64,000 nucleotides of DNA, from NCBI GenBank assembly GCA_010405405.1, contig MU004230.1, forward strand, positions 1,013,744 through 1,077,743. The letters are read 5' to 3'. The DNA comes from Microthyrium microscopicum. Lineage: Eukaryota; Ascomycota; Dothideomycetes; Microthyriales; Microthyriaceae. The notes under the pieces are model-generated. The model did not search any database and was not told the DNA's origin. It saw only the letters and a list, made by a program, of their open reading frames with translations. Shown piece by piece: positions 1-64,000 of this stretch; positions within the stretch are counted from its first letter, which is position 1, and each line of letters starts with the position of its first letter. Position numbers and translations under genes: made by a program.

Positions 1-1095
1 AATGCCCATTAACTCCATGTCGAACAGCCTTGGTCTTCCTACGAAGTGGTTGAATTCAGCAAGCCCTTTCTGTGCTTTCCAAGGAAAAAGCTCATCGGCA
101 CCTGTGAAAACAAGGTACACTGGTATCTTCTTCCTGCAAATAGCCCGAACTGGATCCTTATGCAAAAACTGTTCCGTTTCGATGGTCCTAAGTGCAGAGC
201 GATTGAGTGACATCTTTCGTGGCTGGATGCTGACTCCACCGAATTCCATAGAAAAGGGGATGCTGCCTCCACAAAGTTCTTTGAGCTTCGCCTCTATTAC
301 ACAGTTTGAAGAACCATCCACTTCACGCAAACTTTCGGAGTCGAAGTCCTGCTCGTAATCGAAGACTAGTCGAGCACTGGGGTCCAAGATGTTTTTATCA
401 TCAATTCTGGACTAGCTTTTGTTAGAACATGTTGCTCCATGACCATGGGAAAAAGTGCTCATGGACATATAGTTCCAACTTATCAACCCAGTCCTTCTGC
501 CATCGATATCCATTTCTTGCAAGTACTCGGACTTGTTTGAAGTTGATCGATGTGCCCCATCGACCATCTGTGTGAAATAGCCAGCCGCCCCAGCTGATCA
601 CACCCACTACCGGACACTTTGTCCAGTCATCCGCCCATTCAGCCTGCGTTATATCAGTATAAGAAATGCTCATGTGCTCTCACGTTATCAAGATGGTATT
701 GTGATGGCCGTTGAGTGTACGAAAGCCATCGAGACTTATTGGTTCATGTGATATTGTCTTTGGTTAGATAAGTTCTTTCTTACAAAGCTTACCTCTGGAT
801 CAAGTAAGGCATTGAAACCAGGTAGAACCGAATATCCGACCAGCACGAGAATAACGTTGGCTTCTGCCAGTTTCATACTCTCTAGCTGATGCCCAAGTAC
901 TTGTCTGTCCGCTTCCTGAGGTACACTCATGGCGCCTTGTTCTAGACTTGGCAGAGTCAAGAACTTTATTCTCTTGGGCTTATAATTCACATAGAAGCCA
1001 AAGCCACCAGGATAGTTGAGGAAGTTCTCGGCTGCAAAATGGGGCGGACCGACTACAAGGAGCTGATAGTCGGTTTCAAGAAAATCGTACTTCAT
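1..1095 (-). CDS. tandem paralog A, unknown family, partial at 3' end
   Basis: I do not recognise this family. Exons read as 1095..793, 643..467 and 411..<1, so the C-terminus lies outside the window. Exon 1 ends at a good GTAAGC donor. Exon 2 carries the block VISWGGWLFH and exon 3 the block FTGADELFPW. Both blocks recur in the neighbouring gene at 1451-2818 (VIIWGGWLFH, LTGADELFPW), as do TDYQL.VVG and GY.V.PG.NA.LD, so the two are tandem duplicates on the same strand. The second intron (412..466) has branch point TTCTAAC at the same place as in the paralog, but its donor reads GTCCAT where the paralog has GTAAGT. The GADELFPW block is loosely reminiscent of the last core strand of alpha/beta hydrolases; that is inference only. 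It may be a decaying copy. Confidence 0.55.
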
Positions 1096-1450
1096 CCCGG
1101 AAAAGTTCCTCTGAAGATAAGGCGATCGTTAGCTTCACGGTACAGGGAACAATAACAACTGCAATGAGCGTTCTTTCGAGCATGGTTGACGGATGAGTCG
1201 TTATTAATAGCTTATCATTTGGTGAGTTTGGCAATCCAGAATCTCAGTTTCAGGGGCTCATATGACTATACAACAACAAGCAAAATACTAATTATCCTCA
1301 GTGCGACATAACAAACAGCAAATGATGCTGATATACCTCATACCAACAGTCAGCTTCCGCTCATCCAAGTAGGCTGGATTCAGCAGGGTACAAACCTCTC
1401 ATGACCTAATAGCAATCAAACGTCAGAAGAAAGTCTTGGTCCTTAGATAT
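1096..1450. other. intergenic gap between tandem paralogs
   Basis: No ORF or RNA gene is visible in this stretch. It should hold the promoter of paralog A and the 3' end of paralog B. Confidence 0.5.
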
Positions 1451-2818
1451 TCACTTATTGTATCCAGGCACAATATGATCCAGAGCATCATACAGTTCGT
1501 TGTCAAACTGTTCGGATGATTTGAGCCAAGCAAGATGAGTCAAGCCATTGATGGGTGCTATGTCATCATTTCCATCAAAGACTTGATAGTTCGTGTTTAG
1601 TGTTGAATCGACTTTGCTCTTTTTGCCTATCAATCCATGCTTCAACGCAAGCTCTCGTTGCGCCTCCCAAGGGAAGAGCTCGTCCGCTCCAGTGAGAACT
1701 ATTCGGGTGGGAAATTTCCTGGCGAGTTCTCCAAGCGTGGCTTTCTTCAGAAATTTTGCGTCTTCGACGTGAGCGCTTGCTCGCACAAGTTTCCAGTCCT
1801 GCTGGCCTGCCATGTGCCAAGCGGCTGCTGAGCTACCAAATAGTCCTTGGATCTTCGCGTCTTCCTTCTGTATGTCTTCAGAGAGGGTAGCTGTCGATTG
1901 GTTCAGCACTCTGAGCCTACCCATGGCCTCGACTGAAGACTACTTAAACGTTAGAACAGTCTCTACTTCTGCTTAGGAAAACGGGAAACTTACATATCGA
2001 TCATTTTGTTCTACCCATTGCTTAGCCCATTGTGCCCCGTTTGCCTGGGCTCGAACGGCTTTGAAGTTGCTTGCAACGTCTGGGTGAAATAGCCAGCCGC
2101 CCCAAATGATAACGCCAGCCAGTAGTAAAGGATTCCGGCTGGTGGGGAGATCCAGTATTGCATTTACACCCGGGATGACTGCGTAGCCCATGAGGACGAT
2201 GATTGCCCGTGTTCCTTTGGGTAGATTCCAAAGCTTGTCTTTTATGAAGCGACGGTCGTCCATTTCGTTCAAACTTCGGCCGCTACTTGTCAGCATATCG
2301 TTATCCAGGGTTGGAAGACACCAGTAGGTGGGTTGTTGGTCGTCAAAATGAAAGTAAGGATTCCCGCGAGGGTTCTCCAGGAACCGTTGATTATGGAAGA
2401 GACTTCCACCAACTACTATGAGCTGATAGTCTGTCATTTTGTTTAGAGAATGTAGTTGTGTCTTCGAAAATGATTTGAAGCCTGCTTCAAGGAATATGGG
2501 GTGAGTTAAATTTGTTAAGTCCTGCCAGTCGAACACAAGTCTGACTTATATGGCTCTCAGTCCCGGGCCTATAGGTGACTTCAAAGGAATCGTTCGTTGG
2601 GTTTCATGAGACGTGTGACTTTCCAATCGTTGCCGTTTGTATGCATCAGACTGCTTCCATGCCAACGCGATATCGCATTCTAAAGCTATAACATACTTAC
2701 ATCGTGTTCGATAGCGGAGGGCAGCATAATTCAGATTCTTCTTTCCGACCAACAAGTTTATGGCCTTGCAATAACAAGAGCAAACCGTGGAGGTATTCTG
2801 TAGGAATCTTTCAGATGT
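1451..2818 (-). CDS. tandem paralog B, unknown family
   Basis: Unknown family, paralogous to the gene on its left. Supported exons: about 2818..2701 (upstream limit uncertain), 2540..1994 and 1939..1451. The introns are 2541..2700 (donor GTAAGT, acceptor TCAG) and 1940..1993 (donor GTAAGT, branch TTCTAAC, acceptor TAG). The joined reading frame is continuous through all three exons, giving at least 385 residues ending VPGYNK. Shared blocks with paralog A are TDYQL.VVG, GYAVIPGVNAILD, WGGWLFH and TGADELFPW. I could not find the true start codon: the frame runs into a stop near 2819, so another upstream exon is likely. No signal peptide or membrane helix is evident. The acyl-hydrolase idea rests only on a vague resemblance of the GADELFPW block. 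Confidence 0.55.
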
Positions 2819-2839
2819 CAATGTGCCCTTATCTGTCAA

Positions 2840-3160
2840 AGTTCAGCTGCGTGTCATTGCATGATGAAGGTTGAATAGATCAATGTGGATAACAGGTTCA
2901 TCAACTTTGACAAACAGGATATCAAACAGTATATTCGTATAATACATATAGACCAAAATTGACATTAACAAGACGTTGATCGACAGACAAAATAGAAGAT
3001 CTAGTTACTAAAGGAAATCGAACCACCTAAGCACCTACTCATACAAACAGCGATCTAATATACATCATATACTCAAACAAGATGATTATCGACCCAGCCC
3101 AAGCACGACCAGCAAGCCTGAACTGTCATCGTTTTCATAGCCAACAAGCAGACATAGCCT
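2840..3160. other. intergenic, AT-rich
   Basis: AT-rich stretch with no credible gene. It probably contains the 3' UTR of the minus-strand gene ending at 3161 and the start region or promoter of paralog B. Confidence 0.5.
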
Positions 3161-5813
3161 CTACCGACCGTACTTGGCCTTCCTCTTGGAAATCCGCTCC
3201 TTACGCTGATTGATCCATTGGGCACGCTCCTTCTCAGCGTCAGCTAACGCCCGAATGTGCGCATTGTTCTGAACATCGCCATGCGGATGACCCAAAGTAT
3301 GGATACGATCGCAAGGCTCCATGCGTACAAAGCCACGATATGGAGGCGCTGGTCGACTCTTGGGCCACAGAGCCTCCCAGTAGCTACGGAACATACTAAA
3401 GGCGAAAGTAGCCGAATTAGCACCATATCTGGGAGCAGGGCTGGTACGGGAAGGCGGAGAAGTCTGTGGAGTGGAGCGGCGCGGCGATGGTGTATTGTAT
3501 TGATTTCCGCGAGGGGAGGAGAGGCTAGAATCCGAGTCGTCCGAGTCTTCAGTATCAGACTCGTCATAATCCTTTTTGCCAGTTAAGGCTTCGTATGCCT
3601 TTTGAAAACCTGGAATGTGATTGTAATTGTGTCGACGAGGGGATGGGGTTGCTGGTGGATAGTTGCTGAAGAACTCGTCCTCTGTTTCATCATCCAAGGT
3701 CTTGTCCTTTAACTCTTCCTCCTCGTTGGTGACATTGCTGTCATCGTTTTCATCTGTATCTATGTTAGAAAATGTTTGAGAATTTCGGTTACGATCATAA
3801 GCAGCGGCGGAAGAGTCTTGGGAGATGGGCTTGGAGGTGATTGAGGAGGAATGTGGCTCAGAAGAAGATCGCTGAGACTGTGTGCTCCGTTGTCCTGGTG
3901 AAGAGTCTCTATTTTGGCTATCAGAGGAACTTGTATCCGAGCCCGATGGGACACGATATGTTCTTCCCACTCGAGGCGCTAAAAAGTCATCTGAACTTAT
4001 AGGTGAGCCTGACGGGACACGATACGTTCTTTTAACTGGAGGCGCCAAAAAATCATCTGAGCTTATGGGTGAACCTGATGGGACACAATACGTTCTTCCT
4101 GGTGGCCCAGCTAAGAAGTCATCAGAACTTATGGGAGATTCTGACGGAACACGATAAGTTCTCCCAGGTTCAGGGGCCAAGAAATCATCAGAGCTAATTG
4201 GGGAACCTGATGGGACACGATACGTCCTGCCAGGTTCAGGAGCTAAAAAGGCATCAGAGCTTATAGGAGAGCCTGATGGCACCCGATATGTCCTCCCAGT
4301 TCTAGGAGTCCAGGTTTTGCCAGAGCTTGTAGAGGAAGCTGACGGCTGCTGATACTCTGTACCAGATCTGGTCGTCTTGACTTCTTCAGAAGTTATCGAG
4401 GATGCCGATGGCACACGATAATCTCTTCCTTTTGAGACATTGTAGCTTGGTGTTTCAACCGCGAATACCTCTTGCGTAACTCTACTGTTGCCTTCCTTCA
4501 CTTCACGCGTGCTTATAGACCGATCATAGGGGTTACGATACTTACCTTCACCACTTTCATCATCCGTGGAATCATGGGCACGTGGATCCTGATATCCGCT
4601 GAATGTGCTTTTCCTTCTATCGTTGGTCTCCTCATGTGAGTCCGAACTGGAAGACGAGCTAGAGGAATCCTTGGGATTGGTGTCACGATAGCCACCAAAT
4701 TTAAACTCGCCTTTCTTTGCAGGCTGAACGTCCTCCGTAGTACCGCTTTCTGTGCTTACAGATCGATAAGTGGGCTTGCGATAACTGCTTGTCGGCTGGG
4801 ATTTCTTGCCTCCAGACTGCGGAGAACCCACCTCAATAGAAGGCAGGGCATTGGGAGAAGATGATTTGCTTTGACTTTGTCTACTCTTGCTCCTTGTGTT
4901 GTAGCGTCTCTCTGGGCTGTCTGGAGGTGTGAGAAGTCCAGTGTTGTTTTGGGCGGGTGGCGATGGAGTAAATCGTCTGACGAGTCCAGTGACTCCATTC
5001 CAAGCAAAACGAGCAGGTGCCAAAGCGAGAGTGTTTATTGGGTCGAAATGCCATCCAGTTGGTAGAGCTGGTGACGGGCTTCTACTATATCTTGGTGACC
5101 TCGGTGTGCTACTTCGGCGGCCACTTGAAGGTCTGGTATTGACTTCACTCTCATCTTCGCTCTCATCGTCGTCGTCTTGATTGTCATACTCAATAGCTCT
5201 TTGGCTGTTTTCAACTGACTGGGGCGAGCGGCTGTTTCTCTTAGACTGTTCAAAACTAGGATGATCCAAGACTCTTTGAGCAAACTTTTGTCGGCGTCGC
5301 GAGGCAGCGTTCATTTTGACCATCTGCCAATAAAGGGCTAAGATCGCCAGGAGAAGCGTCAATGTGACATACCAAGGGGCATCTGTGATGTTACATTTGC
5401 AGCGGCTCATGAAATATCCTAAAGTCACATTAGCATCTTGTTACTAGTAAGCAGTCCGTATGACATTGAAACCTACTCAGTGCATCCATAACCTCTTTGC
5501 GATGATAATCCTCCGTCACCATGCCGATACCTGTGCTTACGTGGTCCTGACCGGTCCAGTAAGGCCCATCTTTCGCATTTTGGAGCCTCTCAGACACCCA
5601 AGTATTCCATGCAGCCTCATCAACACATGGATTTCGAGTCTTGTCGCAGAATTTCTGGACTACACTCGAAGTATCTGAATAAGTACTTCTCGCGCCATCG
5701 AGCACGGGCTCGCCATAAGTCTTGACAGCCGAGTGGGCATTTTTTAGTGCCGAGTTAGCGCTCTCAACAATCCGGCCGAATGTTTCCTTGTGGTTGGTAA
5801 ATGGCCCACTCAT
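3161..5813 (-). CDS. one-TM protein with Ser/Arg-rich repeat tail
   Basis: Two exons, 5813..5477 and 5418..3161, are joined by a 58-nt intron (GTAGGT donor, CTTTAG acceptor, GCTAATG branch); together they give 865 codons, 864 residues. Residues 1-115 are soluble. A hydrophobic helix follows at about 123-140 (WYVTLTLLLAILALYWQMV), then a basic stop-transfer segment (SRRRQK). The remaining 700 residues are low complexity, rich in Ser, Arg, Pro, Asp and Glu, and look disordered. Eight consecutive 22-residue units lie in this tail at about 3895-4425, with core RTYRVPSGSPISSDDFLAP; the first two and the last are degenerate. Serines next to acidic residues suggest a phosphorylated tail. I do not recognise a family. 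A membrane anchor with a long disordered cytosolic or nuclear arm is an inference. Confidence 0.75.
3895..4425 (-). repeat. tandem 66-bp coding repeat, 8 units
   Basis: Eight in-frame 66-nt units encode R-x-Y-x-x-P-S-x-S-x-x-S-S-type repeats of 22 residues. The five central units are near identical at protein level, while the outer ones diverge, as expected for expansion by unequal crossing-over or slippage from the centre. Confidence 0.85.
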
Positions 5814-6834
5814 ATTGAGTCGAATGTTCTACAGAGCCAAATGGATGGAAATTGTAAAGTGTAAAACAGCAGGGCGGTGATAACAGATCTTGAATTCTAT
5901 TGTGCAAGTCCAGCAAACACTATGGTTTTGAACTTTTCTTTGGGTTGTTACAAGCCAGAGATACTCAATGGGAGGTTTGATATAAGAGTAAACGACACAG
6001 AACAGAAGACTTCTTATGATATGAGGGAAGAATCGTACCTCACTATTCTCTCTTGGAGTGTTGATGGCTTTGTAGACTCACAAAGGAGTCTCGCCGCTCT
6101 TGGAAATAAGCAAATGCTTGATCAAAGCAATACATATGAACTCGAAATCTGTATGGACGAGCATGATGGGCTCTTTGTGACTTCAATATCAATAATCAAA
6201 GAAGAGACTGCTCTCCTTTGATCCTGAATTGAAATGTGTATGACCCACTTTCAAGAGACTGGTCTAAAACCTCTCTATCTTGGAATATGAGTTAGATTCT
6301 GGTACTGTGGACTGTACCGAGCTTGGACATTGTCGCTAGATCTCTGGTCTAGGTAAAATAGAAAGAAAGCAAAGCTTCAGACTTTCAGATCATGAGTCTG
6401 AGACCCTCCCAAATATTCTGGAACTGATTCTGTGGACCAAAAATTCATCTTCATCTTTGACAGATTCAATGTGATTGTGTATGACTTGAAATGTCTTAAC
6501 AAATCACAAGGAGGGAGAACTCAGTACCACGTTTCGCTCAAAGCAAGAACAGGTGTAGTCGGATAAGACCTCGTTTCTCAATGACCTGAACAAAGAAGTA
6601 AATGGCAACAAAGCATCTCGGATAGTCTGGCAAGCCTGGTTCTCAGTTCTTATTGGCAATACTGGGCCGAAAGAAACCTTGTTCTTTGTTTGAACTTGGA
6701 AACTGATGGGAGTGCATACGCGTAGTCAAGGGAGCATACAGAGTTTGACGAGAAAGTCGAGATTGGAAATTCTGTAAACTCAACATGACAACAAGCATGA
6801 AATGGAAAGGAAAACAATGAAATTGATATTGTCG
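5814..6834. other. gene-poor interval with one weak ORF
   Basis: About 1 kb between two minus-strand genes. The only open stretch is on the plus strand, 5922..6221 from its first ATG (about 99 residues, starting MVLNFSLGCYK). It has no recognisable domain and no splice or promoter support, so I do not call it a gene. The rest should contain the NOC3 3' flank and the promoter of the repeat protein. Confidence 0.4.
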
Positions 6835-8841
6835 TTAATGTGCGGCACGAATATTGGTCTCCACTATCTTCAACGCCTCTTTAATCTTTGGGGAAAAGTG
6901 CAATCGCAGTAATTCCCCTTCCCAAATAGTGCTGGCAAAAGGATTGCTTCCTTCCACATCCCCACGTAAGGCATTGAAAACGCCATCGCCCCGGCGCTCG
7001 TCTGTATGCCACAATGTAGCAATTTTTTTCCCATGGAATTTTGTTGTTTGAGCTAAAAGTCCAAGCATGGCTTGACATGATTTTTCTGGTAGTTGTAGAG
7101 ATGCGGTCATGAGCTGCTTTGTAAATGCCGCGAGCCGAAGAGGAGGAACAGCTCTCAGTGCCTTTGGTGGAATGAGCACCGTTGACAAGCATCGAATCAA
7201 CAAGACAGTTTTGGTCTTGACATTGACGTCCGTCTTGATGGGGCTGGTCTCCTCATTGGGGTCTGGAAGGTGGAATGATTTCGAACTGAACTCGACGTTT
7301 GGATCCAAGGCTGTTGGAATAAGAGATCGGTAAAGATGAGAGACAAAGAAACTAAGGTCGAGATGAAGATTTGTGACCGCAGCACTTCCATCTTGACCTT
7401 GTAACAACGCAAAGGCAGTCACAATACAAAGAAGTGATTCTCTTGTGGCATCGCGGACAGAGTCGTCGTCGGATTCTTCTGCCTCATCGTCTTCATCTTC
7501 GTCGTCATCGTCTTCTTGGCCCGACGTTTGGATGAGTTCTTTCAATGCCTCCAATATATCACCGAAGAAGTCTTGATTGATCAGATGAGCATATCTGGCC
7601 AGTCCTTCCAAGACGGCGCCCATGAGATGCTCAGTTTTAGCTTTTAAAATGCGAAAATAAGTGGCAAAGACGAGTTTCAGCATCTCCGATTGTAGCTTAT
7701 CCCGCTCTTCGTGGCTAACAACAGCATCGGCTTCTTTCATCTCCTTTTCAAGTGCTTTTGTCTCTTTTATCTGCTTCCGTTGGCGTTTAGTGCGGAACTC
7801 TCGCTTTTCTTTCAATTTCTTCACTTTCTTGGGAAGAAGTTCTGCCTGTTCTTTGTCCACCCGGTCGTATGAACCCTTCATGGAGAACTCTGACAGTAAT
7901 CGAAGATGCAAGAACACATTGAGGAGGCTCTCATCAATGTTGTAGTCTCGTGATCTCATCATCTTGGTCAAAGCACTGACAGCATCCAAAGATGGCCGAC
8001 CATCGTCGTCTTCTCTGAAAAGCTTTTCTAGGGTTCGAATGCCAGTTTCATAGTTCTTGCTGTCTGGCCTGCGCCCGAGTGCACCGAGTATGATCTTCAG
8101 GAGATCGCTTCGAAAATTGAAGTGAGTTACTGCAAGAAGTAATGTTGAGGCACAAGACACAGCGGTCGCGGCCAAACTGGGTTGTCGGCTTTTGGACAAT
8201 TTGGACAGCTGAGTGACATATGCTCGATATCCGCTGACTAGGCTTTGCTCGTAATTTCGTAGCTGCTTGACCTCTTTCGAAATTTTCTCTTTCATCTCAG
8301 TCTCCGAAGCGGGTCTTATGCGATAACCAGGGATGATATCTTTGTAGACTGCACATTGTGTTGCGATGGTGAGTTGTTGTATGGTCAAAATTGGCGACTG
8401 CCCAAGCTCCCCTAGTGATCGCAAAGCTCCTACATTCTCCTCCGGATTCTCATTTATGAGAGCTGCCATTCGAGCCAGTTCTTCTTTTGCTTCAAGGATC
8501 TGCGCTTTTTGCGACACCTGCGGCGCTTCGTGCTGCTCTCCTCCATTTTCAGATGGTGCTGCGCCGTCAAGCGCATCCTCTTCACCAGAGCTCCCTGAGC
8601 CCAGAAAACTATCTGCATCTCCATTCACTTCTCTTTTCTGTTCAGCCCATCCTTCATCGGTTTTTACAGGCAATCTAGTATTTTCTTGCTTCTTGGTCCT
8701 GCGTGGTAGCTGTTCGTACGATTGTTCTTGGTTCCATAGATTAGTAGGCCGAGGGGCAGGATTCGTGAAGAGTTGCGCGTCTTGGTCTCGGTCTCGATCG
8801 GCTGCTATTCTGCGTCGCTTTGGTGGGCGCGTGGATGCCAT
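6835..8841 (-). CDS. NOC3: nucleolar complex protein 3 (Noc3)
   Basis: Single exon, 668 residues, a usual length for fungal Noc3. Noc3 pairs with Noc2 on late pre-60S particles, carries them from nucleolus to nucleoplasm, and in yeast also helps load the replicative helicase. The N-terminus is basic (PPKRRR), consistent with a nuclear signal. The Noc3 N-domain lies near residues 160-260, with the typical YKDIIPGYRIRP motif. A Lys/Arg/Glu-rich helical segment follows at about 340-385 and a strongly acidic run (EDDDDEDEDDEAEESDDD) at about 470-485. The C-terminal 170 residues correspond to the CBF/Mak21-type helical domain. It is divergent from NIP7, also a 60S factor, with 264 bp between the two start codons. 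Confidence 0.93.
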   Translation of the reverse strand: MASTRPPKRRRIAADRDRDQDAQLFTNPAPRPTNLWNQEQSYEQLPRRTKKQENTRLPVKTDEGWAEQKREVNGDADSFLGSGSSGEEDALDGAAPSENGGEQHEAPQVSQKAQILEAKEELARMAALINENPEENVGALRSLGELGQSPILTIQQLTIATQCAVYKDIIPGYRIRPASETEMKEKISKEVKQLRNYEQSLVSGYRAYVTQLSKLSKSRQPSLAATAVSCASTLLLAVTHFNFRSDLLKIILGALGRRPDSKNYETGIRTLEKLFREDDDGRPSLDAVSALTKMMRSRDYNIDESLLNVFLHLRLLSEFSMKGSYDRVDKEQAELLPKKVKKLKEKREFRTKRQRKQIKETKALEKEMKEADAVVSHEERDKLQSEMLKLVFATYFRILKAKTEHLMGAVLEGLARYAHLINQDFFGDILEALKELIQTSGQEDDDDEDEDDEAEESDDDSVRDATRESLLCIVTAFALLQGQDGSAAVTNLHLDLSFFVSHLYRSLIPTALDPNVEFSSKSFHLPDPNEETSPIKTDVNVKTKTVLLIRCLSTVLIPPKALRAVPPLRLAAFTKQLMTASLQLPEKSCQAMLGLLAQTTKFHGKKIATLWHTDERRGDGVFNALRGDVEGSNPFASTIWEGELLRLHFSPKIKEALKIVETNIRAAH

Positions 8842-9105
8842 GATGTTTGTCTGGCGCTTAAAAATCTAACAAGACTGGAATTGCAGAAAATGTTGTTGGG
8901 GGATGAAGGCTCTAAGGGAGGTTGGCCGTTGAGCATTGCGAAATCTTGGCGTTGATTTTTTTTGTGGGGTCGATTTTGCATTTGTTCTCCTCCATCGATT
9001 TTTCAGCGCAGGTCTTCACCTCACATTTAGACCTATAAACGCTTGCCAGACTGCTAGCATTTCTCCTTCGATTCATAGCATCTCAAGATATTCAGAAATC
9101 GCAAA
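8842..9105. promoter_or_regulatory. bidirectional promoter NOC3 / NIP7
   Basis: Only 264 bp separate the start codons of two divergent 60S biogenesis genes, so both promoters must lie here. It contains T-rich runs (GATTTTTTTTG near 8950). No specific factor site is claimed. Confidence 0.6.
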
Positions 9106-9840
9106 ATGCGACAGCTCACTCAAGAAGAGACCAAGACGCTGTTCTCTAAGGCAAGTTTCGCGTCCACCGCTACCGTACATCCTTTCTCTTATTGAAGACT
9201 AACTGCTTTTCATAGATCGCGAACTACACCGGCCGCTCGCTAAATCAGCTCATTGAACCAGTTCAAGATGCCTCCGGAAAACCTGGAGAACGTTACGTAT
9301 TTCGGATCCAAAACTCTCGCGTCTACTACGTAAAAGAAGCTATCGCCAACCTGGCTACCAGCATCGCTCGTCCGAACCTTCTTTCCTTGGGCACCTGCAT
9401 CGGAAAATTTACAAAGACTGGGATGTTCAGGATACATATTACAGCGCTCGACATCATTGCCCCTCACGCGAGGTATAAGGTGTGGATCCGCCCAAATGGC
9501 GAAATGCCGTTCCTATATGGTGGACATGTCGTTAAGGTAAATACTAACATATCAATCACCTGCCGAGCAGATCTAATCACTTCTAGGCGCATGTTGGCAG
9601 ATGGTCAGAAGATTGCCCCGAACATCAAGGAGTGGTTGTTTACAGCATGAATGACACTCCTTTAGTAAGTGATCTCTGCTTCTAATCTTTGGATAGTCTT
9701 CTTACGATACTCAGGGATTTGGTGTTACTGCCTGCTCGACTGCAGCAGCAAGAAAGCTCGACCCTACTGGCATTGTAACATTTCGGCAAGGCGATGTTGG
9801 TGAGTATCTCCGCGAGGAGGATACTCTGTTCGCAACCTGA
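9106..9840 (+). CDS. NIP7: 60S ribosome biogenesis protein Nip7
   Basis: Exons 9106..9150, 9216..9536, 9587..9664 and 9715..9840 sum to 570 nt, 189 residues. Nip7 binds pre-60S particles and is needed for 27S pre-rRNA processing; its C-terminal PUA domain contacts RNA. The start [19 protein letters not shown] matches the family exactly. Further family motifs are [37 protein letters not shown] and the terminal [11 protein letters not shown]. The first intron uses a GC donor (AAG then GCAAGT) rather than GT; no GT donor nearby would keep the frame, and the join lands precisely on the conserved FSK-IANY alignment. The other three introns... specifically the two remaining ones at 9537..9586 and 9665..9714, are ordinary GT-AG. 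Confidence 0.96.
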
Positions 9841-9934
9841 ACACAACTCTATTCCTCGAAAACGAAAGACTCGGCCTTACTTCTTATGCTTTGTATAACA
9901 ACGTTTATCTATACAATATCGCCATGCTTGAATT

Positions 9935-11888
9935 TTATGATGGTCCGCCATTTGGGTTTGGACCGAGAGGCGGACCATTAGCCTCTGGGTTCTCCCCTGC
10001 TGGAGGTACACCATGAGATTCGTCTATCACAGATTCTACATTTGCGGGTCTTGGGTTTGTATCACAGGCTGGCGATGTTCCAGGCTGCGTGGCTCCTGGA
10101 GGAGCTTGTCCTGGAGAAGCTAAAGGACCAGGCTGCGGAACTTGCGAAAATCGTGCTTGATGCATGTTTCGCCTAGCATGTCCCGGAGGCATGCCAGATG
10201 TTCTTCCTCCTCGAGAAAAAGAAGGTAATCTGCCACGTTGATGGCCGAAGAGTGGCGTTGGTGGAGCTTGCTGAGGCAAGGGATGCCGTGATGGCTGTCC
10301 TGGTACTGGCCATGATGGTGGATTACTGCCATTACCATTCATGCTCGGAGTCTTCGGCGGTTTAGCTTCCATGACATGTCAGTCAAAATGATCAAATTGA
10401 TTAATTGATTCATCCGCTAGGTACTTTCAGAATAAGATTATTCGAGAGGAGGAGTCAACAAAACTTACTGCTTGCGTAATTGGCCGAGTCCATTGGATCC
10501 ATACCAGCCAGGCCAGCTCCTGTCATCATATTCATGTCTCCGTCTTGATACCCTCCATGCTGCCCACCAGTGCCTGGATATCCCATGTGTGCCTGCGCAT
10601 CCATCCCACTGTACATTCCGGCGGCGGCCCTCGGATAATCCATCATGGGCCCTCCCATCCGTGGTCCTTTCCCTTTCCTAGCGCGTGGAGCAGTAGGATC
10701 GTAAGCGTATGGATCATTCATGTTTGCTCCACCCATATCGCCCATCCGATCCATCATGCCTCCATATGCAGCCGTGGACTGTCTTGGTCGTCGGTTACGC
10801 GGATTGGACGGGAAGCCTCCTAAGCCTCCACCGTAATTCCCGCCTTCAAACCCATTCTCGTCGATATCTTCCAATCCACCACCGCCTGACATTCCTCTCG
10901 CTCCACTAATACCGCCCATTCCCATGTCTCCCATAGGACTCATTGCCGGACCACCCATATTCATACCTCCCATCCCGCTCAGTCCGCGCATACCAGCCAT
11001 CTGCTTCCTCATCCTACGCATCTGCGAAGGCCCCATCTGCGGCGCCATCATTGACGGCATCGCTGGTCCAGCTGTCGGATACATCACCCCTGGTGCACTC
11101 CTACTCCCGCCCAAATCCCTTAGCTCTTCCTCCAAATCGTCCACCCGTCTCCTCATTTTCTGAAACTGGTTCTTGCTTCTCCCTTTATTTCCCCTACGTC
11201 CACTATCATCTGACGACTCTCCACCAGCCAAACTACTATCTGGCGAGCGGTTCTTCTTCTTACGTCGTGTCTTGCGTCCACGTTCTCGACTGCGGGCTCG
11301 TCCGTGTTCGTGGCAACAGCATTTGCACTTTGGCTTTTCTTTGCCACCGACTTGCAGGTTGACGTTGTCGTCGCCTACCATGCCCGTTACCCGGATACCA
11401 TCATCGTCTCTAACGTTAGGTGGTGTGGCGTGCCGATAGGAAGTGCCGCAGCAGGGGCAGCTTTGTGGGTTTGATGGTGGTTGTTGTGGGGGAACTTGTG
11501 GGTAGTAGGCTTGTGGCATCGGCATTGGCATTGGCATTGGCTGTGGTGGTGGAGGAGGAGGTGGTGGCATGCCGTTTAGTCCTGGACCTGGAGGAGGATT
11601 GGGATACGATGGGTACGTGTAGTTGCCGCCGCCGCCGCCGTCTTCAGGGCCTGCACCACCACGTAAAGGGCCGGGACGTGGTGGTCGGTCATCCCAGCTT
11701 TCGTAAGACTCCTCGCTTTCTGATGGAGGATGCCGATGTTGTTGGTACCGACTTGGACGTTTAGTGTAGTTGGATGGTGGATAGTATGGCTTGTAGTGTG
11801 GTAGATCATAGCCACAGCTTGGAGCGAACTTAAGTCGGGGTGTCTGTCCTGGGAATAGAGGAATTGGATGAGAACTAGAAGTACCCAT
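9935..11888 (-). CDS. Pro/Gly/Met-rich protein, possible N-myristoylation
   Basis: Exons 11888..10469 and 10365..9935 sum to 1851 nt, 616 residues. The 103-nt intron has a GTAAGT donor and a CTGAC branch; the acceptor (GAAG) is weak. The protein starts MGTSSSHP, which fits the N-myristoylation pattern (Gly2, small residue at 6), so membrane attachment is possible. A Pro-rich segment (residues 70-160) includes a run of 8 prolines. Two Cys clusters follow (CPCCG; CKCCCHEHG), then a basic patch (RKTRRKKKNR), a short predicted coiled coil (FQKMRRRVDDLEEELRDLGG, about 243-262) and a Met/Gly-rich half with many GGM/GMG steps. The C-terminal exon is Pro-rich. No known family is recognised; scaffold or condensate behaviour would be speculation. 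Confidence 0.72.
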
Positions 11889-12646
11889 TATATTGCCTTG
11901 ACACTGGACTCCTACGCTACCATATACGTTGACGGAACAGCGTTGATCGAGACGAAAGGCGAAAGAAAGCTTCTGAAAAGCAGGTTAAAAGAAATGTGAG
12001 TTGAGTGAGGACTAGACAGTGGGCAAACCTGCAATACTGAACTTTTGGTTGAAAGTTTGACATGTTTCAATTGGACTTGTGATGCCTCAATTGGTACAAC
12101 CACCACCCTTGCTGTGGACCTAGATCTGTTTGCTCTTGGGACGACTGACTTTTGTGCTCCTGGAGCAGCCGTATCCCGACGAATGATTGGATCGCCTCAG
12201 CAAGATCTTGCAAGCCTTGTTGGGTTCTTTCAACATACACGGAATGTGAGAGCCTCCCTAGACACTACCAGAGATTCGTAAAACGAAGCATTCGGTTTAC
12301 AGTGTTGATTTTCAGAACTACGAAAAGCATGAGCACAACCATCGTTATACTCGACAGAGTTATTACAAGTAGTTTGAGACCGCAACCACCCTCTATCGGC
12401 CTGAACCCATCCAGGACCAGCCTGACAAACATTTTGCCATCAGTATGAGCTCGTGTAAGACATAGCACCGTCTCTCTTGGCTACCAAAAAAATGAATATG
12501 AAGCAATGTCCTGTTGTACTCCAACATATCCTATAGACACAAACGCCCTTTCCCAAATTACTCCGTCCCGTGAATCAATAAGTGGGCAATCCTGTCATAA
12601 CCGCCATACGTTTTTACTTTCCGTGAACTCATAAGCCCACTTCTCC
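11889..12646. other. intergenic between BUD4 3' end and the 616-residue gene
   Basis: Holds the interrupted small ORF described separately, the promoter of the minus-strand gene starting at 11888 and the BUD4 3' flank. Nothing else is convincing. Confidence 0.5.
12067..12432 (-). pseudogene. small TM ORF interrupted by one in-frame TAG
   Basis: Reading the minus strand from the ATG at 12432 gives 55 residues with one strong hydrophobic helix (LLVITLSSITMVVLMLFVV), then a TAG at 12265-12267. The same frame then stays open for 65 more codons with protein-like composition (VERTQQGLQDLAEAIQSFVG) before a TGA at 12067. No GT-AG pair around the TAG removes it and keeps the frame. A CAG-to-TAG change (a CpA context, as in RIP) would explain it. 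It may equally be a chance ORF in the upstream region of the gene at 11888. Low certainty. Confidence 0.3.
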
Positions 12647-15600
12647 TTAGAAGATCATGCTCTTGACCGCATGCCGCCGCGAACTCAACCGTCCTGGCGC
12701 AGGTCCTCTCGCACTACCCATCTCGATGCCCAGCCCGTCGCGGCCCTTGACCGGACTGCCCGGCGTGCTCATTGTGCCAATTGCATTCGTCTCCCGTGGC
12801 CGCATCTCTTGCCCTTGACTACGCGGCCGCGCACTCTTAGCCGCTCGATCAACAGCCTCCTTGAGCGCACGTTCATGTCGTAAGACTTCCGCACACCACT
12901 TCTTGCCACCAGGACCATTTGAATTATCGCTGCCGACAACGGTAGCGAGCGCACGCATCCAGCCCGCCTTGTCATCAGCCGAATCGGCATAAAAGTCAAT
13001 TGCCTCGCCATTTGCAAAGCGAATTCTGAAACCCTCCTCAACAAACATATACGCTTGATCCTCCTCCGCAAACGCGCTCTTGCGACGACCCTTGCCCGGC
13101 TTCGTCGAGCCATCCGGTTGCACAAGTGTATTTTTATCATCAATGAGCTTGTTGGCGCGGGCAAGACTAATCTTGGCACGTGGCTGACGCGTAGTCTCAT
13201 GGAAAGCTGTAAGATTGAGACCAGACAGACGGAAGAAGCGGCGACGCCAAAAGGGACAGTCGCCGCCTTGTTGGCTGAGAAAACCTTCCCATTCGGAGAA
13301 CTGTGTCCTTTCGGCGGCGGCCATTTCGCGCACGCAGCCGTTCATTGACTTGGGCATTTCTTCTTCCTTGCAGCCCTTGGGGCGTGGAACGTAGAGGAGC
13401 TGGAGGGTGAGGTTGCCAACTTGGTAGGGTGGTCGTCGGGCCATGGTGTTGCCGCCGCGCTTGCTCTTGACACTGCTAGAGAAGTTGGGATCTTCGAGAG
13501 CCCACTCGTTGAAGACGGGCATGTCGATGGTGATGGGTCGACCATAGCACTGCTCTTCGTGGTTTTTGAGGGAGACGTAGGCGCGGCCGAAGGAGCCATC
13601 GTCGGCGACCAGCTCGTGGAGCAGGTCGTAGGCGGATGGAGGTGCGTTGGCGCGTCTAGCAGCGGTTTGCGCTTTACGTTGGCGCAGTTTACGCTCCTCG
13701 TCTTCGCGCTCTTGTTGGACTAGTCGCTCTTGTTCGCGTCGCTTCTTGGGCGAGGTTAGGAAACGTGAGAATGTTCCTTTTTTGCTGGCTGGCTTGACCT
13801 TTTGGGGAGTGGAATCGGGAGTCTCTATCTGTGCTGGTGGAGCAATTTGTGCTTGGAGAGTGAGTTGAAATTCGAGCTCATTAAGCACGACGAGTTCAAA
13901 CTCTTGACCAATTGGTGCACTGCGACCAAGCTCAAGCTTAGATGTAGTCACACAATGTAAGCCATTGTCGAGAGTAAGCTGAAAAGAGGTCCGCTCGTCT
14001 GCTTGATGTTAGAAAAGTCGTAAACGCGCTAGTGATAAACTTACTTTGAGGGAGAGGCAGATCAAGATCCTTGACACCGACGACTTTGACAAAAAGTCGA
14101 CCTCGTTCGGCACCCTCTGCCATCTCTGCATTTTGCATAGGCTGGTCTTCCACAACAGTATCAAGAGCACCAACAGCACTCTCTTGACCAGGAAGTGGAG
14201 GAACAGGACCTGAAGGTGGCTTCTGACCCACGCTTCGCAAACTCTTTCTTCTAGTCGTTCCGTTCCATGGCTCAGTTGTCCACGATTTAGATCGCTCATG
14301 AATGGGTCGGTGACCAGCTGGTGCGCCAGCTTGAGTAGCATCATCTGCCGAAAGAGGACGGTCAAGCTCAGATGAAGATCGTTCTCCACTGAAATTTCGC
14401 TTTGCAACAACTACCTTTGTGTTTTGTCTCATCAAATATCCCTTCTTTGGGCACGGAGTTTCGTTAGCATGATGGTTCCCAATGAGTGGGTCAGACATGA
14501 TTTGTGCTTGATAGCCAGTCCCACCAATGCGCTGGGCATTGTGGACTTGATATCTTCCAAAAGTAGAAAATTCGTAAAGAGAATGAAAAGTGGCTGTCTC
14601 TACCTTTGATGATTCAATGACTCGGTCGAATTCGCGATCAAGACCAAAGCTTAGATCCTCACCAAGAGAATCTTGAGGGATTTCGAGTTGTGGCCGGAAT
14701 GACTCGCGACGCTTCTTGTGCTCGGCGACAGCACGCTCAATAGTGCCATTTTCAGACAGCTCAGAGGGTTCATGAAGGCCGAATGAGAAACGTTTTGGTG
14801 ACTTTTCTGGAACAGGTGGTGGTAATGTGCCACTGACTTGACGACGAGTAGCTGCCATTACTTGGGTGTCCGCAGGAGCAAGAGAAGGACGAGTCTTCAA
14901 TTTTCCGCCTGGAGCTTTGACAGTTGCCAATGGCTCTGGAACCACTGGGGATTGACGACCCTGTGGTCCAGATGAAGCCACAATAGGTTGATGCAAAACT
15001 GAAGCTGGAGAATCGGGTTCCTGGATTTCTTCTTCTTCCTGAACTTGTTCTGGAGTAGCTTCTCGAGCCATATAAGTGTGAACACTGTTCAGCATGTCCG
15101 GTAGATCATCTTGCACAGGAGCTTCTCGTTTCTCGAGATCATCATGACCACTGCTTAGATACGAATGAAGACCAGCTTGGAGCTCAGAGTCGTCGAGGAT
15201 CGAAAATTCAGGAAGACCACCATTCATGTCTTGATCATTCTTAATAGAATCGAGACGAGGAGTGCTGGTAGTAATGTCGTCTTCTGGACGCGGAGTTGGT
15301 GGACCGTCATCGTCGGCAGTGCCGTCTGATGATTGCTGAGCACCATCTTGAATGGAGTAGACGCTCTCAGATCCTTCGCGACTAGTTGCATGATGGATTA
15401 CTGAGCCTGGACGCGAATTATCGCTTTCAGCACCTGGGGAATTGGCATACATAGCAGGAACAGAATAAAGATCGAAAATATCGTTTTCATCGTCTTCTTG
15501 CTTGATTTCCACATCGGTATCATAGTCCGAAGAATGTTCGCGAGAGGGAATTGGAACGTCAGGATCCAGTGTAGCCATATCATAGTCTCGTGGAGGAGAT

Positions 15601-17257
15601 CGCTGGGCTTCTAGATTTTGGCCAACATCCATACTACGGCTCTTGACTTTTCGAAGAATTGACTCGCGAGAAATTGAAGGGAAGCTAAAGCTGGGCAGTT
15701 TTTCCTCTTGCTTGACGTCCTCATCTTCGTAAACGTGGATGCCGAGGCCGTGACGCTGAAGACGAGCCTTCTCACGAGCCGCTTGATCTGGACTAGACTT
15801 CTCAACAGAGTTGTCACGGATGCCCATCAAACGCAGACGATCTTCAAGGGACATGGCGTGATCTTTCATTGAGAGGATGTCGGATTTGGAGACTGAAGCG
15901 GCAGGTGGAGGGGCAGGCAATGATCTATGAGCATTATGCACACGTTCAAGGATGTTTCCAGAGTTTCTACGAGAGGAGCTTTCATCCCCAATCATGGGCA
16001 CAGGTGGAAGTGGGCGATCAGACTCCACCGAGGCGGTCCGGTATTTGTTCCATTCTTGCGAGGGGGTGGAACGACCCTCATTGGTGATGAAAGGATCGTC
16101 AAGGTTGGCTGCCATGGTCTCATCAGTGTTGTCCGGTGACATGTCGCGCCAGTGCTCTGGCAGCACAACAGGTGTCTTTTCCGTATCCTCGAGTGAGGCA
16201 TCAAAGCTATCATCCTCGCCATGCTCCATGGCGCGATCGATATCGTACAAGTCCTCATCGTCGTCATCGAAGCGATCGTAGCTGCTTTCACGGGACCCCG
16301 AGGCGACGGAAGAAGGATCTGGAGTAACCATTTCGTACTCGTTGATTTGAGGTGGAGCCACATCAAATGTAACAGACTTTGCCTGCCGACGAAGAGGGCG
16401 AGCGAGCTCAAATTTATAATCGTCTTCTTCATCCGACAAATGTGCAGAGCTAGGATCGAAATTGCGTGGGAAGGTATTTTGCTTATTCGAGAGGGCGGAT
16501 TTTGTTGGAGAAGCCTGCTGGCGCGAATGAGATGGAGAGGGAGTATTTGCGGCTCTATCATCAAGATAGGAATCGTGGTCTGATGGCTGCATATAAGGAA
16601 TTTGAGTTTGGCTTTCTCCACGACGATGTCCCCGTGGTGCTGGTTCGGCTTGTGGCTCGACAATTTCAGCGCTCATGGGATGTGAAGTTGGTGGTGCCTG
16701 AACGCTCAATGGGCGACTAGACGCAAGAGGACGTTCAATTACAACCGGGGTGCTTGGATCGTATTCTCCGGCCTGTTCGCGGGCAAACATGCTACTGCCT
16801 TTGACGCGTGAGGCCTTCTTAAGATTCTCAATGGATTTGCGGTGGCGCACAATCGAGGGAGAATCTGGCCGATCGTAGGAATTTTCGTTAAGTGGCGACG
16901 ACAGCTTATTCTGCCACGCATTTCGAGGAGAGCTATAGTTGACAGAGCTATCAAAGGGTGAAGAGTCTCGGCTGACAATCATCTTCTGTAGCGTAACGCA
17001 AGGTCAGAATGCTTTGTTCACAAGTGCAATGCAAGGGATTTTGCTTTAACTCTTACCTTTGTCGCTTGGTTATAGCTGGGGGAGTTTCTGCGACGCTCTT
17101 GAGGTCTGACCTCCGCCAGAGCGCGCAGACTTGGACTACTGCCATTGTTCTTCGCTGGCGATGCCTTGGAGATTCTCAGAGGTGAAACCTAGACGATATT
17201 TTGAGCAAGGCGTGGAAAGATATGATCAAAGGCATTATGACTTACGGTGTTAGACAT
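12647..17257 (-). CDS. BUD4: Bud4/anillin-like septation protein with PH domain
   Basis: Exons 17257..17246, 17188..17057, 16985..14045 and 13998..12647 sum to 4437 nt, 1478 residues, typical for filamentous-fungal Bud4. All three introns have canonical signals. Bud4 sits at the cell cortex with septins and Rho GTPases and is needed for septum and ring assembly. The first coding exon holds only four codons (MSNT). The N-terminal SPLRISKASPA and ERRRNSPSYNQATK blocks resemble fungal Bud4. The middle 900 residues are acidic, Ser/Pro-rich and disordered. From about residue 1000 an anillin-type region begins, and a PH domain at about 1262-1375 contains WEGFLSQQGGDCPFWRRRFF, the usual first strands. 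The C-terminus is Arg/Pro-rich. Confidence 0.93.
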
Positions 17258-18547
17258 GATGGAATTGAAATAATGGCGCTACGTAGGACTCAGGAATGCT
17301 GAGTCGCTAGGCGCGAGTAGAGGTATGTCGCGATGTGCCAATAGCAACAATGCGGAGGAGAATGTAGAAGAATGGGAAGTGTTGGTGCAGAAGCAATGCA
17401 ATTGAAGCTAAGATCGAGCGAAAGTCATGAAAGTAAAGTTGTTCTGAATCAAATTGCGGAGAGCCAGCACATCAGGAAAGCACAGAGGACTCGTGATGTT
17501 GGTCTTGAGCTGTTGGAGGAGCTTTGTTGTGGTTTACTTCCGTTGCCATAGCACCCACCCACGTGATGCTCCTACCAGTGAAAAACCTGCAAACCCTCGT
17601 TCCTTCCTCCAACTTTTCCTTGAGATGGCAAGGGTGACCCAGCCAATATCTGCACCTGTTCAACGTCTGCCATGGATCTTCTGCAACGCCGGCATGAAAT
17701 ATCGCCAAAATTGGCTGAAGCATCCCCAGTCCTAACCCAGGAATCAATTTCAAAATATCTTATTGCTTATCCAGAACTGGGATCGCCTATCTCGGAGACT
17801 TTGAACCCCTGGTCCAAGCCGCTCTTGAGCTCTCAGCTCTCAGCGCTCGGCGCTCAGCACTCAGGCGCTAAACGAGAGTAAACATCGATATTCGAGATTG
17901 CTGCATGCTGCCGAGAAGGTCGCGTAAACAACCCTCCTTACACGATGCTCAAGATTCAAATATTAGCTTTCTTGTCAAGTCATCGCGGATGCGAAGTGTT
18001 AGCTGCTCACGCGATTCAGGATTGTAGAGGCGATTACGCCAATCTCACCTTGCACCGAACTGTTCACAATAGGTAGATGGTTCGTATCATACTCTATCAG
18101 ATGTTTTATCTTGTTTGACTGCAGGCTCGAGCTGTACAGCGAACATCGGCTTGGGTCACCATTACCATCCAGACCTTCAAGACGAGCATGCTGGATGCAT
18201 CCTTATAGGCGTTGTGGACGAGATGGCAGTTTCGGACTGCAAAATTCAAAGTCCAAGGTCATTTAGCTTTGAAATCTTGCGCATCATTTTCCTCACACCT
18301 CAGCGCAAGGCAGAGACCGCGTTAAAAAATCTAGGCAATGGAGTTGCAGTACGAAACCACATTAGCAAAGTACGTCCCATGAAAGGCGCTGACCGTCATT
18401 AGAAAGGTCAGATTCAATCCCCTGACCTACCTACCGTACTCCCTTCCTTTTACCAAGTCGGCCCCTTGTACTTGTATCATGTAGCTTCATAACTCTGTCA
18501 TTACGTTCTTTGCATTACAAATCAACAACTCCTACGCACCTTGTTAT
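17258..18547. other. BUD4 upstream region, no gene seen
   Basis: About 1.3 kb without a supported gene. Short ORFs on both strands (for example 17454-17735) have no domain or splice support. At 17821-17870 there is a degenerate CTCAGC/GCGCTC direct repeat. The long BUD4 promoter and 5' UTR presumably occupy the left part. Confidence 0.5.
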
Positions 18548-18783
18548 TTACAGTAGAATCCCTCCAATTTCCCAAACCCAACAACCGGTGCAAAGCAAGA
18601 GCATGGAGATGAGACATGAACAGACGGCATTCCGAACCGAAAGCTTGAAAAGCACAGCACCAGCAAACCCAATAATCGGAGCGAAGAAAACCCATAGCGG
18701 GTCGGCAAAATAGATGGCGCGGTCCCATCAGCCTCTTTGGCTCCCAGACGCTCCGCTCTTTTATCGAGTGCTTTATTTGCCAT
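18548..18783 (-). pseudogene. possible small two-TM protein, frameshifted
   Basis: From the ATG at 18783 one frame encodes a convincing hydrophilic start (MANKALDKRAERLGAKEADG). From about 18719 a different frame encodes FADPLWVFFAPIIGFAGAVL, a short loop, then a second hydrophobic segment (LISMLLLCTGCWVWEIGGIL) and a TAA at 18548. Together they would make a protein of about 75 residues with two membrane helices. The two frames differ by 2 nt, no GT-AG intron fits between them, and the region GACCGCGCC at the junction could hide an indel. It may be a true frameshift, a sequence error or a coincidence of overlapping frames. Confidence 0.35.
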
Positions 18784-19112
18784 GAAGGATGTTTAGATTC
18801 GAGGATTTGTCGGCTACAATGGGAAATAAACCCCCCTTTGCGTAAGAGTTAGTGGCCGCCGTTAGAGTTGATGGGAGAAGGCCATTTATTTTGCCATGCC
18901 GTTGCCAGCCACGTACCCCCTCTTACTAACGATTATACAGCTAGCTGTTTACTCAAATTCTATCATATCAAGCACATATAATCATAATCATAGGCTTCAT
19001 TTTCATAACAGAATCTCTCGCTACGCACGCCTAATCCAACATAATCAATTTCCCTCCATCTTCCTAGTACCAGTTTTCTTCGCAGGCCACCACAGCAGCT
19101 CCTCATTAGCGA
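18784..19112. other. short intergenic gap
   Basis: No gene is seen. AT-rich stretch around 18940-19000 between two minus-strand features. Confidence 0.4.
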
Positions 19113-19973
19113 CTAGCCTACACTCCCACTCCATCCCATAGTACCATACTCTCCCAGGCCACTCGCCAGCTCTTCCAGGCCGAGAACTCGTCTCTTCTTT
19201 GCGTTCAACCACGTCTCAAATCTTCCAATCAACACTTCCCATGCCTCCCAATCCACGCCCTCCACACCATCCATCCCAAACAGCAACGTGCGCCACTCGC
19301 CGTCCACCGCACGCACCGCATGTCTCAACCGCACCAGCGTTGTGCCTCGTAGCGTCGCAACTTCCGCGCGCCAAGCAGTGATTCTACTATTGCGAAACGG
19401 CGGCAGTGGTGGACTACCCGAGCAGACCGACGGCGATGGAAATGACACAGGCAAAAACGGACTGCCCGCCCAGCTACCTGTCGAAAATTTGCGCTCGCTC
19501 CTTGCCAGACCAACGTCTAGATCCAGCGGCGTAATCGGTGAGCTGAGCGCCGGTGTCGTCCGCCCACTATCATCATCGTCGTCCCCAACCCATTGCAAAC
19601 TACCGATACTATCCCAGCTTGGCGTCCTTGATTTTAGTCCACTTTCGCCATCACCATCTTCAGTGACTACACCATCTAGTTCTGCCCGTAACAATCCCAC
19701 CCTCTCGAAACTTGTATCTGCCGCCGCACCAGCATGTTGCATAACAGCCAGCGGTCTGTGCATGCGAACTGGCAATGCAGCCCATAGAGCATCAGGGAGG
19801 TACCAGGGAATCAGGTGGGTGGGTAAGTAGGTGATTGCGTCGTTGTCGGAGCAGTGCCGGGCGGAGATGTGCGCGCGAGAGGGGTCGAAGTTTTTGATCA
19901 GGGGCGGGATGTGTTTGTTTGGGCGGTAGTGTGGTTGAGGACGCTGAGGGGAAGGAGGTGTTTGAGAGGCCAT
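19113..19973 (-). CDS. fungal hypothetical protein, 286 aa
   Basis: Single-exon ORF with ATG at 19973. I do not recognise a characterised domain. The N-terminal 100 residues are globular-looking, with ITYLPTHLIPWYLPDALWAA and a Met/Arg-rich turn (PVRMHRPLAVMQHAGA). The central 100 are acidic and Ser/Pro-rich (DDDDDSG) and probably disordered. The C-terminal 80 are helical, with several Trp residues (EWRTLLFGMDGVEGVDWEAW) and a basic segment (AKKRRVLGLEEL). No signal peptide or TM helix is present. Long, high-GC ORFs exist on the opposite strand (19288-19830) but lack protein character. Confidence that this strand is coding comes from length and composition only. Confidence 0.6.
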   Translation of the reverse strand: MASQTPPSPQRPQPHYRPNKHIPPLIKNFDPSRAHISARHCSDNDAITYLPTHLIPWYLPDALWAALPVRMHRPLAVMQHAGAAADTSFERVGLLRAELDGVVTEDGDGESGLKSRTPSWDSIGSLQWVGDDDDDSGRTTPALSSPITPLDLDVGLARSERKFSTGSWAGSPFLPVSFPSPSVCSGSPPLPPFRNSRITAWRAEVATLRGTTLVRLRHAVRAVDGEWRTLLFGMDGVEGVDWEAWEVLIGRFETWLNAKKRRVLGLEELASGLGEYGTMGWSGSVG

Positions 19974-19978
19974 GGTAA

Positions 19979-20012
19979 ATGACGACGATGACGGTGATGA
20001 TGGTGATGATGT
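19979..20012. repeat. GAT/GAC trinucleotide repeat
   Basis: About 33 nt of imperfect GAT/GAC/GGT triplets start 6 nt upstream of the start codon of the minus-strand gene at 19973, so they fall in its probable 5' UTR. Confidence 0.8.
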
Positions 20013-21794
20013 TATATGCGGTATAGAGCTTGAGAAATCTGTTGGATTGGTAGTAGTAAAGCTGTTGGATAGGAGTTGATTGTTGAGGGGTTGATATCGT
20101 GGATTATTGGTAACAGCGGTATAGAATGCTTCAGGAGGTGATTGTGCTGTTTTTGGTAGTAGCCTTGCGAGGCTTTCGGGAGTTGTTTTTCGTACAGTAG
20201 AGGTTAAGAAAGGCTAGAATGCAACTCAATCCCAGTTTTGAGGTATTCAATGCAGCGGTCGATATAAACGTACTTGGAAGATATCGCAGTATACGTAATT
20301 AACTGCTCGACTCCTTTTTTGTGGAGAATCGTCCAGTTGAGCCAAACTCCTGAGAAATTCTAAGCCTCAATCACTGTCGCTTTAAGTAAGGAACCTCAAG
20401 CAGATCGACATCCAAACTCAGCTCTGTGGTTATGCTAGAGCGGCTAGCACGTGCTAGATTACTCCATGTACCAAAGTTTGCTCGCACTATGCTTCGTTGC
20501 ACTAGACTAAGCGTGACGTGGGAGCCAGAGTTGGAAAATGTTTGGTGATTGGAAGTATTTGATCGGGTAGCGTGAGGCCGAGACGCCGGTTTGTGTATTG
20601 TAATACAGAGTTCGGTTCGTTGATCCAGGTTTGATCAAGATAGGGGCTGAGTGTGTGGTTGTCTTGATAAGGTTGTGATATGCCGGTTATGGTGTGATTG
20701 TGGTATGAGTAGGAGGTGACGTTGCTGGTGATTAGGTTCAGAAGAGATCGAGTATTGCTGTTTTCGTTGAACAAGCTCTTTGTTTGTGTGAAGACATCGA
20801 GATTTGAGCCTGCTGTCAATATGTGAGACTACAAAGAAATGTAGTGTAGGTGAAAACCCAGTGGCTTCAAACCGCTTTGTTCCCCTATGCCCAAGAACTT
20901 ATATAGTTAGGGTAAATCTCACCCCGGATATATCAATAGCACTACATTTCGTGACAGGTTTACATAAACCATAGCCAATTGCTAACTTGATTTTTGGCCC
21001 AGCTCCACTAGATGTAGATAGATGAACTCGCTCTCAATCATCAGGCTAATCAAAGGCCAGCGTAACACGTGTGGTTTTAAAGTCTCGTCGGGTGATCAAA
21101 GTAACCGGGGGAGAAAAGTTTTCTCATTTCCGCCCTGTTTGCTAGGTCGAATAATGCCTTCCAAAGTACGAAAAAGTTTGTCGTATCTGTAAAGTCGTCA
21201 TGGACCAAGACCGAACAGCAACATTATCAAAGTCTACTTTGAGCAGAATGCATACCGGCACGTATCGTATCGCTTTCAGTTGGTAGACGCTTCGACGAAC
21301 CACAGCGAACGACAACTCAACGAGGCTGGCACCGTCAAGGCAAATCAATCACGCAGTTTGGCGATTGGAAACAAGCTCTAGATCTCGGATAGCGAAGGAT
21401 AAGATGGTCGTACCTTTTGAATTTACAACCTACACCTTGGCATTATAACTTTTCCTGTACGATTAATAAATATTGTCCAGGCTGGCCACGACTTCTTCGA
21501 AAACCTGATCAATAGTCGACGCCAGTTCGCCGTCTTACACACGCCCTCTTTAGTCATGATATTGGACGATCGTAATGTAACTGGCTGTTAGACATCTGGA
21601 TACCTGTTTGCTATGAAGCAGATTGGCCTAGACCAGAAACCTATTCGATTCTGGGAATTGAAGCATTAGCTTTCGTTTGTTCTGACACGTATGATGGAAA
21701 GAAAGGATTGATACGAATGCCGAAGGCCCAAAATGGTTCCATGGTCAAAACAAGGTTGACTATGAGAGCCTCATATCAGAAAGACAAGGGTGAC
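20013..21794. other. 1.8-kb gene-free interval
   Basis: No supported gene. The longest open stretch (20502-20819, minus) lacks an ATG start and any domain; it is preceded by a possible acceptor (TTGACAG), so a lost or rapidly evolving spliced gene cannot be excluded. No inverted terminal repeats or transposase fragments were noticed. Confidence 0.4.
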
Positions 21795-22467
21795 TTACCG
21801 CTGAATAAGGTGTAGACCGGACGCGGTCTCGATGATTCCGCTCACTTCGCCCGGCTGCAGGGCGAAAGAAGCTTCCTCAAACTCCTTTTGCATGTCGCCC
21901 TGTCCAAAGAAACCGCTGGAAAATGGTCAGTCGAGCTAGGCTTCAACAGTAATAGTCCTGGGACAGGTAAGGGGCACCAGTCAGTGACTTACAGATCACC
22001 ACGCTTTCTAGCGCTGCTGCAATCCGACTCTGATGTTGCAATGTCTCCGAGTGTCTTTTCGCCTGACTTGATTTGAGCCTCATGGGCCTGAAGGATCTCG
22101 CGAGCTTCCTCCTTGGATCGAGTGATTTTGCTTTCACGCCAGCTGGAAGGGCGTCGGCTGCCATTGTGCTTGATCAAGAGATGTGCAGCTCGTATTTTGC
22201 CTTCGCTGCCATTAGCTGCGGTGGAGCGGTTGATACCGGCACTGCTATGATGGGTAGACATGTGCTCCTTCAGCTTGTTGGTATCAGAACCCTCTGGAGG
22301 CTCCCAGCGAGATTCTTTGGTGTCTGCATTGAAATAGTATGGCAGATTTTTGGAATTGGAGATTCGAATTTCCCATCCCGAAGGAAGTCCAGTAGTATCA
22401 GGCTAGGTATGAATTAGTACCACTGAAAGACTAGCTAAGTTACAATGGGATGACAAACAGATACCAT
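21795..22467 (-). CDS. ESS1: parvulin prolyl isomerase Ess1/Pin1
   Basis: Exons 22467..22465, 22402..21993 and 21915..21795 sum to 534 nt, 177 residues. Ess1 isomerises phospho-Ser/Thr-Pro bonds, chiefly in the RNA polymerase II C-terminal domain. The WW domain is near the N-terminus (LPSGWEIRISNSKNLPYYFN, then SRWEPP). The parvulin domain follows with AAHLLIKHNGSRRPSSWR (the His and the Arg cluster that bind the phosphate), SDCSSARKRGDL (the catalytic-Cys region), GFFGQGDM and the end GLHLIQR. The first coding exon is only the ATG itself; the intron after it (22403..22464) has an excellent TACTAAT branch site. The fungal spacing between WW and catalytic domain is normal. The RNA polymerase II subunit gene RPB9 lies 1.2 kb away, divergent. 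Confidence 0.95.
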
Positions 22468-23655
22468 GATTTTTAGCTTGTATTTGGACGTCTGGGAGAT
22501 GCTACAATGGATAGAACTTTATGAAGCCAAGGTGGACGCTGCGATGTGGAGCGGGAATTGTTGAAAATGGTCTTGGTGGTGAGCTGGGAGGACGTCTGGT
22601 GGTTGTCCAGGCAATTCCATCCCCCACATGGCTCAAGGAAGGCGCGAAGAGGAGCTTTTGCGCTAGCATCACGTGTGAGGGAGGGGTGACTTCCTCATCA
22701 AAGTTGACCACGTGTGTGGCGGCGGGATTAGCCGCTTCATTCAATTTTAGTCAGCAAACATTTGAAGAAGGCTTGATTTTTATAGCGCTAGGTACCGTAT
22801 TCATGAGGTCAAGAAATTGCATATACAACGACCACTATTGAAGTTCTTTCAAATATACTTAACGGGCCATTTGTATATCCCGTCATAGGTTTAAAGAATC
22901 TCTTTGTTAGTCATTTGCTAGCATTTCAGGTTTGACGCAACCGTTTTCCTGCCGCCTGCAAATCAAAGCTCGGTTTATGCTTTTCGATGGGGACGACTGA
23001 TGACTGGTGTCTTGGAGGCAAAATGCTAAGCCTTGTTTGAGTTTGTGATCGTGCTCTTTATTATTCAGAATCTGAGTCTGGTCACTCTTAGCATCTGCTC
23101 AGATTCTGAAATTACCTAGTAGCTGCAAATGGTACTACCAGCTGCTAGTAAAAGAACATAGGGTAGTAACTTCAATTTCCAAAGGAAAAAATCAAGATCC
23201 GGGATAGTTTGAAATAGAAGATAATTTCTAAGCAAAATGGGATCAAGATTCAAGTGCATTCCAAAGCAATAACGGTTGACTAGGAAAGAGCAACTTATGA
23301 GCTCCTGTAGCCCCCGTGCTCCCCTGCGCCCCCACAACTTGACCTTTCAACCTTTCCAACCTCTCCCAAAGTTCCTAGAGAGTTCCTAATCCAAACACCG
23401 CAACCCTACCAAAGCCTACTACGCCTACTACCAACTACTACAAAGAAACATTACTCACCTTCTCCTCATCACTCATTCTGTCTTTGACTTTCTGAGCCTT
23501 AAATCATCTTAACCTCTAGACCCTTCCCTTTCCTTCCTCCTACACCTTTCTCACTTCACCATAAACTGGACCGCTTGCCTGACCAATTCTTTTCCCTTTC
23601 AACATCCATTTCCTCTGACTAGTAGATATTCCTTTGCAACATCTGACACGTCAAC
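22468..23655. promoter_or_regulatory. divergent promoter region ESS1 / RPB9
   Basis: About 1.2 kb between two divergent RNA polymerase II-related genes. The 300 bp before RPB9 (23340-23650) are strongly pyrimidine-rich on the plus strand, typical of fungal 5' flanks. No ORF is convincing. Confidence 0.55.
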
Positions 23656-24634
23656 ATGTCAAATAACGACGTCGAGGCGAGTGGTAGCACTCAACAACCC
23701 AAAATCACATTCAAATTCTGCCGCGAATGGTATGTTACAGCTAGTAGTCATTCTGCGCCACATCAGCTAATGAACACTTTCTAAATTTAGCTCAAACCTG
23801 TTATATCCACAAGAAGACCGCGAAAATAGTAAACTCGTCTTCGCATGCCGTAGCTGTCCCTACAGTGAACCTCCAATCTCCGAATTAGTCCACCAAAACG
23901 ATCTCAGCAACAAGGTCGGCGAGACTGCCGGAATTACTCAGGACATTGGTCAAGACCCAACGGTTCGTGCTGCGTCCTTCTTTCCCGAGTTGTGCACCAT
24001 GTGTGGTCAAGAGATCCTATGCGATACCTGCGGGAAACCTAACGCACACGGCGTCTGGTTGGAAGTGGACGCGAATGGCGACGAGACCTCCGCAACCGAC
24101 CCCTACGCTGCAACCACCGATGCCGAATCCTTCCTCTACAGCGACGATATGCTCAACGATCCTGCGAATAACATTTTCAGCGATGGCGTTGAAATCGACT
24201 TTTACGATGAAGACATGCTGAGCGATCCCCCCTCGGACGACGATCACGGCGAATACTACATTGCAGACACGAACGGCTACAGTCACGGAGGTCCCGTCTA
24301 CATGAATGGATTCGCGCAGTCAAAACCCGAAGAGAAAGAGGCGGATAATCAGCCAGCGCCCGTAGCATAGTGGATCTCTTCATCACCAGGGTCTGCATGA
24401 TTCTGAAGCGAATTCACTTGGCTAACTTGCGATTTTCATATTATTAGCTGCCCCGTATCCAAAAGACTTGTCCCGCTTGTGGCGAGAACGAAGCCGTCCA
24501 TTTCCAGTCCCAGCAACGTACCGCCGAAACAGGAATGGTAAGTCACGTTCTTCTTCACCTTACTTCTCTTGCTTACTTTGCCTTTCTAGAAATTATACTT
24601 CGTCTGCGTACAGTGTGGTAACGTCTGGCAGTGA
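23656..24634 (+). CDS. RPB9: RNA polymerase II subunit Rpb9
   Basis: Exons 23656..23729, 23791..23962, 24448..24537 and 24590..24634 sum to 381 nt, 126 residues, the usual Rpb9 size. Rpb9 sits on the jaw of RNA polymerase II and affects start-site choice, fidelity and TFIIS action. The N-terminal zinc ribbon has FKFCRECSNLLYP and FACRSCPYSE; the C-terminal ribbon has CPACGENEAVHFQSQQRTAE and FVCVQCGNVW. Between them stands the family linker DPT-LPR, split by intron 2. That intron is 485 nt against about 50-60 nt for its neighbours, starts with a weak GTTCGT donor, and is an open frame from the exon to a TAG at 24370. A second possible donor (GTAGCA at 24362) would insert 133 codons in frame. 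Confidence 0.95.
23963..24370 (+). other. in-frame ORF inside RPB9 intron 2
   Basis: 136 codons continue the RPB9 exon-2 frame without a stop until TAG at 24368-24370. The encoded stretch holds CTMCGQEILCDTC (CxxC-x5-CxxC), then a very acidic segment with two copies of a DML-x-DP motif (SDDMLNDP, DEDMLSDP), and ends KPEEKEADNQPAP. Cutting at the GTAGCA donor (24362) and joining to 24448 keeps phase 0, giving an isoform of 259 residues with the insert between the zinc ribbons. The last 77 nt of the intron, with branch GGCTAAC and acceptor TTATTAG, look like a normal small intron. It could also be expressed from its own ATG at 23990. Confidence 0.5.
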
Positions 24635-25249
24635 GCGTCAGAAGAATATGATGTTCATGCATGAGTGAAAGCAGTCCGAAGTATACATGACTTATGAATT
24701 GCATGTAATCATTGGTTACGTCTGGCGCTGGAAGGTTGCTCAACATGAGCCAATTGTTTGCGATATAGATAATCCCATACCGATTCTTCCTTCCAACCTT
24801 GCTATGTCTCGTTTGATGACTAATAAAATAGAACACTAATGGCCAATGTACGCATTTATCATTTCAATGTCTGGAGACACTCCCATCGCCCTGGAGAGAA
24901 TGAAAACTCGATCCAGAGGGTGAGGCTGAAAACGCTTATTAGAGAGTAGTCAACATACGAGATATTGAATTTCAAAACAGACAGCCTTAGGACATAACCT
25001 TTTTCTGTGAAACTTTTCTTATGGGCCCCGAATTGACTGACCTAGTGGCCATGGTTCAAGTGGACAATAGTTCTGCTCATTCATATCAATCCCCGATTTC
25101 GATTGGCCCATTGACATGCAATCCCAAAATCGAGTTGTCAAATTCACCAGTGGCCCAACTTGCCTTAACGTCCACCATAGAATTCCGTAATCTGCGGGTA
25201 GCAGTCAACACCATGCACATAGAGTATCTGTAAGCTCTCGTGGTGGGGC
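24635..25249. other. intergenic, no gene seen
   Basis: RPB9 3' flank followed by AT-rich DNA. A plus-strand ORF at 25021-25233 has no recognisable content. Confidence 0.4.
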
Positions 25250-25938
25250 CGATTCAGAAAATACAACAAAATGTATTGTGATATACGCATCTCCGCTTTC
25301 AAGACGTGGCCTAGAAGCAATTACACCAAGACTCCGCATCATGATAGTTTCCGAAGTCTTCGCGATTCTGTGCAGCTTGGCTGCCCTGCTTGCAAGAAGC
25401 TCCTTCAAATGCTGCCGGACGGAAACTGCATCGAGATTTGGGGTGGAGTGGCTCCTTGCACGGAATGCCATCAAGAAAATATGGCTTCAATGATGATCTC
25501 AAGGTGCATGTGTTTTTCTCTCCTAAATGGCTTTCAAATATCCTCTCAGGAAACAAGCCGCGGTCCAGCCTTGGGAAAGCAAACAAGCATCCGCACTTGT
25601 GCATACCAAGTGTTGCGTCTTGGAACCCGTCAGATCCTTTTGCAACATCAAGCCACTGTTGGGGTTCAGACTCTAATCAAGTTGCAAGACTCGAGGCGGT
25701 CAATCTTCAGACGTTAATAGAGAAGATCGACACTTCAGGCTTACCGCAAACCTTCAAGAATGCTATTGATATCACGAGACTATTTGGGCTAAGGTCTCTT
25801 TGGACCGATAGCCTCTGTATCATTGCCTCAACTCCTTCTACTGGGCAATTCGTTCGCATATGTAAATTGGACTTCACAGATCACAGAGTGGAGGAAATAC
25901 TTGCCTTCTTTGAAGATAGGATCATCGTTATTAGTTAG
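25250..25938 (+). pseudogene. HET-domain (heterokaryon incompatibility) gene remnant
   Basis: The translation resembles the N-terminal part of fungal HET-domain proteins, which trigger cell death after fusion of unlike hyphae. One frame gives a segment with SVQLGCPACKKLL up to about 25490. A second frame, from about 25500, gives SDPFATSSHCWGSDSNQ (family: LSHCWG), SGLPQTFKNAIDITRLFG (family: LPKTFRDAI) and LRSLWTDSLCIIAS (family: YLWIDSLCIIQ). The family's next block (QD..DW..ES) is missing, the frame drifts into unrelated sequence and stops at 25936-25938. A frame change near 25490, no clear start codon and loss of the second half of the domain indicate a broken gene. Confidence 0.72.
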
Positions 25939-27088
25939 GACTTTGAGCATCAAGTCAAGGCTGTTTTAAACCTGATGTGAATAACTTATCCAAGTTCTTC
26001 GGACCGCTAAGGCTGCAGTATAATGAGTCAAAATGAGGCAGAGGATAGCAAGACATTGGCTTCTTGTTGGTCAGAAGCTTCGAGTTACCATTGCTAGATG
26101 GTATAACTCATAAAGGAGCAGACACCTGAATGTTATGAGGCGATGATGGGAGACAGCTGTGGCGTCTATTGAAACCGCCATATGACAGGAGATGTACATT
26201 AGCAGCCTGCAGCTGTGTGTCTTTGGAATTATTCTTAATTTAGCCTAGTCTCAAAAGACTGGTATATCTTTGTGCAGAATCAAGTGTTTATGAGCAGTTT
26301 GGCAGTAACCAATAAAAAGCCATCAGGCTGAACGCAAGGCTGACATTCCAACATAAACAACAGAGCCAACACTCAACGAGCCATAACATCAATTGTTTCG
26401 CGGCGAGCACCTTCTACCATTTATATTTGCCCATAAAAAGTACAGATGGAAATTGCAAAAAGTTCACCACACATCTGAGATGTGTGGCTATGAAAATCAG
26501 TCGACTGATTTTACTATGCAAACGGGGCTCGAACCTGAAGGTTGTCATTGCCACAAATTTATTCGTTAGACTTGAGCGGGAGTTGTCTCTTAATTACGCA
26601 TCGGGTTAGGACTATCTGACTCGTTCGAGATTAGACATCAGATAAATAACCGTCAATTGCCACCCTTATGTTGGACCTAAATGTTAGTAGATATTCCAAA
26701 ATTGCCATGTTTTTAGATATATACTGCAATTGACTGGAACAAAGTGCCTGCACCCACGTATATCTCATCTCACTATCGCCAATCACCTCAGGAATAATAG
26801 GAGAATTGGTCTGACTTGGGGCTTATTCCTCGCGTAAACATTTCGGATACATGTTTACCCCTCGGAGACATATTCGGAGACATTCCTTGGGAGATTCCAA
26901 ATCAATTGCTTATTCTACATTCAAGCCTTCTAGGCTTTGTAATGCCTCGTATTTTAGTGATATAGAGCTTAAAGCGCGTACAATTACAAGAGTAAGATTT
27001 TTTCTACTTTCTATCAACCACTTGCTTCGGGCAACCTGTTCTTCTTCTCCACAAAGCCTAGAATATCTTACTTTATACGCTCTTAATC
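25939..27088. other. gene-free, AT-rich interval with hairpins
   Basis: About 1.15 kb with no credible coding gene between the HET remnant and the methyltransferase. It contains three closely spaced inverted repeats (26467-26543), listed separately. Confidence 0.5.
26467..26543. repeat. three consecutive inverted repeats
   Basis: 26467-26487 is a perfect 9-bp stem with a 3-nt loop (CCACACATC-TGA-GATGTGTGG). 26493-26512 is a perfect 20-bp palindrome (AAAATCAGTCGACTGATTTT). 26532-26543 is a 5-bp stem with a 2-nt centre (AACCT-GA-AGGTT). All three sit within 77 nt of non-coding DNA. Confidence 0.85.
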
Positions 27089-27955
27089 ATGAATAGCCCC
27101 GAAAGCCAGAACACCTTCAAGCCCAAGCAGGCGCTAGCACCATCACCAACGCTCTACGATGAGCTTGTTGGCAATGGTATGGAGGAGCTGGCAAAGGCGA
27201 CGATTGCAGAGATTGCTGCCATTCCTCGAGACGCGATAGTGCACGACAATGGCTGCGGCACCGGCGCAGCCAGCGCAGCCGTCGTGGCAGCAGTCGCAGA
27301 TCCAACGGCGCCTCTCAAGATCACAGGCACCGACATCAATGACGATGCGCTCGACATCTATCGTAAACGGGCTTCCGAAGAGCGATGGCCTGCATCAGCC
27401 CAGCATGTTGATGCGGCCAGACTGACCTTTGACAACGAGACTTTTACCCATTCCATCAACAATGCTTTGCTATTCGTACTACCGAATGACGGTATCGATG
27501 CCGTAAAGGAGGTACATCGTACACTCAAGCCTGGCGGCGTCGCGCTCTTCAACACTTGGGTTTTCACCCCCAGCCTAGGCCCTGTCCAAATTGCCTCGAA
27601 AGCTACTCGCCCACCTGGCACGCCAGAATTGCGTCAAGGATTGGACAAGTGGTCAAGAGCCGAGTTTCTAAGGACTGTGTTAGAGCAAGGCGGCTTCTTG
27701 AAAGACAATGTGGACATAGTGGAGCGAGATGTGTACATTACAACACCGTCGGCGCTCAAGCGACTGGCAACCATCGTCTGGAGTTTTATTGGCGGGACTT
27801 CGAGCGTTGGGTGGCTCAAAGAGGACGAGGAAAGCTGGGAGAGAGCGGTAGGTATCGTGATGGAGGAACTCAAGAAGACGCCAGGTTTCCAAGAGACGCA
27901 CGATGGTAGGTGTGTTCTAAAGTTTGTGGTGAATATTGTCACTGCAAAGAAGTAG
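27089..27955 (+). CDS. class I SAM-dependent methyltransferase
   Basis: Single exon, 288 residues. The Rossmann-type SAM fold is plain: motif I IVHDNGCGTGAASAA (about residues 50-64), the acidic end of strand 2 in ITGTDINDDALDIYR, the strand-3 Asp region QHVDAARL, strand 4 INNALLFVLPN, and the post-motif HRTLKPGGVALFNTW. No signal peptide or TM helix. Proteins of this layout in fungi are often small-molecule O-methyltransferases of secondary metabolism, but the substrate cannot be read from sequence and no polyketide or peptide synthase is in the window. It sits in the accessory-looking 25-33 kb block and is GC-richer than the flanking non-coding DNA. Confidence 0.88.
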   Translation: MNSPESQNTFKPKQALAPSPTLYDELVGNGMEELAKATIAEIAAIPRDAIVHDNGCGTGAASAAVVAAVADPTAPLKITGTDINDDALDIYRKRASEERWPASAQHVDAARLTFDNETFTHSINNALLFVLPNDGIDAVKEVHRTLKPGGVALFNTWVFTPSLGPVQIASKATRPPGTPELRQGLDKWSRAEFLRTVLEQGGFLKDNVDIVERDVYITTPSALKRLATIVWSFIGGTSSVGWLKEDEESWERAVGIVMEELKKTPGFQETHDGRCVLKFVVNIVTAKK

Positions 27956-28435
27956 ACACTGGGAAATTCGCTGAGATTGTGACCTTTGATTCAATCTGCT
28001 AAAACATTCCCCTAAACACAGTTTAGTTGAGAATAGAAAGAGTTACCACAGGCCACTATCTTCACAAAGGACTCAAGAAGTTGAACTGCAGCCACAAACT
28101 CATGCCGCCTTTTTCCGCGCGGGAGCATAACCGCTGGGACTTCTCCCTTTATGTGCCTGTTCATACCTGTGCCAGCATTTACGGTTGTGCGCTGTCTCGG
28201 TCGGTGGCAGTTTGTCTGTATTTCAGTCTGGAAGACGACCATGTCTTTACACTCACTGTCAGTGGCTTCCATCGATCCATCATATTCAATCGAACGTTCC
28301 AGTATGCGTGTATCTGTCGCAATTAATGATCAAACATGTACTCCTCACGTATGATTGAGAGCCTCCAGAAAAGTCACCAGATAAACGTTGTTAGATTTTG
28401 TCTCTCTTATCATTATTTAGTCGGGGATCTTTGCT
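27956..28435. other. convergent 3' intergenic region
   Basis: Between the stop of the plus-strand methyltransferase and the stop of the minus-strand M28-like gene. No gene seen. Confidence 0.4.
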
Positions 28436-29959
28436 CTACAAATTTCTTGTATAATTCAGCTTTCCAAATCCTGATTGCGGCAGTATATCAACAGCCTCCC
28501 ATATTCTCAAAAAGCTATCGACTTGACGCTTTGCCGCAGGTATGTCCATCAGTTGTGTTTGATTGAAGTCCTCCGGCCATATCTTAAGCAGCCAGCTTGG
28601 AGCCGTGACCAGCGATATTTCCGGTATTTGGCTCCATAGAAATGGCAGTCCCTCTCCACCTTGCTCGGCCGTCGTCTTGAGCGGGTTCGTCGCTCGTATT
28701 GTATCTGGGGTTGCTCCACGCCAATTGGATTGGAATAGTGATGCGAGCTCTTCGGTAGCGGCGTAGATTACCTCTGGATCAAGTCGACCGGTTGGGTAGT
28801 AGAGATCATTAGCGACATCTTCTTTCCACTGGACAGCACCCAAGTGTTCAACACAGGATCCGAACAGTGCTTTATATCCATTGCCGTTCGTCCCGTTCCA
28901 GAGATCTTGATGGTCGCTGAGCCAGCGCGCCATGACTCGGCCTTTGTCGGTGAATCCCGATGTGTGTAAATGCCCAGTTAGGAATACAAGTATGGTAGTG
29001 CGCTTTGGTGGAGATGCTTTCAGTTCTCTTGCCTTCGCCAAAAGCGCCAGATGACCATTCTCTTCCACAACGTTGCTACCATCCGTATGAGTGCTGATGA
29101 TGACTGACTCATTCTTCCGCTCCGTGCCTTCTACGATAGTCCATAATGTTCGCGTTGTCCCATTAGGGAAAAGCTGTCCAGTAGACGTCAGCGTTACCGT
29201 TGAGCCCTGGTTTGCTGCTGCGACTATCTGCTGTGAGACCGATCCTGCTACCTGGACCGCTGGTATGCCTTGGTAGTTGATCTTGAAAGGGCCATATTGA
29301 CCATAAGCATTGGCCAAAGTCAAGTTCTGCCAAGCGTAGATAACTCCCTTGACTCCCAGCCTCGCCGCATCAGTCAGATTGTGGACATAAATGTTGGCAG
29401 CCGATGCCGGTACTCCAGGAAGAGTTCCCCAGGCGGGTGAACCGGGCCAGACGGCGAGGTTCTTTGCTCCATCGGTGCCTGGGTTTGTAATGTTGAGTAC
29501 GGCGATGCTGCCATTTGCGCGCGACCAATCTGGCGAGCTTAAGGCTGGGTTTATGACATTCACCAGTGTGCCTGTAACTCCTACGGCATCAGTGTTGCCG
29601 GAGTATGGAATATAGAAAGATGCCGGGATAGTCTGTCCATTCAATTGGATCTGAGGTGGGCTTTGAGGTGCCTGGTTGTATGCAAATTGAAAGACATCAG
29701 AATTGACTTGCAAGCCCAAAGACTGCAGTTGTGACTCGAGATGATTGACGAAGGTGGTATGATTTGGAGAGCCAGTGAGGCGACTTTGTAGTTGAGCAAG
29801 AAGATCAACTTGAGGATGGTACCAGTCGAGGCTTGGGTAATCAGGTTCACAAACGGTCGTTGTGGCAAGGAATCCAAACAATATAAAGCTGCAGAACTGT
29901 GAGAGGGCTCTATGCGAACCGCATGTCGTGCTTGATTGAGTTCGCATCATGGTTGGCAT
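28436..29959 (-). CDS. secreted M28-like protein with altered active site
   Basis: Single exon, 507 residues from the ATG at 29959. A hydrophobic segment (FCSFILFGFLATTTV) at about 22-37 looks like a signal peptide or anchor. The first 250 residues include a PA-like inserted region (SIAVLNITNPGTDGAKNLA, then AARLGVKGVIYAW), and the second half has the M28 layout. At the place of the family's first zinc motif it reads VIISTHTDGSNVVEENGHLALL, so His and Asp of the HxD pair are kept. Where M28 enzymes have a Glu-Glu pair it reads ILVFLTGHLHTSGF, so those Glu residues are absent. Many NxT/NxS sites suggest glycosylation. It may be a non-catalytic or altered relative of Zn aminopeptidases; my alignment is by eye. 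Confidence 0.75.
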   Translation of the reverse strand: MPTMMRTQSSTTCGSHRALSQFCSFILFGFLATTTVCEPDYPSLDWYHPQVDLLAQLQSRLTGSPNHTTFVNHLESQLQSLGLQVNSDVFQFAYNQAPQSPPQIQLNGQTIPASFYIPYSGNTDAVGVTGTLVNVINPALSSPDWSRANGSIAVLNITNPGTDGAKNLAVWPGSPAWGTLPGVPASAANIYVHNLTDAARLGVKGVIYAWQNLTLANAYGQYGPFKINYQGIPAVQVAGSVSQQIVAAANQGSTVTLTSTGQLFPNGTTRTLWTIVEGTERKNESVIISTHTDGSNVVEENGHLALLAKARELKASPPKRTTILVFLTGHLHTSGFTDKGRVMARWLSDHQDLWNGTNGNGYKALFGSCVEHLGAVQWKEDVANDLYYPTGRLDPEVIYAATEELASLFQSNWRGATPDTIRATNPLKTTAEQGGEGLPFLWSQIPEISLVTAPSWLLKIWPEDFNQTQLMDIPAAKRQVDSFLRIWEAVDILPQSGFGKLNYTRNL

Positions 29960-31075
29960 TAACGGAATAGCAACCCAGATTCCTGGAATCTGGTAGGTTT
30001 CATTTCATTCTTAAAGAACAGCTTATAGAGAAATCTAATTGATTTCTGACTCCAACTCCGCTCGTGATTGCGAGCATGTATGATCTCATTTTAGCAATAA
30101 GGCTATTACCTAAAGACCTCGGATAATTCGATTTCTGGGGTACTCACAACCACCAGAGAAAATCGCTACTAGGGAATCAGGTATCCGATTTTCTCGCTTG
30201 ACTCGACGCAATTCAAAGAAGCAGGTGAAATGAAAGTTGTAAGTGGCGAGGGAAAGACTTTCGCAGACAAGGACCCGATCATGCATGATCCATTGCCTTG
30301 AGGTGAAAGCTTATTTAAATGACAAGAATTTTAGCCAACTTTTTCCTGTCTAAGCTGAAGTATATAATTTAGAAGTCTTGGAATGGTAGAAAGGGCCCGT
30401 TGTTATTTGATATTGTCTTGGAACTAGACGAGAAAAAAGGTATCGCCATATGCCTGCCACGCTTTTTGGGTTCATGAATCTCACCACAAAAAATGACTTT
30501 CCAGGATGTTGTTCGAACCAATGGCCTTTCTTGCCGTTGCGTTGTTGATGGCAAGGACTAAAATCTGACATGCATCAAATATGCATCCTATCAAGGAAGC
30601 TTTGATTGATGATCACCCAACGCACGCACATCTCCAAAGCTCTGGATCTCTTCCTTTGCTCTCCAAATTTAGCCACCTGCTCTACTAAGCTCCAAATACG
30701 CCTATACGTATACGAGCGCTTTAGATTTCGGTATTTGTTGTGGTACAATGTTCCACCAGATGATCTTGTGGCAGAGCCGCAGAGACACTGACGAGCAGCC
30801 CTTTCTTACTGGAGATCAGTCATGATGAGAGGACCTTTACTAACCATTCAGTTGCTGCAAGGCTGATTTAATGCTTACGTCCAGAGCTTGAAGCATACTT
30901 TGAGTGATCAGGATTTGGGTTGACCAGCCAAGAACCGTTAATTAGCCAAGAATGATGTACCCGGATGTGAGATGTTTGCTATGAGTTTAAAGTTCATAGA
31001 GGACAAGGGACGTACAAAATGGAAGCGGCCTGCAGGTAGGTAAGTTGAGGCTGAAGTCAACTTTCTTGAGCAAAA
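29960..31075. other. divergent promoter region of two secreted-protein genes
   Basis: About 1.1 kb between the divergent M28-like and multicopper oxidase genes. AT-rich, no supported ORF. Confidence 0.45.
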
Positions 31076-32969
31076 ATGAGGCTCTTGTCTTTTCTGGCTG
31101 TTCTACCACTGGTATTGGCGGCTCCTCAGATACACAATGCTTCGTTTACTCCTGACCATGTCCTTCGAGTGACTGCCCAAAACATCTCTGTCAATTGCGA
31201 ATCGAGATATTCTGTGATAATTAATGGAACGGCTCCAGCACCACAGTTGACCTTGAAGCAAGGAGAGCCAGTTTGGATAAGAGTCTACAACGATATCGTC
31301 GACCAAAATGTCACCGTCCATTGGCATGGCTTGTCCCAAAGAGCCGCACCCTTTAGCGACGGCACACCGCAAGTCTCCCAGTGGCCTATCCCTCCAGCGC
31401 ACTACTTCGACTATGAGTTGTTCCCAGATGCCGCTGGAACATACTTCTACCACTCACATGTTGGCTTCCAGGCCATCTCAGCCTACGGTCCCCTGATTGT
31501 TCAGCCATGCGGCAAGCCAGCCCACAAGTACGACGAGGACATTGTCTTCGCACTCGGAGACTATTACAACAAAACAGATGCTCAAGTCGAGAAAGGTCTC
31601 CTAGCCAACCCATTCGTATGGTCTGGCGAAACCGTCGCACTGCTTGTCAACGGCCAAAGCGGCACTTCCCTCACCAAAGGCTACAACTCTACCTGCGCAC
31701 CGCACGTACTCAAGGTCAAACCAGACACCAAATACCGCATTCGCTTCATCGGCAACACTGCCATCTCGCTCATCACCCTGGGCGTTGAAGACCACGCCAA
31801 CCTCACCATAATCGAAGCCGACGGCGCAGACACAAAGCCATACGACGTCTCCCACCTGCAAGTCGCATCAGGCCAGCGATTCAGCATAATCCTACACACC
31901 AAGACCGCCGCAGAGCTTGCTAGTACCAACAAAACCAACTTCTGGATCCGTCTCGAGAACCGCGAACGTCCCGCAAACGTCTCCGCTTACGCGCTGCTCC
32001 AATACGACATCCCCTCAGCCTCAGCGTTGCCAAGCACTTTGCCCACCACACCACCAGTCACACTCCCACAGATCGTGTACAACTGGCTCGAATATGCGCT
32101 CTCACCACTAGATCCAGCAGCAGATCCAATGCCCACAAAGGCAGACCGTACAGTGACGATAACAACACATCAGTATGGCACGCAGAACGCGACTACCGGC
32201 GCGTTTACATCCACGCTCGAATGGGGCCAGAACGACAATATCTGGCAAGAAGAACGCGTGCCAGTGCCATATCTAGTCGACGTATATAAACGTGGCGAAG
32301 CAGCTGTGCCAGACTATGATGTAGCGATCAAGCACGGCGGATGGGATCCAAAGAATCTTGCGTATGCGGCGCGAGTAGGTGAAGTGTTGGATATCATCTG
32401 GGAGAGCAATAATGCGCCGACTGGTGGATGGGATGTAAGTAGTAATTTAGACAATCAGGAGAGGGTGTGAGCTAACATTGAGCAACAGATCCACCCGTTC
32501 CACGCGCATGGAGTACATTACTGGGACCTAGGATCCGGTAACGGGACGTACAATGCGACGGCAAACGAGGAGAAGCTCAAAGGCTATGATCCCATGAAGC
32601 GCGATACCACGATGCTATACCGATATGCTGCCAGTGGAGTGAAGAATACAACGGCGGGCTGGCGAGCGTGGCGGATTAAAGTTGACGAGGCGGGTGCGTT
32701 CATGCTGCATTGCCATATTCTACAGCATCTTATCATGGGTATGTTGAAAACTGCTTGAGTTCTTTGACGTGGAACGTGAAACTGATTGTTCATAAGGGAT
32801 GTCGACCGCCTGGGTAGCAGGGAATTACACCGATTTGCAAAAAATATGGCCAGAACCACCATATATCACTGGATATTTGGATTATGGAGGCTCGGCGTAC
32901 GGAAATGAGACATACGATCCGATTGTAAATCACTACTATCCCGCGTCGTCAGAAACCTGCCGGCCATAA
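31076..32969 (+). CDS. secreted multicopper oxidase, ascorbate-oxidase type
   Basis: Exons 31076..32434, 32489..32738 and 32797..32969 sum to 1782 nt, 593 residues. A signal peptide is evident (MRLLSFLAVLPLVLA). All copper motifs are present: HWHG (82-85), HSH (about 126-128), HPFHAHG (about 455-461) and HCHILQH (about 527-533). The residue ten after the T1 cysteine is Met (HCHILQHLIMGM), as in ascorbate oxidase, implying a lower-potential T1 copper than Leu/Phe laccases. SQWPIPPAHYFDYEL and AGTYFYHSHVGFQ also fit that branch, which includes fungal pigment oxidases such as Abr1. It oxidises small phenols or similar donors and reduces oxygen to water outside the cell; the true substrate is unknown. 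Intron 2 (32739..32796) splits the codon before the Met. Confidence 0.93.
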
Positions 32970-33252
32970 TGTTGGAAGTTACATACCTTAATGAACAGCT
33001 TCGCAGGAAGCAAAGCACTAATATCACATAGACCGGAGCGAAATAACATGAACGAAATACATACGCTATGGTACATAGTGGACTATATCTAAGCACTACG
33101 ACATCACCTCATGCTGAACACTGCGTCCTTCTAAGTCGTTAGAGTCCTGACACGGACTGAGCAACGTAATGACGGAATCGCACGGTATGCAGGACTCAAC
33201 GAGTGAATTGGTCATCTCATGCAGCTGTGGGGAGTATACAAGGGAGAATGAC

Positions 33253-36200
33253 CTAAGCAAAATAGCTCTTCCATAAGACACCTTCCAGGTCTTCAAGTTG
33301 TTCTGGTTCGAACGCCTGTGAGTGGTTAGTAAAAGCCAATAAGTAGAATATCGGAGGAAACGTACCTTGACATCGACATGCCATGTATCCTGTCTCAATT
33401 TCTTGAAGTCCGCAAGAATTGTCTTTGCGCCCTTGCCGACAACTCCAGGATCACCAGCAGCCTTCACTGCGAGAGTGGCCAGAGTTTCTGGAAGCCAATC
33501 TGGTGGAGGGCTGGTATATGGGAAGGCTTGGATCAAGGCACCCAATCCTAGAACAGCTGAATGACGAACCAGAGATATGCGAGTTTGCTCTGTGTTTGGG
33601 GTGCTTGAACGCTCCGAGAAGTCCTTTCGCTTGAGCACAGGATTTTTGCGAAGGAGGTCAGTCAGTTCACTCTTGAGCTCTAGGATCTTCTTGTCACGTA
33701 GATCAATAGGAGAGCATTTGATCATACCCGAGAGCGTGGTGCCGGCTCCAAGTCGGACTTCAAGTTGTGGGTCACTGAGCATGCGTGATACGCAGTCAAA
33801 CAGCTCGAGTTGTTGTTCTCGGGAGAGTAAGAACATGCGACGATGGTAGACAACTTGAATGTTGATAAGGACGCGCATACGTTGATGCCATGAAGTCGAG
33901 GTTCGTCCAATGCGAATCAGCGTCTTGATAAATTCCTTGTCCTCGCCAGCGCGTTGGGGCACATTAGGCACCTGCTTGAAGACATGGTATGCTAACCCTT
34001 GTAGCTCTGGATCTTCCTTGATGTCCATCATGTGTAGAAGCTGTTCAGTGAGCATACCTGGGAAGAATTTGATGAGCTGCACACACTCGTATGAGCAAAG
34101 CTGAGCCTCTAACCATATTAGAATGGTCTTGGAACCTTGTGTGTACGACGAAGGTGTTTGTTGACCTGGAGTTCGTTCTTTGCGCCATACTTCGAGCTGA
34201 TTCAGCAGGCGTTCCATCATATTGGTGTAATCTTCTGTTGGCTGATATGGTCGGGTACCAATGGACGAAGCCTCACGCTGGGCCTTCATCAAAGTTTCAA
34301 TATCCGGATAAGACTCATGATGTCTAGTCCGGAATATGTATGCAAGACATACACCCATTGCTTCTCTGACACCTTTGTATGGGTGATCAATATGCGCAAG
34401 GAAGTCATCAACAATTTCCTTGTCAAGTTGGAAATGCCATCCACCTTCAACAATTGCTTGATTGAGCAAATGAATCTTGGAACTTTCTTTGAAGGCTGCA
34501 TTTGAGCCGACATCGAGTCTAAAGCTTGAAAGCCAGTCTATCAGAGGCCAGACACGACGAGGATCTCGGTTTTGCAGCAAATAGTGAACAAAAGAATTCC
34601 AATAACCCGAGTTTTCCGGCGTGAGTCCATCTTTGAAAATGCCAAGGACAATTGGCATGGCAAACTTCCAAATCGAATCTCTTATGTCTGGGCTTCGTTC
34701 ATATGCTGTATTAAGGAGACCAGCCAGGATTTCAGAAGTAGCGCGATGCTGATGTTTGTCGCTTCCATCATCAAAAACTTCTTTGGTGAGTTCTTTGATA
34801 TCATCGAAGGTGATTTCGGTGACGTTGTCGAAGGCGAGATCGAAGATACACGAGAGCATCATACTATTGCCCATCCGAAATCTGTCGGCCGTTGAGTCTC
34901 TAGGCTCTTGCTTCAAGTAATCAAAGAGGCTCTTCATCCACTTGCGGTCGATGTGGGAGCCAATTTGGGAGCGAATGGCAGACTCTGCGTTATCATATTG
35001 TATGCGAGGAGCATTAGGAGTGAATGCTGTCAAAGTCTTCTTCCACACTAGCCAGCCTTGGAAATCAGTGTCGACATAGTATTTAGCCTCTGGTTTAGAG
35101 AATGATTCAAGGAATTTGTCGGTCCATTGTGGGTCCTCATTGGCATTGACTGGTATGATAACCTTGTCGGGCCATTGTTCGTCCAGTAGGAGGAATCGCT
35201 TATAGTCGTGATCGCATGTAGCTCTTGCATCCATCATAGAGAACAAGCCTACAAGACTGCCTTGATAAAGAACTCGCAATTGTGGATGTGGATCCACAGA
35301 ACCTCGAGTTACGAGATCTGTAAGTTCAGTAGAGGCGATTCGATCAAACCGGTAGCCAATATTCACGAGTAAGGTTGCAGCACGAGTAGCTTTCTTCCAA
35401 TGAGAGTTTCTAGCGATGAGCACAAGCTCTTCTGATAGCTTGAACTTGGCGCTTTCAACCTTATTGCGGCGAATTTGAATACTTTTTGACTTTGATACAA
35501 TGGATTCCTTCACAGCTGGCAAAGTTGCTTGATCCAGGTATGTGACCAGACTTTTCGACAGTTCCTCGTCAAGAATAACCATTCTCTCCAGGGGTCGACC
35601 CATGTCCATTACAGACCAGGTAGCATTGCTTGCAAGCTTTTGGATGGATGGTTTGTCCACAGTGGTAATCTCGATAAAGGCCTTGATGAGTCGTGGAGCA
35701 AATCTCCAGTCACGATGAATGGTTTTTGCAAGGCTACCGAAAAGTAACGAGAACATACCACCTTTGATGCGTGGGTAGTCATGTGCTGGGATAGCTTCCT
35801 CAAGGGTTTTCAATAGTGGAGGAATGATAAGCGGTCGAGCTCCAGTGACAGTTTTGACGGCATATTCGGAAGCACCTTGGGCTGTGCGTCTAATCTCAGT
35901 GTATGCAGATACACTTGAATGTGCCAGATCTAGCAAGAGTCGCTTTTCCAATTCTGACAATGGCCGAGGTGTAGAACAGTATCGAAGACGTTGCAAGTGA
36001 TAGAGATTTGCCCGACGAACCAGAATTGGGCGAGGATAGTCCTTTCGTAGCCCACTGAACTTGTAAGGGTGCGCGTCGGCCCTCAAAAGTCTTGAAACTC
36101 TATCAAGAATGTGAGCGGATCTCTCGATACCAAGGTCAACAAACCAGGAGCGGTATGCCGTGTATAAAGAGTTGAAACATTGCACATCGTCCTCTTGATG

Positions 36201-39200
36201 AGCGATCAGATACTCATGCACAGAATGAAGTACTTCACCTGTCGCCTCACGGAGTCGATGAATTTCGCGATATTCGTCTGATCCACGTTCAAGAGGATAA
36301 CCAGTATTGTAGCGAAACTGCGGTTTGACATCGTCTTCTTTGTCTCCCAGATTTGGTTCTTCACTGTCACTGCCATCTTCACTAGTATCCATAGACTCGA
36401 CAGAATCAACTGAGATCACGCTAGGATCTGAAGAGTTCTCCGAGGCATACGAGTCTCGCATAACTTCCCAGTGACGCGGATCCCATAGAACTGAGATTCC
36501 CGAGAGAATCAATCGAATGAGAACGAGGTTACGCGACAGCTCATCAGACCAAGCCTTCCCAGTACCGTCTCGTGTGATATTTGGAGCTTCGCTAATCAAG
36601 CCCTTCAACGAATTTGTAGCGCCTCCAATTTGGTCTTTGAATAGTCGAATAGCGAATCGAATCTCGGCTTCACCTGGCTTGTACCAGGCGATTGTCATGT
36701 CTTTTGCATCTGTGTACTTGCCCCACTCTTGAGCAGTGACTCCAGATTTGAACACTTGCGGCTCATAGTTCTTCAGATCAAGAGAGTATGTGGCGGTCAA
36801 ATTCAACAACAAGTGGTGGATGAAGTTGGAGATGTGAATGGTGGGGATTCCTTGACACTTTTCTTGCATGAAGTGAGCAATGTCAAACAGTTCATCTTCC
36901 CAAGCCATCACAGCACCGCCCACATGAACAACGCACATGGAAAGCATACTAATGTGCCATACAAGGGCGTGATCACGTGGGAGAATATCTGAGCCGATAG
37001 TTCGGGTAGATCCAGCACCATTTTCGATGATCTCCTCGCGAATGCAAGCAATCAATTCAGGAAGAAGCCGCTGTAGAGCCTTTTCGGGGTTGACCTTGAC
37101 CAAAGCATTGCAAAGAAAAGCCACTGCATCTCTAGCCTGGTTGATAGTGTTGGTTGTCACAAAATGGGCAATTTTGTTGAGAGCCACATCATACAGCTCT
37201 GGTGAGAGAGAAGCTAGTAGAGGTGTGAAAGTCGCAGGAAGTGTATTGACGACATTCTCTTCTGGCGATCCACTGCGAACACGCGAGGCGTCGGGAAGAT
37301 TTTTGAGAAGTGTGAACACTCGACCCAGGAGTGAGATGATGAACTCGTTCAGATCTGCAGTCGAAGCTACTAGAATTCGATTCTCATCCTCGACTGAAAG
37401 TTCTTTCTCGTAATCAACTTGTATCATGGGCCCTTCGCGATCAAATCTTTCGACCTCATTTGATATCCACCCCATAGCCAAGGTGACATCAGCAGCTTCG
37501 TTTGAACTTCCAGGCTCTTTACTCAGATCGTGAAATGGAATGTTGTATGCGACAGTTTGAATGAAGGATAGAGTATGAATAGTCTTTTCCAAATCATTTG
37601 GATCGATACCTGGCAGAGCTAGGCCAAGCAAAGAAGTGATATGGCAACGGAACCCAAAATTTCTAGCCAGCAGTCGAGTTAAGACTTGTAGTGCTCGAAT
37701 AGCCGAGTTTGTCCGATGGACTTCGACGAGACCTTGCATAGCTGGATAGATTCGTTGAAGAGCACCCGGAAGTATCAGATTCGGCTCCAGGTAGGCAAGG
37801 CATTGTAACGTTGAGAGGGAAAAGTTAATAGCTGTTCCACTCTTGGCGAATATGCCCATGAAGACTACCTCGCGCAAACAGAGTACGAACCGGCGCCTAA
37901 CGTCTTCGGTCAGCCTTCGCTCTGGTGGGACGTCCATTTCTCCGCTTCGTTCTCGATTCCATCGCATGACGAAAAAGTCAGCCAGATAGTAAACGAATTG
38001 CGAAAGTGTTTTAGTCCAATGACCCTGATTGGAGGGATGGAAGAATGTCTCTATTCCATTTATCAAGTCCTCTAGACATGATAAAATAGAGCGAATTGGC
38101 TGAGCGCAAGATGGAGATAACGACATGACAATCCATCTTGCTATTTGATGGGCAATGGGATGCTTTCGTCCATCACGCTCTAACAACATAGCAAGACCAG
38201 CATGAAGATCGACAATGTTAGTATAGGACGAAACCGATTGACCTACTGGCAATTCAAGTATTCTAAGAATTGCCGTGAAGACAAGTTCCGACTGCTCTTC
38301 CGTGAAAATACCGAAAGGAGAAAACTCCACGTGTGGACTCTGCAACATGTCTCTAGCAGTGCGAGAGAAGATATCAATGAAGTGAACATCCATATGTCTT
38401 GAGCGACTAACCAACGACCACAAGTGGAAGAATGTTGGAAAGTACTGTTGTGGGTATATGTCTTTCCGATCCTCTGGAGGAGACGAAGTTGGTAAGAACA
38501 AGTTCAGAAGGCCGGTGACTACGAATGCAGATTCGGAGATTGAGGTACTGAAGTAAGGTAGAAACTCTTCGAGAATTGCTGGGATTTCCAAGGGATCAAA
38601 GTAGATTTGAGCAAAGGTACACATTTTTGTATATGTTCGCACATTTCGCTTGCTGCTCGTCTGTGATGCGGGTCCGAATTCAGAAGGAAGTACGAAGACC
38701 TTCAAAACTCTGTAAAGCGGCCGCCAATCAAGTATCAGGTCTTTTCCAGGGCGTAAATAATGCTTTCGTCTACATAATGTTAGCCAATTCGCCACAAAAA
38801 ACGAGAGTCACACTACATACTTGGTCAAATACATGAACATGGATGCAAATCGCTCACAAAGCGAGTTGTCGAGTCCTGGGGCCAGAGAGAGTCCGTAGTA
38901 CAAGTGTACCAACTTGATTCTTATGTCTCGAGGCATATCGAATTTCAGAGTAAGCCAGCCCCGAATTTCTCTGGTCCAGTGTACGACACCGGGCGAAAAG
39001 TCTCCGGCAGAAACGGCAACGAAGAGATTGCTAAGACATGTTTCCAGATTCGCAAGTGCTTCTTTCTCATCCTCAGTCTTGTAAGGTAGGTATTTGAAGT
39101 ATGGATAGGTGCGTGGTCTTGAACGGCCTTGATTTTGTTCATCACTGCCGTTTGCACGCCAATTTGTAGCGGCCGTCGTAGATTGCGTTTTGTCGAGGTC

Positions 39201-39233
39201 GCGCACCCCGAGCTTAGGAGCATTGTCACCCAT
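33253..39233 (-). CDS. BLM10: proteasome activator Blm10/PA200
   Basis: Exons 39233..38812, 38769..33366 and 33315..33253 sum to 5889 nt, 1962 residues. The first donor could alternatively be the GTAGTG six bases upstream; GTGACT is the choice that keeps the frame. Blm10/PA200 is a HEAT-repeat dome that caps the 20S proteasome and promotes degradation of small or unfolded proteins. Family blocks are RPRTYPYFKYLPY near the N-terminus, DLILDWRPLYRVLK (about 150), the long HEAT solenoid, and the C-terminal EPEQLEDLEGVLWKSYFA. The last exon is only 21 codons and supplies the proteasome-docking tail. The tail ends Tyr-Phe-Ala, where yeast ends Tyr-Tyr-Ala. Divergent from PSF3. Confidence 0.96.
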
Positions 39234-39861
39234 CTTATAGGCAAGGACTCATGCGGACCGGCGTTATAGGCCTGGGTTAAATGGTGATAGCAGGATGGAA
39301 GACGAAAAGACGGTGGAATTTCGACAAGGCTGGTAGTTCGCGGCGAGAATAAAGGACATGCGACCAGATTGGAGGGCAACCGGTCAAGAAAGCGTTTGAA
39401 AAGGTCGGGTACGTGGGGTATGAGCTATGTGGCAATGCAAACAATATAAGGAAATAGCCAAAGAAAAATGACCAGGCAATTGAAGAGTAGACGGAGGCAG
39501 AACTGAGTACGTCAACTCGAAGTTAGGATTGCGGAGCGTTGGTGATGGAGCTTTGACCTTTGTATGCAAGAGGAATGAAGCCTGTGCCAAGCTTTGACTT
39601 TCTTTTTGACCCTGACTTAGTAAGCGTTCTCGAGGTTCTTTGCCTCTGTTTGGTTGCTGCGAGCCTGCGTCTAATCAGCTCGGCGCGTGCAATGAACTTT
39701 CTTTGTCTTGACTCTTTTTGACAATAAAAGAGCTGTAAAAGCTGACAACACTGGATGGAATCTGGAGGTAGCATTCGTTAGCCTTCCGCGGGTCCGAAAA
39801 CACGCGAGCGAGCCTGAACCAAAATCACCTGGTCCCAGGCAGAATCAAGACGCGTATCAAC
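39234..39861. promoter_or_regulatory. divergent promoter BLM10 / PSF3
   Basis: 628 bp between the two start codons. Short ORFs inside (for example 39523-39774, minus) have no domain support. The reverse strand near 39620-39690 is basic-rich if translated but shows no family resemblance. Confidence 0.5.
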
Positions 39862-40646
39862 ATGTCATATTACGATGTCGACGCCATCCTCACCGATGCC
39901 CAGGTAAAACCGATTGGGATTTTGTCTTACCGTCTTGGTCCTAAATTGTCCTTTTAGAAAGTTCCTTGCACCTTCGAAATCACTGTACCTGGTCTAGGCT
40001 ATCTGGAAGGCAATCCTGGCAATGATGTATGAACAAAGGTTCTAGGTCGGCAATGAAATGATATTTACAAGTTCTAGATCAAGCAGGGCGCAAAACTAGA
40101 GTTACCGTTATGGCTCGGTGAAATGCTGGCAGTGAGGTCGGTGCTCCTATGACTTCAAATTGCACCTGTCACTAACACATCAAAGTCGCAATGCGTCCGA
40201 GGAAAGCAATCTCACATTAGATCTCCCAAAGTGCCTTTCTGCGCACGTAGTCAATGCCTTGAAAGCGGATGCGCGAACTGTGGAACTTCGAGCACTTGCG
40301 CCACACTTTTATGCTCTAGGCGCGAGAATATTGGACTTGTTTGAAGATGAAGAGCTATCTAGCGTTCTTAGTGAGGTATGTTGGCGCAGCAAACTATCCA
40401 ACACGTATTGATGAGATCAGAGCTTCAAAAAGCGAGCTAGAGAAATAGCAGATCAAGCACACAACTCAGGGCGGTCACTTGGCGATGCAGCAGATTTTCT
40501 GCGGGGATTGGACGAAGAAGAACGTCAATGTCAGTGCCTGTACAGTTCCTAATGATAAGAAATTGCTAACATGGACAGTATTCCGAACTGCACACGAGTC
40601 TACTAAAGCAGTGCGAGTATGGATGTCAGAGTTGAAAAAAGCATAA
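39862..40646 (+). CDS. PSF3: GINS complex subunit Psf3
   Basis: Six exons, 39862..39903, 39958..40026, 40078..40136, 40186..40375, 40421..40529 and 40579..40646, sum to 537 nt, 178 residues. Psf3 is one of four GINS subunits of the CMG replicative helicase. The start MSYYDVDAILTDAQKVPCTF and GLGYLEGNPGNDIKQG match the family B-domain region, followed by LELPLWLGEMLA. The A-domain helices follow (LDLPKCLSAHVVNALKADA; FYALGARILDLFED) and the end is FRTAHESTKAVRVWMSELKKA. The introns are all about 45-55 nt. Such an intron-dense small gene is easily missed by ORF calling. Confidence 0.95.
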
Positions 40647-41853
40647 ATGGTCCATACAGTTAAAAGGTCAAATCAGCTTGTACATGAAATAATGAAAGAA
40701 CGAATGCTAAATGTATGATATGATTTGCAATTGTTGTTAAGAAAGAAAAAGACTTGATTGCTTCCAAAGGGTAGAGTGTATTCTGATTAGAATAAGGTAC
40801 ATGCTCTCAATTCAGACAATCAAGAGTAACAACTAGTAGTTATGTATCAATGGTTGACTAAATGTTGCAGTGTCGCTGAAACAGAGCACCAGTTGAGCAT
40901 GGTACTTTCCACGTGCAAGGCTGAATAAGGCTGAAGTGGAATATGAACAGCACGATTGGTGGGACCAAAACCGGCGCTTGCCTTGTTTGTCTTGGGGCGC
41001 ATGAAAGAGACTGCTGCTCCGGCTGCTTTGCAAAGTGCGCTTTCCGTGCTTGGCATTCCACCCTTCTGAGCGGCAAGTGCAATCAAAAAAATGGCCCGAT
41101 GTAGAAGCCACTCAGCGTTGGTAGGTTGGTACGCCAAAAGCTCTCGCCAAAAAAAATTGTTGGCGGAAGTTGCGATTGCCCAGTTCGGCTGTAAGTGCTC
41201 AAACTGTTGCTGCCACCCTGACCACTTTGAACTCTGAACTCTGTCTTCCTTTGCTTTCTCTCCTCCTCTTCTTCCTCCTTCACCATCCAACACCACATAA
41301 CTTCATTCATCGTCAGATAGCCTGCTCTTGTCCACAGGCGGCTTGTTGTTTGCCGCTTCTTCCTCCCCTTTCCATCGCAACAATCACAAAAAAAATTAAA
41401 AAAATCATTCCAAAAATCCCACATTCCATCTAGCCATCTAGCCATCCAGCTAGTAGCTTGTCGAACCTCTCCCACCAACTTCACCTCCAACCGCTTTTAT
41501 CGCCAGAACACTTGTCCTCTCTCGCTGAGCGACTTGCTAGTTCTTTCATCCGCTTTATCTTCTCTCCTTGTCAACCACTATCCGCTACTTTGTCAGTCGG
41601 CTCCTCACTTCCGCATATCATCCATTGTCCATCCAACTCAGTTGCTGACTTTGCACAAAGCCTTCACCCGTCGCGTCAGTCTCTCAAGACTTCTGCGACC
41701 TTCCATCATTCAATCTCGCTCTAATTCGTGATCCATTTCGTAAGCATCTCCATAACTGCTCCCACAAGCTGGCTTTGTTGGAAGAATCAGCCGTGCGCTT
41801 TTTGACTTGATTATCTGACGTTGAACAAGCAAACCACCACCCTCCGCTTCACC
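40647..41853. promoter_or_regulatory. PAB1 promoter and long pyrimidine-rich 5' region
   Basis: Plus-strand pyrimidine tracts are dense at 41245-41295, 41345-41375 and 41460-41720, typical of strongly expressed fungal genes. An A-rich tract lies at 41388-41416 (runs of 8, 7 and 5 A). A possible 5'-UTR intron starts at GTAAGC 41740 with an acceptor near 41830 (TGAACAAG). No coding gene is seen in the interval. Confidence 0.5.
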
Positions 41854-44193
41854 ATGGCTGACCAAACCAACAACGGTGCTTCTGACGCATCTGCTCCTTC
41901 CTCCGGACCTGCGCCCACCAATGGCAACGCCATTGATACCTCAGTTGGAGGCCCTCAGGGTGCTGGAGGAGTGCAAACTCCCAACTCTGCTGCCCCCGCC
42001 GGCCATACGAATTCGGCCTCTCTCTACGTTGGAGAGCTCGATACCTCCGTGACCGAAGCTATGCTGTTCGAGCTGTTCTCTACCATCGGACAGGTCGCAT
42101 CCATCCGTGTCTGCCGTGACGCCGTCACTCGTCGTTCTCTTGGATATGCCTATGTCAACTACAATGCCGCCGATGATGGCGAAAAGGCTCTTGAGGAGCT
42201 CAACTACACTTTGATCAAGGGGAAGCCTTGCCGTATCATGTGGTCTCAACGTGATCCCGCTCTGCGCAAAACTGGCCAAGGAAATATCTTCATCAAAAAT
42301 TTGGATACTGCTATCGATAACAAGGCTCTCCACGACACCTTTGCGGCCTTTGGCAACATCTTGAGTTGCAAGGTCGCTCAGGATGAACTCGGAAGTTCCA
42401 AGGGCTACGGATTCGTCCATTATGAGACTGCCGAGGCCGCCAATCAGGCCATCAAGCACGTCAATGGCATGTTGCTGAACGAAAAGAAGGTTTACGTTGG
42501 TCATCATATTCCAAAGAAAGACCGCATGAGCAAGTTCGAAGAGATGAAGGCCAACTTTACTAATGTCTATGTCAAGAACATCTCGACAGACGTTACTGAT
42601 GATGAGTTCCGTACAATGTTCGAGAACTATGGCGACATTACTTCGGCCACTCTTCAGCATGACCCTGAGACTGGCAAGCACCGTGGATTTGGATTCGTCA
42701 ACTTTGTCAAGCATGAGGCTGCCTCGCAAGCCGTCGATGAGTTACACGACCAGGATCTCAAAGGACAAAAGCTGTATGTCGGCCGTGCCCAGAAGAAACA
42801 CGAACGTGAAGAGGAACTTCGCAAGCAGTACGAGGCGCAGCGAATCGAGAAGCAGTCCAAGTATCAGGGTGTCAATCTTTACATCAAGAACTTGGATGAC
42901 GATGTCGATGATGAGAAGTTGCGCGACATGTTCACCCCGTTCGGTACCATCACCTCTGCTAAAGTTATGCGTGACACTCTGCCTGCTTCTGGTGAGGAGC
43001 AGGAAGGCGAAGAGGCTGAAAAGGAAGAGGAGACCGAGACCGAGAAGAAGGAAGCCAAGGATGAATCCGAGGACAAGTCTGACGATGCCAAAGACGAAGA
43101 CAAGGACAAGGTCATCATCAAGGGTGAAAAGAAGATCTTGGGCAAGAGCAAAGGCTTTGGTTTCGTCTGCTTTAGCAGCCCTGATGAAGCCACCAAGGCT
43201 GTTGCAGAGATGAACCAAAAGATGATCAACGGCAAGCCTCTTTACGTTGCTCTTGCTCAACGCAAAGATGTCCGCAAGAGCCAACTTGAGGCCACAATTC
43301 ATGCTCGTAACCAGATTCGCATTCAACAGCAAGCCGCCATTGGATCCATGCCACAGCAAGCCTTCATTCAGCCAGGCATGTACTTCCCTGGACAAGGTCA
43401 ATATCTGCCACCCGCTGCGCGTGGTCAGATGCCATTTCCACAAGGTATGCCACCACAACAAGGTGGTCGCGGCGCTGGATTCCCTGGTGGTCTTCCTCAG
43501 CAAGGAGGACGCGGTGGTCCCGCTGGTGCTCAACAACTCCCACCTCAGCTATATGGAATGCCACCTAATATGCCCGGTGGCTTCCCACCTGGTGTCAATC
43601 CAGCTTACTTCCAACTTGCCCAAGCAGCCAACCAGGCAATGGGCGGTCGTGGAGCTGGTCGAGGTGGTATCATGGGTGTTCCAGGCATGCCAGCCCAGAT
43701 GCCAGGTCTTGTGCCTGCCGGTGGGCCTATGCGTGGCGGTATGCCTCCTCAAGGTGGTCGCGGTGCTAATGGTCCTCGTCCTGGTCAAGGTGCTTATGGT
43801 GCCGGTGCTCAACGCGGCGCTCCAAATGCCCCTGGCAATCATGCCCCAGCTGGTCTCGACATTGCTCAGCTCAATTCAGTTAGCCAACAGCAGCAAAAGC
43901 AGATGCTTGGAGAAGCGCTATATCCCAAGATTCATGATACTCAGCCAGAGCTTGCTGGAAAGATCACTGGCATGTTGCTGGAGATGGATAACACTGAGCT
44001 CATCAACTTGTAAGTTCACCTTCACAACACAAGCCCACAATGCACATGCTAACAGTCCTATAGGCTCTCTAGCCCCGATGCGTTGAACCAGAAGGTCCAA
44101 GAGGCCGTCAGTGTCTACGACGACTACATGAAGAACAAGGGAGACGGCGAGGAGAACAAGGCCACTGCTGATGGTGAGAAGTCTGAGGCTTAG
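41854..44193 (+). CDS. PAB1: polyadenylate-binding protein Pab1
   Basis: Exons 41854..44009 and 44064..44193 sum to 2286 nt, 761 residues. The ATG at 41854 ([10 protein letters not shown]) has a good context, CACCATGGC. Pab1 coats mRNA poly(A) tails and contacts eIF4G and deadenylases. RRM1 is at about 55-133 (SLYVGELD), RRM2 143-220 (NIFIKNLD), RRM3 236-313 (NVYVKNIS) and RRM4 from 339 (NLYIKNLD). RRM4 holds an insertion of about 45 charged residues (379-422, Glu/Lys/Asp-rich) before [10 protein letters not shown], a feature I have seen described for filamentous fungi. A Gly/Pro/Gln/Met-rich linker with GGRG motifs follows, then the PABC (MLLE) domain at about 666-741 containing KITGMLLEM. 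The intron splits the PABC domain. Confidence 0.97.
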
Positions 44194-44774
44194 GCCCAAG
44201 TTCACTTGATTGGTTTCGCAGTATTCTCCGTGGTTGCTTTTTTGCTTTTGGGATTGATGTTTTCTACAACCCGGCGTACATGGCGTTCCCTTGGGACAAC
44301 AAGGCAGGGGATTCCAAAAGTTAACCACGAGGAGCCGGATCTCCACTTTCGAGACTACAGAGTGTTCGACTCTCGTTGTCTACATTGCTTTGCTCAACTT
44401 TCGCTAGGAACAATTTTACAATCTGTTCCTTGCCCTTTTTGCATTTCTTATGTACATATTACCCCAGGGCAGGATTCTTGTAGAATTGCTGCAAGTTTGC
44501 CGTCTTTCCCATTGCCCACTTATCATTATCGGAACGAGTGTGGGGTTGCAGGCTGTAATGGTTGGAATGCTGTGGTTATGCAGCCAAATGTTGTTGGTCG
44601 CGAGGCGAAAGGTGAAGGAAGAATATCATTAAGGTGTGCTGATGGCATTAGTTGTTAAAAAGGATCCAGAGTTAGTCTGAGAAGTTGTAGCTGAATAGAT
44701 GCTTGAAATCACTATTGTGCTATGTAACTCAAAAATCGGGGTATCATAGGTTGAAATGCGTCCTCCACAGCCGT
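44194..44774. other. convergent 3' region PAB1 / EngB
   Basis: Between the two stop codons. Mostly the PAB1 3' UTR, with T-rich stretches near 44230-44260 and 44400-44440. No gene seen. Confidence 0.5.
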
Positions 44775-45899
44775 CTATCGACTGGTATCAATGGGAATCG
44801 AGTCATCAAAGATCTCTATGCCTTCCAGCATGTCCTTCTTGGGTTCATCCAACCCAACTGCCTGCAATATGGCCCACCGCAGTTCTTGAATTCCCAACCG
44901 CCCCAGCCCAGATATCTCTGCATCTGCTCCTGTGCATATTATATCTTCCACCGGCAACCTCATGCCTTCCAATCCCTTGTTTCTTCCTCTCCTCCTCTCC
45001 CCATCCCTTAGCCTCTCCACTAACGTCTCCCTCACCCGCTTACACGTCTCTTCCAACGCACGTATCCTATGTTCCGCAGCCTCTCCACGTCCTTTGTGCG
45101 GCCACAGCACCCGATCTGCCTTGGTCAACACCACTTGCCAAGCTGTCCCGGCTTCCGCCAACATATCAATGACTTGTAGATCGCGTTCGTTCGGCCCTCG
45201 CTCCGCATCCAACAGCACCAGCGCGCGTCGGACTTGTGATCGCTTCGTGAGCACTTTCGTCAATTCCTTGCCCCACTCGCCCCGCGAGCCATATCCATAG
45301 CCAGGTGTATCTATCAGCACCAAGCCCCTTCCATGCAACGCGTGCCGTATCTTCATATCTTTCCCACCAGCTTTCCCTCCACCTTTCCCCTTGTGAAGGA
45401 GATCAGCAGACAGACCTGGCCGGACGATGGTGCGTGTGCGCGCATCAATATTTGGCCCTATACCATACGCATGCATACAGCGCGTATGTCCCGGTTTGGA
45501 GGACACGCGTGCCAGTGGATTTGTGTTTACGCCTGCGAGCGCATTGAGGAGCGTGGATTTGCCGACGTTGGAGCGGCCGAGGAGGATGAGTTCGGGGAGG
45601 GTGGAGGTTAGGGGGAAAAGGTGGTAGGCGTGTGTGCTAAAGAGGTGTTGGGCGCGGTGGGCGAAGAAGGCGGCGGCGGCGGAGAGGGATTGCGCTGTGG
45701 GCGGGGTGCTGATGTAGGATGATATTAGGGAGAGAGAGTGGATATGTGATTGGGATGCTGGTTGTGGCGGTTGAAGGGATGGTGGTTGTTGGGGGATTGC
45801 TGAAGAGGGTGGGTGGTGAGCGAGGTTTGTGAGCGGTGCGGAGAATGATGCAGGGGTGGTTGGTATTGAGGGCCTCCGAAGGCGTTGTAGTGGCCGCAT
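44775..45899 (-). CDS. mitochondrial EngB/YihA-family GTPase (GTPBP8-like)
   Basis: Single exon, 374 residues, longer than bacterial EngB (about 200) because of a 100-residue N-terminal extension rich in Arg, Pro and Ser with no acidic start, consistent with mitochondrial import. G1 is GRSNVGKST at about 108-116, G3 is DTPGYGYG, G4 is TKAD and G5 is likely CTGAD. The G2 Thr lies in PGHTRCMHAYG. The EngB-type GYGYGSRGEWGK follows G3 and the family's LLDAERGPNERDLQVIDML is present. By analogy with bacterial EngB and human GTPBP8 it should help assemble the mitochondrial large ribosomal subunit. A Lys/Gly-rich insert (LLHKGKGGGKAGGKD) before G3 is unusual. It is GC-rich relative to its flanks. 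Confidence 0.92.
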   Translation of the reverse strand: MRPLQRLRRPSIPTTPASFSAPLTNLAHHPPSSAIPQQPPSLQPPQPASQSHIHSLSLISSYISTPPTAQSLSAAAAFFAHRAQHLFSTHAYHLFPLTSTLPELILLGRSNVGKSTLLNALAGVNTNPLARVSSKPGHTRCMHAYGIGPNIDARTRTIVRPGLSADLLHKGKGGGKAGGKDMKIRHALHGRGLVLIDTPGYGYGSRGEWGKELTKVLTKRSQVRRALVLLDAERGPNERDLQVIDMLAEAGTAWQVVLTKADRVLWPHKGRGEAAEHRIRALEETCKRVRETLVERLRDGERRRGRNKGLEGMRLPVEDIICTGADAEISGLGRLGIQELRWAILQAVGLDEPKKDMLEGIEIFDDSIPIDTSR

Positions 45900-46824
45900 T
45901 TTGGGTGTGGTTGTTGAGGGAAAGTCGTGATAGAAATCTTGGTGTTGAGAGAGACGTTATGACTCTCTGACCAATCAGAGGCTGTGGCCATTTTCAGCCT
46001 GATGATTGCAGCCTTGCGACACAGCGACGTCCTATCAGTCAGCAGAAGATAACGTTATGGCCTGCTGGATCCGGTCTTCCTTGCTACAAGCGCTTTTTAT
46101 GTCTTCCGATCAACTAACAATAGATGTTCCACGAAGTACGAATGCGCCATGGTGGCATATCTTGGTGATTTGACGCGTTTCGCGGATCCGAAAGGTCAAA
46201 CTGAGTCAACTACGCCTTATGACTGTGGCAAAAATTCTCTTTCAAACGGTTTGAACAGGTATATATCATTTCCTCAGAGTCTAGATGGGAAACACGAACT
46301 ATATGAGAGGTTTTAAAAGATATATAACCGACCTGGCCCCGCCTCCAACTTCGGTGGCTAATGCACAGTAAACAGCATATCCTTACTAGATAACGCAACA
46401 TGCCAAATCTCTAGCAAAATGAGACGGATGAGGTAACTATCACAACTTCTCGCAACGTTCGCGTCGCATTATTGACTGTTTTCAAGCCGATATGAGATGT
46501 TATAATCCTGTTGCTACCTCGTAATAATAATGCTGGTGCTGCGACAATCTTCACGAGGCTTCCAGGATTCAGATGCACTTCCAAATTTTTACAAAATGGT
46601 GGCATACTTTGATTGGACAAGTAATGAGAGGCACACGTCTTTCTAGAATTGGTTGCCTGATAATTTCTTATGGCAGTGATGATCTTCCCCGCCTTGTGAT
46701 AATGTGCTCAACTGCAGCTTGTGATCAAGAGAGCTTGATTAAACTCCACAGCTTTATTTCTTGTAAATATTGAAAAATAATAGTTTTCATACTTCTCTAA
46801 GTTATCCTCAACCCTAGAGCCATC
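45900..46824. other. intergenic, no gene seen
   Basis: About 0.9 kb between divergent genes. Short ORFs on either strand lack domains. It must contain both promoters. Confidence 0.45.
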
Positions 46825-48347
46825 ATGCCCAGTGTTGTCAGCACCTCGAGTGTTCCTCAATTGGATGGCAAAGTGCCAGTGACCAAGAGTAAGGCTTTAG
46901 GAGAAGACAGCTCTATTACAGCTTCACAACAGCTATCGGTTTCGGGGCTTTCTCATGGAGGTGCTATTCTACCATCCAATGACCAATGTGCTGTACATTT
47001 AGAGCTTCTGGAGGTCATCGTAGCTCTCAAACGAAAGGTAGAGGACTGGGGAACCGACAATGGCTTCACTCCTGAAACAGCATGGAGAAATTATCTCACG
47101 CTAGCTACAGCTCGCTTCACCATTTTCGTGGACTCAATCCGGAGCAAGCTTGTGGAAAGAAATTTGATCCCTCCAATCGATGTGCTGATGGTTTGGCATG
47201 CTTTCATGCTCAATCCTGGAGTTTACTCCAGATTTGAAAGACAAGTACATGAGAACAAATGGGGAAGCAATGGACTGGACTGGAGCTGCATTGTAAGTAT
47301 TATTTATAAGTACTTCTATCGCGTACTAATGACGATCATTAGCAAAAAGCCATTGACGCCGACAGTGCTTCGTTCACATTGGACGAAAGCTCAGCAGTAA
47401 CGCTACAAGAAGTAGGAATACATGTTGATCTTCTGCACTATCTCAACAGCGACGAAAGTTTTCCCATATTGCAGATGCTTCGAGAGAAAGATATCGATAA
47501 CTCGGAAACCTCCACTCCAAGTACCTTGCAGCTGGCATCTGCTGTTGATGACCTACTGCAAAACAATAACATCTTCCACCTCAACAGCCCCGAGGTCAAA
47601 TTCGACCTAATCTCTGCAGTTCAACGCCAGTTCAGATTCGCTTCGAAAATGGCTAGTTTCAATTGGAAACGAAGCCCCTTTTTTCAAGGCACTCTCTCCT
47701 CTGCCGTGGAAAGATATGAAGCCTTCTTTCAGATGATGGCCAACAACCCACAACAAATGCTTGCTCCAACTCTTGAAGTTGACTTGGTCTGGCATACACA
47801 TCAGCTATCTCCATCGGTCTACCGAGCATACTCGAGAGAGGTTGCTGGTCGTTTCATCAACCACAACGACGACATCAACGAGCAAACAGCATCTTCGTCA
47901 TTCGGCGAGGCAACAAATGTGTATGAGGAAACATTTGGTTCGGCATATGCGCTCTGTCTCTGCTGGTTTTGTGAGGGCAGTCGCCATAGTGGTCAGCCAA
48001 CGGAATCAACGATCGGACTTGTTAAAGAGGCATTGGAAACGGAGTTTGCTCGCAGACGAGATATGGGCTTACCAAACGATATGGCATTCGCCAAAGCGCA
48101 CTGCTCCGAGTGTGGCAATCATCCAGCTACCAGATGTGTTCGTAAGGGGTCGGCAGGCGATGCCGCCTGCGGAGGTTGTAATGGCGAATGCGGTGAAGGA
48201 GGATGTGGTGGGTGTAATGGAGAATGCAGCGGTAGGAGGAAAGGTTTCAATATAAAGTCTTCCAGAGGAGCTGGCTGTGGAAGTGGATGCAATGGCGAAT
48301 GTGGAGGTTGTAATGGCGAATGTGGCGGCTGTGATAATGGCTTTTGA
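46825..48347 (+). CDS. DUF1399/GRDP-like protein with Cys-rich repeat tail
   Basis: Exons 46825..47292 and 47343..48347 sum to 1473 nt, 490 residues. Two related modules each carry the family signature: VLMVWHAFMLNPGVYSRF (module 1, about 126-143) and VDLVWHTHQLSPSVYRAY (module 2, about 303-320). This is the pattern of glycine-rich-domain-containing proteins (DUF1399), known from plants and fungi, function poorly defined. After module 2 come CLCWFCEGSRH and HCSECGNHPATRC. The last 60 residues are a Cys/Gly tail with four copies of CNGEC plus the variant CDNGF end (CGGCNGECG units). The tail could bind metal, which is inference. No signal peptide or TM helix is evident. Confidence 0.8.
48160..48345 (+). 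repeat. Cys/Gly repeat (CGGCNGEC units) in coding tail
   Basis: Near-identical 24-nt DNA units (GGAGGTTGTAATGGCGAATG) recur at about 48171, 48207, 48281 and 48303, encoding CNGEC blocks. The DNA identity points to recent local duplication. Confidence 0.8.
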
Positions 48348-48620
48348 CAAGAGAGCGTAAGCTATATGGGAATGTTGCTTATTCTAAGCAGACTGCGCTT
48401 TAGGTACAGGAATGTAGACTTCGCAGACGCAATACTTGGACTTTCTGGGAGCAGCTACTATCTTCTCCAATAATATCGTTTTGATATAACACCCTGCGAG
48501 TTCTTGAACTATCCTACATTCTCTTGTTCAATTATCATGAGATTGACTGGAGTAATATCTATGTAAATGTCTACCAAAAAGTAAGTCCTTGTCCGCTTCC
48601 TGGTTATCCACTGAGATGCT

Positions 48621-49424
48621 CTATAAGATACCTTCTTTCCGAGCAACCTCTATTATAGCGTTTGTAACCTTTTGCACATCGGATGACTTGAGTGGTACTC
48701 GATGAGCACCATCCCATTCCACCAACGTTGTCGCAGCTGGATCGCAGTACTGCTGAAGAAGCCTTTGATGTAGATGCAATCCAGCATCCTGTAATCCATG
48801 AACATGAATAGTAGGAAGGCGTAGAATATGTTCCGTCGATATTGTTTCGATTGCCTCAAATCCTTCTGAAACCTCTGAAGCTGTAACCAGTGCCTCAATA
48901 CCATCTGTCTCCTCCCTCAAACTGACTAATGGTGCTCTACCAGCTAAGAGGACTGCAAATTTGAAGGTAGGCTTTGTATCATCCTCTGCCGTGCTCTTAC
49001 CAGCTTCTTTTTGTAGATTCCGATATTGTTGCTCATAAAGTAAACTTGCTGCCAGTTTCGCTCCTTGACTGAAACCAATCATTCCGACCCAAGCTCCAGT
49101 GCCTCCAGCCAAATCATCTGCTTCCATCGCATCTCTTAGTTGGTACCAAATCTCATCTGCCGCTGCTTCTGCTTCTACTTCAGGATGTTCCGGAAGCCAA
49201 CGAAGCCAGCGTCGAAAGGGGCCGTACTCTTCATATACGGGGACAATTCCTGGGCCTGGATCGCAGTAAAAGGGCCCGTCTGCAAAAACAAAGCGAAATT
49301 GGCCGTTGAGTGTTTTGATGATCGTTCGAGCTTGCATGCGGAATACTTCTGCATTGACTCCTCCACCGTGTAGACATAGAATGCGCGGTAAGGCTTTGTT
49401 GGCAGTTTCACCGACATTTGCCAT
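48621..49424 (-). CDS. FSH1-family serine hydrolase
   Basis: I place the start at the ATG at 49424 (MANVGETANK), 267 residues; an upstream in-frame ATG at 49520 would add 32 hydrophobic residues. It is an alpha/beta hydrolase of the FSH1 (family of serine hydrolases)/OVCA2 type. The family start RILCLHGGGVNAEVF (oxyanion region) is followed by FVFADGPF, the nucleophile elbow GMIGFSQGAK (Ser), an Asp in the HGLQDAG strand and the catalytic His in WDGAHRVP. FSH-type enzymes include thioesterases that release polyketides as well as housekeeping esterases. No synthase lies nearby, so the substrate is open. Confidence 0.92.
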   Translation of the reverse strand: MANVGETANKALPRILCLHGGGVNAEVFRMQARTIIKTLNGQFRFVFADGPFYCDPGPGIVPVYEEYGPFRRWLRWLPEHPEVEAEAAADEIWYQLRDAMEADDLAGGTGAWVGMIGFSQGAKLAASLLYEQQYRNLQKEAGKSTAEDDTKPTFKFAVLLAGRAPLVSLREETDGIEALVTASEVSEGFEAIETISTEHILRLPTIHVHGLQDAGLHLHQRLLQQYCDPAATTLVEWDGAHRVPLKSSDVQKVTNAIIEVARKEGIL

Positions 49425-49524
49425 GATTGGCGAGATTGGTAGATGTGTGGTGTTGAAGGATTGAAAGAGAAGAAGTAGCGGCCCAGGAATTAGTAGTGGA
49501 TATCTCAAAAGTAACGACACCCTC

Positions 49525-50028
49525 TAGCATGATGGGAGGTGCTGAGTGATTATTTGATTAAGATCCGAGGACGTTAGGGAGATTGGGAGATGTACTTTGA
49601 AGCTCTCGGTTCTCCACCGCCGTCAGCACAATTGGGTCGCTGAGACCGGTAGATCTCGTATTTTTAATCCATGTTTCATACTTGGTTGTTTTTATTTTTA
49701 TACCCGACACCCCTACTTCTCTGTACAGGGGACATATCTTCAAGATTGTCTTCAAGATTGCACGTGCTATGGTAGCACATATGACAAGTTTAAAACTTCA
49801 TTGTTCAGAGCATGTCTTTCAGCACTCGAACAAAGAAAAATGGAATTTCTGCTTTCAGATATTGATCATGTATAACAATAAAGCAGCGTCTTGTTAGTTT
49901 CAGGATACTAGTAACTGTAGCCAAACACAATTCTGGTACTTCTTCAGCTTCGAATTTCCAGCGTGCTCCACTCTGTATTCTTCTAGCACCACAGCCTACA
50001 GGTATACTCGACATTAACAACACATCAG
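49525..50028. other. intergenic, no gene seen
   Basis: AT-rich. Contains the promoters of the divergent FSH1-type gene and the microprotein ORF. Confidence 0.4.
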
Positions 50029-50193
50029 ATGAACGAAGTCATAACAGCCCCAGCGGCACCTATGGATGTCGGTGGCACGATTCGTTCTCACCTCACTGAA
50101 GTTGTGTTAGGATGCTTGGTCGGATTCTTTGCATTGATCATCCTGATCATCATCATCGTCAAGATCAGGAAGCACAGGAAGGGAAGGAAGTAG
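50029..50193 (+). CDS. 54-residue single-pass membrane microprotein
   Basis: Short ORF, ATG at 50029, TAG at 50191-50193. It has a soluble N-terminus of about 25 residues (MNEVITAPAAPMDVGGTIRS), one clear membrane helix with an Ile-rich core (VLGCLVGFFALIILIIIIV) and a strongly basic tail (KIRKHRKGRK). The positive-inside rule puts the tail in the cytosol. The arrangement resembles small tail-anchored or bitopic regulators, but I recognise no family. The run of TCATC codons in the helix makes part of it repetitive, so chance cannot be excluded. It has its own intergenic space between the FSH1-type and thiolase genes. Confidence 0.5.
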   Translation: MNEVITAPAAPMDVGGTIRSHLTEVVLGCLVGFFALIILIIIIVKIRKHRKGRK

Positions 50194-50327
50194 AGAGCGG
50201 GCGAGGGAAGCAGAATATGGGTTAATGTCATTCTGCTTTCATACTGTCCATATAATACAGACCATCATACACCACGTTAATCTTCGTCGCGTCATCCTGA
50301 CCATGATATGTACAGGAGATACCGTGA

Positions 50328-51673
50328 TTATATGTCAGCATAGGAGATTTTCTGCACTATAATTCCAGTTGCTGCTCCCCCACCATTGCAGATTGCGGCG
50401 CAGCCATACTGACCGTCTTGTAATTGATGAAGTAGTGTCGTCAGGATTCTGCTTCCCGAGCTTCCCAGCGCGTGTCCAAGAGCAATAGCGCCTCCTCGGA
50501 GGTTGACTTTAGCATTCTCCAGCCCCAAAACCTTCTCGTTTGCTTTGATAACTGCCGCAAACGCTTCGTTGAATTCCCAGATAGCGATGTCTTCCTTTTT
50601 TAAGCCTGCTCTTTTCAGTACCAAGGGAACAACTTTAGCTGGTGCCACTGGGAAATCGATCGGATCTACAGCAGCATCACCATAGGCAATGATTCTGGCG
50701 AGAACTCTCGACTCCTTGCCGTATTGTTGCGCTGTCTCTTTGGAGCCAAGAACCAAGGCACTTGCGCCGTCGCTGAGGGGTGAACTGTTTGCAGCTGTGA
50801 CAGTGCCATTTCCTGATCGATCAAAGACAGGCTTCAAGGTCGGGACCTTTTCCAGTTTGAGTTTGTTGTACTGTTCGTCCTCCGATACAATAGTGTCACC
50901 CTTCTTGCCCGGAACCGTCACTGGAACAATTTCCTCCTTGAATAGACCTTGCTTATAGGCGTCCTGCGCGCGCTTATAAGACTGAATAGCATAATCGTCT
51001 TGATCCTTTCTGGAGATTTCGTACTTCTTGGCTGTATTTTCAGCGCAGTTGCCCATGTGAATTTGATTGTACACATCCCAAAGACCGTCTCCTACAAGGC
51101 CATCGACCAGTTTCATCTCGCCAAAGGCGGGCTGTTGACTTGATCGTGGAAGAAAATACGGCACTCTTGTCATATTTTCCATACCCCCGGCAACTATAGC
51201 ATTCGACTGGTCCAATTGGATTGTCTGAGCGGCCATTGTCACTGCCTTCAAGCCCGAAGAGCAGACTTTGTTTATAGTGGTGGCTTCTACCGACGTAGAC
51301 AAACCAGCGAATATAGCAGCTTGTCTGGCAGGAGCTTGACCAGAATGACCTTGTAGAACCTGTCCCATATAGACTTCGGTTATTTGGTCGTATGGAACTG
51401 TAGACTTATCCAACGCGGATTTAATGGCAGCGGCGCCTAAACGGGGAGCGGATACGGATGTAAAAGAGCCATTGAACTGCGTAAGATGTCAGAACAGCTT
51501 CGTGGATTTGAGGAACACCATCAACATACGACTCCAACAGGCGTCCGGGATGCACTGAGAATGTATGCGTCCTTTAGTTTAGGTGAATATGACGCGAAAC
51601 TTCGCCTTGTGATGGGTGTGCTGTAGCTTGAAGGAACGAGGCGCAACCGCGACAATGGCCTGCATACAGCCAT
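50328..51673 (-). CDS. ERG10: mitochondrial acetyl-CoA acetyltransferase (thiolase)
   Basis: Exons 51673..51530 and 51476..50328 sum to 1293 nt, 430 residues. The enzyme joins two acetyl-CoA into acetoacetyl-CoA (or the reverse). The first 35 residues are Arg/Ser-rich without acids ([18 protein letters not shown]), a mitochondrial presequence, so this is the organellar rather than the cytosolic sterol-pathway form. The thiolase start is [13 protein letters not shown]. The nucleophile Cys lies in [11 protein letters not shown] (about 120), the His in [16 protein letters not shown] and the second Cys in [21 protein letters not shown] is the Asn-Glu-Ala-Phe motif of the acetyl-CoA-specific branch. 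The intron of 53 nt splits the RTPVG-FNGSF loop. The C-terminus ends ISYADI, not a peroxisomal signal. Confidence 0.95.
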
Positions 51674-52258
51674 GACAACGACTTTTATGGATACCGAAAC
51701 TTGGAGGGAAGGATGAAGAGGATCGAGAAGCAATAACGAGGCGTATTATTGAGAAGAATAAAACTGCTTAAGGGTGTGATTAGTGGTCAAAGTCGCCGCC
51801 ACGCTCAGTTGATGTCAGTAGGCGGCTGTAGTCGGCTAGTGGAGGCACTAAACAAGGAGGTTTTCCACATTTGAGCAAATCCATTTTGGCATGTGCTAAT
51901 CACGAGTATGGTACCACTACCGGTATGGTAATTAAGCACTCAATGTTGGATCATCGTTAATTCACCAAAGAAAATAGTACTACTGTCATTTCAAGACACG
52001 AGAAAGAGTGGGATAGACCGGATCTGTTCAAGGAATAATTGAACCATATGAGCTTCAATTTGCCCCGCGTTTATATCGGGTTACCGCAGAGAGCTGCCCA
52101 GTTGACATTTGAGTCACCTTAATGCCATCTTCTGGTTGATTTTGCCTTGCCAGTTTCTTCTCTCTCGTCTTTCTATCTCTTCAAGCCCTCGCCGTGCTCC
52201 CCCAGTAATCCAACTCCAACTTCAAACCGTATTACGAATTCATTCACATAAGCTCAGT
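51674..52258. promoter_or_regulatory. divergent promoter ERG10 / CCDC124-like
   Basis: 585 bp between two divergent start codons. Plus-strand pyrimidine-rich close to the right-hand gene. No ORF supported. Confidence 0.5.
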
Positions 52259-53009
52259 ATGGCAGGAAAGCGAGGGGCAGGCGAAAACAGCAAGAAGGTT
52301 GCTGGTCAGGCTCGCAAAGCTGACGCTGCCGCTGCCAAAAAGGGCGCTGCCCAAGAACGAGAAGCTGCTGCTGAATCTGCAACATGGAAAGATGGCGCCA
52401 AAGACTCTAGCAAAAAGTGAGTGGCGCATTATCGTTAACTGGATCATTGCCACCGTTACAGCTCCCAGTAGAACCTATGCTAATCATCTCGTCGTTTATA
52501 GAGAAGCCGCCGCAGCCAAAGCTCAAGAAGCCGCACGCAAGAAAGCCGAACGCGCTGCGTTGGAAGCCGAAGAAATGTCCAGCCTCAAGACAGCCAAAAC
52601 TGGCAATGCGAAGACAGCGGCACCAAAGAAAAGTCGTGGATTGGACCTTGCCCAACTCGACTCTGCCGATGATACCAAGACCTCCTCTCTTAACGCTACC
52701 GGAATCGACAATGCTCTGGACGCCCTTGCTCTGACCAGCAATACAAACGAAGAGGTAGATCGTCATCCTGAGAGACGATTCAAGGCTGCATACAACGCAT
52801 TCGAAGAGCGGAGACTGGAAGAGATGAAGGATGACAAATCCCTAAGGCGGCAGCAGAAGATTGTGCTGATTCGAAAAGAGTTCGAAAAGCATCCGGATAA
52901 TCCTTTCAACCAAACGAGTGCGAATTACAACGCAACGCGGGCCGAACGCCAGCAAATAACTGCTGAAGCAAAGAAAAAGATCGAGTCGCATTTGGGCGTG
53001 AGCACATGA
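52259..53009 (+). CDS. CCDC124/Lso2/Oxs1-type ribosome-associated protein
   Basis: Exons 52259..52416 and 52502..53009 sum to 666 nt, 221 residues. The N-terminal half is a Lys/Ala/Glu-rich helix (AGKRGAGENSKK, then REAAAAKAQEAARKKAERAA) able to lie along ribosomal RNA. The C-terminal DUF1014 region has the family block HPERRFKAAYNAFEERRLEE, then LRRQQKIVLIRKEFEKHPDN and PFNQ. In human and yeast (CCDC124, Lso2) the protein binds idle 80S ribosomes during recovery from starvation; in fission yeast the relative Oxs1 has been linked to stress transcription. The family call is strong; which role dominates here is not visible. The intron (52417..52501) has a GTGAGT donor and a TATAG acceptor. Confidence 0.9.
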
Positions 53010-53716
53010 TGAGTCGCTCCAACGCATGGTTCAGTGTGATTAGTTGGTTTCAAGAGCCATTCAACATCACGGAATTGCAACACCTAGAGAACAGTATGCT
53101 CTGTATGATATAATAACTGTTATTTGATAACCGAGCAACGGGCCAAATACTGGCACAGTCTCATCAAATTATCTATGTCCGCTGATATCATCAGTTTCAC
53201 GAATTTTTTCGTTCCCAGTGAGTACATCAAAATGGATATTGGAGTCTTTGAGTACATCATGGATCATGGACAGTAGTTTTTGATGTAACAAGGCCCTGTT
53301 CATCAGCCCAATGAGCGATAGACATCAATTCAGCAGTACTGATCGATGTGCTATTGTACGTCTTCTCGTGGAAGTCGGTACATAACTACTGGTGGTAGCA
53401 AGAATTGACACTTGTCGACTCACCAATGCAAATATCACATCAGGCTACGATGTGATGATACCAGATACTAGTTGTATTTTCGCAAATTATACTCGCTCTG
53501 AAGGAAACAAGGCTAAATCACTCTCGCAATTGTACAGGTGATGTTCTCAATTTCGCCAAAAGTACTCAATCCACCTAACGCTATGCGAGCCTTTGTAGGA
53601 AAGAAAAGAACCAATCCAGTCATTATATACAAACAATTTGTTCGTTGATCATAAATAGTTGTCGAATCATTTGGAAAGAAGAACACCAAAACTCAAACAT
53701 ACCGCCTTTCAATCTG
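53010..53716. other. convergent 3' interval, no gene seen
   Basis: About 0.7 kb, AT-rich, between two facing genes. No ORF or RNA gene recognised. Confidence 0.45.
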
Positions 53717-54687
53717 TCATGACGGATAACGTCCACTGAGATAGCTTTGAGGCATTCCCATGCCAGGTGGAGCATACGGGGCATGTGGTATTGGCGCTGT
53801 CGCTCGTCCAGAAGCTGGCATATTCATACCGGCAAAACTCATGTAATCTTTGCTATGTCGTTTCTTGCCAGAGGGTCGACTTGGATGTCCTTCTTGCACT
53901 GGTGTCGACCGTCCAGCCTTTGATGATGATCTGGTTAAGCCTGTCATACCTGCCATCGCTGACATACCAGGCATACCGGCCATGCTCGACATGCTAGCCA
54001 TGCCAGACATGCCAGCGAGTCCTCCGGGGTGACCATTCGACATGTTGTGATTCGTCGGAGCACCATGACCGGCAAGATTCTGATCATGAAGTAGTTTTGC
54101 GATTGCGTCGACACTGAATTCGCTGCCCTTGATGGATGAGGTTGTTTTACTGTTTCTGCGAGTCTTTTTTGTTGCAGATGAAGTACCAGTTGTTGACCGT
54201 GATCTTTCGATAGGCGGCCTCGTCACTGACTGGAACGAGGGGACGGGAGCTATGATGTTTGTCGGTCCATTAACATCCTTTGGCGTTTGTATATTGACCA
54301 TGGAGTAATAGTAAGTCAGAACTTCTGGGTACCTGACAACACAATTACGCCAGTCGCCGTCAATCTGATTACGAAGATCCACATCAGCTTCATGTATCTG
54401 TCGCCGGAGTTCTTGGAGAACATTTGGGTGAAGTGGTGGCCGGCCATGGTATTGCTCATATATGGATATATATGGAAGTGCTTTGATGTAAGCATTGTAG
54501 TTAGACAGACGAGTCTCCTTCATTGCCTTGAATGTGTTCGTCACATGGCTAATTGCATGATTGGCAACCCACTCACTATCCAAGTTTAGCAAGGCTATCT
54601 ACGAGACTGCCAAACATCCAAGTTGACTTACCGAGTCTTTTCTCGCCACTTGTCCAGCCACTGTGTCTCTGCTTGGGCTATAGCCAT
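53717..54687 (-). CDS. fungal hypothetical protein with Met/Gly/Ser repeat
   Basis: Exons 54687..54632 and 54575..53717 sum to 915 nt, 304 residues. The intron has a GTAAGT donor, branch GCTAAAC and acceptor GATAG; the join reads KTREWVANHAISH. The N-terminal 110 residues are helical and rich in aromatic residues (WLDKWREKTREWVANHAI; YISIYEQYHGRPPLHP; YPEVLTYYYSMVN). A Ser/Thr/Lys/Arg-rich linker includes a likely nuclear signal (SATKKTRRNSK), and residues 205-235 form a Met/Gly/Ser/Ala run (GMSGMASMSSMAGMPGMSAM). The tail is basic then Pro-rich (GKKRHSKDYMSF). No family is recognised. It may be a nuclear protein. Confidence 0.68.
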
Positions 54688-56382
54688 ATTTAATCGTGTA
54701 CTTTCACATCCTGAGGCACAATCTGGATCCGCGGGTCCACCACAGACGGCACAGCTCGCCTGGTAATCCCTGCGATTCATCGAGGTTGGTTCAAGTGATA
54801 GGCGGTACCAATAGGTTCAGGTTGAGGAAACAGAATATGGAATGTAATCGGAGTTTGAGCTTTGACATGGAATATATATTGATAGGGGGTTGTTATGGTC
54901 CTGTGTTGATTCGATGTGGTGGTCGGTGATGAACTGATGATGGCAACAACGATATCAAAGTCGAAAAATAACAAGGCAATCCTACAGCCGCAATACTATG
55001 CTCGGCCAGAAAGAGATGGTGGGAGAGTGGATGAATAGAAAGCGGTCTACATCGTGATAGGTAGCACCAGGTTCGACGTGGCGATGACAGCGGGACAATA
55101 CCGCCTGACAGGTTCCTTGGGGAGAAGCAGTGTGGAGTGGTGAGGGCAGAGGATGAGGTGAAACCAGCTGGACTGCAAAGAGGAGATGCAGGAGGCGATG
55201 AGAGTGGATGGGACAGTGGTGGTGGATTGCTGGGCCCACAACGCTACGACCTTTGGAGCGTTGCCAACAAAACGCTTCCCCGGAGTCAACGGAGACTACA
55301 GACTGCACGATGCGGATAATTCTAGAATACAGAGCTGCAATTGGGACGATTGGATCAAAGTAGGCGGGCGGGTCACAAAACAAATAGAGGAGGGTGGTTT
55401 GATTCGCTGGGGGAGGATAAGCAAAAGGAAACATGCATCAGTAGCCTGTTGAGCCCACAAGCCTGTTCAACTGTTGCGTTGGGCTGGGGAAATTCTTACA
55501 TTCTGTGACATAATCTGCCTCTAGCTGTTTTCTATTCTTGAAATCCTTGCTCTCCATCACATCACAAACAACAGCCACCGCTTGGTCTCTGATGCGTGAT
55601 ATAGCTGTGAAGGAGAGCCTGAAGAATCCACTCTCTTCAGGATCACCACGTCAAATCGTCCAAAATCCAATGATGCAAGGGCTTCGTCGAGTCCCCTCTC
55701 TACAAGACTGATCTAGGTTGGACCAAAGCAGACGTGGCACCCTCACCGCCCAACTGGCATGCCCGCCGACTGCATGTATCGCCAAAAATCCTAGACAGTA
55801 TCATGTGTTGCTCTCTTTGCTTTGGCTCGAGCTACCACCGCCAATGATTGGACTAAGACAGATACTGAAGCTGCAATGTATCTATCGGTTAAGGTGATTT
55901 GGTGCGAGGTCTCAATTGAAGACTTGTATGCAACTTTGGGGACGGATATTATGTCCGCTCTAAACGTTCGCTTAGATCAAAGAGCCTGCCATTGCATGTA
56001 GCACTTGTCCTCACGCAGTTAGCCAACTGCACAGATAAACCACACGCTGGCAAGCATGGAAAGCCCAAGGAAGCTCTTTTGAGATACAGTCGGTGTGGTG
56101 CAATGTGTGATGGAGCAGCATTTTTGATGCTCATCCAAGGGAGTTTGATATGCAGGGCTAGGGCTTCTCGCCTTTAACTTCCTTTTCTGGACCATCGTCG
56201 AAGAAGCTTTGATTGCTTGAAGTTAGACATGCTGGTCGGCGAAGAATAACTCTGGACCAGCTCCAAAACTCGAGTCTCTCAATCGGTGAGCTACCGTATG
56301 CCATTTCCATACAAAGCCGTTGTGACATCTATCGGCACAAGTAGTCGAACTGTTTGACACTGCAGTGTCCAGCGACCTAGCC
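54688..56382. other. 1.7-kb divergent intergenic region
   Basis: Contains only short ORFs on both strands (for example 54982-55434, minus; 55186-55452, plus), none with recognisable content. The strand with fewer stops changes along the interval, which argues against one hidden gene. Confidence 0.45.
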
Positions 56383-58137
56383 ATGATCCAGCGCTCCATG
56401 CGAATAAGAACGAATCTACGACCATTAAGACCCCCAAATATTCGATCGAATCCCCCGCTACGATCCTTTACCCGTCCAACGGCTCTTCTCCGACTTTCTG
56501 CATTATCAACAAGACCTCAGCTCCCATACCTTGCCCCACCCGCGCAATGCGCTACGCCAGGCCAATGGCAGCTGGCTCGACTCATGACGACTGAGAAGGA
56601 ACGTCTTTTCAGAAAAACAGCATGGGACTTTACCACAGCTCTTGGTGCTGTCCTCGTCCTTTTACCAACAGGTATAATGTTACTGTGGTGGATATCGCAC
56701 GAACTTCTGGAGCGAGATATTCCTACACCACATGAATGGACGTTTAGGTCGAGGTGTTACTGGCATCACATCAAGGCCTTACAAGACAGGAGTGTTACCC
56801 AGGGAAGACTTCCAGACTGGACTATAATCGTTCAGACTTTGCAACTATTGCTAAAGCGGCTCGAAGACTTGAATTTTGACGGTCAAGGTCTCACCCTAAA
56901 TAGCCATACGCAGCAGCAGGCCCTGGGAGAGCACTATCTTGACTTGGACATATCGAGAGTATTTGACATTTCGGGAAAGCCAGAGCCTTGGCGGCGCGGA
57001 TACTTCCAAGTCATGCTTGAGTTTGCCAAGGCTGCTGAGGCATCTGAGCATATGGTTTATGACAAGAAGAGCAAGTCATTTTTCATGGCTGAATCTGTCA
57101 TAGGCCCCTCGAATCCAGACCCTACGCCACTACACTCTGCCGTAAATAAAGCACCACCTCTGGAAGAAAACTGCGTACCTCTTTCTCCAAGCGCAGAGTC
57201 CTTTTACGAGAAAATATTGGCTACCAGAGGTCTGAACGATGATCAACAAGTCGAGACTCTTCTCTCATACAGCGAATGGTTGGATAGTCAAGAAAGACAT
57301 GATCACGCCGAAAGTCTCTTGCGAAAGGCTTTGCAGATTTCAGCATCAGCATTACCAAATTCGTCCGCAATAATTAATTCACAAACTGGCGTTATTCAAG
57401 GCAAGGCTCCATTTGTTACCCAAAATCTGCTTGATTCTGCAACAGCTCTTGGCATTCACCTTGCACAAAATGCAAAAACATCGGCGGCTTTGTCCATATT
57501 TCTGTCTGTGTTACAGGCTTATCGGTCTTGTCCCCGGGACTTGTCGCACGATGGTCGTCCACATTTGTCGTATTCTGGAACGATACCAGCTGATGTGCTG
57601 ATGGCTGGACTACGAGAGAAGTTTTCGCGTCTACTCAGCGATGTAGAATATCCACCACCACCACCTTCTAGGAATTTACCCTTGGTTCGTAGGGGTGACG
57701 AAGGATGCAAAGAAGCTGCAGCGATAATCTACGCCAGTGAGCTTCTATTCGCGACATCTTCATCTAGGCAAGACACGGCACTGAAGTGGATCAAAGAAGC
57801 ACTGGAAACAGCCGAGGATCAAGTTTCTGATACCTCTAACTCCATGGACGATAGGTGGCGATGCAATCAGTGTATACCTGTTGCGCTTGATGCTTGGTGG
57901 GACATGATACAGCAATTAAAAGCTGAAGCAGAGAGTCCTCCCCAGCAACCAGGATATCTTACAAGCCTCATACGTAAGCCAAAGAAGGATTTGGCATCTA
58001 CATGGCGACGGGAGGAGAGTGAGCATTGGGATTGGGTGCGCAAAGCTGGGAGGGATAATTGGGAGGAGAAGATGTCATTTGAACAGTGGAAGATGTGGTC
58101 GTGGATGCCGATGTCGACGTTGACTCGAGTGCTTTGA
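56383..58137 (+). CDS. fungal mitochondrial membrane protein, TPR-like
   Basis: Single exon; the first ATG is at 56383 (MIQRSMRIRTNLRP), 584 residues. The N-terminal 70 residues are Arg/Leu/Pro-rich and acid-free, a probable mitochondrial presequence. One membrane helix follows at about 92-112 (ALGAVLVLLPTGIMLLWWIS). The remaining 470 residues are helical, with helix pairs like those of TPR domains, e.g. LLSYSEWLDSQERHDHAESLLRKAL split over two repeats, and again TALKWIKEALETAED. A run of prolines (YPPPPPS) sits before residue 440. The C-terminus is Trp-rich (EHWDWVRKAG; WKMWSWMP). I recognise it only as a conserved fungal type of unknown function; an inner-membrane scaffold is a guess. Confidence 0.72.
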   Translation: MIQRSMRIRTNLRPLRPPNIRSNPPLRSFTRPTALLRLSALSTRPQLPYLAPPAQCATPGQWQLARLMTTEKERLFRKTAWDFTTALGAVLVLLPTGIMLLWWISHELLERDIPTPHEWTFRSRCYWHHIKALQDRSVTQGRLPDWTIIVQTLQLLLKRLEDLNFDGQGLTLNSHTQQQALGEHYLDLDISRVFDISGKPEPWRRGYFQVMLEFAKAAEASEHMVYDKKSKSFFMAESVIGPSNPDPTPLHSAVNKAPPLEENCVPLSPSAESFYEKILATRGLNDDQQVETLLSYSEWLDSQERHDHAESLLRKALQISASALPNSSAIINSQTGVIQGKAPFVTQNLLDSATALGIHLAQNAKTSAALSIFLSVLQAYRSCPRDLSHDGRPHLSYSGTIPADVLMAGLREKFSRLLSDVEYPPPPPSRNLPLVRRGDEGCKEAAAIIYASELLFATSSSRQDTALKWIKEALETAEDQVSDTSNSMDDRWRCNQCIPVALDAWWDMIQQLKAEAESPPQQPGYLTSLIRKPKKDLASTWRREESEHWDWVRKAGRDNWEEKMSFEQWKMWSWMPMSTLTRVL

Positions 58138-58597
58138 ATATAGCTGAACAAGCTGTAAAATAGTCACAGAATATCCCAATTGTACGAGAGCATCTTCTAT
58201 GTAAATTATACAAAGCAGGCCGGAAATAATCGGGAATAGATTACATATGACTTGGCGATCCAGCGGAATTCCATCCTAGCGGCCCGGGAGTGCTCGTGCT
58301 TGCCTCCCCTGGAACTGGGCTGAGCCTACCCACCATCCTGTCAACCTAGCCATTCGTTGTGGATTCCAGGTCTCTCTGCCTACCGCTTCCAACCTTCAAT
58401 TGCTTTCCTCTTTATTTATCCAACCTCTTGTTTCGACAACACAGAGTTCAGTGTTCGCCACCGCTCTCGAGTCTCCAATCTCTTCTATTTAGCATTCATC
58501 CATCCGCTCACAACTGTATGCCGTCATAGCTCGACTCTGTAGGCTAAGCTGTATTGACCATCAACAGGTACTCTCTGTAAAGGCCCACAGACTCACC
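58138..58597. other. intergenic, ABP1 promoter
   Basis: 460 bp between two same-strand genes. The right half is pyrimidine-rich before the ABP1 start. No ORF supported. Confidence 0.45.
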
Positions 58598-60942
58598 ATG
58601 GCTTCCCTAAATCTTTCTACCAATGGCCCTTCTATAACAAAAAGCTATCAATCCGTTCTCAATTCTCCCCCACCTTCCGGGCCTGCGGGCGCATCGCCAA
58701 CATACGGGCAATGGGCCATCTTTACCGTACAAGCTCCCCTAGTCAGCGCTTTTCAAAATGATGGAAGCAAGGAGAGCGTTATGAAAGTTCAAAGTACTGG
58801 AGAGGGCGAGCTTGTAGATTTTGTGGAAGACTTTTCAGACGGTCGGATACAGTTCGGCTTCGTCAAAGTCAAGGATCCAAATACAACACTTCCGAAGTGC
58901 GTCCTAGTGGGATGGGTATGTTGCTGAATCTTGGCCTACTTATACAACGGTTCTAATCATGCTTAGTGTGGTGAAGGGGTCCCAGAACGAACCAAAGGAT
59001 ACTTCACCAGCCATTTAAATACTGTTTCCAAGGTCTTCCAGGTATGACAATTATTTCCCTCAAGTAAGCATCGCTTACTGACTCGATAAGGGATACCATA
59101 TTCAAATTACAGCTCGGTCTGATAGTGATATCGCTCCGGAGCGAATCATTCAAAAAGTTTCGGATGCCTCCGGCTCTAAATACTCGGGTGGAGGAGATGT
59201 TCCGGCGGCTGCCATACCAAAGCCGCCAGCTGGTTCAAAGCCAGTGTTCTTACCAACTAGAGTAGGAAGTTCAGCTTCTGGATTCAACCCACTGGGATCT
59301 CGAGCCCGAGCATCTCCGTCGGGTGGTGCAGTAGATGAGGATGGATGGGGTGCTGATGCTCCACCTGTAACAAGAACTCAGCTTGAAAAAGTTGCATCAG
59401 CATACAACCCAACCAAAGTCAACCTCGCCGATCTTACGTTCGGTTCAAACAATGGTTCGGGCCCTGATGTCGTAAGAGGAGCTTACCAGCCCATTGGTAA
59501 GGTTGATATTGCGGAGATCCGACGACAGGCAAGAGGAGCCGATCAGGATAATAGGCCAACTCCAGTTAAAGGCGCTTATGAACCAATCGGAAAAGTTGAT
59601 ATCGCAGCGATCCGAGCCAAAGCCCAAGGTCCAGGAATGTCATCTCCTCCACCAGCTGCAGATGTTGAGGAGGACGAAGCACCTAGATCTCTCGCGGACA
59701 GAAGTTCGTCCTTCCAACAATCAGAACGTTTGACTACGCTACCAAAGCCGAAAGTGGCTAACAAGTTTGGTGGAGGTTCCACCTTCACGGGAACAAGAGC
59801 ACCTGCACCATCGGAGTTCTCAAGATCAGGTGCAGCAGCCGCACCGGTAGGAGCTATCAGTAAGACATTTGCTGATGAGGGAGGCAAGACTCCAGCTCAA
59901 ATATGGGCAGAAAAGAAAGCTCGACAAGGTGGAGGCGTCATCAGTCCCTCTTCCACTGGAGCAGGCCTGCAAAGCCAGAAGAGCGGAGACGGCTGGAAGA
60001 GCTCATACACTGGCAAATCCTGGGGAGCAGTTCCTATTAATCGCACTGGACAGTCTACTACTAGCAACAAGAGTGATAGTCGACCTGGAAATAATGAACA
60101 AGAGGAACCTGAAGAACAGTCAGAAAGTCTCAGTTCCATACGGAACAAGTTCGCCAACGCTCCCCCACCACCTGCCATGGATATGTCCAGCAAGCCCACT
60201 GGCAGCAGTCGACCTATCCCACCGCCTGTTGAAGAGGACGAAGAAGAATATCGTTCAAGCTCACCGATCCGCGTCGCCATGCCTGTAGCCCGTGGAGCAG
60301 AACCAGAGCAGGAGGAAGAACCACCATTGCCTATTGCTTCCGTAAACAGAGCAGTAGCAGAGTCCAGAGAAATGCCTCCCGAGCCGCAAGTTGAAGCACA
60401 TGACCCTGCTCGTGGAGCAGGCATGGCCGCAGCAGAGTCTACATTCGGGCCAGGTGCTGCTTCAGCTCAGCCAGGAGCCAACAAAGGTGGAAAGCGTGCA
60501 TTGGTCCAATACGATTATGAAAAGGCGGAGCCCAACGAGATTGAATTGAAAGAGAACGAGTATGTAATCAACATCGATATGGTTGATGAGGACTGGTGGA
60601 TGGGCGAAAATGCCGCTGGAGAAGTTGGGCTTTTCCCTGCCAATTATGTCGAGATTGTGGAAGATGAGGAGCCAGCGGCAGCAGAGCCTACGACTTCGGC
60701 TTCGGCTTCGGCTTCGAAGAAGCCAACCGCGACTGCGCAATACGACTATGAAGCAGCTGAAGAAAATGAGCTTAGCTTCCCGGATGGAGCCAAGGTCATC
60801 AACGTGGTATGTTTTGATTATGTCTCATTGCCAATTTTGACTAACACTATCGTAGGAATTTCCTGATGATGATTGGTGGTTTGGTGAGTTTAATGGAAAG
60901 TCTGGCCTGTTTCCAGCAAACTATGTTCAACTTGATGAGTAA
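58598..60942 (+). CDS. ABP1: actin-binding protein Abp1 (ADF-H plus two SH3)
   Basis: Exons 58598..58915, 58967..59041, 59091..60806 and 60856..60942 sum to 2196 nt, 731 residues. Abp1 binds actin filaments, activates Arp2/3 and recruits kinases and amphiphysins to endocytic patches. The ADF-H domain is residues 1-135 (FVEDFSDGRIQFGFVKVKDP; LVGWCGEGVPERTKGYF). The Pro/Ser-rich middle holds two copies of the motif GAY-x-PIGKVDIA-x-IR. SH3-1 is at about 598-655 (ALVQYDYEKAEPNEI, DEDWWMGE, GLFPANYVE) and SH3-2 at about 676-731 (ATAQYDYEAAEENELSF, DDDWWFGE, GLFPANYVQL). Two SH3 domains rather than the single one of budding yeast is a filamentous-fungal arrangement as far as I know. The last intron splits SH3-2. 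Confidence 0.96.
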
Positions 60943-61090
60943 GAGAGCTTCATTGTGTAGGCAGCGAGCGCTTTCATAGGCACTCATAACGCCCTTGTGA
61001 TTGTTGCTTCTGAAAAGTCCTGTAGCTTCCTTGTCCCAACAGATCCCGAATGTTCTTGGTAGAACGGATCGACCTCAATACATATCAAAA

Positions 61091-61971
61091 TTACGCCCAA
61101 GACGTCTTCGGGTGACCTGGCTTTTTGTTTGCCACGTAGATGAAGTTGGCAGCTAGCCGATAAGTACAAAATCTAGAAGTTCTATCTGGGGTTCTTACCA
61201 ACAGGAACAAGGCCATTGTCCTTTGCCCAATCCTGTACTCCATGTCCAGGCTTTCCCGTGCCCCATTTCTTTCTCTCTTTTGGCTTGGAAGGAGCATGAG
61301 TCGAATTTGAAGAGAACGCGATGAACACATATCGGTGATACCAAGTCTTGGGAGGTGGACTTGGTGGTTTGTATTTCATAATGTCTTTGAGCTCAGCTGG
61401 GCCTTGCTTGTCGAGAGATCGGCCATGGACAGCGCTAACATTGCTTACAATCCAATGGCAGAACTGACTCCACTTGTTGTCCCAATGGGAGGGGGCATCA
61501 GGATCAGTCATGGCAACTGTGAACGAAGTATGATGATTGATGTTGTCAGTGACTGCATACTCGGCGCGGAGACCGATTTTAGCTGGCTTGGATTTGACAT
61601 CAGAGGGCGAAAGATGGTTTCCGAGCTTGGCTGATTGATGTGAATTGGTCCATTCGACGTCCAGATAGTAGAGTGGCTCGAAATCATCAATTACTGGAGG
61701 GTTTCAGCGTTCGCTTGACTATGACGACGGAAAGCTTTTTACCAGACGGAATGATTTCAGCTTTAATCAGTCTAGGTATTCTGTCAACTTGTTGCTCTGA
61801 GTCGGAAAAGATGCTGTAACTGTTATGAGATATGATGAGAACCTACTCTTGTTTCACTTCTGATAGTGAAAGCGGGCGAGGCAGGCCAAGCACAGTCTGG
61901 CCAGCGAGAGGACCTGCATAGTTCGACGCGGCCAAAAGAAGGAGAAGGAAGGAAATGAGATGTAAATGCAT
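61091..61971 (-). CDS. secreted phosphatidylethanolamine-binding protein (PEBP)
   Basis: Exons 61971..61847, 61780..61743, 61693..61199 and 61152..61091 sum to 720 nt, 239 residues. A signal peptide is clear (MHLHLISFLLLLLAASNYA). The PEBP fold has AMTDPDAPSHWDNKWSQFCHW (family: DPDAP..., then CHW), HRYVFIAF and the charged C-terminal part. PEBPs bind lipid head groups, and the yeast member Tfs1 inhibits carboxypeptidase Y; a secreted fungal form might inhibit proteases or bind lipid outside the cell. The second exon boundary is uncertain: acceptor ACAG at 61814 would leave an improbably short 33-nt intron, while GACAG at 61781 gives 66 nt; both keep frame. Convergent with ABP1, stop codons 149 bp apart. 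Confidence 0.88.
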
Positions 61972-62445
61972 CTTTGTACTGGGCTCCAACAAAAGTCCCG
62001 TCTCTTGTTAGCCGCAAATATAGCAGTTTCTGAACTCTTGGAGACTTGGAGGAAGAAAGCGGGCAAGGCTGAGATAGACCGTGAGTGGAGAACGACGTCA
62101 TGGACTGATGTGATTGGATGCTGGAATTTGGCAGTGAAATTGATGCCAAGACTTCAAATCTGGGCGACTGGGATGCTCCTACTTCATCTGAAAAAGGCTG
62201 CCCCGTGCTTGGTTGCTCGTGTTGTTGCACAGTTGGTTACGCTACTCGCCAGACTCTTTTGCATCAACATCTCTCCAGGCTCCCACTTTCTACGATCCTC
62301 CTCGACTCAACCGCTCGCCATTATATTGCCTTGTCTGCTTCAGTTCTTGATTTTCCTGCCATTGTCTTTTGGTCCTAAACCCCCCAAGCCAACAAAGTGA
62401 CGTTGGTGACGAAGCTTCTTGGAACCGCATATATCTCCACCCATC
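61972..62445. promoter_or_regulatory. divergent promoter PEBP / VPS1
   Basis: 474 bp between the two start codons, pyrimidine-rich close to VPS1. No supported ORF. Confidence 0.5.
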
Positions 62446-64000
62446 ATGACGAGTTTGGGAGAAGATCTATTGCATATTGTCAACAAGCTACAGGATCTTG
62501 TTTTCAATACCATAGGCAATGATTCCCTCGATCTCCCTCAAATCGTCGTTGTCGGCTCTCAATCCTCCGGAAAATCTTCCGTGCTAGAAAACATCGTCGG
62601 TCGCGACTTTCTACCTCGAGGCAGCGGAATCGTTACGAGACGGCCTCTTATACTTCAGCTCATCAATGTCCCATCCGAAGATGATGTTTCTGGTGAAGCC
62701 GCGATCCCTCACACTCCTGCCAGTGTAGCAACTCAACAAGAATGGGCCGAGTTCCATCACGTTCCTGGCCGGCGGTGGTATGATTTCAGCGAAATAAAGC
62801 GAGAAATTGAAGCGGAAACTGCGCGCATTGCCGGGAACAACAAGGGAATCAACAGACAACCTATAAATCTCAAAATATACTCTCCTCATGTCCTTAGTCT
62901 GACATTGGTGGATCTTCCGGGCTTGACAAAGGTTTGTTGATTCGCACCTGTTCAATTCATGAGCTAAATATTTTAGGTTCCAATTGGCGACCAGCCTGGC
63001 GACATTGAAAAACAAACCCGAAATCTCATCACCGAGTACATTGCGAAACCCAACAGTATCATTCTCGCCGTGTCTCCTGCAAACGTTGATCTCGTCAACT
63101 CTGAGGCTTTAAAACTTGCTCGACATGTTGATCCTATGGGCAAGCGGACAATTGGCGTACTCACCAAGATCGATCTCATGGACCATGGCACAAATGCCAT
63201 GGACATTCTTTCTGGTCGCGTTTATCCCTTGAAGCTGGGATTTATTGGGGTGGTCAATCGGTCGCAGCAAGATATCTCGGGCAACAAATCTCTTTCTGAT
63301 GCTCTACAATCGGAACGAGATTTTTTCAAGCACCACCCAGCATATCGGAATATGGCGAATCGATGTGGCACTCAATTTCTGGCCCGAACTTTGAATACTA
63401 CGTTAATGACCCACATTCGGGAGCGTCTGCCGGACATTAAGGCTCGGCTTAACACACTCATGGGCCAAACTCAACAAGAACTGGCTAGCTATGGAGATGC
63501 CGCATTCACCGGTAAAGAGCATAGGGGTTCTCTCGTTCTACAATTGATGACCAGATTTGCGTCATCTTTCATCGCCTCCATTGACGGTACATCTTTTGAG
63601 TTTACTACAAAAGAACTGTGTGGTGGAGCAAGAATATACTATATCTTCAATTCTGTGTTCGGAAACTCATTGGAAACCATCGATCCCACTCAAAACCTTT
63701 CTGTTTCTGACATCCGGACCGCAATCCGCAATTCGACTGGTCCTCGCCCAAGTCTCTTCGTCCCAGAAATGGCTTTTGATCTCCTCGTCAAGCCTCAGAT
63801 CAAGCTACTTGAGATACCAAGTCAGCGATGTGTGGAGTTAGTCTACGAAGAGTTGATAAAGATTGGGCATACCTGCGGCTCGACAGAGCTCAGTAGATAT
63901 CCACGACTACAGGGCAAACTAATTGAGGTGGTGTCCGACTTATTACGAGAACGCCTGGGCCCATGCTCTCACTACGTCGAGTCGTTGATTTCAATCCAGC
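62446..64000 (+). CDS. VPS1: dynamin-like GTPase Vps1, 5' part
   Basis: Exon 1 is 62446..62931; exon 2 starts at 62977 and is still open at the window end, giving about 503 residues of an expected 690-700. Vps1 drives membrane scission in vacuolar sorting, endocytosis and peroxisome division. The GTPase domain has G1 GSQSSGKSS (about 38-46), the dynamin motif [13 protein letters not shown]3 DLPG (about 158) and G4 [16 protein letters not shown]. The middle/stalk domain follows with [11 protein letters not shown] and [20 protein letters not shown], both near identical to yeast Vps1. Intron donor GTTTGT is weak but the join LPGLTK-VPIGDQP is exact for the family. The GED lies beyond the window. 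Confidence 0.97.

Follow-up and report, generated by a model that had tools for sequence, protein, structure and literature searches.

A long open frame continuous with RPB9 inside an intron of the gene in Microthyrium microscopicum

RNA polymerase II almost universally includes the small subunit Rpb9, whose plan of two zinc ribbons is fixed. In the Dothideomycete Microthyrium microscopicum, the RPB9 gene has an intron of 485 nt, through most of which the reading frame of the preceding exon stays open. This raises the question of whether the intronic frame is translated, was once translated or is open by chance and, if it is translated, by what route. We analysed a window of 64,000 nt (contig MU004230.1, positions 1,013,744 to 1,077,743); positions given below are those of the window unless another locus is named.

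The RPB9 gene and its default product

Exon 1 of RPB9 (23656–23729; forward strand, like all parts of the gene), placed on the basis that the spliced translation is Rpb9, is followed by intron 1 (23730–23790; 61 nt, with a GTATGT donor) and by exon 2 (23791–23962), which encodes the first zinc ribbon and the linker as far as DPT. Intron 2 (23963–24447; 485 nt) has a GTTCGT donor, a branch-like CTAAC at 24422 and a TTAG acceptor. The second zinc ribbon begins in exon 3 (24448–24537; LPRIQKTCPACG...) and, after an intron 3 of 52 nt, exon 4 (24590–24634) completes the frame with its stop. The disparity that the initial annotation had pointed out, 485 nt for intron 2 as compared with 61 and 52 nt for its neighbours, was confirmed when the coordinates were verified.

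Joined by their default splices, the four exons encode an Rpb9 of 126 residues, in which Pfam profiles recovered both ribbons of the family (PF02150, Zn_ribbon_RPB9, E 1.5e-13; PF01096, Zn_ribbon_TFIIS, E 4.4e-14). The default product aligned with yeast Rpb9 over 108 residues with zero gaps, and the linker left by the default splice, DPT-LPR, has no insertion relative to the yeast protein, in agreement with the earlier statement that Rpb9 ribbons are joined by a short DPTLPR linker. The spliced gene is an ordinary two-ribbon member of the Rpb9 family; the 135 residues encoded in the intron differ, having no significant match to PDB chains, Rpb9 chains included.

Searches of the organism's own genome covered 36.9 Mb on 20 contigs. 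The RPB9 ribbon profile matched at six places, with the RPB9 locus best, two more matches above the cut-off and three below it, and one copy of RPB9 was found. The two further matches above the cut-off are read as the equivalent subunits of Pol I and Pol III. Judged by its translation, the gene at locus L005 (1231–1695 of that locus, reverse strand) reads as the two-ribbon subunit Rpa12, in a single open frame without an insert, and the gene at locus L006 reads as Rpc11, in pieces. No insert like that of intron 2 was seen in the open reading frame lists for these two loci.

RPB9 has a divergent neighbour, a PPIC-type rotamase frame (21989–22261, reverse strand; PF00639, E 3.8e-7), which reads like Pin1/Ess1, a prolyl isomerase that acts on the Pol II tail. 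Just downstream of RPB9 lies a HET domain frame (25390–25938, forward strand; PF06985, E 1e-9) that matched only positions 2–60 of the 146 of its profile, and is perhaps split by an intron or a fragment. A methyltransferase frame of 288 residues (PF13649, E 3.6e-14) is found at 27089–27952 on the forward strand. At gathering scores, Rfam had no match anywhere in the window.

Coding character of the frame in intron 2

The Rpb9 frame runs on from exon 2 through 135 sense codons of intron 2 to a TAG at 24368–24370 (open frame 23963–24370, forward strand), as the initial annotation had described in stating that the first 408 nt of the intron continue the frame. When the 405 nt ahead of the stop were shuffled with dinucleotides preserved, 74 of 20,000 shuffles remained open in frame. 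Only 2 of the 20,000, and none of the 74 that were open, matched the observed codon log-odds. Among overlapping stretches of 405 nt taken outside the training ORFs, 249 of 19,458 were open in the given frame, a proportion that is an upper bound because short exons and the intron 2 frame itself are still included.

The codon model was trained on 63 mechanically called ORFs, each 250 codons or longer (31,373 codons in all; 11 of the 63 ORFs touch a locus end); the intron 2 frame is not one of them. The frame scored 0.281 per codon, as compared with a median of 0.143 and a 95th percentile of 0.291 for 202 coding chunks, and its score exceeds 0.161, the 95th percentile for 130 shadow ORFs. RNY codons make up 0.40 of the frame but 0.15 and 0.16 of the other two frames, and its GC content is 0.55, as compared with 0.40 in noncoding sequence and 0.40 past the stop. 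In steps of 15 codons, the log-odds was 0.32–0.49 between 24053 and 24277, 0.14 between 24278 and 24322, and 0.37 in the last 15 codons; past the TAG, all three frames fall to about −0.15, as would be expected for a real C-terminus. Of 172 ORFs of 130–249 residues, four reached the score of the frame in their best 135 codons: the intron 2 frame itself, one of the 61 that overlap training ORFs, and two of the 110 others.

Several measures were neutral or marginal. The synonymous-only codon score was 0.085 in the frame versus 0.125 and 0.120 in two other frames; by synonymous choice the frame is thus not favoured, and part of the signal comes from its amino-acid content (of 135 residues, 18 are D and 11 are E). 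The first 30 codons, which include all four cysteines, have log-odds near zero (0.02 and 0.04). The best single change point in GC content is at 24423, near the branch-like motif and away from the stop. Codon similarity to eEF1A, H3 and GAPDH was marginal, being as high in 46 of 202 chunks and in 274 of 5,000 composition-matched draws, and this reference is small, with one exon-sized open frame per gene and an H3 frame that overruns its exon. As in these three genes, the ratio of NNC to NNT is raised in the frame (30:16; 72:33 in the reference; 2871:3231 in the sample), whereas the ratio of NNG to NNA is not (7:10; 81:19 in the reference; 2373:2505 in the sample). Taking these measures together, we consider that the intron 2 segment is very probably coding or recently coding. 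The initial proposal of a coding-like frame, continuous with Rpb9 within the intron, is backed by the shuffles, the codon log-odds and the frame-specific RNY pattern.

Splice sites of the intron and content of the encoded tail

The YTRAY branch-like motifs in intron 2 are limited to the CTAAC at 24422 and another at 24039. An internal splice of 103 nt using the latter was considered and dropped; it enters another frame with an early stop. To score donors we used 35 introns of 45–152 nt inferred by joining ORFs (candidates passed at 35 of the 85 ORF ends that had any), whose donor consensus is GTAAGT-like and whose donor scores range from −4.4 to 5.5. The GTTCGT at 23963 scored 1.92, with 9 of the 35 inferred donors lower. 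The GTAGCA at 24362–24367, a poorly supported candidate for an alternative donor that has neither G at +5 nor T at +6, scored −4.55, with none of the 35 lower. In a stricter first set of 13 introns, both sites (1.18 for GTTCGT and −3.75 for GTAGCA) lay under the 1% quantile of 3.02; both intron sets were partly selected by the donor model itself and may include false introns. Since these sets allowed lengths from 45 to about 160 nt only, they do not speak to the rarity of a 485-nt intron in this genome.

We also counted donors lying at intron distance, or at a control distance, from a branch and acceptor pattern. GTAAGT had 20 matches at intron distance versus 3 at control distance, and GTATGT had 10 versus 3. 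GTTCGT showed no excess (1 versus 4), and the counts for GTAGCA (7 versus 4) are too few to matter. Neither donor of intron 2 is typical: GTTCGT is the better in sequence, GTAGCA the better in intron length. A phase-0 GT occurs within the last 15 codons of 34 of the 63 sampled ORFs, and GTA in 15 of the 63; as chance alone is expected to place such a GT close to where an ORF ends, the site at 24362 needs no special explanation.

The encoded tail has a net charge of −25, and 7 of 539 sampled windows of 135 residues are equally acidic. It contains, as the initial annotation had noted, CTMCGQEILCDTC and two DML-x-DP motifs; the repeats DDMLNDP and EDMLSDP are identical at 16 of 21 DNA positions. 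We applied a published composition rule for acidic activation domains (PMC10550315). This rule was satisfied by 23 of 95 tail windows of 39 residues, as compared with 78 of 28,979 windows in the 63 sampled ORFs, 8 of which also hold a passing window. The union of the passing windows is an acidic stretch at insert residues 45–110 (24095–24292, forward strand). The tail thus resembles acidic activation domains in its charge and its W+F+Y+L content; the likeness is compositional only, and activation itself is a prediction.

Cysteines at insert residues 11, 14, 20 and 23 form a CxxC-x5-CxxC (23993–24031, forward strand), a putative metal site. The motif that underlay the earlier suggestion of an extra metal site is present, but no profile or PDB sequence matched it significantly. 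Its CxxC...LCDxC is similar to the DZR_2 double zinc ribbon (the best Pfam match, E 0.16) and to CHD4 (the best PDB match, E 1.5), neither of them significant. The matched region of CHD4 is, we presume, the PHD finger. Unlike a PHD finger or a double zinc ribbon, the stretch in the tail has a shorter loop and no further cysteines. Searches with the frame gave no homologue in NCBIfam (best E 0.22), and the best match in PHROGs, a family of unknown function at E 0.013, was taken as chance. Pattern stretches were found in IMG/VR contigs (8) and in prokaryote genomes (20), none of which was confirmed. In its own genome the frame has no second copy, with one noise match at E 4.7 (limit E 10). The collections searched hold no set of other fungal genomes, and hence the lack of a homologue in them says little on conservation.

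Possible origins of the intronic frame

Exitrons are protein-coding introns that are free of stops and whose length is a multiple of 3. Intron 2 likewise reads as protein in the frame of its host; however, its 485 nt are not divisible by 3 and it contains the TAG at 24368 and further stops, which place it outside this class. A second likeness is to intron retention that yields an alternative C-terminus (a composite terminal exon): here too, the frame of exon 2 enters the intron and continues up to a stop. The present case differs in that retention is predicted from sequence, and in that its open stretch greatly exceeds the usual length of fungal introns; for two fungi, 95% of introns were reported to be shorter than 100 and 150 nt, respectively (PMC2397502). 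Among the literature matches listed for rpb9 introns, splicing, isoforms and zinc ribbons, the parts of the records available name no intron-coded Rpb9 isoform. Among those listed for exitrons, nested genes, donor consensus, long introns and intron retention, the titles and abstract openings do not name this case.

We propose, as the most economical working form and with a probability of roughly 0.38, that retention of intron 2 provides Rpb9 with an alternative C-terminus. The default splice from 23962 to 24448 would give the ordinary 126-residue protein. If intron 2 were retained, or if the transcript ended within it, translation would pass DPT and continue through the 135 codons to the TAG ending at 24370. 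The resulting protein of 217 residues would keep the first zinc ribbon and the linker, and its second, TFIIS-like ribbon would be replaced by an acidic tail with the CxxC-x5-CxxC at its start. On this proposal, the retained form would be made and translated, and its tail might contact coactivators or further proteins that associate with Pol II. Retention is preferred because the codon signal extends as far as the TAG and because the donor at 24362 scores poorly. In addition, intron 2 starts at the junction between the linker and the second ribbon, such that retention would swap a single domain, and the first cysteine is encoded ahead of ATG 23999, the first ATG in frame, which favours an extension of Rpb9 rather than a gene of its own.

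The frame is continuous with exon 2 and coding in composition to the stop, whereas its first 30 codons and its synonymous score are neutral. These last two features, together with the untypical GTTCGT donor, the GC change point away from the stop and the marginal codon similarity to eEF1A, H3 and GAPDH, count against the retention reading. The stop of the retained form is 167 nt upstream of the last base of exon 3, which makes nonsense-mediated decay a real possibility if intron 3 is spliced. In a survey of 42 eukaryotes, retained introns showed no preference for keeping the frame (PMC2397502).

An alternative that we consider possible, if unlikely, is that intron 2 holds a relic, that is, an inserted coding fragment or a former Rpb9 tail that is now spliced out and untranslated, with its frame undecayed. 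Removal of intron 2 restores canonical Rpb9, the genome has no second copy of the frame save the noise match, and GC3 and C3 are above those of nearly all sampled chunks (as high in 6 and 8 of 202, respectively), as if the segment came from elsewhere. However, no source gene was found in the same genome and, given 405 nt without a stop or frameshift and with frame-specific periodicity kept, a relic would have to be recent. It seems quite improbable that the frame is instead joined to the second ribbon through the donor at 24362, in a 259-residue Rpb9 with 133 residues between its ribbons. The initial annotation was right that this site would leave 399 nt (23963–24361), or 133 codons, in phase 0 at both ends, and an 86-nt intron of ordinary size sharing the branch-like CTAAC at 24422 and the acceptor at 24447, and GTAGCA has its 7 matches at intron distance against 4 in the control. 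Its donor is where this route is weak, scoring under all 35 inferred donors and far under the 1% quantile of the stricter set, and phase-0 GT and GTA near ORF ends are frequent.

About as improbable is an independent small gene nested in intron 2, which would begin at ATG 23999 and encode 123 residues; the start at 23990 suggested earlier would require TTG. An A at −3 of this ATG, and codon statistics that are strong from about 24053 and weak before, are what such a gene would lead one to expect, but a start at 23999 would omit the first cysteine of the CxxC pair, and the phase shared with exon 2 would then be accidental (a 1 in 3 chance). The least probable explanation, in our view, is that intron 2 is long but otherwise ordinary and noncoding, and that the frame is open by chance. 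Few shuffles reached its codon log-odds (2 of 20,000) and few ORFs of comparable length its score (4 of 172 with the frame itself included; 1 of 61 overlapping training ORFs and 2 of 110 others), even though the synonymous codon score is not frame-specific, the first 30 codons have no codon signal, and the sample of 172 ORFs of 130–249 residues contains chance or shadow frames of similar length, some of them probably real exons.

Returning to retention, a broader form of this reading, which we hold to be unlikely, is that one gene makes two Rpb9 proteoforms, the second of which may provide Pol II, at the Rpb9 site, with an acidic arm resembling an activation domain, in place of the TFIIS-like ribbon or in front of it, with retention switching both fidelity and coactivator contact. 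If retention does occur, M. microscopicum would have a polymerase variant that is without the second ribbon and bears a regulatory tail, obtained simply at the ribbon boundary. If the frame is a relic, it would clearly illustrate how coding sequence can become trapped in an intron.
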